A stretch of DNA of 40,928 nucleotides from Saprospiraceae bacterium (GTDB lineage: Bacteria; Bacteroidota; Bacteroidia; Chitinophagales; Saprospiraceae), in assembly GCA_029263015.1 (NCBI GenBank), contig JAJCYI010000114.1, positions 1 through 40,928 on the forward strand. Reading direction: 5' to 3'. This document shows, one piece after another, positions 1-40,928 of the stretch (within the stretch, counting starts at the first letter, position 1; every line of letters starts with the position of its first letter). The position numbers and the translations under genes are program-made. The notes beneath the pieces are model-generated. The model was not told where the DNA came from and did no database searches. It was given only the letters and a program-made list of their open reading frames with translations.

Positions 1-137
1 CTTTTTTATATTTGTGCTGTGACAACTTGGGCAGAATAAGTACATAATATTTGAGTTTCGTCACTACAAATTTATGCACTTGCCACAGTTGTCATTTTTA
101 GCATTACATCAGCATTACATTTGATGCACCGCCATAA
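1..137. other. Non-coding left edge, no gene seen
   Basis: AT-rich stretch with no credible reading frame. It holds a direct repeat of GCATTACAT and a weak 8-bp inverted repeat (20-27 with 87-94). It ends in an in-frame stop (135-137) just before the oxyR remnant, so it replaces what should be the N-terminal half of that gene. It may be the scar of a deletion or insertion, but no element ends are recognisable. Confidence 0.5.
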
Positions 138-695
138 ATTTATGAATACACGACAGCTAGCATTGTTGAAAACCTAAAGAACGGCAAACTTGACGCTGGG
201 CTTTTGGTTACGCCACTGCCACATAAATTCCTCAAAGAAACGCCCCTTTTCAACGAAAGTTTTTTCGTGTATGCCCACTACGAATACAAAAAAAACTACC
301 TCCTGCCAGAAGACATCGACCCTGATGAACTTTGGCTCTTGGAAGAAGGGCATTGTCTCCGCTCCCAGATCCTTAATTTATGTGAACTCCGAAAAAAATC
401 AAACGCCCAGTTTGAGTTTGAGGCTGGCAGTATTGATACTTTAATCAAAATGGTGGATCACCAAAGCGGCGTCACCATTATCCCTGAACTGGCGACATTT
501 ACCATGTCGAAAGAACAGCAAAAACACTTATGGCCATTCGCCCCGCCTGTGCCTGTCAGGGAAGTGAGCCTGGTGACTCATCGGGATTTCGTAAAGAAGA
601 GTTTAATAGATGCACTGAAAAATGCCGTGTTGAAAAACTTACCAGAACTGTCGGAAAAAGGAGAGGTGAACAGGGTAGAAATTGGAAAGATTTGA
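138..695 (+). pseudogene. oxyR: 5'-truncated oxyR (LysR-family peroxide sensor, effector domain only)
   Basis: OxyR is a LysR-type activator of peroxide-stress genes. The frame is open from just after a stop at 135-137 and reads through IYEYTTASIVENLK and KLDAGLLVTPLP, typical of the OxyR effector-binding domain. Both redox cysteines appear in GHCLRSQILNLC with the nine-residue spacing of E. coli C199/C208. VTIIPELAT is also family-typical. The winged-helix DNA-binding domain and the first part of the effector domain (roughly 120 residues) are absent, and the upstream bases encode nothing similar in any frame. The only in-frame start candidates are internal, such as TTG at 204. A product would lack DNA binding, so I call it a broken gene. 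The alternative is a sequence or assembly break close to the window edge. Confidence 0.75.
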
Positions 696-778
696 AGCAC
701 CTTAGCATTCAGTGTTTCGATTCTTCAGCGATTTTATTATTTTTAACTTTCTTATTTTACCTCTTAAAACGCCCCCCA

Positions 779-1306
779 ATGAAACTGCAACTCATCCATC
801 AAAAGATCTATGAAATTCGCGGGCAAAAGGTGATGCTGGATTTTGACCTGGCCTTGCTTTATGAAGTGGAGACGAAAGTCCTCAAACAATCTGTAAGAAG
901 GAATATCTACAGGTTTCCAGAAGACTTCATGTTCGAGCTGACAAAAGAAGAATATAATTCTCTAAGGTCACAAATTGTGACCTTAGAGAATTATAGAAGT
1001 GGCAGGGGTCGATACAGCAAATATTCTGCGTTTGCTTTCACCGAACACGGCGTCGCCATGCTTGCCAGTATTTTGCGGAGTAAAAAAGCAATCGAGGTAA
1101 ACATTGCCATCGTCCGGGCCTTTATTGCCTTGCGCCAATTTGCCTTGAATTACAAGGATTTAGCTAAGAAAATTGCAGAATTAGAGGCAAAATATGACCC
1201 TCAATTTTCTGATGTGTATGAAGCACTGGAATTGCTATTAACAGATAGAAATAACAAAATAAAACAGGGGGAGCGAAAACAGATTGGGTATAAAAAGAAA
1301 ACATGA
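779..1306 (+). CDS. ORF6N domain protein
   Basis: A 175-residue protein. The ATG at 779 is chosen over the longer upstream frame because the domain begins at once (MKLQLIHQKIYEIRGQKVM). The ORF6N core follows: VMLDFDLALLYEVETKVLKQ, VRRNIYRFPEDFMFELT, RSQIVTLE and the signature YSAFAFTEHGVAMLASIL. ORF6N is a KilA-N-associated domain of phage and chromosomal origin, thought to bind DNA. Chromosomal copies are very common in Bacteroidota and their role is unknown. The C-terminal third is helical and basic. The codons for RSQIVTLE form a perfect DNA palindrome (956-992). The stop overlaps a second, shorter copy of that palindrome. There is no operon partner: polA starts about 200 bp downstream. 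Confidence 0.85.
   Translation: MKLQLIHQKIYEIRGQKVMLDFDLALLYEVETKVLKQSVRRNIYRFPEDFMFELTKEEYNSLRSQIVTLENYRSGRGRYSKYSAFAFTEHGVAMLASILRSKKAIEVNIAIVRAFIALRQFALNYKDLAKKIAELEAKYDPQFSDVYEALELLLTDRNNKIKQGERKQIGYKKKT
956..992. repeat. Perfect palindrome inside the ORF6N gene
   Basis: Two 18-nt arms (956-973 and 975-992) are exact reverse complements around a single centre base. The core reads GGTCACAAATTGTGACC. It lies within coding sequence for NSLRSQIVTLENY. It could be an operator for the gene product, an RNA hairpin, or a consequence of conserved codons. Confidence 0.9.
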
Positions 1307-1307
1307 A

Positions 1308-1326
1308 GTCACAATTTGTGACCTTA
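1308..1326. repeat. Second copy of the ORF6N palindrome core
   Basis: GTCACAATTTGTGAC followed by CTTA repeats the core and right arm of the palindrome at 956-992, starting two bases after the ORF6N stop codon. Read as protein from the ATG at 1303 it gives KSQFVTLKH, itself ORF6N-like. It may therefore be the relic of a second ORF6N copy rather than a binding site. Confidence 0.7.
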
Positions 1327-1502
1327 AAACACCCTCGGCAAAATTGGAACAATTTGTATCCGATTTACTTCATCATAAATATTTTGACACAGGTTTTAAA
1401 TATTTTCGAAAATAACTGCCTGTTCCTCAGCAAAAACTAAGCGGAACTCATTTACCTTTTCCCTATCTTTCCGCTCTAAACAAACAAACAATCACCCTAC
1501 CC

Positions 1503-4325
1503 ATGCCCGAAGAAAAAAAACTCTTTCTCCTCGATGGCCACGCGCTCGTGTACCGCGCCCATTTTGCCTTCATCACCCGCCCACTCATTAATTCAAAAGG
1601 CTGGAACACTAGTGCCATTACTGGTTTTGTACGAACGATTTATGACCTGATCAAAAACCAAAAACCGACCCACCTGGCAGTCTCGTTCGACCTCCCGGGC
1701 GGTACCTTCAGGGACGAAATGTACCCCGAATACAAAGCCAACCGAGAGGCACAGCCAGAAGATATCAGCTTTGCCCTGCCCTGGATCATGAAAATATTGG
1801 AAGCCTGGAAAATCCCGATCCTTACTTTGCAAAACTACGAGGCAGACGATGTCATCGGCACCATTGCCAAAAAAGCAGAGAAGCATGGTTATAAAGTTTA
1901 CATGGTGACACCTGACAAGGATTACGGCCAGTTGGTAAGTGAAAATATTTTCATGTACAAGCCTGGGCGAAAAGGTGGAGAAGCGGAAGTGTTGGGCGTC
2001 AAAGAAATTTGCCACGTCTGGGGCATAAAAAATGTGGATCAAGTGATTGATATGCTTGGCTTGCAAGGTGATTCCGTTGACAATATTCCCGGTGTGCCGG
2101 GCATTGGCCCCAAAACAGCGGCCAAACTCTTGGCAGAGTTCGACTCTATGGAAAACCTGCTCGAAAATACTGACAAAATAAAAGGCAAAAACCAGGAGCG
2201 CCTCATCGAAAACAGTGAACAAGCTCTTCTCTCCAAACAATTAGCTACAATCGATATCAACGCCCCAATTGAGTTTGTCGAAAGCCAGTACAATTTGGAT
2301 CCATTTGACCGGGACAAACTTTCCGAACTATTTAAAGAGCTGGAATTCAGGGCATTGGCTACACAAATATTAGGAGAAGACAACTCGCAATCGGGGACTA
2401 CTATCCAAGTCGGCCCAGTTGCGGGTACGCAAGGTTCACTATTTGGGAATGTCTCCGAACGCGCTCCTGTGAAACGCGCCGCACCACCCTTGCCCTCTCA
2501 TTCTGTCGCTGAAAAAACGATTGAAAACACACCACACGAATACCATCTTACAGATACCCCTGAAAAACGGGCAGACTTGATAGCCCTGCTCTCCAAGCAA
2601 AAAAGTATCTGTTTTGATACCGAAACGACTGGGGTCGATGCCAATATCGCTGAAATGGTCGGGATTTCCTTTTCCATAAAACCACACGAGGGGTGGTATG
2701 TGCCCGTGCCTGCCGACTCAAATGATGCACAAGAAGTAATTGATGAATTCAAGCCCATTTTCGAAAATGAAAACATCGGAAAAATAGCCCAAAACATCAA
2801 ATACGACGCGCTCATGCTGAAATGGTACGACGTGGAACTAAAAGGTCAATGGTTCGATACGATGATAGCCCATTACTTGCTCGAACCAGAACTACGACAC
2901 GGCATGGATTACTTGTCCGAAACCTATTTGAAATACAAACCCGTTTCCATAGAAACCCTGATCGGCAAAGGAGCAAAGCAACTGAGTATGCGGGATATTC
3001 GAGTAGAACGGGTAGCAGAATATGCGGCGGAAGACACAGATGTGACATTTCAACTACGGGACTATTTTGCCCCAAAACTAAAAGAAGAAGGCTTGGAGGA
3101 ACTGTATGAAACAATGGAAAATCCATTGACAAGAGTCCTTGTCGATTTAGAATATGAGGGCATCAACCTGAACAGTAAATACCTTCAGGACTATTCAGTT
3201 GAATTGGGGCAACAAATCAGTGATTTCGAAAAAAGGATACATGTTGAAGCAGGCATAGTGTTCAACATCGCATCACCCAGCCAAGTAGGGGAGGTTTTAT
3301 TTGGCAAAATGCAAATTCCCTACCGATGGCGGAAAACCAAAACGGGGAAGTATTCAACCGATGAATCCAAACTGACGGAACTGGCTGGCAAATACCCGTT
3401 CGTGGCCGATATCCTCAAACACCGTGGCCTGTCAAAACTAAAATCTACCTATGTGGATGCCCTGCCCTTGCAGGTCAATCCTAAAACTGGACGCGTACAT
3501 AGTTCTTTTAACCAGGCATTAGCTGCTACGGGCCGACTCTCTTCCAACAACCCCAACCTGCAAAATATTCCGATAAAAACGGAGGAAGGACGAAAAGTAC
3601 GGGAAGCATTCATTCCGCGTGATAAGGGCCACGTTCTGCTCGCTGCTGATTACTCTCAGGTTGAACTTCGACTGATCGCAGAAATGAGCAATGACGAGGC
3701 CATGCTCGAAGCTTTCCAAAAAGGACAGGACATTCACCGCGCGACGGCAGCAAAGGTGTATGGCACGGCTTACAACGAGGTGACCAGTGACCAGCGGCGC
3801 AATGCCAAAACCGTTAACTTCTCCATCATCTATGGTGCAGGGGCTACTAATGTTTCTCAGCAACTCAATATAAAACGTGCTGTGGCAAAGGAACTGATCA
3901 ATACCTATTTCCAACAATACCAGGGTTTGAAAAACTACATGGAAGAAACCGTGAATTTTGCACGTGAAAATGGCTTTGTAAAGACGCTACTTGGTCGTCG
4001 TCGATACCTGCGTGACATTGATAGCCGTAACGGCCTTTCCCGCAGCAATGCTGAACGGATTGCCATCAATACACCAATACAGGGTACGGCTGCCGATCTC
4101 ATCAAAATTGCCATGATAAACATCCATAAGGCGCTGAAGGAAAATAACTTAAAAACAAAAATGATCCTTCAGGTACATGATGAACTGGTATTTGATGTAC
4201 CAAAAAATGAATTGGAAAAAGTGAAGCCGATTATTGAGGATTTGATGAAAAATGCGATCCCTGATTTGGAAGTGCCGATATTGGTGGAGATGGGAGTTGG
4301 GGATAATTGGCTGGAGGCGCATTGA
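1503..4325 (+). CDS. polA: DNA polymerase I
   Basis: Family A DNA polymerase of 940 residues, acting in Okazaki-fragment maturation and excision repair. An N-terminal 5'-3' exonuclease domain (about 1-290) opens with LFLLDGHALVYRAHFAF and holds GLQGDSVDNIPGVPGIGPKT. A 3'-5' exonuclease domain follows (about 345-540) with intact DTE at 372-374 and YAAEDTDVTFQL, so proofreading is probably active. The polymerase domain carries motif A DYSQVELR (716-723), motif B RRNAKTVNFSIIYG (765-778, Lys769) and motif C QVHDE (890-894). Length fits a full three-domain enzyme. The ATG at 1503 is the first start and gives the expected N-terminus. It is preceded by about 200 bp of non-coding DNA and followed 53 bp later by xisH on the same strand. 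Confidence 0.97.
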   Translation: MPEEKKLFLLDGHALVYRAHFAFITRPLINSKGWNTSAITGFVRTIYDLIKNQKPTHLAVSFDLPGGTFRDEMYPEYKANREAQPEDISFALPWIMKILEAWKIPILTLQNYEADDVIGTIAKKAEKHGYKVYMVTPDKDYGQLVSENIFMYKPGRKGGEAEVLGVKEICHVWGIKNVDQVIDMLGLQGDSVDNIPGVPGIGPKTAAKLLAEFDSMENLLENTDKIKGKNQERLIENSEQALLSKQLATIDINAPIEFVESQYNLDPFDRDKLSELFKELEFRALATQILGEDNSQSGTTIQVGPVAGTQGSLFGNVSERAPVKRAAPPLPSHSVAEKTIENTPHEYHLTDTPEKRADLIALLSKQKSICFDTETTGVDANIAEMVGISFSIKPHEGWYVPVPADSNDAQEVIDEFKPIFENENIGKIAQNIKYDALMLKWYDVELKGQWFDTMIAHYLLEPELRHGMDYLSETYLKYKPVSIETLIGKGAKQLSMRDIRVERVAEYAAEDTDVTFQLRDYFAPKLKEEGLEELYETMENPLTRVLVDLEYEGINLNSKYLQDYSVELGQQISDFEKRIHVEAGIVFNIASPSQVGEVLFGKMQIPYRWRKTKTGKYSTDESKLTELAGKYPFVADILKHRGLSKLKSTYVDALPLQVNPKTGRVHSSFNQALAATGRLSSNNPNLQNIPIKTEEGRKVREAFIPRDKGHVLLAADYSQVELRLIAEMSNDEAMLEAFQKGQDIHRATAAKVYGTAYNEVTSDQRRNAKTVNFSIIYGAGATNVSQQLNIKRAVAKELINTYFQQYQGLKNYMEETVNFARENGFVKTLLGRRRYLRDIDSRNGLSRSNAERIAINTPIQGTAADLIKIAMINIHKALKENNLKTKMILQVHDELVFDVPKNELEKVKPIIEDLMKNAIPDLEVPILVEMGVGDNWLEAH

Positions 4326-4378
4326 TTAAAGCAATCTTTTGTTTAAATTTGGCAAACTTTCTCAAGAGGACACACCAA

Positions 4379-4795
4379 ATGGCCAAAGACTTTTACCACG
4401 AAACAGTTAAACAAGCATTAATAAATGATGGCTGGGCCATAACCAATGATCCATTGACATTGTTATCAAAAGAAGAAGGGGGATTAGAAACAGATTTGGG
4501 AGCAGAGAAATTTATTGCAGCGGAAAAAGGTCTAAAAAAAATTGGTGTCGAAGTCAAAAGTTTTATCCAGCCTTCCATTATGTACGATTTTCACCAAGCC
4601 GCGGGACAATACATTTTGTACTTATCTGCGCTTGAGATCAAAAAGAGTGAAAGGGTTATGTACGTGGCCATACCCGATGAGATTTATTATCGCTTAATCA
4701 AGAAAGAGGTGATTGTTCATGCAATCGAAAAATTGTCAATGAAAATCATTCTTTATAATCCAGTTGCAACTCAAATAATATCATGGAAAGAATAG
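4379..4795 (+). CDS. xisH: XisH family protein, predicted PD-(D/E)XK nuclease fold
   Basis: A 138-residue protein starting MAKDFYHETVKQAL. The family is named for a factor needed with XisF and XisI for excision of the fdxN element in Anabaena heterocysts. Homologues are widespread where no such element exists, and their job there is unknown. The central part reads GGLETDLGAEKFIAAEK then IGVEVKSF. The spaced Asp/Glu and the E-x-K match a PD-(D/E)XK nuclease-like core; this is inference from the motif. The ATG at 4379 was chosen over an upstream start overlapping polA because homology begins here. Its end overlaps the start of xisI by 13 bp, so the two are probably translationally coupled. No recombinase lies nearby. 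Confidence 0.88.
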   Translation: MAKDFYHETVKQALINDGWAITNDPLTLLSKEEGGLETDLGAEKFIAAEKGLKKIGVEVKSFIQPSIMYDFHQAAGQYILYLSALEIKKSERVMYVAIPDEIYYRLIKKEVIVHAIEKLSMKIILYNPVATQIISWKE

Positions 4796-5118
4796 CAAAA
4801 TACCGCAAGGCCATTCTGGAAGTAATGGAAGATTACATCAATAAAAGAAAAACGCCAGAGGCCATAGAATTTCAAATAATCACTGACGATGTACACCATC
4901 GATACCAGCTTGTCATGCTGGGTTGGCAAGACAGAGAGCGCATTTATCACATGCTGATGCATATGGATCTTATCGCTGATAAAATATGGGTACAAGAAGA
5001 CAATACAGAATATGGAGCAGCCAATTTCTTATTAGAAAAAAGAATTGATAAAAAAGAAATAGTCTTGGCTTATTTTTCCGAATTTCACAGAAAGCAAACT
5101 GAATATGCAGTAGCTTAA
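4783..5118 (+). CDS. xisI: XisI family protein
   Basis: A 111-residue partner of XisH. Family-typical parts are an N-terminal helix (ERIAKYRKAILEVMEDY), the middle HHRYQLVMLGWQDRERIYHM, and the segment KIWVQEDNTEYG. In the Anabaena system XisI helps control excision of the fdxN element; its biochemical activity is unknown. It starts within xisH (13-bp overlap) and ends against the convergent gldD (overlap of four bases, 5115-5118), so the xisHI pair is tightly packed between polA and gldD. No signal peptide or membrane segment is visible. The constant pairing of XisH with XisI suggests a two-component complex, which is inference. Confidence 0.88.
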   Translation: MERIAKYRKAILEVMEDYINKRKTPEAIEFQIITDDVHHRYQLVMLGWQDRERIYHMLMHMDLIADKIWVQEDNTEYGAANFLLEKRIDKKEIVLAYFSEFHRKQTEYAVA

Positions 5119-5711
5119 TCAACCCACTCAAACGTCTCGATCATCCTGTCCACATCCTTTCGGATAAAATCATAAACTGGAGCAAGAGAATCTGGTTTGG
5201 CCTGTGCGTAAAAATAGAGTGCACACCGCAGGAAATGTTCTTGCTCCAAAGTATCCGTCACAAAAAACTGCACTTGGGAAGCTACAGGACCTTCTACCTC
5301 AAATAAAATGCCCTGCACATTGTTGGATTTCCGGAAGGGCCGATCATCGATGTAGATCGCCTTTTTGTTATGCCATTCCGTCAATTTAAAAGCATCCGTT
5401 TTCAATTCATCAATAGACGCCCTATCAGCGATCGGGGAGTAACTGCAATGCAGCCTGCACTCAAAATCGGGGAAATAAATATCGAACCAGCATGGGTCAG
5501 CAGGACGCTCATTGAAGAAAGAAGTGTCTCGCTCAATGAGCGCATATTCAGGATATTCAAATGTAAAATGGCAGTATTCCGCATCGAAGGGTTGGTAGTT
5601 TTTTTCAGGATAAATGACCTTTGGAAAGCCTCTTGGTTTTGGTGTGAAAACAGGATCAGAACAACTGATTATCACAAAAAGTGAGCAAAAGACAAGAGGA
5701 AATGATCTCAT
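5115..5711 (-). CDS. gldD: Gliding motility lipoprotein GldD
   Basis: A 198-residue lipoprotein. The N-terminus has a short hydrophobic signal ending in the lipobox VIISC (Cys17). The body matches GldD: VIYPEKNYQPFDAEYC, FTFEYPEYALIERD, CWFDIYFPDFECRLHCSY, GILFEVEGPVASQVQFFVTD, and the end SLAPVYDFIRKDVDRMIETF. GldD is an envelope protein needed for gliding and the linked type IX secretion machinery in Flavobacterium johnsoniae. It lies downstream of mutY and ssb on the same strand, recalling the ssb-gldE-gldD neighbourhood of flavobacteria. Here gldE is missing and about 290 bp of hairpins and repeat DNA occupy its place. A strong hairpin sits between the ssb side and this gene, so it probably has its own promoter. 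Confidence 0.9.
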   Translation of the reverse strand: MRSFPLVFCSLFVIISCSDPVFTPKPRGFPKVIYPEKNYQPFDAEYCHFTFEYPEYALIERDTSFFNERPADPCWFDIYFPDFECRLHCSYSPIADRASIDELKTDAFKLTEWHNKKAIYIDDRPFRKSNNVQGILFEVEGPVASQVQFFVTDTLEQEHFLRCALYFYAQAKPDSLAPVYDFIRKDVDRMIETFEWVD

Positions 5712-5734
5712 ATTTTAGAATCTATGGCTCAACG

Positions 5735-5769
5735 AAGTCAGGGCGTAACTAGAAGTTACGCCCTGACTT
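5735..5769 (-). terminator. Perfect 16-bp hairpin upstream of gldD
   Basis: Arms 5735-5750 and 5754-5769 are exact reverse complements (AAGTCAGGGCGTAACT) with a 3-nt loop. There is no U-run on either side, so it may be a transcript-end stabiliser or a short palindromic repeat rather than an intrinsic terminator. It lies 24 bp upstream of the gldD start. Confidence 0.6.
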
Positions 5770-5774
5770 GCCTG

Positions 5775-5810
5775 CTAAAAAACGAGCCGTTTTGGTTGAA
5801 ACGGCTCGTT
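5775..5810 (-). terminator. Intrinsic terminator, minus strand, downstream of ssb
   Basis: Arms 5781-5792 and 5799-5810 pair perfectly (AACGAGCCGTTT) with a 6-nt loop. Read on the minus strand, the stem is followed by a run of T (complement of 5776-5782). This fits a Rho-independent terminator for transcription coming from mutY and ssb, although the repeat element lies between ssb and it. Confidence 0.7.
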
Positions 5811-5830
5811 CGGAAAAATTAGTATAAACA

Positions 5831-5997
5831 AATAGACTTGTTCGTAAATAAGATTTTAGGATAGGAGAATTAGGTTTTTTTGTCTGATGGTCTATTTTTT
5901 TGAGTGCATAGCCGTAGCTACGGGCGAGAAAAAATAGTGCGACAGACGGAAAAAGATTTTTTCATATTCAAAATCCTTATTTTCGAACAAGCCTAAT
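5831..5997. repeat. 167-bp hairpin-forming repeat element, copy 1
   Basis: The end sequences AATAGACTTGTTCG and CGAACAAGCCTAAT are near-complementary. The interior folds into one long imperfect hairpin centred on AGCCGTAGCTACGGGC. An inverted second copy of the same length lies at 18078-18244 and differs at about eight positions by eye. It encodes no protein. Size, terminal inverted repeats and intergenic position suggest a MITE- or REP-like element. No clear target duplication was seen. Confidence 0.85.
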
Positions 5998-6005
5998 ATT
6001 TAAAA

Positions 6006-6473
6006 TCAGAATGGCAAGTCATCCGCTGGGCTTTCGCCATTGGAGTCGTCGTTAGCCACTGGGGCAGCAGGTTCGTCCGATTTTGGGGAAGGATGGCTGG
6101 TCGGTTCATTCTCAGAACCTGGGAAGTAACCGCCACCGCCGCCATCACCCTTGCGGTCCAACATTTTGAAAGTATTGGCCACTATTTCGGTGAAATACTT
6201 TTTCTGATTGTCCTTATCGGTGTATTCACGGTAGGTCAGTTTGCCTTCGAGATAAATCAAGCTACCTTTTTTAAGGTATTTCTCGGCCACTTCGGCCAAG
6301 CCCCGCCAGCACACGATGTTATGCCATTCGGTCTGTTTTACCTGATTGCCTTCTCTGTCCTTATAGGATTCGTTGGTGGCAAGGCTAAACTTGGCAACGG
6401 CCGCGCCATTTTCAAGTCTGCGTACCTCAGGGTCTTTTCCGAGGTTGCCGATTAAGGTTACATGATTGATCAT
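6006..6473 (-). CDS. ssb: Single-stranded DNA-binding protein
   Basis: A 155-residue SSB that coats single-stranded DNA in replication, repair and recombination. The OB fold (about 1-105) starts MINHVTLIGNLGKDPEVRR and contains FSLATNESYKDREGN, EWHNIVCWRGLAE, YLKKGSLIYLEGKLTYREY and FTEIVANTFKML. A glycine-rich linker (GDGGGGGYFPG) leads to an acidic tail ending DDLPF, the tip that recruits partner proteins. It lies about 48 bp downstream of mutY on the same strand and is probably co-transcribed with it, a repair-related pairing known in Bacteroidota. The start at 6473 is the only sensible one. Confidence 0.96.
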   Translation of the reverse strand: MINHVTLIGNLGKDPEVRRLENGAAVAKFSLATNESYKDREGNQVKQTEWHNIVCWRGLAEVAEKYLKKGSLIYLEGKLTYREYTDKDNQKKYFTEIVANTFKMLDRKGDGGGGGYFPGSENEPTSHPSPKSDEPAAPVANDDSNGESPADDLPF

Positions 6474-6520
6474 AGTTTTTTGTTTTAAGAGTTAATAAAT
6501 TAAGTTTTTCTTGGGGTTCT

Positions 6521-7618
6521 TCAAAAGAGTTCTAAAGTTAGCAATTTTTGGCGAAGGTAAACAGCTATTACCTTTGGGAAAGCATATTCTTCCAGATTTT
6601 CACGAATTACTGTCAACCACCCATTTCCCATTTCAGGAATATATTCCCCCAATAGTTCTATTTCCCAGAAACGTGCAACAATGCGCTGATGGGTCAAGTC
6701 CTGTTTCATGGGAGCGGAAACCCGTTGGATATTCACCGTTGAACCACTCATCCAACGTTGCCAATTTTTATGTTTTAGAATAAAGTTTTGTTCCTCCACC
6801 AAACTGCCTGTTTCTATCAATGGAAAATCATATAGGTTTTGCCAGATGTCTTTCTCTTTCCTTTTTTTTATAAAAATTTTATCCTTTTGATTGATTATCA
6901 AATAGTTGAAAAAGCGCTGGGTGCGTTTTAGCTTTTTGGACTTGACGGGCAGTTTATCAAAAGTGTTGTTTTGAAATGCCGAACATTCAATTTGCATCGG
7001 ACATTTGGAACAGGCTGGCAAGGCGGGCGTGCAGTGCGTCGCCCCAAAATCCATAATGGCTTGGTTGTAATTTCCTGGTTGTTTTTCGTCCAATAACTCT
7101 TGCGCCAGTTGTGCAAAGAGTTTTTTTCCCGCGGACGAATCAATAGGCTCATCTATTCCAAAATATCTCGACAGCACCCGGTATACATTTCCATCTACAA
7201 CGGCAAATGGTAAGTTGAACGCAAAGGATGCAATGGCTGCGGCAGTGTAAGGTCCGACCCCTTTCAAGTTTCTTATCTGATCGTATTCATTTGGGAAAAT
7301 GCCATTTAGGTCACTTGTTATGAATTTCGCTGCTGCGTGTAAATTCCTCGCCCGTGAGTAGTAGCCAAGACCCTCCCATAGCTTCATCACTTCATCCTCC
7401 GGCGCATGGGCCAAATCTCTTACTGTTGGGTATTTTGATTTGAATTTTTCAAAATAGGGCAATCCTTGTTCCACTCTTGTTTGCTGTAAGATAATTTCCG
7501 AAAGCCAGATCAGATATGGATTTTTTTCACCTTTCCATGGCATGGAGCGGTGGTTCGTCCCGTGCCATTTCAGCAAATTTTTAGTGAACAGTTTCTTCTT
7601 TTGGATTTCCTTTTCCAT
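6521..7618 (-). CDS. mutY: A/G-specific adenine glycosylase
   Basis: MutY removes adenine mispaired with 8-oxoguanine. The start is placed at 7618 (MEKEIQKKKLFTKNLL), giving 365 residues; an upstream start at 7696 would add 26 unconserved residues and reach the divergent gene. The catalytic glutamate lies in WLSEIILQQTRV (Glu41). The helix-hairpin-helix is LKGVGPYTAAAIASFAF and the essential Asp is in VVDGNVYRVLSR. The [4Fe-4S] loop is complete, with cysteines in CTPALPACSKCPMQIEC (spacing 6-2-5). The C-terminal part, from about residue 230, matches the NUDIX-like 8-oxoG recognition domain (FIKKRKEKDIWQNLYDFPL). It is divergent from the SGNH gene (76-bp gap) and upstream of ssb. Confidence 0.95.
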   Translation of the reverse strand: MEKEIQKKKLFTKNLLKWHGTNHRSMPWKGEKNPYLIWLSEIILQQTRVEQGLPYFEKFKSKYPTVRDLAHAPEDEVMKLWEGLGYYSRARNLHAAAKFITSDLNGIFPNEYDQIRNLKGVGPYTAAAIASFAFNLPFAVVDGNVYRVLSRYFGIDEPIDSSAGKKLFAQLAQELLDEKQPGNYNQAIMDFGATHCTPALPACSKCPMQIECSAFQNNTFDKLPVKSKKLKRTQRFFNYLIINQKDKIFIKKRKEKDIWQNLYDFPLIETGSLVEEQNFILKHKNWQRWMSGSTVNIQRVSAPMKQDLTHQRIVARFWEIELLGEYIPEMGNGWLTVIRENLEEYAFPKVIAVYLRQKLLTLELF

Positions 7619-7694
7619 AATTATTGACCCTGTAAAGGTCTGTAAAGTTTTTGATTGGTTAACCATCGTATATTGCGATTTCATTTTGAGGATC

Positions 7695-8888
7695 ATGACA
7701 AAGAATCAAAAACTCATTTTGCTGATTTTAGCTGGGACCTTTTTCCTGGCGCTTACTTATTTCAGGGAAGAATGGTTTACTCAAAGCCATACAGGTTTGT
7801 GGACGTATCGACTGATCGCTATGGGATCGATTTTGCTTATCGCCAGTGCCAAAGGACGGTTGTTTAGCAAAAGGATGATGTGGGTCGCAATATTATCCTT
7901 GTTCTTGTTAGAGGGAGGCTTTGCCCTGCTTTTTCAAATCGTGATAAGTGGAAGAGAACTACCGGAGAAAGTCACCAAGTTGCTTGGATATATTTATCTG
8001 TTTCATTGCCGCGACTACATCGTTTATGACGAAGATAGGGGGCGGTACGACGAGCATTTGTTTTACACTTTGAAGCCGGGGGATTTTGAATATTCAAACA
8101 TGGAATTTTCAACGGATTACCAGGTTAACCAATCGGGGTTCAGGGATGATGAGGCTTCATTAAATTCACCTGAAATCATTTTTCTGGGGGACTCCTACAC
8201 CATGGGCTGGGGTGTTGAACAGGACGAAAGCTTCGCCTCTCTTCTGGAAAAAAACCTGGGAAGGAAAGCACTTAATACCGGAATCGCATCTTATGGAACG
8301 GCAAGAGAGCTACTCGCATTTGAGCGTATTCAGCACGACAGCTGCAAATTGGTTGTGCTGCAATTTTGCCCAAATGACGTTAAAGAAAACCGCTCATTTG
8401 TAAAAAATGGTTTCCATTTAGATATTTCACTAAAGACTTTTTTTGAGGAGGAAGTGATGTGGAACAAACTCTACCAGGTTTATTTTCCACTAAAATATCT
8501 GCACTCTGCCATATATTACTTTGCCCAGAAAATTAAAAACCAACCTGTAGAGTCAGGAGGCAGGGAAGCATCGGGAAAGAGTGGCATCAGTGACCAGGAG
8601 CTCGAAGATTTGTTCGCTGTTTTGAAGAAAATAAAGGAACAGTTTGACGGCAACATTGTACTGTTCAATTTGGGAATGAACATTACTACTCCTTTGGTAA
8701 ATGAGCAGTTTGAGATTTGGTTAATGGAACATCCAATGGATGGTGTGCATGTTTTCCCTTCTACTGATTATCTGTCAGAAAAAGACTACTTACCGCTGGA
8801 TACACACCTAACTAAAGGGGGAAACAAGAAATTAGCCGAAGGGCTGGCAGGTTATGTGAAAGAGCATGGACTTTTTCAGGGATTTTAA
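7695..8888 (+). CDS. SGNH/GDSL hydrolase-like membrane protein
   Basis: A 397-residue protein. Three hydrophobic N-terminal segments (about residues 7-20, 33-50 and 60-80) anchor it in the inner membrane. The C-terminal part looks like an SGNH hydrolase: block I is IIFLGDSYTMGWGV with nucleophile Ser167, block III is FCPNDVKEN, and block V is DTHLTKGGN with Asp370 and His372. Such proteins often act on acyl groups of cell-surface sugars; the substrate here is not known. The start is the ATG at 7695, preceded by GAGGATC, the only reasonably Shine-Dalgarno-like site noticed in the window. The longer frame from 7542 would run into mutY. It stands alone between mutY and the toxin-antitoxin pair. 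Confidence 0.8.
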   Translation: MTKNQKLILLILAGTFFLALTYFREEWFTQSHTGLWTYRLIAMGSILLIASAKGRLFSKRMMWVAILSLFLLEGGFALLFQIVISGRELPEKVTKLLGYIYLFHCRDYIVYDEDRGRYDEHLFYTLKPGDFEYSNMEFSTDYQVNQSGFRDDEASLNSPEIIFLGDSYTMGWGVEQDESFASLLEKNLGRKALNTGIASYGTARELLAFERIQHDSCKLVVLQFCPNDVKENRSFVKNGFHLDISLKTFFEEEVMWNKLYQVYFPLKYLHSAIYYFAQKIKNQPVESGGREASGKSGISDQELEDLFAVLKKIKEQFDGNIVLFNLGMNITTPLVNEQFEIWLMEHPMDGVHVFPSTDYLSEKDYLPLDTHLTKGGNKKLAEGLAGYVKEHGLFQGF

Positions 8889-8903
8889 GACAGGATAAAA
8901 GCG

Positions 8904-9314
8904 CTACCCTTTCCACCAATTCATCAACTCCAATCCTGGTATTTGTTGATAGTCCTTTGTATTATTGGTGCAAAGTTTCAAATTGTGAACCAATGCTGTG
9001 GCAGCAATAAGGATGTCATAGTTTCCGCTATGTCGACCGCTTTTGTACAGGTGAGCAAATATATCAGAAGCAGCTTCGCCAATGACGCCATCAATTTCAA
9101 AAATGACTCGGCTGTTCAAAAATTCACGGAATCGGGCTTCTTGGCTTGTAGCATTTTTTGCTTTCAAACCACCAAGAATTTCGACTATAGTAATGCGGGA
9201 AATTCCAACTGGACCATGTTTGTTTTCATGACCGTCAAACTCTTTCATGACGTCGGGATAGCCTTTCAAGTAATACGAAAGAATGTCAGTATCGACTAAA
9301 ATTTTGGAGGGCAT
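8904..9314 (-). CDS. vapC: PIN-domain toxin, VapC family
   Basis: A 136-residue PIN-domain ribonuclease, the usual toxin of VapBC modules that cleave tRNA or rRNA. The acidic catalytic set is visible: Asp8 in ILVDTDILSYYL, Glu45 in ITIVEILGGL, Asp100 in GNYDILIAATA, and Asp121 in CTNNTKDY. The whole protein is one domain of normal length. It lies 21 bp downstream of a small gene on the same strand, the expected antitoxin-toxin order, and converges on the SGNH gene. All key residues are present, so it is probably active. Target RNA cannot be read from sequence. Confidence 0.88.
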   Translation of the reverse strand: MPSKILVDTDILSYYLKGYPDVMKEFDGHENKHGPVGISRITIVEILGGLKAKNATSQEARFREFLNSRVIFEIDGVIGEAASDIFAHLYKSGRHSGNYDILIAATALVHNLKLCTNNTKDYQQIPGLELMNWWKG

Positions 9315-9335
9315 GGCATGGTGGGGTTATCGGTT

Positions 9336-9575
9336 CTATAGGATGCTATCCATCCGAGTCATTATTTGGTCATTGCTCTGCTGGCGGTTTTTCATAGTCT
9401 CCTCGACCAGAGCATCCCAGTCAAAGCCTTCCTCCTTCAGTGTGTTCGGGTTCTCTTTTTGGGTAGGAAGCCCTTTCCGAAAAGTGTGAATAAGGTCATA
9501 CCAATGCTGCAAATAAGAATCAGGCAACTGGTTCAGTTCAGTCAGTATATTTTTCAATAATAGCTTCTTTTCCAT
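9336..9575 (-). CDS. Probable antitoxin partner of the PIN toxin
   Basis: A 79-residue protein starting MEKKLLLKNILTELNQLPD. The start at 9575 is preferred because the ten-residue extension to 9605 is not antitoxin-like. The N-terminal half is helical (LPDSYLQHWYDLIHTFRKG). The C-terminal half is rich in acidic and polar residues (EEGFDWDALVEETMKNRQQ), which would suit wrapping around a toxin. I do not recognise an AbrB, RHH or Phd fold with confidence; it recalls the short Bacteroidota antitoxins of the DUF2281 type. The call rests mainly on its position 21 bp upstream of the PIN toxin. Confidence 0.7.
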   Translation of the reverse strand: MEKKLLLKNILTELNQLPDSYLQHWYDLIHTFRKGLPTQKENPNTLKEEGFDWDALVEETMKNRQQSNDQIMTRMDSIL

Positions 9576-9649
9576 GCAGGTTGACTTTTTACAAAGATAA
9601 TCCAAGCAAGGTGTTTTTCAAAACAAGTCCAAATAAGAGCATGAACTCA

Positions 9650-10717
9650 TCATCCTTCAGCCGCCTGCATCTTCTCTGCATTTTCAGCAATCTGCAATGC
9701 TTCTATAATCTTGTCCAGGTCACCTTCGACGATCTGGTCGAGGTTGTACAACGTGAGGTCGATGCGGTGATCGGTAACTCGGTTTTGGGGGTAGTTGAAT
9801 GTGCGGATTTTTTCAGACCGGTCACCAGAACCGACCATCGATTTCCGCTTGGCGGCTACCTCAGAACGGTGTTTTTCTTTCTGGACCGCGTAAATTTTTT
9901 GATAAAGCCGTTGCTCAGCAATCTCTTTATTCGAATGCTGCGAACGCCCCTCCGTACATTCTACCGCTATTCCAGTGGGTATATGGGTCAGACGGACACC
10001 CGACTCCGTTTTGTTCACGTGCTGGCCGCCCGCACCACTTGCACGAAAGGTATCAATCCTCAAATCGGAGCGATTGATGTTGACATCTTCCATTTCCATT
10101 TTGGGCATCGCCGCTACAGTCGCAGCAGAGGTGTGTACCCTGCCCTTCGATTCAGTGGCGGGCACACGCTGTACGCGGTGGGTGCCTGATTCAAATTTGA
10201 GGCGCCCATACACGTTATCACCTTTCACTTCGACCGAAACTTCTTTATAACCTCCGGACGATCCTTCGTTTTCATATTTCACCTCTGTTTTCCAACCCTG
10301 TTTTTCAAAAAACTTGATGTACATTCGGAACAGGTCGCCCACGAAGATACTTGCTTCGTCGCCCCCTGTTCCTGCGCGGATTTCAAAAAGCACATCCTTT
10401 TGGTCTTCAGGGTCTTTGGGTACAAGAAGCTGTTTGAGCTGCACCTCCAACTTTTTTTGTTTTGGGAGCAATTCCTCCATTTCCATTTTGGCCATTTCAC
10501 GCATTTCGGCGTCCTTGTCCTTACTCATAATCTTGGCTTCTTCAATATGGTTAAGTGCCTCTTTGTATTCCTCGAATACATCTACGATCTCCTTGAGCTT
10601 GTTATATTCCTTACCAATCTCGCGATATCTTTTCTGGTCAGTAATGATCTCTGGATCAGACATTTGTTCTTCGAGGGTCAGGAATTTATTTTTTATCGCA
10701 TCCAGCTTATCTAGCAT
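9650..10717 (-). CDS. prfA: Peptide chain release factor 1
   Basis: Release factor 1 of 355 residues, which ends translation at UAA and UAG. The stop-codon-reading tripeptide PAT (186-188, in RVQRVPATESKGRVH) identifies RF1 rather than RF2, which would have SPF. The catalytic GGQ is at 230-232 in ASGAGGQHVNKTESGVRL. The N-terminal helical domain (about 1-105) and FEIRAGTGGDEASIFVGDL are typical. Start at 10717 gives MLDKLDAIKNKF. It stands alone on the minus strand, divergent from tsaB across about 320 bp. Confidence 0.97.
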   Translation of the reverse strand: MLDKLDAIKNKFLTLEEQMSDPEIITDQKRYREIGKEYNKLKEIVDVFEEYKEALNHIEEAKIMSKDKDAEMREMAKMEMEELLPKQKKLEVQLKQLLVPKDPEDQKDVLFEIRAGTGGDEASIFVGDLFRMYIKFFEKQGWKTEVKYENEGSSGGYKEVSVEVKGDNVYGRLKFESGTHRVQRVPATESKGRVHTSAATVAAMPKMEMEDVNINRSDLRIDTFRASGAGGQHVNKTESGVRLTHIPTGIAVECTEGRSQHSNKEIAEQRLYQKIYAVQKEKHRSEVAAKRKSMVGSGDRSEKIRTFNYPQNRVTDHRIDLTLYNLDQIVEGDLDKIIEALQIAENAEKMQAAEG

Positions 10718-11036
10718 CGTTATCGTTTAATGGTTGAAAATAAAGAAGGGTAGAAATAAAGCAAAATGAAGCCGTTTCCAAAAGCTTTGTCCAAACCGAG
10801 ATTCTAAAAATGAATTAAATATTAATCTTTGCGAAACGGTTTGCAAAAGCCAGCTTCAGCCTACATCGGATTAAAAAAAAGAAAATTTAGGAAGCTATAA
10901 AAATGAATGAATCTGTAAACTTTGCATTTGTTTTTATTTGCGGAATGTACTGCAAAGGTAAATTTTAAAGCTGAATTAGTGAACCTGGTTAAAAGATGAA
11001 ATCGTTCATCGGCAATATGATTTTAAAGCTGCAATT
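10718..11036. other. Divergent intergenic region prfA/tsaB
   Basis: AT-rich non-coding DNA between divergent genes. It must hold the promoters of both. Several TTTG boxes occur, for example near 10826 and 10920, but none combines a full TAnnTTTG with a correctly spaced TTG. I see no RNA gene or strong hairpin. Confidence 0.5.
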
Positions 11037-11735
11037 GTGAATAAAAAGCCTTTGATACTCAACATAGAATCTGCTACCGGCACTTGCTCGGTCTGTGTAA
11101 GCAGGGGTGAGGAAATATTGGATTTCCAAGAAGCCGAACAAGAATATGAGCATTCCAAAGTCCTCACCGAACTGATAGATAAGTGTTTAAAAACGAGCAA
11201 ATTAGATTTGGGCAAACTCGATGCCGTCGCAGTAAGTTCAGGCCCAGGGTCTTATACTTCATTGCGGGTTGGTGCATCTACGGCCAAAGGGATCTGTTAT
11301 GCATTGGGGAAACCATTAATCAGCGTTGACACCCTCCAGTCTTTAGCATTAGCTACACAAAAGCAAATGCAACTGTCAGGGGCGTATTATTGCCCAATGA
11401 TTGACGCAAGACGGATGGAGGTGTATTGCAATATATTCGATTCGGACAACAATCCTATCTCAGAACCATCAGCCAAGGTGATTGATAACAATACATTTGG
11501 GGACTTTTTTGCTTCGGGCAAACAATTGGTATTTTGCGGGAACGGCGCCGAAAAATGTAGGGCAATATTGGAATCAAAATTGACCGTTTTTCTCCCGTCC
11601 GCCTGTTCCGCTGCATACCTTGTCCCCATTTCAAACAGGCATTTCGAAGAAGGAAAATTCGAGGATATTGCCTACTTCACTCCCTTCTATCTGAAGCCTC
11701 CAAATATTACAACTCCTAAGAATATGAAGCTTTAA
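11037..11735 (+). CDS. tsaB: tRNA threonylcarbamoyladenosine biosynthesis protein TsaB
   Basis: A 232-residue ASKHA-fold protein that scaffolds TsaD in making the t6A modification at position 37 of ANN-decoding tRNAs. Visible family parts are LILNIESATGTCSVCV (degenerate phosphate-1 loop), EHSKVLTELIDKCL, and the signature VAVSSGPGSYTSLRVGAST. The middle contains MIDARRMEVYCNIF and the C-terminus ends in the usual PFYLKPP. The start is a GTG at 11037; the ATGs just upstream (10996, 11017) are out of frame. It is monocistronic as far as can be seen, with an AT-rich 246-bp gap before the next gene. Confidence 0.93.
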   Translation: MNKKPLILNIESATGTCSVCVSRGEEILDFQEAEQEYEHSKVLTELIDKCLKTSKLDLGKLDAVAVSSGPGSYTSLRVGASTAKGICYALGKPLISVDTLQSLALATQKQMQLSGAYYCPMIDARRMEVYCNIFDSDNNPISEPSAKVIDNNTFGDFFASGKQLVFCGNGAEKCRAILESKLTVFLPSACSAAYLVPISNRHFEEGKFEDIAYFTPFYLKPPNITTPKNMKL

Positions 11736-11981
11736 AAAGCATTAAAAATTTAATAAGAAAAATTTACATATTAAAAATTAATTTACTTTATAATTCTTTG
11801 TTATTTGAAAAACCTATTTTAATTTCGCCCTGACTATACGTGGTTTAAGTATTAAAAACCTTTCTAATTATTGATTGGTATAGTTCTTGGATAGCCATGT
11901 ATCGAAATTTTACTAATTTGAGAAAACTTAAAAAAAGTTCTTTTTCGCAATTTTTTAACCATCTAAAATTTAAACATAGAT

Positions 11982-12320
11982 ATGAGAAAGCAAAAGGGCG
12001 AAACTATTGTTTTGAAGAAGGGAAAACAAGAGATTCAGCTTGATTATGCTGAATTGAGAAAAGCAGTTTTAGTTCTTAGAGCCATCAATCACAAACTCCG
12101 CCAGCGCATGATAGATTTGCTGGAAGAGTACGAAAAGATGACCGTGACGGACATCTACATCAAACTCCGGCTCGAACAATCTGTTGCCTCCCAGCATTTA
12201 GCGATCCTTCGCCGCGCAGGCGTCGTTTCTACAGAACGCGATGGCAAATTCATTTACTATGGGCTGGACAAAGACCGTCTTTCCCAGATTTCAAAACTTG
12301 TAGAAGAATTAGCAGCATAA
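11982..12320 (+). CDS. ArsR-family winged-helix regulator (first of two)
   Basis: A 112-residue protein with an ArsR-type winged helix from about residue 25: LRAINHKLRQRMIDLLEEY, then MTVTDIYIKLRLEQS, the recognition helix VASQHLAILRRAG, and the wing VSTERDGKFIYYGLD. No cysteine is present, so the ELCVCD metal site of ArsR/SmtB is absent and it cannot sense metal that way. The N-terminal 20 residues are lysine-rich. A clear intrinsic terminator follows, and a paralogue starts 284 bp downstream. No candidate target such as a transporter or oxidoreductase is adjacent. Its ligand is unknown. Confidence 0.85.
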   Translation: MRKQKGETIVLKKGKQEIQLDYAELRKAVLVLRAINHKLRQRMIDLLEEYEKMTVTDIYIKLRLEQSVASQHLAILRRAGVVSTERDGKFIYYGLDKDRLSQISKLVEELAA

Positions 12321-12489
12321 GAAACAACTTTACACTTAAATAACCAGGCTTAGTAGCCACATACAAGCACTTTTGTCTGAACAATCAATCCCACGACAAA
12401 GAAACCGCTACTAATACTGATTGACATAAGCCCCCACCTTCTTGTTGGTAAACAATTCAAGGCTCTAAGAGCCATAAAGGCTAAGTCAA

Positions 12490-12527
12490 AAAGTGCTGTA
12501 AACCAATGGGTTTGCAGCACTTTTTTT
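12490..12527 (+). terminator. Intrinsic terminator after the first ArsR gene
   Basis: Arms 12490-12504 and 12509-12523 pair along 15 bp with one G-U pair (GGTTTGCAGCACTTT on the right), with a 4-nt loop and an uninterrupted T-run on the plus strand. It separates the two ArsR genes into different transcripts. Confidence 0.88.
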
Positions 12528-12535
12528 ATAATAAT

Positions 12536-12566
12536 TTTGATAAAATAATTAATTGGCGCATATTTG
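12536..12566 (+). promoter_or_regulatory. Candidate promoter of the second ArsR gene
   Basis: TTTG at 12536-12539, 19 bp, then CATATTTG at 12559-12566. This matches the Bacteroidota -33 TTTG and -7 TAnnTTTG consensus at all but the first base of the -7 box. It lies about 40 bp upstream of the start codon and directly after the preceding terminator. Confidence 0.45.
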
Positions 12567-12604
12567 CCATCGCACATTATTTTAAGACAACTAAAGTAAC
12601 TTCT

Positions 12605-12919
12605 ATGAGAAAGGCTAAGGTAAACATCAATGATGAGAAGCTACAGGTGTCTTCTGAAATACTGAGGGCGCTAGCTCACCCTCTGCGTATGAAGATCCTG
12701 GAATTTATAGATGAAAATGACACCATCAATGTCAATAAAATCTATAATACACTTAAGTTAGAGCAATCCATCACTTCTCAACATCTCCGTATTCTCCGTT
12801 TGGCTGGTTTAGTCATTACTGAAAGGGATGGGAAATTCATTCATTACAAATTGGACTACGACAAGCTGTCCAATGCAATGGAAGCAATTGACTCATTTTT
12901 GGAACAGGAAGTCAACTAA
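12605..12919 (+). CDS. ArsR-family winged-helix regulator (second of two)
   Basis: A 104-residue protein, clearly a paralogue of the preceding ArsR gene: LRALAHPLRMKILEFIDEND, LEQSITSQHLRILRLAG and ITERDGKFIHYKLDYDKLS line up directly with it. The start at 12605 (MRKAKVNINDEKLQ) is preferred; an upstream non-ATG start would extend into the terminator. It has no cysteine and no metal-binding signature. The C-terminal helix (AMEAIDSFLEQEVN) probably forms the dimer interface. It has its own promoter candidate, so the two regulators may form homo- or heterodimers under separate control. Target genes are unknown; prs downstream is on the other strand. Confidence 0.86.
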   Translation: MRKAKVNINDEKLQVSSEILRALAHPLRMKILEFIDENDTINVNKIYNTLKLEQSITSQHLRILRLAGLVITERDGKFIHYKLDYDKLSNAMEAIDSFLEQEVN

Positions 12920-13028
12920 AACACTTGCCAGAAGAGCCTATTGCTTTTCTGGCATTTCAGTATTTAAGAACGAAAGGATACAGGATTAAAGGGAGTCTAA
13001 CTAACTTATTGGTACGATACTACTAAAC

Positions 13029-13967
13029 TCAACCTTCGATGAACAGGGCTGAGATGGATCGGTGTTCGTGAGTATTGCGAATGGCCCTTGCAAACAGTTT
13101 TGCTGTTGACAATACCTTGATCTTTTTGGGGTATTTGTTTGCTTTGATTGGGATTGTGTCGCATACGATCAATTCTTTTAAACCCGATTTTTCGATATTT
13201 GAAAATGCATTTCCAGATAAAACTGGGTGGGTGCATATTGCCCGGACGCTTTTAGCGCCTTTTTTCAATATGATGTCTGCTGCGCGGCACAGCGTACCAG
13301 CCGTATCCACAAGGTCGTCCACCAAAATGACATCGGCACCTTCAACATTTCCAATTACAGTCATTTCGGCAATTTCATTTGCTTTTTTCCGGTATTTGTC
13401 ACAAATAACCAGTTCACATCCAAAATACTTGGCATAAGTCCTGGCCCTTTTCACACCGCCAACATCTGGGGAAGCGAATATGGCATTACCGAGGTCTTGT
13501 TCTTGAAGGTAGGGAATGTATATCGCCTCACTTTTCAGGTGGTCAACAGGTATCTTAAAAAAACCTTGGATCTGATCAGCGTGGAAATCCATGGTCATAA
13601 CACGATCAACTCCTGCTGCTTGGAGTAATTCTGCAATCAATTTGGCAGAAATTGGGACCCGTGGTTTATCTTTTCTATCCTGCCGTGCATATCCAAAATA
13701 AGGGATTACCGCTGTGATGTATCCAGCGGAAGCCCTTTTAGTGGCATCGACCATCAGCAGCAGCTCCATCAGGTTATCAGTAGGGGAAAAGGTAGATTGG
13801 ATAAAAAAGACATAGGCGCCCCGTACCGATTCATTGATTACCGGTTGCATTTCACCGTCACTGAAACGGTTCAACTTTACATCGCCTAACGGCTGTCCAT
13901 AATAATCAGCAATTTTTTCAGCTAGGTATTTGGAACAATTTCCGGAAAAGAGTTTTACCTCGACCAT
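13029..13967 (-). CDS. prs: Ribose-phosphate pyrophosphokinase
   Basis: Makes PRPP from ribose 5-phosphate and ATP, feeding purine, pyrimidine, His, Trp and NAD synthesis. PRPP is used by TrpD in the same window. Family motifs are VKLFSGNCSKYLAEKIA at the N-terminus, FSPTDNLMELLLMVDA, IPYFGYARQDRKDKPR (ATP and flexible loop), MTMDFHADQIQGFF, and the PRPP-binding loop VILVDDLVDTAGTL. I place the start at 13967 (MVEVKLFSG, 312 residues), the normal length. An in-frame ATG at 14054 would add 29 residues rich in Pro, Ser and Ala; it cannot be excluded because neither start has a Shine-Dalgarno site. Confidence 0.95.
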   Translation of the reverse strand: MVEVKLFSGNCSKYLAEKIADYYGQPLGDVKLNRFSDGEMQPVINESVRGAYVFFIQSTFSPTDNLMELLLMVDATKRASAGYITAVIPYFGYARQDRKDKPRVPISAKLIAELLQAAGVDRVMTMDFHADQIQGFFKIPVDHLKSEAIYIPYLQEQDLGNAIFASPDVGGVKRARTYAKYFGCELVICDKYRKKANEIAEMTVIGNVEGADVILVDDLVDTAGTLCRAADIILKKGAKSVRAICTHPVLSGNAFSNIEKSGLKELIVCDTIPIKANKYPKKIKVLSTAKLFARAIRNTHEHRSISALFIEG

Positions 13968-14203
13968 AGTATTACTTGTAAATGTTGAAGGAATGGCTGC
14001 TGAAGGGTTTAAAAGCCCAACCGAAGGGGCCTGTAGTGTATCAGCATAGTTCATTTTGAAAAAGATTGGTAGTTTAGCCTATAATACGCGACAAAATTAG
14101 AAATTTAATTAAACAAAGAAGGGGGGCTGACATGTTGTTTTTACCAACATAAATCCTGTAGAGTAATTTTACCCTTATATTTACTGAAAATTCTTCAACA
14201 TCC

Positions 14204-15118
14204 ATGCATTTATCTCCCAAATTTTATCAACTGGTTACCCTTTTTGCTGCTTCTTTTCTCATGGCCTCATGCCATTCTGAGGTAAGTCCAAATGGTCAAA
14301 CGGTGCTGGTGGCCAATGCGCCTGTTAACAACTTTGCTGATTATTGGTATGCCGGCGAAGCTGAAGTCAATTCATATGAACTTCAGCAATCGAGGTATGG
14401 TGAAATGCGGACAGGGGAGGCAATTATGGTTTTTGTCACTGAAGATTTTTCAAAAAACAAACAGGTGAAACTGGACAATCCAGAGAAAGCTGGCAATGAC
14501 AAAGTTTCTGTTTTGAAACTGAATCATCTGCGCCGTTTCATCACTGGCATATATGACTATTCCATGATGCAATCTGTTTTCACGCCTATTGACACGGAAC
14601 GCAATCCCCACACGGTAAAAATCGCGACCAGTTCTCAGGATTGGTGTGGGCATTCGTTTGTGCAACTAAATCTGGAAGGCGATAAATACAAAGCCAGCCA
14701 GTTTTCCTATTTCGAAAAAGAAGGCGACAAGGTTAATAAATTTAAATCCGATCTACTGGAAGATGAAATATGGAACCGCATCCGCATCAATCCAGGAAGC
14801 ATCAAGGAGGGCACTTATCATGTCATTCCTTCTACTTTCTATTCCCGCTTGACACACGACCCACTAAGCCCAAAACAGGCCAGGATCACTTTTGACAAAC
14901 AAGCCAGCACAACTTACCTCGTTTTAGAGTACTTGCATCTCGACCGCACTTTGACCATCGGATTTACGCCTTCTTTTCCTTATAAAATTCTTTCTTGGAC
15001 AGAAATGCAAGACGGTAAGATGATGTCCAAAGGCAAACTGAAAGCTTCTGTAAAATCAGCCTATTGGCGACAACATGACAACCAGCACGAATATTTGAGG
15101 GATTCTCTAGGCATATAA
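14204..15118 (+). CDS. Conserved Bacteroidota lipoprotein, function unknown
   Basis: A 304-residue predicted lipoprotein: hydrophobic signal then lipobox LMASC (Cys23). The body contains DYWYAGEAEVNSYELQQSRY, GEAIMVFVTEDFSKNKQV, FITGIYDYSMMQSVFTP, SSQDWCGHSFVQL, and IWNRIRINPGSIKEGTYHVI. I recognise this as a family common in Bacteroidota. Members are sometimes labelled septum formation inhibitor Maf, but they lack the Maf nucleotide-pyrophosphatase motifs and I do not endorse that name. The conserved WCGH and the aromatic-rich beta segments suggest a periplasm-facing domain. It converges on the VWA gene (8-bp gap). Confidence 0.75.
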   Translation: MHLSPKFYQLVTLFAASFLMASCHSEVSPNGQTVLVANAPVNNFADYWYAGEAEVNSYELQQSRYGEMRTGEAIMVFVTEDFSKNKQVKLDNPEKAGNDKVSVLKLNHLRRFITGIYDYSMMQSVFTPIDTERNPHTVKIATSSQDWCGHSFVQLNLEGDKYKASQFSYFEKEGDKVNKFKSDLLEDEIWNRIRINPGSIKEGTYHVIPSTFYSRLTHDPLSPKQARITFDKQASTTYLVLEYLHLDRTLTIGFTPSFPYKILSWTEMQDGKMMSKGKLKASVKSAYWRQHDNQHEYLRDSLGI

Positions 15119-15126
15119 TTTGGCCG

Positions 15127-16242
15127 TCACGTAGGCGAATTGACAAACTTGCCAAATCCTGCTTTTTTGATCGCCGCTTCCATTAGTTCAGGAAAACGGT
15201 CGGGTGAACAGGTAAATGCAGGTATGTCGAGAGAAGCTAATTTTGCAGCCATTGAGCGGTCAAAGGCTGGTGCGCCCTGATCGTCAAGTGCAAGCAGGAC
15301 GGCAATTTGTACGCCTGAAGCTTTTATGCTCGCTGCTTTCTTAAGCATTTGTGATTCGCTGCCGCCTTCAAACAAATCACTGATAAGCAGAAGAATGGTA
15401 TCGGAAGGGATACAGATAAGCCCTTGGGCATAGCCCAAAGCTTGATTGATGTCGGTGCCGCCACCTAACTGTACACCGAACAAGAGATCAACAGGGTCTT
15501 GCAAGTTGGCCGACAAATCGGCAATATTCGTGTCAAAAGCCACAAAATGGATTTTCACCGACCGCATCGAAGCCATCACCGAACCGAAGACCCCGGCATA
15601 CACAATAGAATTTGCCATCGAACCACTCTGATCCACCAATAAAATGATTTCTTTCAAGGACTGACCTTTCCGACCATGACCGATCAAGTATTCTGGGATG
15701 ATGGAATTGTATGCAGGTTGGTAGTTTTTCAAATTGGCCCGAATGGTCCGCCGCCAATCAATTTCATTAAATTTGGGTCGCCTGTTCCGCACGGATCGGT
15801 TCAACGCACCCTGGATAGCTTGCCGTAAGGGATTTCGCAACCGTTTTTCCAAATCCTCAACTACCTTGCGAATTACAGCCCTGGCGGTTTCTTTGGTCTG
15901 CTCGGGCAAAACCTTGTTCAATGAAATTAAGGTTGCGACAAGGTTGACATCTGGTTCGATAATTTCCAACAGTTCTGGTTCGGTAAGTATTTGCTGGAGG
16001 TTGAGGCGTTCAAGTGCATCTTTCTGCATCACTTGTACAATAGAAGACGGGAAGTATTTCCGAATATCACCCAGCCAACGGTTCACATTCGGAGAAGATG
16101 CTCCAAGGCCGCCCTTACGGTCACTATCGTATAAAGCTTCCAGCACCCCATCCATACCTAAGAATCCTTCTGACAGCACTGCCTGCCCTTCTGGGTCAGC
16201 TTTTTTACCAAGTATCAACCGCCATTTTTCTAAGTGATCCAT
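15127..16242 (-). CDS. VWA (von Willebrand A) domain protein
   Basis: A 371-residue cytoplasmic protein with no signal peptide. The C-terminal half is a VWA domain with an intact MIDAS metal site: DQSGSMA (Asp204, Ser206, Ser208), Thr263 in GGGTDINQALG, and Asp289 in LLLISDLFEG. The N-terminal 190 residues are helical and include RRPKFNEIDWRRTIRANLKN. It resembles CoxE-like VWA proteins that work with MoxR-type AAA+ ATPases as chaperone or insertase complexes. No MoxR gene is in the window, so that partner would be elsewhere. The start at 16242 (MDHLEKWRLILGKK) is preferred over 16287, which would read into the inverted repeat shared with nadB. Confidence 0.82.
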   Translation of the reverse strand: MDHLEKWRLILGKKADPEGQAVLSEGFLGMDGVLEALYDSDRKGGLGASSPNVNRWLGDIRKYFPSSIVQVMQKDALERLNLQQILTEPELLEIIEPDVNLVATLISLNKVLPEQTKETARAVIRKVVEDLEKRLRNPLRQAIQGALNRSVRNRRPKFNEIDWRRTIRANLKNYQPAYNSIIPEYLIGHGRKGQSLKEIILLVDQSGSMANSIVYAGVFGSVMASMRSVKIHFVAFDTNIADLSANLQDPVDLLFGVQLGGGTDINQALGYAQGLICIPSDTILLLISDLFEGGSESQMLKKAASIKASGVQIAVLLALDDQGAPAFDRSMAAKLASLDIPAFTCSPDRFPELMEAAIKKAGFGKFVNSPT

Positions 16243-16246
16243 TTTT

Positions 16247-16345
16247 GAAGTAGAAAGTAAAAAGGCAAAAGTAAAAAGAGAAGACACCTAACTGTTATAC
16301 TTTTTACTTTTGCCTTTTGCCTTTTTACTTTTTACTTTTTACTTC
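16247..16345. repeat. AT-rich inverted repeat between the VWA gene and nadB
   Basis: Exact 18-bp arms at 16261-16278 and 16300-16317 (AAAGGCAAAAGTAAAAAG and its complement) enclose a 21-nt loop. The similarity continues outwards imperfectly, with ACTTTTT repeated in tandem on the right side and ending CTTC versus GAAG on the left. It fills almost the whole space between the divergent starts at 16242 and 16353, so it overlaps both promoters. Confidence 0.8.
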
Positions 16346-16352
16346 AAAAGAA

Positions 16353-17957
16353 ATGATACAAAGCGACATCCTCGTTCTCGGTGCTGGCATTGCCGGCCTG
16401 ACCTCTGCCCTTAAAATAGCGCATCAACGTCCCGACCTTAAAATCACTGTTTTAACAAAAACAAACGAAAGTGAAAGCAATACCCGCTACGCACAGGGAG
16501 GAGTGGCCGCTGTTTGGAATTTTGAAACAGACAGTTTCGAAAAACATATCGAAGATACGTTGGACGCAGGAGATGGGCTTTGCGATTTAGACATTGTTAA
16601 AATAGTCGTCAGAGAAGGCCCAGAACGGGTTCGTGAAATTATTGACTGGGGTGCTCGTTTCGATAAAAACAAAGAAAAAAAATACGATCTCGGACGGGAA
16701 GGAGGACACAGCGAAAACCGCATCTTACATTTTAAGGATTTGACTGGCTGGGAGATACAGCGCACCCTCATCGAGCAAGCCCATAAAGCAGAAAACCTTG
16801 AAATAATAGAACACTATTTTGCCACCGACCTTATCACGCAGCACCATTTGGGGCATACCGTGACCCGCGTCACCCCTGGCATTGAATGTTATGGCACTTA
16901 TGCGCTGAACAAAAAAACTGGAGAGATTGATACCTTACTCGCCAAAGTGACGATACTGGCAACCGGTGGAGGGGGGCAAGTTTACAGGAACACCACCAAT
17001 CCTGTCATTGCCACAGGTGATGGCATGGCCATGGTTTACAGAGCAAAGGGGCGGATCGAGAACATGGAGTTCGTACAATTCCACCCGACGGCATTGTACA
17101 ATCCTACTGGTGACAACCCCGCCTTCTTGGTGTCAGAAGCGGTTCGGGGATTTGGGGGCGTGCTGAAGTCACCCAATGGTGAGGAATTCATGCAGAAATA
17201 TGATGAGCGCGGCAGCCTTGCCCCGCGTGACATCGTGGCACGCGCCATCGACCGGGAAATGAAACTGCAAGGGACGGAGCATATGTGCCTCGATTGCCGG
17301 CACCTCGACGAAAAAGGATTCAAAGCACATTTTCCGACCATCTACGACAAATGCCGCAGCATAGGGATCGACCCAATGAAGGAAATGATCCCCGTAACCC
17401 CAGCTTGTCACTATCTATGCGGCGGGGTCAAAACAGATGAAATGGGGCGTACTTCTATTTCACGGCTTTATGCCGCTGGTGAGTGTACCTCGACCGGCCT
17501 GCATGGAGCCAACCGCCTCGCCTCCAACTCATTACTGGAAGCCATGGTGTTCTCGCACCGCATCGCCAATGACATTTTGGAAGGAAAGAACGACCTCAGA
17601 AGCATTGACCCTGGCATCCCTGACTGGAACGCTCAGGGCACCATGCAGCCACAAGAATTGGTGCTCATCACCCAAAGCATGAAAGAATTGAAAGACCTGA
17701 TGAGTTACTATGTGGGGATCGTCCGTTCCAATGTCCGTTTGAAAAGGGCCAACGACCGCCTTTACTTGTTATACAAGGAAACCGAGGAACTTTATCGGAA
17801 CACCACCCTATCTCCACAACTTTGCGAACTGAGAAATTTGATTACCATCGCTTATCTTATTACCCGTTCTGCCTCCATGCGGCAGGAGAGCAGGGGGCTG
17901 CACTTTACGACCGATTTTCCCAACAAGAATGATTTCATAGATCGAATGATGTTGTGA
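16353..17957 (+). CDS. nadB: L-aspartate oxidase
   Basis: A 534-residue flavoenzyme oxidising L-aspartate to iminoaspartate, the first step of de novo NAD synthesis. The FAD-binding Rossmann motif is ILVLGAGIAGLTSAL (Gly10, Gly12, Gly15). Family signatures are ESNTRYAQGGVAAVW, GGHSENRILHFKDLTG, EFVQFHPTALYNPTG, the active-site region ACHYLCGGVKTDEMGRTS, and YAAGECTSTGLHGANRLASN. The helical C-terminal domain covers about residues 430-534. The start at 16353 gives MIQSDILVLGAG, directly before the FAD motif; the longer frame from 16317 lies in the inverted repeat. nadA and nadC are not in the window. Downstream is the second 167-bp repeat. Confidence 0.95.
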   Translation: MIQSDILVLGAGIAGLTSALKIAHQRPDLKITVLTKTNESESNTRYAQGGVAAVWNFETDSFEKHIEDTLDAGDGLCDLDIVKIVVREGPERVREIIDWGARFDKNKEKKYDLGREGGHSENRILHFKDLTGWEIQRTLIEQAHKAENLEIIEHYFATDLITQHHLGHTVTRVTPGIECYGTYALNKKTGEIDTLLAKVTILATGGGGQVYRNTTNPVIATGDGMAMVYRAKGRIENMEFVQFHPTALYNPTGDNPAFLVSEAVRGFGGVLKSPNGEEFMQKYDERGSLAPRDIVARAIDREMKLQGTEHMCLDCRHLDEKGFKAHFPTIYDKCRSIGIDPMKEMIPVTPACHYLCGGVKTDEMGRTSISRLYAAGECTSTGLHGANRLASNSLLEAMVFSHRIANDILEGKNDLRSIDPGIPDWNAQGTMQPQELVLITQSMKELKDLMSYYVGIVRSNVRLKRANDRLYLLYKETEELYRNTTLSPQLCELRNLITIAYLITRSASMRQESRGLHFTTDFPNKNDFIDRMML

Positions 17958-18077
17958 GTGAGTGATCGAAAATTTTTTCTATGAACTTTTTATTTGTCCG
18001 TTAAATAGCGTTTATTTGTCAGGTTTCTGATTGTGAGAAGAATCCTTAATTTCTCTTCTTTTGCGATTTTTTTATAC

Positions 18078-18244
18078 AATAGACTTGTTCGTAAATAAGG
18101 ATTTTGAATATGAAAAAATCTTTTTCCGTCTGTCGCACTATTTTTTCTCGCCCGTAGCTACGGCTATGCACTCAAAAAAATAGACCGTCAGACTAAAAAA
18201 CCTAATTCTCATATCCTAAAATCTTATTTACGAACAAGCCTAAT
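18078..18244. repeat. 167-bp hairpin-forming repeat element, copy 2 (inverted)
   Basis: Reverse complement of the element at 5831-5997 with the same length and about 95% identity by eye. Ends are AATAGACTTGTTCG and CGAACAAGCCTAAT, and the centre is CGCCCGTAGCTACGGC. It lies between the nadB stop (17957) and the start of the 510-residue gene (18274). It explains most of this 316-bp gap and could act as terminator or promoter DNA for either gene. Confidence 0.85.
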
Positions 18245-18273
18245 GGACAGAAATAGGTACAAATTCATGCGCA

Positions 18274-19806
18274 ATGGCCAAAACCCCTTCTATCAAATTA
18301 TTCCACTTGGTAAAATCGCTTTCTGGCAGTGAAAAGCGGTATTTCAAACTATTCATAAGTGGCAAAGAAAAAGGCAACAATAAATATGCACAGCTCTTTG
18401 ATGCAATTGACCGGCAAATAGAATTTGATGATGAAGCATTGAAAAATGCAATCTATGTCAACGAGTTTGTTGAAACCCGTAAATACTCGGAATTAAAAGC
18501 CTACCTATATCTTCTTATTTTAAAAAGCCTGCAATCTTATGATGAAAAATCATCCGTAGGTTACCGCCTGAAAAACATGCTCCTTGGCGTGAGAACTTTG
18601 TTCAAACGCTCCCTCTTCGACGATTGCAAAGATGTTTTGAAAAAAGCAAAAAGACTCGCAACCAACCATGAGGATTTTAATTCATTAATTGAAATATTGG
18701 ATTGGGAAAAAAAAGTCGCATATACACAAACGGATATTGCCTTTCTTGACAAAGAACTTGACCGGATCACCAGTGAAGAGCAAGGTTACCTACAGCGATT
18801 AAACAATATTTCGGCATATAGAAATATATTTTTAAAAATACTTGTCAGCATAAGAAAGGATGTTTCTAGAAATAAAAAACAAGTATTGGAATTACAGCAA
18901 ATCATCCATGACCCATTAATGGGGAATGAAGAAAATGCCCAGTCATATACGGCTAAAATAATGTTTTATAGAATACAGTCGATTTATCATTTTTCTGTTT
19001 CTGACTTTTATGCATTTTATAATTCAAGTGAAAGATTATTGACTCTCATGGAGGGGAATCAATTGCTCTTAAAGGAAGATGTGTCGGAATACATATCAGC
19101 ACTCAGCAATCATGTGGTCAGTTGTGGAAGGCTTGAAAAATATGATGAAGTAAAAGAAACGCTCAGTAAATTAATAAAGGTAAAACCTCTGACGGAAGAC
19201 GATGCACTTAAAATACACAGACAGTATTATATGAACAAATTCAGGCTGTGCATCACTACTGGAGAATATGAAGAAGGATTAATTGAATTAAAAAGACATT
19301 TAAAAGAAATAGAAAAAACAGACAAAATACTATTCACGAAAAACAGTTTCTTTTTACAGTATTTCTGTATTTATTTTGGTTCTGGTGATTTCCAAAAAGC
19401 ACTTGATAGCTTAAATGATTGGTTAAATTTTATGACAGGAAGTGTGGAACGGAAAGACTTGCAAAGTCTCGCAAGGATATTGAACTTAATTATCCATTAT
19501 GAATTGGGCAATACCATGCTGATTGAAAGTTTGCTTCGGTCAACTTACCGTTATTTAAACAAAGAAAATCGTCTTTCTGAGGTTGAAAGAAAATTCATGA
19601 GTTTCATAAAAGAAACCTCACAGGTACAATCGAGGAGAGAAAACAAGCAAGCCCTCGAAAAACTAAAAAGCGAATTCGAGGGCTTGTCCGGTCTGCCTTC
19701 TTATGGCATATTTGATTTGTTCGATATCAACTCCTGGATAGAAAGTAGAATCAGTGGAAAACCTTTTGCTGAAATAGTCCGCAATAAATTCCAGGAACGA
19801 TCCTAA
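18274..19806 (+). CDS. Uncharacterised all-helical (TPR-like) protein, 510 residues
   Basis: A cytoplasmic protein without signal peptide or membrane segment. It starts SIKLFHLVKSLSGSEKRYFKLF, a head I recall from a family of Bacteroidota hypothetical proteins. The rest is a run of helix pairs with TPR-like spacing, for example FKRSLFDDCKDVLKKAKRLA, YDEVKETLSKLIKVKPL, YEEGLIELKRHLKEIE and FQKALDSLNDWLNFM. It is Lys, Leu and Glu rich. No catalytic motif was found. TPR-like scaffolds usually mediate protein contacts. Its stop overlaps by four bases, tail to tail, with a small double-glycine-leader peptide gene, which may or may not be related. Function unknown. Confidence 0.7.
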   Translation: MAKTPSIKLFHLVKSLSGSEKRYFKLFISGKEKGNNKYAQLFDAIDRQIEFDDEALKNAIYVNEFVETRKYSELKAYLYLLILKSLQSYDEKSSVGYRLKNMLLGVRTLFKRSLFDDCKDVLKKAKRLATNHEDFNSLIEILDWEKKVAYTQTDIAFLDKELDRITSEEQGYLQRLNNISAYRNIFLKILVSIRKDVSRNKKQVLELQQIIHDPLMGNEENAQSYTAKIMFYRIQSIYHFSVSDFYAFYNSSERLLTLMEGNQLLLKEDVSEYISALSNHVVSCGRLEKYDEVKETLSKLIKVKPLTEDDALKIHRQYYMNKFRLCITTGEYEEGLIELKRHLKEIEKTDKILFTKNSFFLQYFCIYFGSGDFQKALDSLNDWLNFMTGSVERKDLQSLARILNLIIHYELGNTMLIESLLRSTYRYLNKENRLSEVERKFMSFIKETSQVQSRRENKQALEKLKSEFEGLSGLPSYGIFDLFDINSWIESRISGKPFAEIVRNKFQERS

Positions 19807-20009
19807 CCTTTTTTTAAGTTTGCCAAAGCAACTGAATTGTTATTGACAACAACGATGCCCGGCTCTCTGATTTCTACGTCATCCCAATTGACAAAACCAT
19901 AAGAACCTGTATTGATGGTAGGGGAATTACGCCCGCCTTTTACCGATTTACTTTCTTTTTCAGTCAGGATATTTTTTGCAAACTTTGAGAGTAAACTCTT
20001 TTTTGACAT
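19803..20009 (-). CDS. Small peptide with double-glycine leader (bacteriocin/RiPP-precursor-like)
   Basis: 68 residues. The first 26, SLLSKFAKNILTEKESKSVKGG (from residue 5, split as SLLSKFAKNILT and EKESKSVKGG), are a helical charged leader ending in Val-Lys-Gly-Gly. This is the pattern of Bacteroidota natural-product precursors and C39-peptidase-processed bacteriocins. Cleavage after Gly26 would leave a 42-residue core starting RNSPTINTGSYGFVNW and ending NSVALANLKKG. The core has no cysteine, which argues against lanthipeptide or sactipeptide crosslinks. It is Asn, Val and Gly rich with several Thr, Ser and acidic residues. No maturase, peptidase or ABC exporter lies in the window. Its stop overlaps the 510-residue gene by four bases in convergent orientation. 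The coding call is supported by the leader; function is inference. Confidence 0.65.
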   Translation of the reverse strand: MSKKSLLSKFAKNILTEKESKSVKGGRNSPTINTGSYGFVNWDDVEIREPGIVVVNNNSVALANLKKG

Positions 20010-20232
20010 AATTGTATAGATTTAAGTAGTGAAATACTGGAATAGCCTTTTTGGAATATCAGGACATTTCGGTAAAATAAGCAAAAGCCCTGATCGGAAT
20101 AAACCACATTTTATGAAAAATCAGTTTCCTGAATGATGGTTTTATCATTTTGAATGCCCTGCAAAATTAGGGTATTCTAATCCGCTGGTCAATACTTGGT
20201 TTGTCTGCCCGGCTACCAGAGTTGCAGAAAAT

Positions 20233-22518
20233 CTATTTCAGGATCATTACCTTCATTACTATCCCGCCATCCAATTCAAGAAAGTAAACACCAGCAGGCA
20301 ACCCAGACACATCCAACATGTGATTGCCGTTGAATTGAAAAACCTTCGCCATTTGCCCGAAGGGCGACCAAAGTTTGCCTTCTATTTCATTTTGCAAATC
20401 TGTTTCGATAAAAAGTTGACCATTAACTGGATTCGGGAATACACGGAGGCCAATATTTTCAGCCAGATCATCTGTACTTGTTGAACAAACAGTATTGTTG
20501 TCCGCACCAAATGTATGCTGCATTTGTGTAAATGAGCCCACTCCATTAGGACACCGTCCATAACCAATATCTGTTGCCTGAGCGCCAAATACAACTTGGT
20601 CGGCAATGGTCTGGTCTGGCCTCACCAACAGGAGTTCTTCTCCATCGGCATTCAAATTGAAAGAGGTGTGCAGTCCATCCTGCATCTCATCATCATCCAC
20701 CCAGACGGTAAGGTAACTATTGGCATTTAGGAAAACACCATTTGGAAATGGCCACTTAGTTAGGTTTTGAAAATCGTCCGTCAAGTACCAGCCCGACAGG
20801 TCAATAGTGCTGCTGGAATTATTGTACAGTTCCACCCAATCGTCAAATTCGCCATCCTGATCGGCAATAGCTGTTTGGTTGGAGGCCATCAATTCGTTGA
20901 TGACTACATTATTGGAAGTGCTGATGTCATAAAATTCAAACTCAGCACGTTCAGGAGAAAACATCCCAGCGTCACTGTTTTCAGCATAAACATAATATTG
21001 AAAACCTCCTACTTCAGCGGTGACGGTAGCACCATAGACGCCATCTCCCGCACTGCCATCACCATGGGCGCCATCATCAGCCATGGACACTAAGTCAAAC
21101 ATTTCCTTACGATTATTGCGAATACCCAACCATACAGCGTTGCCATTGTTTATGGCAGCGGTGATATTCACAGAAGTGCCAGGAGTCGGTACAGAAGGCG
21201 AAACATTTATATTATTAATATCAGGTGGCGTCGCCTGAAATTCAGGTAGTCCCAACAAATAGGCAATTCGCCCATCCATAAGCTCGAACAAGCCGTAAGC
21301 ATCCTCACCGTTGTAACTATCTATAACGGTGTTGCTAAAGTTTTCGATAAAATCATTATGGGAATAAAAATGATTGTTGTCTGAAAGTACTTCATCATTT
21401 ATCAAATCCTGCAACTCCATGCCCCGCTGCTCGAACCATCCACTCAGGAACAATTGATCGATCGCAGTGCGCAAATGCGCCACGTATTTTTTCCTATTTG
21501 TATTTCCAGAAAAAAGGGCACTGAGCAGTGGTTTTTGGCTATTGTTTTCTCCTTCAAACAATGCTAATTCAGTATAAAAATCAAGTGCTGGCTGAGGATC
21601 GCCAGAGGAGGGTATCGTCAGCCACGGGAATCGGGCAAATGATTCGTTCAGGTCGTCGATGACTGGCACCCAATGATCGTTGTCCGCTTTGAAAATAAAA
21701 TAATTGCGCGGACTTGCGCCAAGATAGCTGTCGAGGTTGGCCAACAGGTTATTGAATGCATTCATCCAAACGAAGCGGTCTTCGTCAATCAAAGTACGAA
21801 TATCCTGCGGGTTATTTTGCAAGAGGTCGGCCAATGCCCTGAGTTCATCCCACCCTGTATCAGATTGCAGTTCGTAATGGGTGAAATAACATACATCGCT
21901 GGGTCCTAAGTTTTCAAGAGCGGCGCCATGTCCTTCATTGCAACCAAAAGGAGGGGCTGGGATTTCATCAAAATCATAAGAGGGATTGGCCTCAAAACGG
22001 GTATTGTTGTTGTCGGACAAAAACCGCTCGCTAAAGAACTTGGAATTGATGCTTTCCACATTAGAATACACTCCAAGGAAACTACCGTTGACATAAACGC
22101 TTGCATAGTTGGCCATGGGCGCTTCCATAAAATTGCGCGCTATTTCATAACTCAACACTTCCCGCAGCCAAGATGGATCTTTGGCGCCGTTGGAAAGCTT
22201 AATAGCACTGAACCCCTGGTAGTCTTGGTTTTTCACATGGTCAAGTTTGATGTTCAGTGGGTTTTTGGCATTGGCAGGATCGTAAGTGCCGCCACCACGA
22301 TAGCGAATACCAACGCTATCAAACAAAATGCCGTTGATTTCCACATCAGCCAATAAGCGCTGCCCCAGATCAGCTGCATAAAAATCATTGAGCGTCTGGT
22401 TCCAGTTATTGTCTTGAAAAGTAACTTCAATAATTGTAACCTGATCTGTATCGTATAGTCCTTGCGCAAAGGAAGAAGCCCAAGCGAATGCCAGCAGGGC
22501 AAACAGTTTTATTCTCAT
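20233..22518 (-). CDS. Secreted CotH-kinase-like protein with lamin-tail domain and T9SS sorting tail
   Basis: 761 residues. A signal peptide (MRIKLFALLAFAWASSFAQG) is followed by a CotH-type kinase domain (about 25-390). Its parts include GIRYRGGGTYDPANAKNPL, NIKLDHVKNQDYQGF, LSYEIARNFMEAPMANY, and YFIFKADNDHWVPVIDDLNE. A linker with GDGSAGDGVYGATV leads to a lamin-tail domain (about 545-680: VVINELMASNQTAIADQDGE, DDWVELYNNSSSTIDLSGWY). The last about 70 residues form a type IX secretion sorting domain (LRVFPNPVNGQLFIE ... GVYFLELDGG). It is thus exported and probably attached to the cell surface. CotH kinases phosphorylate surface proteins; the substrate here is unknown. It is monocistronic and divergent from the next gene. 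Confidence 0.88.
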   Translation of the reverse strand: MRIKLFALLAFAWASSFAQGLYDTDQVTIIEVTFQDNNWNQTLNDFYAADLGQRLLADVEINGILFDSVGIRYRGGGTYDPANAKNPLNIKLDHVKNQDYQGFSAIKLSNGAKDPSWLREVLSYEIARNFMEAPMANYASVYVNGSFLGVYSNVESINSKFFSERFLSDNNNTRFEANPSYDFDEIPAPPFGCNEGHGAALENLGPSDVCYFTHYELQSDTGWDELRALADLLQNNPQDIRTLIDEDRFVWMNAFNNLLANLDSYLGASPRNYFIFKADNDHWVPVIDDLNESFARFPWLTIPSSGDPQPALDFYTELALFEGENNSQKPLLSALFSGNTNRKKYVAHLRTAIDQLFLSGWFEQRGMELQDLINDEVLSDNNHFYSHNDFIENFSNTVIDSYNGEDAYGLFELMDGRIAYLLGLPEFQATPPDINNINVSPSVPTPGTSVNITAAINNGNAVWLGIRNNRKEMFDLVSMADDGAHGDGSAGDGVYGATVTAEVGGFQYYVYAENSDAGMFSPERAEFEFYDISTSNNVVINELMASNQTAIADQDGEFDDWVELYNNSSSTIDLSGWYLTDDFQNLTKWPFPNGVFLNANSYLTVWVDDDEMQDGLHTSFNLNADGEELLLVRPDQTIADQVVFGAQATDIGYGRCPNGVGSFTQMQHTFGADNNTVCSTSTDDLAENIGLRVFPNPVNGQLFIETDLQNEIEGKLWSPFGQMAKVFQFNGNHMLDVSGLPAGVYFLELDGGIVMKVMILK

Positions 22519-22846
22519 GGTGAAATATTTTAGGAGTTGGGAGTTGACGGTTTAATTGATGTAAGAGGTTTGTTTTTTTACGAATCAATCAAATACTCTT
22601 ATTTCCATCTATCATGCCCAAAAGTAGCTGAATTCAAATAAACGACATTTCGAAAGCTGACAAATGTAAAGAATTAGCAAAGTCTGACATGGCAGGTACT
22701 TGCCAGAGCACAATAAAATTAGACATGTTGGCAATGGATTGCTACGCCATCGTAACAAAAATCCTAATTTTGCCACTCGTTGCCAACTATTGAAAATGGA
22801 ACAGCGTCTTAATCAAGAGCTTTTTGGCAATTTTCAAACATAAATT
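22519..22846. other. Divergent intergenic region with a weak promoter candidate
   Basis: 328 bp between the divergent CotH gene and the next plus-strand gene. TAATTTTG at 22765-22772 matches the Bacteroidota -7 box TAnnTTTG on the plus strand, about 75 bp before the start at 22847. The nearest upstream TTG (22739-22741) is 23 bp away, at the long end of the usual spacing. No RNA gene or strong hairpin is visible. Confidence 0.4.
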
Positions 22847-23491
22847 ATGAATATCAAAAATTTCTTTATAGTCCTGTTGAGCCTACTGGTTTTCACCCAT
22901 CTTTCTGCTCAGACAGAAGATAATAACCTGGTGCAGTTTTCAGGGATGATACTTGATGGAACGACTTCTGAACTCATTCCCGTACCATACACCAATATCC
23001 TCATAAAAGCAAAAGGGCGGGGTACCTACTCCGATTTTACAGGTTTTTTCTCAATCGTGGTAGAAAAGGGGGATGTAATCGAATTCTCAGCAGTAGGGTA
23101 CAAAACCGTGGAATATACCATTCCTGTTGAACTGAAGGACAACCGCTACTCCCTCGTTCAGCTAATGACCCAAGACACGCTCAATTTGCCGGAAACAATC
23201 GTTTTCCCATGGCCTAGCAAAGAGCATTTCAAACTCGAATTTCTTGCCATGGACGTTACTTCTGAAATGCAGCAACGTGCCCTCCGCAACGTAGCCAATG
23301 AAACCCTTGAACGCATGCGCAGTACTGTGTCTTCCGATGGTGGGGAGCATGCCAACTATTACCTGCGCCAACAAGCCCGGAGCTATTATTATATCGGCCA
23401 GCAACCACCGATGAATATCTTTAACCCATTTGCGTGGAAGCAGTTTTTCGATGCTTGGCAGGCTGGGGACTATAAGAAGAAGAAAAAGTGA
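22847..23491 (+). CDS. Exported carboxypeptidase-regulatory-like domain protein
   Basis: 214 residues with signal peptide MNIKNFFIVLLSLLVFTHLSAQ. Residues about 30-105 form a carboxypeptidase-D regulatory-like beta-sandwich: VQFSGMILDGTTSELIPVPY, GTYSDFTGFFSIVVEKGD, and VIEFSAVGYKTVEYTIPV. The rest is polar and helical (EMQQRALRNVANETLERM) and ends in a lysine run. The domain is common at the N-terminus of TonB-dependent receptors and surface proteins of Bacteroidota. Here it stands without a barrel, so it is probably periplasmic or outer-membrane-associated. It is related in type to the N-terminus of the DUF5686 protein further on. It ends just before a perfect 39-bp hairpin. Confidence 0.8.
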   Translation: MNIKNFFIVLLSLLVFTHLSAQTEDNNLVQFSGMILDGTTSELIPVPYTNILIKAKGRGTYSDFTGFFSIVVEKGDVIEFSAVGYKTVEYTIPVELKDNRYSLVQLMTQDTLNLPETIVFPWPSKEHFKLEFLAMDVTSEMQQRALRNVANETLERMRSTVSSDGGEHANYYLRQQARSYYYIGQQPPMNIFNPFAWKQFFDAWQAGDYKKKKK

Positions 23492-23500
23492 TTGAAATCC

Positions 23501-23584
23501 AGACCTGTCAGGTTGTTTTTTTTCTATATATCAGGAGTGGTTGAGCACTCCTGATATATAGAAAAAAAACAACCTGACAGGTCT
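23501..23584. terminator. Perfect 39-bp hairpin between convergent genes
   Basis: Arms 23501-23539 and 23546-23584 are exact reverse complements with a 6-nt loop. The outer part reads CCTGTCAGGTTG then a run of eight T and CTATAT. It sits between the stops at 23491 and 23600. The T-run and A-run in the arms allow termination in both directions. The same outer arms recur at 40816-40899, so this is also a dispersed palindromic repeat. Confidence 0.85.
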
Positions 23585-23599
23585 TCAACGATCCCCGTT

Positions 23600-24841
23600 T
23601 CACCTCTTCCTCCTTTTTTTCCTCGGCATTTTTAAGAATTCAATTTCATCCATTAGTTTATTAATGTCCATATCTTGGTCATCGGAAAATAGGACGGTAT
23701 TTTCATAATCAAGCTTAGAGATTTCGAGCACTTCTATTTTATTATGGACATATTTTTCAATTTCATTGAGCATGGCTTTTTCGTCTTCGCTACAAAATGA
23801 GACGGCCTGTCCCTTTTTCGTCCCCCGCCCTGTCCGACCAACCCGGTGAACATAATTTTCAGCTTTGTCCGGCAGATCGTAATTGATCACATAATCTACA
23901 TCAGGGATATCAATTCCACGGGCTGTCACATCGGTGGCTATGAGTATCTTGACCTGGCTGTTCCTGAATTGATGCATGACTTTGTTCCGTTCATCCTGGT
24001 CTTTGTCGCTGTGAATGACGAGGCTTTCAATTCCCACTCGTGCCATCGCCTTGTTCACCCTTTCTGCGCGGACTTTCGTGCGGACAAAGACCAATATCTT
24101 ACTTCCTGAATGTTCATTTATCATTCGTTCCAGGAAAAAACGTTTGTCGTCCATGTCGATAAAAGCAATGGCATGTTCGATGTTTTTTGCGACTGGGTCT
24201 TTTGGAGAAACCTGAATACGGATGGCTTGCTGATTGATGAGGGAATAAGCCAGTTTCTTGATATAGTCATTTATAGTGGCTGAGAAAAACAGGGTCTGCC
24301 TGCGCTTGGGTAGCTTCCTCGTAAGGTCGCGGATGTCTTTGATAAAACCAAGATCAAGCATGTGATCGGCTTCGTCAAGCACCAACGTTTCCACCCTGTG
24401 TACCTTCAAATGCCCCTGACTAATGAGGTCGAACATGCGGCCTGGCGTGGCAACGAGGATGTCCACCCTTTTTTCCAAAGTTTCTATTTGCGGGTCTTGG
24501 TCAACACCGCCGATGAGGCCGAGGGTTTCGACATTAGTGAACCTGCCTATTTCATCAAACACCCCTGTGATTTGTAAAGCCAATTCGTGCGTGGGCACCA
24601 TCACGATGCACTTCACCCCATCCACCCGGCGAGCGTTGTTTTTATACTTATGCAATTTATGCAAAATAGGAATGGCAAATGCTGCAGTTTTGCCAGTACC
24701 TGTCTGGGCAACGGCTAGCACATCCTCGCCTCGCAAAATGGGGGGGATGGATTTGTACTGAATATCTGTGGGGCGCTTGAAACCCAGTTCTGTAATGCCC
24801 CTTATGATTTCAGGCGCCATATTATAATCTTCAAATTTCAT
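23600..24841 (-). CDS. DEAD-box RNA helicase
   Basis: 413 residues from the ATG at 24841 (MKFEDYNMAPEIIRGITELG). ATP-dependent RNA unwinding in RNA decay or ribosome assembly. All motifs are intact: Q motif RPTDIQYKSIPPIL, motif I AQTGTGKTAAFAIP, motif Ia VPTHELAL, TPGRMFD, motif II DEADHM, motif III FSATI, and in the second RecA domain VFVRTK, ATDVTARGIDIPDVDYVINY and HRVGRTGR. The C-terminal tail is short and ends in basic residues (PRKKRRKR), suited to RNA binding. It resembles RhlE-type helicases, but the subtype is not certain. It starts 17 bp after the VF530-family gene and is probably co-transcribed with it. An upstream start at 24910 would overlap that gene. Confidence 0.93.
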   Translation of the reverse strand: MKFEDYNMAPEIIRGITELGFKRPTDIQYKSIPPILRGEDVLAVAQTGTGKTAAFAIPILHKLHKYKNNARRVDGVKCIVMVPTHELALQITGVFDEIGRFTNVETLGLIGGVDQDPQIETLEKRVDILVATPGRMFDLISQGHLKVHRVETLVLDEADHMLDLGFIKDIRDLTRKLPKRRQTLFFSATINDYIKKLAYSLINQQAIRIQVSPKDPVAKNIEHAIAFIDMDDKRFFLERMINEHSGSKILVFVRTKVRAERVNKAMARVGIESLVIHSDKDQDERNKVMHQFRNSQVKILIATDVTARGIDIPDVDYVINYDLPDKAENYVHRVGRTGRGTKKGQAVSFCSEDEKAMLNEIEKYVHNKIEVLEISKLDYENTVLFSDDQDMDINKLMDEIEFLKMPRKKRRKR

Positions 24842-24858
24842 GTGTTGTTTTTTGTGGA

Positions 24859-25077
24859 TTATTTCCCAATTGAATCCAGGTACAAGTCTTCGACTTTTGC
24901 GCGCGCCCAAGGAGTCCTTCTCAAGAACTTCAGGCTGGATTTAATACTTGGATCAATGTTGAAACACTTGATGTTGATCCGATGCCCCATTTCTTCCCAC
25001 CCAAAATGCTTGACCAAATGTTTCAAGATCATTTCAAGCGTGATGCCGTGTAAGGGATTGTTGGGTTGTGATGCCAT
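24859..25077 (-). CDS. VF530 family (DUF2132) small DNA-binding-like protein
   Basis: 72 residues starting [20 protein letters not shown]. Family-typical parts are [29 protein letters not shown], and [19 protein letters not shown], ending LYLDSIGK. The VF530 fold is a small helical domain proposed to bind DNA; its role is not established. The start at 25077 is chosen because the domain begins there; the 14-residue extension to 25119 looks random. It lies 17 bp upstream of the DEAD-box helicase, so the two are likely expressed together. Confidence 0.88.
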
Positions 25078-25158
25078 ATTTTTATAGTAGCAATGAATGG
25101 TTATCCTTTCTATGCACAAATGTAGTTAGTTTGGTTGAGGTGTTTATTACCAAGTCCT

Positions 25159-25194
25159 TTTGGAGTACGAGCATATCAAAATTTAGTATTTTTG
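25159..25194 (+). promoter_or_regulatory. Candidate promoter of the FG-GAP lipoprotein gene
   Basis: TATTTTTG at 25187-25194 is an exact TAnnTTTG -7 box. TTTG at 25159-25162 would be the -33 element with 24 bp between, slightly long. The start codon is about 90 bp downstream. Confidence 0.4.
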
Positions 25195-25283
25195 CTTTCA
25201 GAATTTCAACCTGCACCTTTCCAACCTTTTATTAAAAATTCCGTTGAAATAACTTCATCGAAATAATAAAATAATACTGTTCC

Positions 25284-28200
25284 ATGGACTGCCGATTTTT
25301 TACAAATCTTCTTTTTATTGCCATTTTGATCGGATCATGCGGAAAAGCTGATCCAACCATTTCTCCTGATGAATCGCAATCAACATCTTCCGTTAATTCA
25401 ACTTGGAGCGAAGGCCCTTTATTTAAATCGCTACCACACGCCCAGACGGGGGTAGATTTCAACAACTTGCTGAATATCAATGAGATAAAAAGCCCCCTTG
25501 AGTACGTCAATGTGTACAATGGTGCTGGGGTAGCAACTGGGGACATCAACAACGACGGATTGGCCGACATATATTTCACGGGGAACATGGCCGAAAATAG
25601 GTTGTACCTAAACAAAGGCAATTTTCAATTTGAGGACATTAGTGAAAAAGCAGGCATAACCTGTCCCAACACTTGGAGCACTGGCGTGACCATGACCGAT
25701 GTAAATGGAGATGGGTTGCTGGACATTTATGTTTGCCGGGCGTATTTTGATGAACCAGATAGACGACAGAACCAACTTTTCATCAACAACGGCGACCTCA
25801 CGTTTTCGGAAAAAAGCAAGGAATATGGTGTCGCCGATCCTGGGTACAGCATTGTCTCCACTTTTTTTGATTACGACAAAGATGGCGACCCCGACCTTTA
25901 TGTTAGCAACCACCCGCTGGGCAGGACTAAAAAAACCTATGGCGACCATTTGAAAGGATGGGAAAACCCGCCCATGGAGACGAGTGACCATTTTTACAGA
26001 AACAACGGCGATGGCACTTTTACCAACATAACCAAAGAGGCAGGTATATTAAACTATTGCTGGACGCTGGGAGCGGTCGCTGCCGACCTTAATCAAGATG
26101 GATGGCTCGACTTGTACGTGAGTGTTGACCACGCTGAACCTGACCGATATTACCAAAACAATGGCGATGGCACCTTCACGGAGGTTTCAAAAGAGAAAAT
26201 GAAGCATTTTTCATTTTCCAGCATGGGGGTGGATGCTGCCGACATCAACAACGATGGCCTGTTGGACATTGGGGTCGTCGAAATGTTGTCAACCAATAAT
26301 TTCAATGAAAAAACTAAAATGGCCCCCATGAATCCGAAGCGGTTCTGGTACATGGTAGACAATGGTTACGGATACCAGTACATGCGGAACATGCTGCACT
26401 TGAACACGGGCGATGGCGAGTTTAGTGAAATAGGCCAAATGGCTGGCATCCACCGCAGCAATTGGAGCTGGGCTACCCTGTTGGCCGACTTCGACAACGA
26501 CGGGTGGAAAGATTTTTTTGTAACCAATGGCTACCTTCGCGAGTATCTCGACAAAGACCACCACAAAAAATTTGAAAAGGCACTCAATGAAGCTTCAGAA
26601 CAAGGGGTTTCTCAAAAACCACTTATCAAAGATTATGGCAGGAAGGCTCCCGTTAACCAAGTGCCTAACAACTTCTTTCGTAACAACGGCGACCTGACTT
26701 TCACTGAATTGGCGCCTGAGTTCGGCTTGGACAATCAAAGTTTCTCGTCAGGTGCTGCTTATGCTGATTTCGATAATGACGGCGACCTTGATTTGGTCGT
26801 TAACCATTCTAACGACATTGCCTCTATTTATCAAAACCAAGACCGGGAAAGGGGCGGCAATAATTACCTCCGTTTCAAATTGGAACATCCCAATGACCGT
26901 TGCCCGATCGGCACAAAAGTGACCATAGAAACTGCATCGGGCATGCAGTTTCAGCAGTTCACCTACACCCGCGGCTACCAATCTTCGGTGGAAGGTATGG
27001 TGCATTTTGGTTTGGCTAAAGATGAAAAAGCCGATAAAGTAACCATCGAATGGCCAGATGGCAAGCAGCAGGAAATGAGCGATGTGGCAGCCAACCAAAT
27101 CATTACCGTTAAGTATGGCGACGCTGGTTCGGCATCGCCAAATCAGCAGCAAAAGGCAGCTTTATTTATCAACACCACCCAGGCCACAGGTTTGGCCCAC
27201 CGCCACAGGGAACTGCCATTCGACGACTATGCCAAGCAGGTTTTGCTACCACATAAAATGTCCCAGTTTGGGCCTTTCATCAGCAGCGCCGATGTGAATG
27301 GGGATGGGCTGGAAGATCTTTTTGTTGGAGGCGGTAATGGCCAACCGAGTTCTTTATTTTACCAAACGACAGACGGCCAATTTTCCAAGGCTGACATTCC
27401 TTCTTTCAATAACGACCTTAACAAAGAGGACATGGGTTCCGCCTTTTTCGATGTCAACAACGATGGGCTGGTTGACTTGTATGTGGCAAGTGGCGGGAAC
27501 GAATTTCCCGAAAACAGCGAAAAATTGCAGGATCGGTTGTATATCAATGTTGGGCAAGGCCTGCTGCGGAAAGTGAACAGGGTGCTCCCTGACATACGCA
27601 GCTCCAGTAGTTGTGTAAAACCTTTTGACTTTGATGGTGATGGCGACCTCGACCTATTTGTAGGAGGCAGGCAAGTGCCAGGCAAATACCCTTCTCCTGC
27701 CAGCAGTCATTTATTGATAAATGAAAAGGGCTTTTTCAAAGACGCCACCTTGGACAAAGCGCCTGAGTTCCAAAACATGGGCATGGTCACCGACGCCACC
27801 TGGACGGATTTCAATGCTGACGGAGTCGTCGATTTGGTTGTTGTCGGGGAATGGATGCCGATCACGGTTTTCACTCAGCAAGATGGTAAATTCACCAATA
27901 CCACCGAAAGTTTTGGTCTGGAAAATACGACAGGCTGGTGGAATCGCATCGTGCAGGGCGACCTCGACAACGATGGAGACATGGATTTTGTGGTCGGCAA
28001 TTTGGGCAAGAACTATAAGTACCGGGCCAGCGAGGAAAAGCCTTTCCATGTTTTTGCCGATGATTTTGATGAAAATGGCACATTTGATATTGCCCTTGGT
28101 TATTTCCTCCAGGACGAAGTGCTCTACCCTGTTCGTGGCCGCCAATGTTCCTCTGAGCAGATACCTGCTATTGCTGAAAAATTCCCAACTTATAGTGATT

Positions 28201-28661
28201 TTGGCAAAGCCTCCATTTTTGAAGTCTATGGCGACAAGCTTGAATCAAGCCTACATTACGAAGCCAAAAACTTCTCATCCTCTATTTTGAAAAACATGGG
28301 CAATGGCGTTTACCAAATCCAAGCATTGCCCAATGAAGCGCAAATCTCCCCTATCAACGGCATCGTACTGGAAGACTTTGACAAGGATGGCAAACTGGAT
28401 ATGCTCATTGGTGGAAACCTATATGTTTCTGAAGTGGAAACTGGACGTGCCGATGCGGGCAAAGGATTATTCTTAAAAGGTTTGGGTGATGGCAGTTTCA
28501 AGCCTTTCTTATCTTATCAAAGTGGCCTAAACCTTTCTGGTGATGTCAAAGATATTCAAGGAATGAGCACCAATGTCCCTGGTAAAAAAATATTCATCGT
28601 GGGCAGCAATAACGCCAATTTGGAAGTATGGAAATGGAGTGGAAGCGCCGGGCCAATGTAG
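25284..28661 (+). CDS. CRTAC1-type FG-GAP/VCBS repeat lipoprotein with ASPIC/UnbV domain
   Basis: 1125 residues. A signal with lipobox LIGSC (Cys19) makes it a lipoprotein, probably surface-exposed. Two beta-propeller regions of FG-GAP/VCBS repeats are marked by calcium-loop motifs such as DINNDGLADIYFTGN, DVNGDGLLDIYV, DYDKDGDPDLYVSN, DLNQDGWLDLYV, DFDNDGWKDFFVTNG and, in the second half, DVNGDGLEDLFVGGGNG and DFDGDGDLDLFVGG. Between them lies an ASPIC/UnbV domain (about 522-610: LEHPNDRCPIGTKVTIET, VTIEWPDGKQQEM). Homologues in Bacteroidota are often linked to carbohydrate uptake loci or labelled RNA-binding protein; I see no SusCD pair here and no reason for an RNA role. It is monocistronic and ends in a hairpin shared with the convergent gene. 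Confidence 0.9.
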   Translation: MDCRFFTNLLFIAILIGSCGKADPTISPDESQSTSSVNSTWSEGPLFKSLPHAQTGVDFNNLLNINEIKSPLEYVNVYNGAGVATGDINNDGLADIYFTGNMAENRLYLNKGNFQFEDISEKAGITCPNTWSTGVTMTDVNGDGLLDIYVCRAYFDEPDRRQNQLFINNGDLTFSEKSKEYGVADPGYSIVSTFFDYDKDGDPDLYVSNHPLGRTKKTYGDHLKGWENPPMETSDHFYRNNGDGTFTNITKEAGILNYCWTLGAVAADLNQDGWLDLYVSVDHAEPDRYYQNNGDGTFTEVSKEKMKHFSFSSMGVDAADINNDGLLDIGVVEMLSTNNFNEKTKMAPMNPKRFWYMVDNGYGYQYMRNMLHLNTGDGEFSEIGQMAGIHRSNWSWATLLADFDNDGWKDFFVTNGYLREYLDKDHHKKFEKALNEASEQGVSQKPLIKDYGRKAPVNQVPNNFFRNNGDLTFTELAPEFGLDNQSFSSGAAYADFDNDGDLDLVVNHSNDIASIYQNQDRERGGNNYLRFKLEHPNDRCPIGTKVTIETASGMQFQQFTYTRGYQSSVEGMVHFGLAKDEKADKVTIEWPDGKQQEMSDVAANQIITVKYGDAGSASPNQQQKAALFINTTQATGLAHRHRELPFDDYAKQVLLPHKMSQFGPFISSADVNGDGLEDLFVGGGNGQPSSLFYQTTDGQFSKADIPSFNNDLNKEDMGSAFFDVNNDGLVDLYVASGGNEFPENSEKLQDRLYINVGQGLLRKVNRVLPDIRSSSSCVKPFDFDGDGDLDLFVGGRQVPGKYPSPASSHLLINEKGFFKDATLDKAPEFQNMGMVTDATWTDFNADGVVDLVVVGEWMPITVFTQQDGKFTNTTESFGLENTTGWWNRIVQGDLDNDGDMDFVVGNLGKNYKYRASEEKPFHVFADDFDENGTFDIALGYFLQDEVLYPVRGRQCSSEQIPAIAEKFPTYSDFGKASIFEVYGDKLESSLHYEAKNFSSSILKNMGNGVYQIQALPNEAQISPINGIVLEDFDKDGKLDMLIGGNLYVSEVETGRADAGKGLFLKGLGDGSFKPFLSYQSGLNLSGDVKDIQGMSTNVPGKKIFIVGSNNANLEVWKWSGSAGPM

Positions 28662-28716
28662 TGCGAATCTCCAGATTCGCATAAGCAAGTACGAATCTGG
28701 AGATTCGTACTACATT
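28655..28716. terminator. Hairpin spanning both stop codons of convergent genes
   Basis: Arms 28655-28679 and 28692-28716 pair over 25 bp with one mismatch (core CGAATCTCCAGATTCG is itself palindromic), with a 12-nt loop. The left arm contains the stop of the FG-GAP gene and the right arm overlaps the stop of the DUF5686 gene. It is probably a bidirectional terminator, and is similar in style to the repeat at 32524-32581. Confidence 0.8.
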
Positions 28717-30838
28717 ATTTAAACAACAACCCCACCGTAAATGAAAGAGACTGATCTGGGGCAATTCGACCATTAAAAGGCATTCCCATATCGGTGATCA
28801 GCAACTTATCATCTTTCACGGGCAGCCGCTTGTCCGCCCTGAAAATTTCCTTTCTTTCTTTAAACCAGACATTCTGCTGGTCTGCAAAAGTCCAGAAATA
28901 ACTCCCCCTAAAATACAGTTCTCTGTCAGGGTGCAACTCGATGGCAAGTTCGGCGGATAGTTTGACATTGTGGATGCGGCTGCCATAATTCATGCTAATG
29001 GAATTGGCCTTGAATTTTTTCCCTTTCACTTTGAATTTCCCATAATCATTGTCGGCTGTCCCGACCCGTCGGGCATATCTCAGATAATTGTACTGTGCAA
29101 TTGTTTTAAAATATACTGGCCGTTTTTTGGACAGACTCAACTGAGTGCCAACTCCCATCGACCAATCTTTGTAAATGGCATTGGAAAAATTGAAAGCATT
29201 TCCAAAGCGCATGAAAAAATACCTGTTGAAGAAAACATCAAAATCCCATTGGAGAATCACTTCAATCTCCCTGCTGGGAATGTCGTCATTTACCGCAATT
29301 ATTGTTTCCCCTTCTCCATTAAGATAAGAGATCGAGAGAGGCCTGTGTTCGGTTGACAGAACATGAGCGCCAGTTCCGAGTAAAAATTTAACGCGATCAA
29401 ACCTGCGTCGGGCTTTTTGTACCCGTTTGAACTCCTCTGGCATAAATTCAATATCCTCGATGCTCTTGCCACTTTCTTTGGCCAACTGCTCCATCTGCTC
29501 TTGCATTTTGGCCGCTTGGATGGAATCCCTCTGCTGCTTGAGCGACGCCATGTATTCGGTATCAAAAACTTCCTGTGCCTTTTGTACGCTCTTGAATTGC
29601 TGCACACTTTCGGCCAGCCCTTCATTTAATGGCGTGGTGTTGTAGTCTTTCCAAAAATCTTCGTCGTAGCTACCTGTCATCTTTACAAACTGGCGGCCAC
29701 GTGCCATCCGTTGCAGGTAAGGGATCGGGCTTGATTTTTCTGTATTGATTTCCGTAATCTTTATTTCATTGGAGTAAAGTCCGCCACCGCCGTATTCTCC
29801 TTCCCGGAGTGCATCGCTGAAGTGCCATTTGTCGCCTACCTTCCTGTAATTCACTACATACTTATTGCCGTCCCAGTTGCCGGCATATAGAGGATAATCG
29901 TTGTATTTCTTCAGCCCTTCGGGCAATATTTCAAATTCGGCTCGGATGAATGCGTATGATCCTTGCTCGATATACAGCTTTCCCTTCATGCGCCCCTCTA
30001 TCTTGCCCATGTTTTTATTTCCTCTTTTAAACAAACTCAACAGACTTTTCCTTTTTTTCTTCTTTTTACCAGAACTTCTGGCTTTTCCATCTTTATCAAA
30101 CCCAATTATGTACACTGGCCGGCCATTATAATGTGTGATGCTCTCGATCCAATATTTGTAAACTGGGAAATAACTTTCATCAATAAAATCTTCTCTGTTT
30201 TTTACAAAATCAAAACGATGGCCTGCTAGGTGACCTGAACTAAATCCTGAATAAACGGAAGTATCCAATGGATTTTTTAGGTTGATCTTGCGGCCTTGCA
30301 CCAAACTCACTTCCCCATCTTTTGAATTCTGGTAACTGTTTTTATAAATATTCAGAACACCCTCTGCAAGATAGACGTACTGCGAACTGTCGTCAGTTCG
30401 GGATTCTCGATAAAACCCCAAAACTGTGGTCGCGTGGGTTGGATAATTTTTAGGAATATTCTTCACGGCTTTACGGATGATGTCTTCAATGGCATTTTGT
30501 CCCATCACGACAACCTCCACCAGATCGCTTGATACCTGCTTTATATAAATGTTGGAATTGTTTTTAAAGGCATGGACCGGTTTTTCATAAGTCTGGTACC
30601 CCATGAAAGAAACCGTCATGGTGCTTTGCCTATATTGATGCGGCACTTTGAATTCAAACCGCCCGTCGTGACCAGTCGTGGTGCCGATTCCTCTTTCAGG
30701 AATCCCGACATGGGCAAAGGCGAGAGGTTGGTTATTCTTTTTATCCAATACTTTTCCAGTGAGCGTGAGGTAGTTTTGGGCGGAGCTTATATTTCCAAAT
30801 AGGAACAGGGCGAGCAGGATGACTAGGTAATTTTTCAT
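28715..30838 (-). CDS. DUF5686 / carboxypeptidase-regulatory-like outer-membrane protein
   Basis: 707 residues from the ATG at 30838, where a signal peptide begins (MKNYLVILLALFLFGNISSA). Residues about 22-95 are a carboxypeptidase-regulatory-like domain (LTLTGKVLDKKNNQPLAFAH, TTGHDGRFEFKVP, SFMGYQTYEKPV). The rest matches DUF5686: AIEDIIRKAVKNIPKNYP, TTVLGFYRESRTDDSSQYVY, AEGVLNIYKNSYQNS, GYIEQGSYAFIRAEFEI-like segments near residue 320, and a C-terminal set of amphipathic beta strands ending SLSFTVGLLFK, which suits an outer-membrane barrel. The family is typical of Bacteroidota; its transport or structural role is unknown. The longer frame to 30961 would put 41 residues ahead of the signal and is rejected. 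It is convergent with the FG-GAP gene. Confidence 0.87.
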   Translation of the reverse strand: MKNYLVILLALFLFGNISSAQNYLTLTGKVLDKKNNQPLAFAHVGIPERGIGTTTGHDGRFEFKVPHQYRQSTMTVSFMGYQTYEKPVHAFKNNSNIYIKQVSSDLVEVVVMGQNAIEDIIRKAVKNIPKNYPTHATTVLGFYRESRTDDSSQYVYLAEGVLNIYKNSYQNSKDGEVSLVQGRKINLKNPLDTSVYSGFSSGHLAGHRFDFVKNREDFIDESYFPVYKYWIESITHYNGRPVYIIGFDKDGKARSSGKKKKKRKSLLSLFKRGNKNMGKIEGRMKGKLYIEQGSYAFIRAEFEILPEGLKKYNDYPLYAGNWDGNKYVVNYRKVGDKWHFSDALREGEYGGGGLYSNEIKITEINTEKSSPIPYLQRMARGRQFVKMTGSYDEDFWKDYNTTPLNEGLAESVQQFKSVQKAQEVFDTEYMASLKQQRDSIQAAKMQEQMEQLAKESGKSIEDIEFMPEEFKRVQKARRRFDRVKFLLGTGAHVLSTEHRPLSISYLNGEGETIIAVNDDIPSREIEVILQWDFDVFFNRYFFMRFGNAFNFSNAIYKDWSMGVGTQLSLSKKRPVYFKTIAQYNYLRYARRVGTADNDYGKFKVKGKKFKANSISMNYGSRIHNVKLSAELAIELHPDRELYFRGSYFWTFADQQNVWFKERKEIFRADKRLPVKDDKLLITDMGMPFNGRIAPDQSLSFTVGLLFK

Positions 30839-30899
30839 GCTGTGGATTGATTTTGTACAAAAAGGTAGTGAATGAAGGACGGATGGGAAATAGGCTTTG

Positions 30900-31319
30900 T
30901 TACTTGCAGTCTTCATAAAAGAAAATCGCATTTTTATTGGCGTCATAAAAACCAAATTCATTGGTGCCCCATGCAGTCTTTTCCCGGAAACTTTCCTTTG
31001 TTATTACGCCTGCTTCAATGTACTCCTCAAATAGTGGTCGAATGTTTTCGACTTGAAAACGTACTTGTGAAAGATTTCCATTAGCCATGTCTTCCGGGAA
31101 TTGCATCTGCAAATGGATGAACAAATTTTGACGGCACAAGACCGCATAGTTGACTGGGTCTTCCCCGTAATGAGTGCTGTCGTACACATTTTTAAAGCCA
31201 AGTTTTTGTTCCCAAAATACAATATCCTTGGCCACTTCGAGTGATGGCAAAATTGGACTGAGGTGCAAGAATTTGGTGCTGCCAGAAGGCTGATTCGAAT
31301 CGTGAACCTTTTTTTTCAT
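30900..31319 (-). CDS. VOC (glyoxalase/bleomycin-resistance) family protein
   Basis: 139 residues with one vicinal-oxygen-chelate module: HLSPILPSLEVAKDIVFWEQ, KLGFKNVYDSTHYGEDP, YAVLCRQNLFIHLQMQ, VRFQVENIRPLFEEYIEAG, and the end TNEFGFYDANKNAIFFYED. Candidate metal ligands are a His near the start, His and Gln in the middle, and the terminal Glu. VOC proteins include glyoxalases, dioxygenases and antibiotic-binding proteins; the substrate cannot be read here. The start at 31319 (ATG) is preferred; a TTG at 31340 would add seven residues. It is on the same strand as the DUF5686 gene (61-bp gap) and downstream of the ArsC-like gene. Confidence 0.82.
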   Translation of the reverse strand: MKKKVHDSNQPSGSTKFLHLSPILPSLEVAKDIVFWEQKLGFKNVYDSTHYGEDPVNYAVLCRQNLFIHLQMQFPEDMANGNLSQVRFQVENIRPLFEEYIEAGVITKESFREKTAWGTNEFGFYDANKNAIFFYEDCK

Positions 31320-31367
31320 AAAAGAATTGTTTGCCAGCAAATGTATCGGGACAATAAGGCATGCTGA

Positions 31368-31706
31368 TTAAATGATGTCTAAAATCCTCGCTGGAGGCCT
31401 CCCAATAATGGCCATATTTCCATTGATTACAATCGGTCGCTCGATCAATATCGGGTTTTCAATCATGGCCTTGATCCATTCTTGGTCAGACAGATTCTTC
31501 CCGACATATTTTTCTTGAAAAACGCTTTCTTTTTTTCGGATCAGGTCAATAGGAGCTATGCCTAACTTTTGAATAACCTCAGCCAATTCTTCCGCAGATG
31601 GCGGAGTATCGAGGTAATTTATTATTTCTGGAATGACACCTTTTTCTTCCAATAGTGCCAATGTTGACACACATTTTGAGCAGGTAGGGTTGTTGTATAT
31701 TTTCAT
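31368..31706 (-). CDS. arsC: ArsC-family (glutaredoxin-type) reductase
   Basis: 112-residue thioredoxin-fold protein. The active-site loop is NNPTCSKCVSTLALLEE with Cys9 and Cys12. Family features are INYLDTPPSAEELAEVIQKLG, DLIRKKESVFQEKYV, and ENPILIERPIVINGNMAIIGRPPARIL, which holds the conserved Arg. The family reduces arsenate with glutathione and glutaredoxin, although many members have no proven arsenic role. The extra Cys at position 12 makes a CxxC-like site, while the best-studied enzymes have CxxS or similar here. No arsenite pump or ars regulator is adjacent. The VOC gene follows 48 bp downstream on the same strand. Confidence 0.87.
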   Translation of the reverse strand: MKIYNNPTCSKCVSTLALLEEKGVIPEIINYLDTPPSAEELAEVIQKLGIAPIDLIRKKESVFQEKYVGKNLSDQEWIKAMIENPILIERPIVINGNMAIIGRPPARILDII

Positions 31707-32054
31707 ATATTGATGCTGGATTTGGAAAGGGTAAAGGTAAGATTTCGTGATGTAAATAGCAGGTAGACCACTGCCCTTTAGACATAATGAAGGGCCGTGT
31801 ATTAACCAGCTAAAAAGACTAACCTACAGATGGCAATTTGACAAAATTCACAAAACTGGACACAAACTGGAAAAATTGAGATAATCAGAGAACATAGTCA
31901 TGGCAAGGACTTAGTGGCCACTTCCCATTAGATTGACTAATCTGTTTTTATATAATCGTGTTCTCCTGAACAGCATAAGAATATTTCAAACCAAAACCCT
32001 TGAAACCATCTTAGTCAGCGTGCCTTAGTTCCTTACCTTTTAAATTATCCTGAA
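31707..32054. other. Divergent intergenic region, nothing specific seen
   Basis: 348 bp between the ArsC-like gene and the small membrane protein. Both promoters must lie here. I find no clear TAnnTTTG with a spaced TTG, no strong hairpin, no RNA gene, and no reading frame with recognisable content. Confidence 0.5.
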
Positions 32055-32501
32055 ATGAAAAAAATTGCCACCAATTACGGTCTAAAAATGTTTATCGGGT
32101 TTGCCCTATTGTTTTTTGTAGCGCACCTGCTTGGGTGGAGCGAAAATCATTACTTGAGGATATTGAACGGATTCATCCATATCACATTTATTTATTTGGC
32201 AATCGGTGATTATCGCAAAACTTATCCCGAAAGTCACAATAATTATGTCTCAGGCGTTTCTGTTGGAATCTTCACTTCAATGATCGGAGTCATTCTTTTT
32301 ACCCTTAGCATGTCTGCTTTCCTGACTTTTATTGATCCTGCTTTTTTTGGGCGGATAAAAGCACAAGCACCCTTTCCCGCATATTTCAACCAATTAACTG
32401 CCAGCCTTTTTATATTTGTGGAGGGGGTTGGCGTTAGCCTAATCGGTTCTTACCTGGTCATGAGGATAATAGATGCGAAGAGGGAAAATGTGATAGAGTG
32501 A
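32055..32501 (+). CDS. Small integral membrane protein (DUF4199-like)
   Basis: 148 residues with four likely membrane helices: about 10-26 (LKMFIGFALLFFVAHLLGW), 36-51 (ILNGFIHITFIYLAIGDY), 65-90 (VSVGIFTSMIGVILFTLSM and following), and 110-135 (LTASLFIFVEGVGVSLIGSY). The N-terminus is lysine-containing and inside by the positive-inside rule. Topology and size recall the DUF4199 family of Bacteroidota, but no diagnostic motif lets me be sure. It is monocistronic, followed by palindromic repeat DNA and the trp control region. Function unknown. Confidence 0.7.
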   Translation: MKKIATNYGLKMFIGFALLFFVAHLLGWSENHYLRILNGFIHITFIYLAIGDYRKTYPESHNNYVSGVSVGIFTSMIGVILFTLSMSAFLTFIDPAFFGRIKAQAPFPAYFNQLTASLFIFVEGVGVSLIGSYLVMRIIDAKRENVIE

Positions 32502-32523
32502 ATGACTGAATATTTTGTCATAA

Positions 32524-32581
32524 GTAGTACAGATTTTCCAATCCGTATTTGTTTTCAGGCGGATTAAGAAATCCACGCTAC
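32524..32581. repeat. Imperfect palindromic repeat after the membrane protein gene
   Basis: GTAG...CCAATCCG on the left pairs imperfectly with CGGATTAAGAAATCCACGCTAC on the right. It resembles the 28655-28716 hairpin in having GTAGT...ATTCG/ATCCG arms. No T-run follows, so it may be a degenerate member of a dispersed family rather than a terminator. Confidence 0.6.
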
Positions 32582-32727
32582 TGTTACTGCTACAAAAGTA
32601 GGCTATGACGCAAGGGGAGGGTCAAGGGCAGCTACAAGAAAAATATTTTTTCATAAAAATTATCTATATAAAATCCTGTATTTCAATTGTTTAAAAAACA
32701 GTTGCGGATGAAATAAATCCAAGCCTA

Positions 32728-32759
32728 TTGCTTTTTCCTGAAAAATCCCCCTATTTTTG
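32728..32759 (+). promoter_or_regulatory. Promoter of the trp operon
   Basis: TTG at 32728-32730, 21 bp, then TATTTTTG at 32752-32759, an exact match to the Bacteroidota -7 consensus TAnnTTTG with good spacing. Transcription would begin near 32766, about 13 bp before the leader-peptide start, which suits an attenuated operon. Confidence 0.6.
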
Positions 32760-32778
32760 CCACATCAAAATTAATTCA

Positions 32779-32850
32779 ATGCACAATTTCAATCAAATCA
32801 ATTGGTGGTGGCAAATTTCTGAAGCAGACCTGCAACGGAAACTTGCCTGA
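32779..32850 (+). CDS. trpL: trp operon leader peptide
   Basis: A 23-codon frame starting MHNFNQINWWWQ and ending QRKLA with a TGA at 32848-32850. Codons 9-11 (32803-32811) are three consecutive Trp codons, far beyond chance for such a short frame and directly upstream of a trp operon. In attenuation control a ribosome stalls at these codons when charged tRNA-Trp is scarce, and leader RNA then folds into the antiterminator. Placement fits: a stalled ribosome leaves 32832 onward free, while one that reaches the stop codon covers it. The frame lies between the promoter and the terminator. It is too short for routine gene finding. Function is inferred from architecture; the sequence facts are direct. 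Confidence 0.85.
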   Translation: MHNFNQINWWWQISEADLQRKLA

Positions 32851-32895
32851 TTGGTATGATTAATTTTATACAATACAAAAAAGGCCCGTCGTTGC
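32832..32895 (+). promoter_or_regulatory. Antiterminator structure of the trp leader
   Basis: GCAACG at 32832-32837 can pair with CGTTGC at 32890-32895, and GCCT at 32845-32848 with AGGC at 32882-32885, joined by an internal loop. This uses the left arm and loop of the terminator, so the two structures exclude each other. GGCAA at 32810-32814, overlapping the last Trp codon, can pair with TTGCC at 32843-32847 as a possible protector hairpin. Confidence 0.65.
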
Positions 32896-32910
32896 GACGG
32901 GCCTTTTTTT
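32877..32910 (+). terminator. Attenuator (intrinsic terminator) upstream of trpE
   Basis: GC-rich stem GGCCCGTCG (32883-32891) with CGACGGGCC (32895-32903), 3-nt loop TTG, extended by six A-T pairs and followed by seven T (32904-32910). It is a textbook Rho-independent terminator placed 82 bp before the trpE start rather than at an operon end, which marks it as an attenuator. Confidence 0.9.
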
Positions 32911-32991
32911 GTTTTTGGTTTAACGGTTTATTCGTCTATCGGTAACCAAACCTTTACACCAAAAAACCAACACACCTTTACACCAAAAAGA

Positions 32992-34419
32992 ATGATCGAA
33001 TTAACGGTTATAGAAAAAACATTGCTCGCCGACACCGTCACCCCGGTAAGCCTTTATTTGCGCCTGCGTGATCGGTATCCGGGCTCATTGTTGTTGGAAA
33101 GTTCAGATTATCACGGCAAGGAAAATGCGCTTTCGTTCATCTGCTTTGATCCGATAGCAAGTATTACTTTGGGAAATGGAAAGTTGGAAACCCAGCTGCC
33201 GGACCAATTACCAGAGCAAAAACCGATTGCGAAAAAAGAATTGGTCTTTGATGAACTGGATGCTTTTTTTAATAATTTCAAAATAGTAAAATCGCAAAGT
33301 TCAAGAGCCAAAAAACTCAACGGGTTTTTCGGCTATGCAGCTTTCGATGCCATCACCCATTTTGAAAACATCGAACTAAAAAACTCCACCGCAGCCAACC
33401 GCAACATCCCTGAACTCTGCTATAAACTCTTCCGCTTCATCCTCTGCATCAACCATTTTACTAATCAAATGACCCTGTTGGAAAACCTGCCTGTCGGACA
33501 GGCAGGCCTGCCGCAAGATGAAAGAAGCCAAATGGAAGAGGCTGAAACACTTATCGCTGCGCCCGTTTTTCCGAGTTTCCATTTCCGTAAAACAGGAGAG
33601 GAGCAGACTAATATGAGTGATGAAGAATACATGGAAATGGTCAGCAAAGGAAAAGAGCATTGCCAGCGTGGTGATGTGTTCCAGGTTGTTTTGGCAAGGC
33701 AATTTTCACAGGCTTTTGTTGGCGACGAGTTCAATGTTTACAGGGCTTTACGATCAGTCAACCCATCACCCTATTTATTCTATTTCGATTTTGGGGCGTT
33801 CCGGATTTTTGGCTCGTCGCCAGAAGCACAGATACAGGTACAGGGCAACACCGCCATCATCAACCCCATCGCCGGAACCGTTGCCCGCACGGGCGACGAC
33901 CTTGCCGACAAGGCCGCAGCCGAGAGCCTGCTTGCCGATCCAAAGGAAAACGCCGAGCACGTAATGTTAGTCGATCTTGCCCGCAACGACCTCAGCCGTC
34001 TGGCAAAAAACGTGCAGGTGAAAACCTATAAGGAGGTACAGTATTTCAGCCACGTCATCCACCTCGTTTCCGCGGTGGAAGGTACATTGCCGAAAGGCAC
34101 TTCACGGAGCCGTTTGATGGGCGAGACATTCCCCGCTGGCACGCTCAGTGGTGCCCCCAAGTACCGGGCGTTGCAACTCATTGACGAGATCGAACCCAGC
34201 GCCCGTGGATTCTATGGTGGCTGCGTTGGATTCTTCAATTTCGACGGTGAAATGAACCATGCCATCTTGATCCGCTCCTTTCTCAGCAAACAGAACCGCC
34301 TCCACTATCAAGCTGGGGCGGGGATTGTGAAATATTCAAAAGAGGAATCAGAATGTCAGGAGGTTTTCAATAAAATTGGGGCGCTGCGGAAGGCAATGGG
34401 TGTTGCAGAAAAATTGTAG
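32992..34419 (+). CDS. trpE: Anthranilate synthase component I
   Basis: 475 residues. Converts chorismate plus ammonia (from TrpG) to anthranilate, the committed step of Trp synthesis. The Trp feedback-binding motif LLLESS is at 33-38. The chorismate-binding domain (about 200-470) has RGDVFQVVLARQFSQ, PSPYLFYFDFGAFRIFGSSP, PIAGTVARTG, HVMLVDLARNDLSRL, GTLSGAPKYRALQLIDEIEP, and GFYGGCVGFFNFDGEMNHAI. Residues about 166-174 (LPVGQAGLP), between the two domains, are encoded by a perfect DNA palindrome and look like an in-frame insertion. It is the first structural gene of the operon, 82 bp after the attenuator, with a 123-bp gap to trpG. Two direct copies of CCTTTACACCAAAAA (32951, 32975) precede the start. 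Confidence 0.96.
   Translation: MIELTVIEKTLLADTVTPVSLYLRLRDRYPGSLLLESSDYHGKENALSFICFDPIASITLGNGKLETQLPDQLPEQKPIAKKELVFDELDAFFNNFKIVKSQSSRAKKLNGFFGYAAFDAITHFENIELKNSTAANRNIPELCYKLFRFILCINHFTNQMTLLENLPVGQAGLPQDERSQMEEAETLIAAPVFPSFHFRKTGEEQTNMSDEEYMEMVSKGKEHCQRGDVFQVVLARQFSQAFVGDEFNVYRALRSVNPSPYLFYFDFGAFRIFGSSPEAQIQVQGNTAIINPIAGTVARTGDDLADKAAAESLLADPKENAEHVMLVDLARNDLSRLAKNVQVKTYKEVQYFSHVIHLVSAVEGTLPKGTSRSRLMGETFPAGTLSGAPKYRALQLIDEIEPSARGFYGGCVGFFNFDGEMNHAILIRSFLSKQNRLHYQAGAGIVKYSKEESECQEVFNKIGALRKAMGVAEKL
33486..33512. repeat. Short palindromic element in frame within trpE
   Basis: CCTGCCTGTC and GACAGGCAGG (33486-33495, 33497-33506) are exact reverse complements around one base. The overlapping GGCAGGCCTGCC (33501-33512) is a second perfect palindrome. 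It encodes PVGQAGL in a linker between TrpE domains. It is much more GC-rich than its surroundings, as expected of an inserted mobile palindrome. Confidence 0.8.
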
Positions 34420-34435
34420 TTGGGAAACAAGTATT

Positions 34436-34490
34436 GCTCAAATAATAACTTAACAATTTAGGCTGTTTCTTTCGCCCTTATTATTTGAGC
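34436..34490. repeat. Inverted repeat in the trpE-trpG gap
   Basis: GCTCAAATAATA (34436-34447) pairs exactly with TATTATTTGAGC (34479-34490) around a 31-nt loop, starting 16 bp after the trpE stop. AT-rich and without a T-run. It may adjust mRNA stability or processing between cistrons. Confidence 0.6.
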
Positions 34491-34542
34491 GTTGCTAAAT
34501 TTTCCACAAAAAATATCGGAAAACTAATTTCCCGACCACATT

Positions 34543-35109
34543 ATGAAAATATTAGTCCTCGACAATTACGACTCTTTTACCTACAACCTCGTTCACTATT
34601 TGGAGGAGATCACAGGGACGCCGCCCGATGTCTTCCGCAACGACCAGATCACTGTAGAAGAGGTAAGTACGTATGACAAAATATTGCTCTCTCCCGGCCC
34701 CGGCCTACCGAATGAAGCAGGCATTTTGTGTGACCTCATCAAGGCACACGCAGCTGAGAAAAGTATCCTCGGTATCTGTCTCGGTCTGCAAGCCATCGGC
34801 GAAGTGTTCGGTGCCAAATTGGAGAACCTTGATCGTGTTTTCCATGGAGTGGCCACTCCCATAAAAGTAGTCGATGAAAAAGAGCAGTTATTTGCTGGCC
34901 TGCCCGAAAGCTTTGAAGTGGGCCGATACCACTCATGGGTCGTTTCCAATATTGATCTGCCCGATTGTTTTGATAAAACAGCGGTGGATGAAAATGGGCA
35001 GATCATGGGATTGACACATAAATTATATGATGTACGCGGAGTCCAGTTTCACCCCGAATCAATTATGACGGAACATGGGATGGATCTACTGCGGAATTGG
35101 GTGCTTTGA
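34543..35109 (+). CDS. trpG: Anthranilate synthase component II (glutamine amidotransferase)
   Basis: 188 residues. Hydrolyses glutamine and passes ammonia to TrpE. Class I amidotransferase motifs: ILVLDNYDSFTYNLVHYL at the start, LLSPGPGLPNEAG (oxyanion region), nucleophile Cys79 in ILGICLGLQAIGE, and catalytic His and Glu in VQFHPESIMT. RYHSWVV is typical of TrpG/PabA. PabA-type use for folate synthesis is possible in some bacteria with a single gene, but the operon points to Trp. It follows trpE by 123 bp and precedes trpD by 61 bp. Confidence 0.96.
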   Translation: MKILVLDNYDSFTYNLVHYLEEITGTPPDVFRNDQITVEEVSTYDKILLSPGPGLPNEAGILCDLIKAHAAEKSILGICLGLQAIGEVFGAKLENLDRVFHGVATPIKVVDEKEQLFAGLPESFEVGRYHSWVVSNIDLPDCFDKTAVDENGQIMGLTHKLYDVRGVQFHPESIMTEHGMDLLRNWVL

Positions 35110-35113
35110 GGTG

Positions 35114-35158
35114 ACGCCTTTGCGCAGAATGAGCGGGGAGAAAGGCGTTGTCTCCGCT
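35114..35158 (+). repeat. Overlapping hairpins in the trpG-trpD gap
   Basis: ACGCCTTT (35114-35121) pairs with AAAGGCGT (35141-35148). AGCGGGGAGA (35132-35141) can pair, with a small bulge, with TCTCCGCT (35151-35158). The two share position 35141 and interlock, so they could be alternative folds just before the trpD start. Confidence 0.45.
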
Positions 35159-35170
35159 AAAAAATGAAAA

Positions 35171-36160
35171 ATGAAAATAATACTAAACCATCTATTTGAG
35201 CACCGAAAACTTACCCGGGAAGAATCCAGGGAAGTACTCACGAATATAGCTAACGGTGCTTACAATGAATCGCAGATCGCTGCATTCCTCACAGTTTATC
35301 TCATGCGGAGCATCTCCGTGGAAGAATTGGCTGGCTTTCGGGAAGCACTACTCGACCTTTGTATCAAAGTAGATTTAGATGGCACTCCCGCGATTGATTT
35401 ATGTGGGACAGGTGGCGATGGGAAAAATACTTTTAACATCAGCACCTTGGCCAGTTTTGTGGCGGCAGGAGCTGGGGCAAAAGTTGCCAAGCACGGCAAT
35501 TATGGCGTATCTTCCGTATGTGGTTCATCGAATGTAATGGAAAAATTAGGTTATACATTTAAAAACGACCCAGATCAATTGCGGCAAGAACTAGACAAGT
35601 CCGGCATCTGCTTTTTGCATGCACCGCTGTTCCATCCTGCCATGAAAAATGTAGCCCCAGTTCGCCGTGCCCTGGGCATCAAGACCTTTTTCAATATGCT
35701 CGGGCCGCTGGTCAATCCTGCTTTTCCCTCTGCACAATTCACGGGCGTTTTTAGCTTGGAATTGGGACGCATTTACCGATATCTCCTGCAAGAGACCGAC
35801 CGCAAATTTACGGTCGTACATACCCTTGGTGGTTACGACGAGGTTTCCCTCACCGACCGGGCGGCCCACCTCTCCAACGATGGCGAGGGCATGTTGACCC
35901 CTGCTGATTTTGGCGGAGCGGTGGAGCCGCAGGCTATTTACGGTGGCGATACAGTGGAAGAAGCTTCGAAATTGTTTACCCAAATTTTGAGCGGAAACGG
36001 TACGGAATCGCAAAACCGGGTGGTCGTTGCCAATGCGGCACTGGCCTTGCAGACCTATGGTGTAGCAGAATCACTGGAGGACTGCATCGCCACTGCTGAG
36101 GAGTCACTGGTGTCAGGAAAAGCAATGGGCGTTTTGAAGAAATTAATCAGTTTGAATTAA
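35171..36160 (+). CDS. trpD: Anthranilate phosphoribosyltransferase
   Basis: 329 residues. Transfers the phosphoribosyl group of PRPP to anthranilate. The PRPP-binding glycine-rich loop is DLCGTGGDGKNTFNISTLA, followed by KVAKHGNYGVSSVCGSSNV. Also typical are FLHAPLFHPAMKNVAPVRR, LGIKTFFNMLGPLVNPAF, and VVHTLGGYDEVSLT. The ATG at 35171 (MKIILNHLFEHRKLTREES) gives normal length; another ATG (35164-35166) is out of frame. It is the third enzyme gene of the operon. A 107-bp gap filled by an imperfect inverted repeat separates it from trpC. Confidence 0.96.
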   Translation: MKIILNHLFEHRKLTREESREVLTNIANGAYNESQIAAFLTVYLMRSISVEELAGFREALLDLCIKVDLDGTPAIDLCGTGGDGKNTFNISTLASFVAAGAGAKVAKHGNYGVSSVCGSSNVMEKLGYTFKNDPDQLRQELDKSGICFLHAPLFHPAMKNVAPVRRALGIKTFFNMLGPLVNPAFPSAQFTGVFSLELGRIYRYLLQETDRKFTVVHTLGGYDEVSLTDRAAHLSNDGEGMLTPADFGGAVEPQAIYGGDTVEEASKLFTQILSGNGTESQNRVVVANAALALQTYGVAESLEDCIATAEESLVSGKAMGVLKKLISLN

Positions 36161-36162
36161 TG

Positions 36163-36251
36163 ATTCATTGTTTCATTGCCGCATGGTTTCATTGTCCAGC
36201 CATCACGCATTGGGTTAAACAATGAAGCAATGATTCCATGAAACAATGAAA
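36163..36251. repeat. Imperfect inverted repeat filling the trpD-trpC gap
   Basis: About 33-nt arms (36163-36195 and 36219-36251) pair at roughly 26 positions. They are built from variants of TTTCATTG and CAATGAAA. It starts right after the trpD stop and ends shortly before trpC, so it occupies nearly the whole gap. Confidence 0.6.
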
Positions 36252-36267
36252 CCGGAACAATAAAACA

Positions 36268-37080
36268 ATGCAAATTTTAGAAAAAATAGTCGCACACAAA
36301 CGAAAAGAAGTTGCCGAGCGCAAGTCTCTCTACCCGACCGATTTGCTCGAGCGTAGCTTGTTTTTTGAAACGGAATGTGTCTCGATGGTGAAATATTTAA
36401 AGGATGAAAATAAGTCCGGCGTCATCGCAGAATTTAAACGGCGATCGCCATCGAAAGGGGACATTAATAAATATGCTTCGGTGGAACAAGTGACCATCGG
36501 TTATATGCAAGCAGGTGCTTCGGCTCTCTCTGTGCTAACGGACACACAGTTTTTTGGTGGCACGAGTGCCGACCTCAGCGAGGCCCGCAAATTCAACTAC
36601 TGTCCTATCCTTAGGAAAGATTTTACGATTGATGAATACCAAATTATTGAGGCCAAGTCCATCGGTGCAGATGCTATTTTACTGATCGCAGCCTGCCTGT
36701 CGCCACAGGAGGTCAAGCAAATGAGTGGGGTCGCCAAATCGCTAGGCTTGCAGGTTTTATTAGAAATACATGATGAAACCGAGTTCGACCGCTTTTGTGA
36801 AAATATAGATATGGTTGGTGTAAATAATCGGGATTTAAAAACATTTAAAACCTCAATTGAAAATTCACATAATTTATTGGCGCTTTTACCAAATATCGTT
36901 GCAAAAATATCGGAGAGCGGCATCAACGACCCAAAAGATGCGGCGGGTTTGTTGCAGGCGGGTTTTGATGGATTGTTGATCGGGGAGTCGTTTATGAAGA
37001 ATAGCCAACCAGGCATGGCGTGCTCGGAGTTTGTGTCAGAGGTGGAAAGGATTAGAAAGCTTGACTACTCGACCCACTAA
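36268..37080 (+). CDS. trpC: Indole-3-glycerol phosphate synthase
   Basis: 270 residues, a (beta/alpha)8 barrel closing the ring of CdRP to indole-3-glycerol phosphate. Signatures: ILEKIVAHKRKEVAERK (N-terminal helix), VIAEFKRRSPSKGDIN with the catalytic Glu and Lys, ALSVLTDTQFFGGT, PILRKDFTIDEYQIIEAK, VGVNNRDLKTF, and ISESGINDP near the phosphate site. It is separate from trpF, whereas they are fused in E. coli. trpF follows after 16 bp. Confidence 0.96.
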   Translation: MQILEKIVAHKRKEVAERKSLYPTDLLERSLFFETECVSMVKYLKDENKSGVIAEFKRRSPSKGDINKYASVEQVTIGYMQAGASALSVLTDTQFFGGTSADLSEARKFNYCPILRKDFTIDEYQIIEAKSIGADAILLIAACLSPQEVKQMSGVAKSLGLQVLLEIHDETEFDRFCENIDMVGVNNRDLKTFKTSIENSHNLLALLPNIVAKISESGINDPKDAAGLLQAGFDGLLIGESFMKNSQPGMACSEFVSEVERIRKLDYSTH

Positions 37081-37096
37081 AGTTTAAAATAAAATC

Positions 37097-37747
37097 ATGT
37101 ACCTAAAAATTTGTGGCCTCCGCCAAACTGATAATATAAAGTTGCTGCTCCCATTGCTGCCTGATTATCTCGGTTTTATTTTTTATAAAAATTCAAAAAG
37201 ACATGCCGAAGGGATATTAGAAAAGGATTTTATTAAAAATGAAAAGAGTATAAAAAAAACGGGTGTATTCGTCAATGAAAAATTAGAAACAATAAAAGCC
37301 ATTATTGAAAAATATGGACTGGATGCAGTACAGTTGCACGGAGATGAAACGCCGGAATATTGCCAACAATTGAAGAATGTATATTTGGGAAGCAACTTAA
37401 AGCTGCCTCCCAAATTAGAATTAATAAAAATATTTTCTGTCAACGACAATTTTGATTTTAATAAAACTAAAAAATACGAAGATGTTTGCGACCTTTTTTT
37501 ATTCGACACCAAAGGCACAGAACGGGGCGGCAACGGCATTGCCTTTAATTGGGAGGTTTTAAAAAAATACAATGGTGAAAGACCGTTTTTTCTCAGCGGC
37601 GGAATTAGTCAAGAAGATACAGCGGAAATAAAAAAAATAAACCATCCAAAATTATATGGTGTGGATATTAATAGTCGCTTTGAAATTGAGCCTGGATTAA
37701 AAAATGTGGAGGCGGTGAAATATTTTATCGATGAATTAAGAAGCTAA
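37097..37747 (+). CDS. trpF: Phosphoribosylanthranilate isomerase
   Basis: 216 residues, a (beta/alpha)8 barrel isomerising PRA to CdRP. The catalytic Cys is in [12 protein letters not shown] (Cys7), and the catalytic Asp is in [20 protein letters not shown]. Other family parts are [45 protein letters not shown], and [12 protein letters not shown]. It is visibly richer in A and T at third positions than trpB, its neighbour. It ends two bases before trpB, so coupling is likely. Confidence 0.95.
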
Positions 37748-37749
37748 AT

Positions 37750-38937
37750 ATGAAAACAGAAAAAATAGCAATAGACAAACGCGGCTACTACGGCGAATTC
37801 GGGGGCGCTTATGTTCCCGAAATGCTCCATGCTAATGTTAAGGAATTGCAGGACTGCTACCTCGAGGTACTCGCTGACCCAGCATTTCAAAAAGAATTCC
37901 GCTCCCTGCTGAAAAATTATGTCGGACGCCCCACGCCGCTTTATTTTGCGAAACGGCTTTCTGCAAAATACGACACGCAAATCTACCTAAAACGGGAAGA
38001 CCTCTGCCACACCGGCGCCCATAAAATCAACAACACCATTGGACAGATATTGCTGGCGCAAAGACTCGGGAAAAAGCGCATCATTGCCGAAACTGGTGCA
38101 GGGCAGCACGGCGTCGCCACGGCAACAGTCTGCGCGCTGATGGGACTGGAATGCATCGTTTACATGGGCAAGCTCGACATCGAACGGCAAGCCCCCAATG
38201 TAGCCCGCATGAAAATGTTGGGTGCAACGGTTGTCCCTGCACTTAGCGGCAACATGACCCTCAAGGATGCCACCAACGAGGCCATAAGAGATTGGTTGTC
38301 AAACCCTTCGGATACTCATTACATCATCGGCTCGGTAGTTGGACCGCATCCGTATCCCGACTTAGTGGCGAAGTTACAGGCAGTCATCAGCGAAGAAATA
38401 CTTGAACAGCTCCCAGAACAAACGGGCAGAAAATTGCCTGATGCGGTGATGGCATGTGTCGGCGGGGGCAGCAATGCAGCGGGGGCCTTTTATCATTTTA
38501 TCAACGAACCTTCTGTGCAGCTGATCGCTGCGGAAGCGGCTGGCCTTGGTGTCCATAGTGGCGAAACAGCGGCGACCATCGCCCTCGGCAAACCGGGAGT
38601 GCTCCACGGCAGCCGTTCCTATTTGATCCAAACGGATGACGGGCAGGTAGTCGAGCCATACTCCATTTCTGCGGGTTTGGACTATCCTGGTGTCGGCCCC
38701 TTGCATGCTCATTTGGCAGCGACTAAGCGGGCAAAGTATTTTCCCGTGACAGATGAAGAAGCCCTGAAGGCTGTGGTGGAATTGTCGAGACTGGAAGGGA
38801 TTATTCCGGCACTGGAAACGGCACATGCATTGGCTCTTTTAAGGGAAATAAAATTCAAAAAAGAAGAAATCGTGGTGATCTGTTTGTCGGGAAGAGGGGA
38901 TAAGGATTTGGAAACATATATGAAATATTTGATGTGA
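37750..38937 (+). CDS. trpB: Tryptophan synthase beta chain
   Basis: 395 residues. PLP enzyme condensing indole and serine. The PLP lysine is Lys92 in [14 protein letters not shown]. Other signatures are [14 protein letters not shown] at the start, [20 protein letters not shown], the phosphate-binding [10 protein letters not shown], and [14 protein letters not shown]. Length and motifs fit TrpB1. It is more GC-rich than trpF and trpA on either side. It starts two bases after trpF and lies 33 bp before trpA, the expected alpha-beta complex pair. Confidence 0.97.
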
Positions 38938-38970
38938 ATATAATTTGGAACCACCTAACATTTTGAAACC

Positions 38971-39732
38971 ATGAATAGATTAGACAATTTATTTTCACAC
39001 AAAAAGAAGGACACCCTCGCCATTTATTTCACAGCAGGCTTCCCTAAATTAAATGACACCCGTCGCATCCTCCTCGAACTGGATGCTGCTGGGACGGATA
39101 TAATAGAAATCGGCATGCCTTTTTCCGATCCATTAGCGGATGGTTCTACTATTCAGGCAAGTAGCCAAAAAGCATTGGGAAATGGGATGAGTTTGAAATT
39201 ATTATTTGAACAATTAAAAGACATTCGGCAGGAAACCGAAATTCCTATAGTATTAATGGGATATATAAATCCAGTAATGGTTTTTGGCGTGGAAGCATTT
39301 TGTAAAAAATGCCAGGAAATTGGAATAGATGGATTGATATTGCCAGACCTGCCATTGTGGGAATTTAATAATAATTATAAATCTATTTTTGAAAAATATG
39401 GGATCCACGCCATTTTTCTTGTGACGCCACAAACCTCCGATGAGCGAGTTCGGATATTGGACGCAGCAAGCAGTGGGTTTTTATATGCCGTTTCCGTTTC
39501 CACAACGACGGGGAGTTCTGGGAGATTTAATAAAGAACAGGAATCTTATTTTAAACGGCTCTCTAATTTAAAGTTAAACAATCCCATCCTTGTCGGTTTT
39601 GGAATTGCCGAGTCGAAAAATTTTAAAATTGCTAATAAATATTTAAACGGTGGGGTTGTGGGCAGTGCTTTTATTCGAGCAATAGAAAAAGAAGAAAGTG
39701 TGGATGGCTTCATAAAGAGCTTAAGAGGCTAA
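38971..39732 (+). CDS. trpA: Tryptophan synthase alpha chain
   Basis: 253 residues, a barrel that cleaves indole-3-glycerol phosphate and channels indole to TrpB. The catalytic pair is Glu46 and Asp57 in DIIEIGMPFSDPLADGST, spaced as in E. coli. Also seen are IVLMGYINPVMVFGVEAF, GLILPDLPLWE, LYAVSVSTTTGSSG, and LVGFGIAESKNF near the phosphate site. It starts LDNLFSHKKKDTLAIYFTAG. It is the last trp gene; a perfect 29-bp hairpin follows six bases after the stop. Confidence 0.96.
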   Translation: MNRLDNLFSHKKKDTLAIYFTAGFPKLNDTRRILLELDAAGTDIIEIGMPFSDPLADGSTIQASSQKALGNGMSLKLLFEQLKDIRQETEIPIVLMGYINPVMVFGVEAFCKKCQEIGIDGLILPDLPLWEFNNNYKSIFEKYGIHAIFLVTPQTSDERVRILDAASSGFLYAVSVSTTTGSSGRFNKEQESYFKRLSNLKLNNPILVGFGIAESKNFKIANKYLNGGVVGSAFIRAIEKEESVDGFIKSLRG

Positions 39733-39737
39733 TATGG

Positions 39738-39796
39738 TTTTGCTGTTTTCCAAAAGGGTGGGAATTAAATTCCCACCCTTTTGGAAAACAGCAAAA
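39738..39796. terminator. Perfect 29-bp hairpin between trpA and aroF
   Basis: Arms 39738-39766 and 39768-39796 are exact reverse complements with a one-base centre (inner part CAAAAGGGTGGGAATT). No T-run follows on the plus strand. It probably stabilises or partly ends the trp transcript, lowering aroF expression relative to trp. It is another of the long palindromes found between genes here. Confidence 0.75.
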
Positions 39797-39812
39797 AAAA
39801 ACACATTAAAAA

Positions 39813-40814
39813 ATGATTATTCAATTAGAAAAAAACATCAGCAGCGACTTAAAAAATAAAGTGCTGCAAAATATACACGAGGTTGGTTATAAGACGATGG
39901 AAGTGTCCACCCAATTTTCCAATTATTTGGTGAGCGTAGGGAAAAAGGAATTTGACATCCGTAAAATAGGAAACTTACCAGGCGTTCGGGATGTCCACCG
40001 CGTGAGCGATGCATATAAATTGGTGTCCAGGAAATGGAAAGTTCATTCCACAGAAATTGATTTAGGCGATGGTGTAAAGATATTCCGAGGCGGTATGGCT
40101 ATGATGGCCGGGCCTTGTTCTATCGAGGGTGAAGAACAAGTGGAAAAAATGGTCAACCACCTTGTTAAAAATAATATTAAAATAATGCGGGGCGGCGTAT
40201 ATAAACCGCGGAGTTCCCCCTATTCTTTTCGAGGCCTGGGAATGGATGGATTAAAAATGTGGCACAGTGCCTGTCGGGCACATGGCATTAAAATAATCAC
40301 CGAAGTAATGGATGCCGAACAGATAGAGGCGATGTACGATTATGTGGATATATATCAGGTGGGTGCGAGGAATGCGCAAAATTTCACGTTGCTCGATGGT
40401 TTGGGAAAAATAGATAAACCTGTTTTATTAAAACGGGGCATGTCGGGCACATTAGACGAATTGCTGCAAGCCGCTGAATATGTTTTTTCCAACGGTAATG
40501 AAAAAATAATTTTATGTGAACGGGGTATCCGAACGTATGAAAAAGCTTACCGCAATACTTTGGATTTAAATGCCATTCCTATATTAAAAGACAAAACCCA
40601 TTTACCTGTGGTCGTTGATCCATCGCATGGCATTGGCCTGCGAAAATATGTGGAAGCTATGGCATTGTCAGGCGTGGTGGCAGGAGCAGACGGGTTGCTG
40701 GTAGAAGTACACCATGAGCCAGAGAAAGCAGCTTCTGACGGGCAGCAGACTTTGGATTTTGCGGAAGCGGAGCGTTTATATTTGAAAGTAAAAACAGCGA
40801 TGCAACTTCGATAA
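39813..40814 (+). CDS. aroF: DAHP synthase, type I-beta, with N-terminal ferredoxin-like regulatory domain
   Basis: 333 residues. Condenses PEP and erythrose 4-phosphate to DAHP, the first step of the shikimate pathway feeding chorismate to TrpE. An N-terminal ferredoxin-like domain (about 1-70) precedes the barrel and is the feedback-sensing part in related I-beta enzymes. Catalytic parts: metal Cys102 in MMAGPCSIEG, PEP-binding Lys131 in GGVYKPRSSPYSFRG, IITEVMDAEQIEAM, QVGARNAQNF, LLKRGMSGTLDE, ILCERGIRTYE, and the metal site VVDPSHGIG. There is no chorismate-mutase domain, unlike some Bacteroidota fusions. It follows trpA by 80 bp with a hairpin between. Its last codons lie in the fold-back palindrome at the window end, but the frame up to the stop reads normally. 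Confidence 0.94.
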   Translation: MIIQLEKNISSDLKNKVLQNIHEVGYKTMEVSTQFSNYLVSVGKKEFDIRKIGNLPGVRDVHRVSDAYKLVSRKWKVHSTEIDLGDGVKIFRGGMAMMAGPCSIEGEEQVEKMVNHLVKNNIKIMRGGVYKPRSSPYSFRGLGMDGLKMWHSACRAHGIKIITEVMDAEQIEAMYDYVDIYQVGARNAQNFTLLDGLGKIDKPVLLKRGMSGTLDELLQAAEYVFSNGNEKIILCERGIRTYEKAYRNTLDLNAIPILKDKTHLPVVVDPSHGIGLRKYVEAMALSGVVAGADGLLVEVHHEPEKAASDGQQTLDFAEAERLYLKVKTAMQLR

Positions 40815-40928
40815 AGGCCTGTCAGGTTGTTTTTTTTCTATATGTCAGGGAGCGGTTAACCGCTCCCTGACATATAGAAAAAAAACAACCTGACAGGCCT
40901 TTATCGAAGTTGCATCGCTGTTTTTACT
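40787..40928. repeat. 142-bp perfect palindrome reaching the window end
   Basis: Every base from 40787 to 40857 pairs with 40928 back to 40858, without a spacer (centre GGTTAACC). The inner about 84 bp (40816-40899) is a hairpin repeat related to 23501-23584. The outer 29 bp are the end of aroF and its exact reverse complement. Perfect symmetry that includes coding sequence and stops only at the window edge points to a fold-back assembly end. Confidence 0.9.

Follow-up and report, generated by a model that had tools for sequence, protein, structure and literature searches.

A probable ribosome-mediated tryptophan attenuator upstream of the trp operon of a Saprospiraceae bacterium, with similar leaders in other Bacteroidota

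The window, that is the whole 40.9-kb stretch of DNA that was analysed (40,928 nucleotides), harbours a complete trpEGDCFBA operon downstream of a leader region, with every gene on the same strand. The best NCBIfam match of trpE was TIGR00564, under that model's cut-off, and trpF was likewise assigned by best matches under cut-off, while trpG, trpD, trpC, trpB and trpA each exceeded the cut-off of a model. Downstream of trpA, in the same orientation, comes a DAHP synthase gene (NF006421, window positions 39813-40814) that may be co-regulated with the trp genes. In the interior of trpE, a near-perfect palindrome of 21 bases (33486-33506), whose exact sequence occurs once in the bacterium's own genome, lies at a site where the window's TrpE has six residues (PVGQAG) that are absent from three of the four aligned relatives. 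The features of the locus are the following.

32728..32759, plus strand: predicted promoter, TTG (32728-32730), 21 nt, then TATTTTTG (32752-32759), by sequence match to the Bacteroidota TTG / TAnnTTTG type
32779..32850, plus strand: leader peptide ORF of 23 codons, MHNFNQINWWWQISEADLQRKLA, with ATG at 32779 and stop codon at 32848-32850
32803..32811, plus strand: three tandem Trp codons (TGG x3), predicted stall site, from the sequence and recurrence in relatives
32831..32848, plus strand: antiterminator strand (strand 2) of the predicted fold, made of 32831-32838 and 32845-32848 and overlapping the last codons of the leader
32877..32909, plus strand: intrinsic terminator hairpin of 15 pairs with a 3-base loop, then a T-run, from the terminator scan
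32882..32896, plus strand: strand 3, comprising terminator left arm, loop and first right-arm bases, common to antiterminator and terminator, from the terminator scan and predicted fold
32992..34419, plus strand: trpE, first structural gene
34543..39732, plus strand: trpG, trpD, trpC, trpF, trpB and trpA, in that order, by profile matches

An earlier note on this DNA had described a 23-codon leader peptide with three consecutive Trp codons at 32803-32811, and both are found in the sequence; nowhere else in the window, whichever of the six frames is read, do three Trp codons follow one another. The strong intrinsic hairpin placed by that note at 32877-32910 was recovered with its end at 32909 in the scan, and its two-part antiterminator (32832-32848 with 32882-32895) agrees with the predicted fold (32831-32848 with 32882-32896), in which, as read off the printed structure, 32831-32838 pairs with 32889-32896 and 32845-32848 with 32882-32885. 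A promoter is also present where it had been announced, with the consensus of the Bacteroidota sigma factor (TAnnTTTG) and not that of sigma-70; a sigma-70 promoter was rejected, the corresponding scan having found no site at that position. Taken as a whole, the segment 32770-32916 has a better predicted fold than every one of 200 dinucleotide shuffles (z -5.0). Counts of TGGTGGTGG in the bacterium's own genome (104 forward and 101 reverse, with 71 and 60 for the reversed pattern) were discarded as uninformative without reading frames.

Relatives were located through TrpE, and 179 trpE upstream regions of up to about 500 bases each were scanned, those of L112 and L137 being shortened by contig ends. 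Three sets of genomes contributed. In the first, TrpE was matched in 58 of 60 genomes at E 0.001, many merely at the level of related enzymes, and the best 30 places were used as loci, leaving out the next one (G011, a partial match at 7.4e-114). The family set gave matches in 103 of 130 genomes at E 1e-100, all of which were used. The phylum set gave 170 matches among 198 genomes at E 1e-60: all 45 that were related at class level or closer were taken, and 25 of the 125 from outside the class were hand-picked to span families, the other 100 being left out. Mini-ORFs were counted when they had at most 45 codons and at least two consecutive Trp codons.

A conserved Trp-rich mini-ORF upstream of the trpE of relatives, which the earlier note had put forward as a check on its reading, was observed in 160 of the 179 regions, and in three of 179 on the reverse strand. 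Runs of three or more Trp codons were present in 137 of the 179 regions, and the next best residue triple, Leu, reached 26. By taxonomy, the mini-ORF was found in 145 of 154 regions inside the window's class and in 15 of 25 outside it. Among the 19 regions that had no WW mini-ORF under the strict rule, six (L037, L059, L061, L125, L130 and L182) have a W-x-W mini-ORF near trpE under looser criteria, and one (L137) comprises 154 bases of upstream DNA only. Some of the 160 leaders are doubtful, such as L010, with WW only, a far upstream position (-348) and a poor antiterminator (z +0.8). A further set of named genomes, which overlaps the 179 (L196 corresponds to L007) and in which at least L246 and L273 look doubtful, gave two or more consecutive Trp codons at 64 of 80 loci, three or more at 50 of 80 and none of 80 on the reverse strand.

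The arrangement varies in some genomes. Trp-run mini-ORFs are seen at both -328 and -178 upstream of the single trpE of L138, and at -409, -297 and -156 from that of L135; such series may perhaps be tandem attenuators. Leaders also lie unusually far from trpE in L002 (-404), L095 (-355) and L045 (-295), perhaps through insertions between terminator and gene.

A terminator-like hairpin was found in all 160 leaders, scoring over 25 in 158 of them and in none of 160 shuffles (one per leader). Its left arm begins a median of 59 nt after the last Trp codon (51-73 nt from the 5th to the 95th percentile, n=160). Covarying pairs, another check named in the earlier note, were sought by a structure-blind mutual-information scan limited to gap-free columns. 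In both larger gap-free classes, of 41 and 34 leaders, the top ten pairs were terminator pairs, with 85-100% standard pairing and several standard pair types each, and in a third class of 17 leaders the top six were terminator pairs as well. The terminator thus shows many compensatory pairs. In the window, Phe_leader and Thr_leader of Rfam gave minus-strand matches; these lie under their cut-offs, rely on the symmetry of the terminator and were rejected.

This hairpin could be thought merely to insulate trpE from upstream transcription, next to a Trp-rich ORF present by chance, since it is strong, nearly symmetrical and fits the terminator pattern on both strands. Such an explanation is highly improbable given the excess of Trp-run mini-ORFs over the opposite strand, the nearly fixed distance between Trp runs and terminator, and the matching of strand 2 to its own terminator arm that is described below. 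The short distance from terminator to trpE, tens of bases with a median of 54.5, would suit a leader that acts on trpE translation or on Rho-dependent termination rather than on intrinsic termination; the presence of a terminator-like hairpin with a T-rich tail in every one of the 160 leaders makes this very unlikely.

The antiterminator was not recovered by fixed-column mutual information in the gap-free classes of leaders, whereas the terminator was; in our opinion, this is because loop length and register vary between leaders. A MAFFT alignment of eight same-genus leaders could not be used for pair counting either, as the antiterminator seems out of register between two sub-groups. Support for the pairing came instead from partner swapping. 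For each leader, the sequence downstream of the Trp codons was paired with a segment made up of the left arm of the terminator, its loop and three initial right-arm bases, and the best duplex was taken. Over the 160 leaders, strand 2 and strand 3 reached a mean of -16.8 kcal/mol with their own partner and -12.0 kcal/mol when partners were swapped; 2000 partner permutations gave a mean of -12.0, a standard deviation of 0.22 and a lowest mean of -12.8 kcal/mol. Control segments showed little of this, with -8.0 own and -7.4 swapped upstream of the leader (159 leaders), and -7.6 own and -7.3 swapped downstream of the terminator (160 leaders). The test should be conservative because close relatives are among the swap partners. 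At the level of single leaders the test discriminates less well: the own partner outdid 90% of swapped terminator arms in 83 of 160 and 90% of swapped strands 2 in 70 of 160, and the shuffle z was under -1.645 in 111 of 160. The window's own duplex has a z of -1.8; 2% and 10% of the swaps do as well or better. Pair types along strand 2 are varied, in a table drawn from each leader's own predicted duplex that is no test alone. In the predicted folds, the antiterminator shares the left arm of the terminator, so that the two structures would be mutually exclusive.

Both folds were also computed with the ribosome at different positions. For the stalled state, the mask covered the RNA as far as 10 nt downstream of the Trp codons, in a transcript that had not yet reached strand 4; for a ribosome at the stop codon, the mask extended to 11 nt past it; strand 3 was called as pairing upstream when the mean probability exceeded 0.5. 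With the ribosome at the Trp codons this held in 139 of 160 leaders, and with the ribosome at the stop codon in 5 of 160, mostly the behaviour that the model in the earlier note requires. Under a stricter joint criterion (over 0.5 stalled and under 0.2 at stop) 85 of 160 leaders remained. The window gave 0.57 stalled and 0.03 at stop; the corresponding values for E. coli trpL, treated alike but with its arm set by hand, were 0.62 and 0.21. Once strand 4 is present, the terminator exceeds 0.5 at equilibrium in 149 of 160 leaders, even in the stalled state. Since the finished terminator wins at equilibrium, antitermination would have to depend on timing, which is the kinetic argument of the classical model. 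When no ribosome was placed, strand 3 paired upstream above 0.5 in 72 of 160 leaders; the window value was 0.57, equal to that of the stalled state, and the E. coli value 0.16. A protector (1:2) hairpin appears in the minimum-energy fold of the window, whereas these mixed pair probabilities lend it no clear support.

Anatomy, conservation including the spacing to the terminator, matched pairing and fold behaviour together support the attenuator interpretation that the earlier note had given. We put at about 0.93 the probability that the leader is a ribosome-mediated transcription attenuator of the trp operon, a reading in which we infer the stalling, the coupling of ribosome and polymerase, the read-through and the response to Trp. 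RNA polymerase would start near 32764 and a ribosome would begin the leader at 32779. When charged tRNA-Trp is scarce, the ribosome would stall on the Trp codons at 32803-32811 with a footprint that should end before 32831. Strand 2 (32831-32848), left exposed, would then capture strand 3 (32882-32896) on its emergence, ahead of the synthesis of strand 4, and polymerase would continue into trpE. When Trp is plentiful, the ribosome would run on to the stop codon. This codon (32848-32850) and the end of strand 2 overlap, and the ribosome would cover that strand; strand 3 would then pair with strand 4 and transcription would end after 32909. Most likely, the trp genes are in this manner switched on only when tryptophan runs short.

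T-box, TRAP-like protein and repressor sensors govern trp genes elsewhere, and one of them might in principle act on the same terminator. This is most improbable here, as the Rfam search of the window gave nothing at or over a family cut-off, the leader region has no T-box among its 58 weak matches, and sensors of these kinds leave the Trp mini-ORF unexplained. Among the weak matches of the window, two concern tryptophan leaders. RF00513, Trp_leader, reached 25.2 bits for a gathering cut-off of 41. RF01692 gave a full-length alignment of 35.6 bits (E 0.015, from a search of 401 bases against all families) and stayed under its gathering cut-off of 49.

The earlier note had been unsure how well attenuation is described in this lineage, and to this there is an answer, as a trp leader of Bacteroidota was published in 2010 and is entered in Rfam as RF01692. 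A table of Weinberg et al. 2010 lists it as Bacteroid-trp, from Bacteroidetes (PMC2864571), and its Rfam title is 'Bacteroidete tryptophan peptide leader RNA'. Such an RNA was noted upstream of trp in F. psychrophilum and likened to that of E. coli in a passage of PMC6414381, and strong clues to leader-peptide attenuation upstream of amino acid operons of the same species are mentioned in PMC9723704. In the study PMC3766115, only His, Trp, Thr and Leu leader models were applied.

The window element resembles RF01692 by phylum and by its place upstream of trp genes, and the AUG, the UGGuGGUG stretch and the A-run/GGC terminator arm of the model align to the window over all 131 positions. The model differs in that it stops in the terminator left arm and is hence without a complete terminator. 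A search of the bacterium's own genome with RF01692 gave no match at E 0.001 under stricter filters, which lose weak matches. Under the same filters, which also lose weak matches there, six of 298 family genomes were over the cut-off and 16 matched at E 0.001. In 20 relatives (L094-L113, part of the 179), five matched at E up to 1 and none reached the cut-off. In one relative over the cut-off, G032 (contig C217, minus strand), RF01692 lies over its cut-off at 4548-4675, just upstream of trpE at 3109-4455, and the leader MILNTNWWWLQKTKILGTS (L023) was found there. The window element works like the RF01692 element and is very probably the same thing diverged, although the curated score is not reached.

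With E. coli trpL the window shares tandem Trp codons, an antiterminator, an intrinsic terminator and a similar fold behaviour under masked ribosome positions. Strand 2 has its first paired base 14 nt beyond the last Trp codon in E. coli trpL (K-12) and a median of 18 nt beyond it here, with 5 to 22 nt between the 5th and 95th percentiles of the 160 leaders and 114 of 160 within 14-21. The stop codon is placed differently. In E. coli it ends before strand 2 is reached, at 12 nt from the last Trp codon, whereas here it ends at a median of 30 nt and lies beyond the point where pairing in strand 2 begins by a median of 11 nt (2 to 32, 5th to 95th percentile, 160 leaders). The ribosome would thus translate into or across strand 2, where in E. 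coli only its footprint covers it, and the resemblance of leader C-termini inside subgroups (...RFRE or ...RVR, for example) is probably a consequence of the RNA pairing. The promoter is different as well, and few leaders carry a Shine-Dalgarno-like motif ahead of the start codon: one of GGAG, GAGG and AGGA was found in 9 of 160 only.

Sinorhizobium meliloti trpL is a Trp leader peptide attenuator too. In that Alphaproteobacterium, a trans-acting attenuator RNA and peptide have been described, and the trpL RNA begins with the ATG of trpL, as stated in PMC7298713. An RNA starting at the leader ATG is predicted here for part of the relatives, while for the window a 5' UTR of 15 nt is predicted.

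These predictions derive from the promoter boxes. Within -250 to +200 of leader starts, 85 of 105 TAnnTTTG boxes end within 60 nt before the start, and 84 of 160 leaders have such a box within 110 nt before the Trp codons. From the end of the box to the first in-frame ATG, the distance in these 84 is 4-8 nt in 30 (for instance L021, L024, L041, L094 and L165-L168), 16-22 nt in 38 and elsewhere in 14, with no in-frame ATG in two; taking whichever ATG comes first downstream of the box biases the distances towards short values, and a further in-frame ATG exists in 6 of the 30. In the named-genome set, 9 of 21 measurable distances were 5-7 nt, including four Tenacibaculum genomes. The promoter box of F. 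psychrophilum sits at -12 to -5 (PMC9723704), so that distances of 4-8 nt would correspond to a 5' UTR of 0-4 nt, and the 19 nt of the window to its predicted 15 nt, with a start that we infer near 32764. Judged by box position, leader transcripts appear to be leaderless or nearly so in 30 of the 84 relatives with a recognisable box.

Leaderless mRNAs are given as 5.5% in F. psychrophilum (PMC9723704), and about 3.7% of the mRNAs of B. thetaiotaomicron are listed with a 5' UTR under 10 nt (PMC7366714). A prediction study, which by its own statement detects Pribnow-box promoters only, found leaderless genes in one of 37 Bacteroidetes/Chlorobi genomes (PMC3160421). Against the 5.5%, 30 of 84 has a binomial probability of 5e-17, in a calculation that treats as independent leaders which are not, covers just those in which a box could be recognised and uses predicted starts only.

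The attenuator design itself is already known and its close relatives are common in Bacteroidota. Whether the leaders described here make up a distinct, phylum-wide Bacteroidota trp attenuator form is evenly balanced in our judgement. Such a form would be mostly missed by the Rfam model and would have a largely coding antiterminator strand, with C-terminal residues set by RNA pairing. In roughly one in three of the leaders whose box could be recognised, the ORF would lie at or within a few bases of the transcript 5' end, though leaderless mRNAs are reported to be rare in the phylum. By this survey, ribosome-mediated trp attenuators seem to be frequent among the sampled Bacteroidota that have TrpE, although within the family the curated RNA model reports the element in few genomes. 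Finally, Shine-Dalgarno-like sequences are nearly absent upstream of these leaders, which makes the leaders a natural probe of how tightly translation and transcription are coupled in this phylum.
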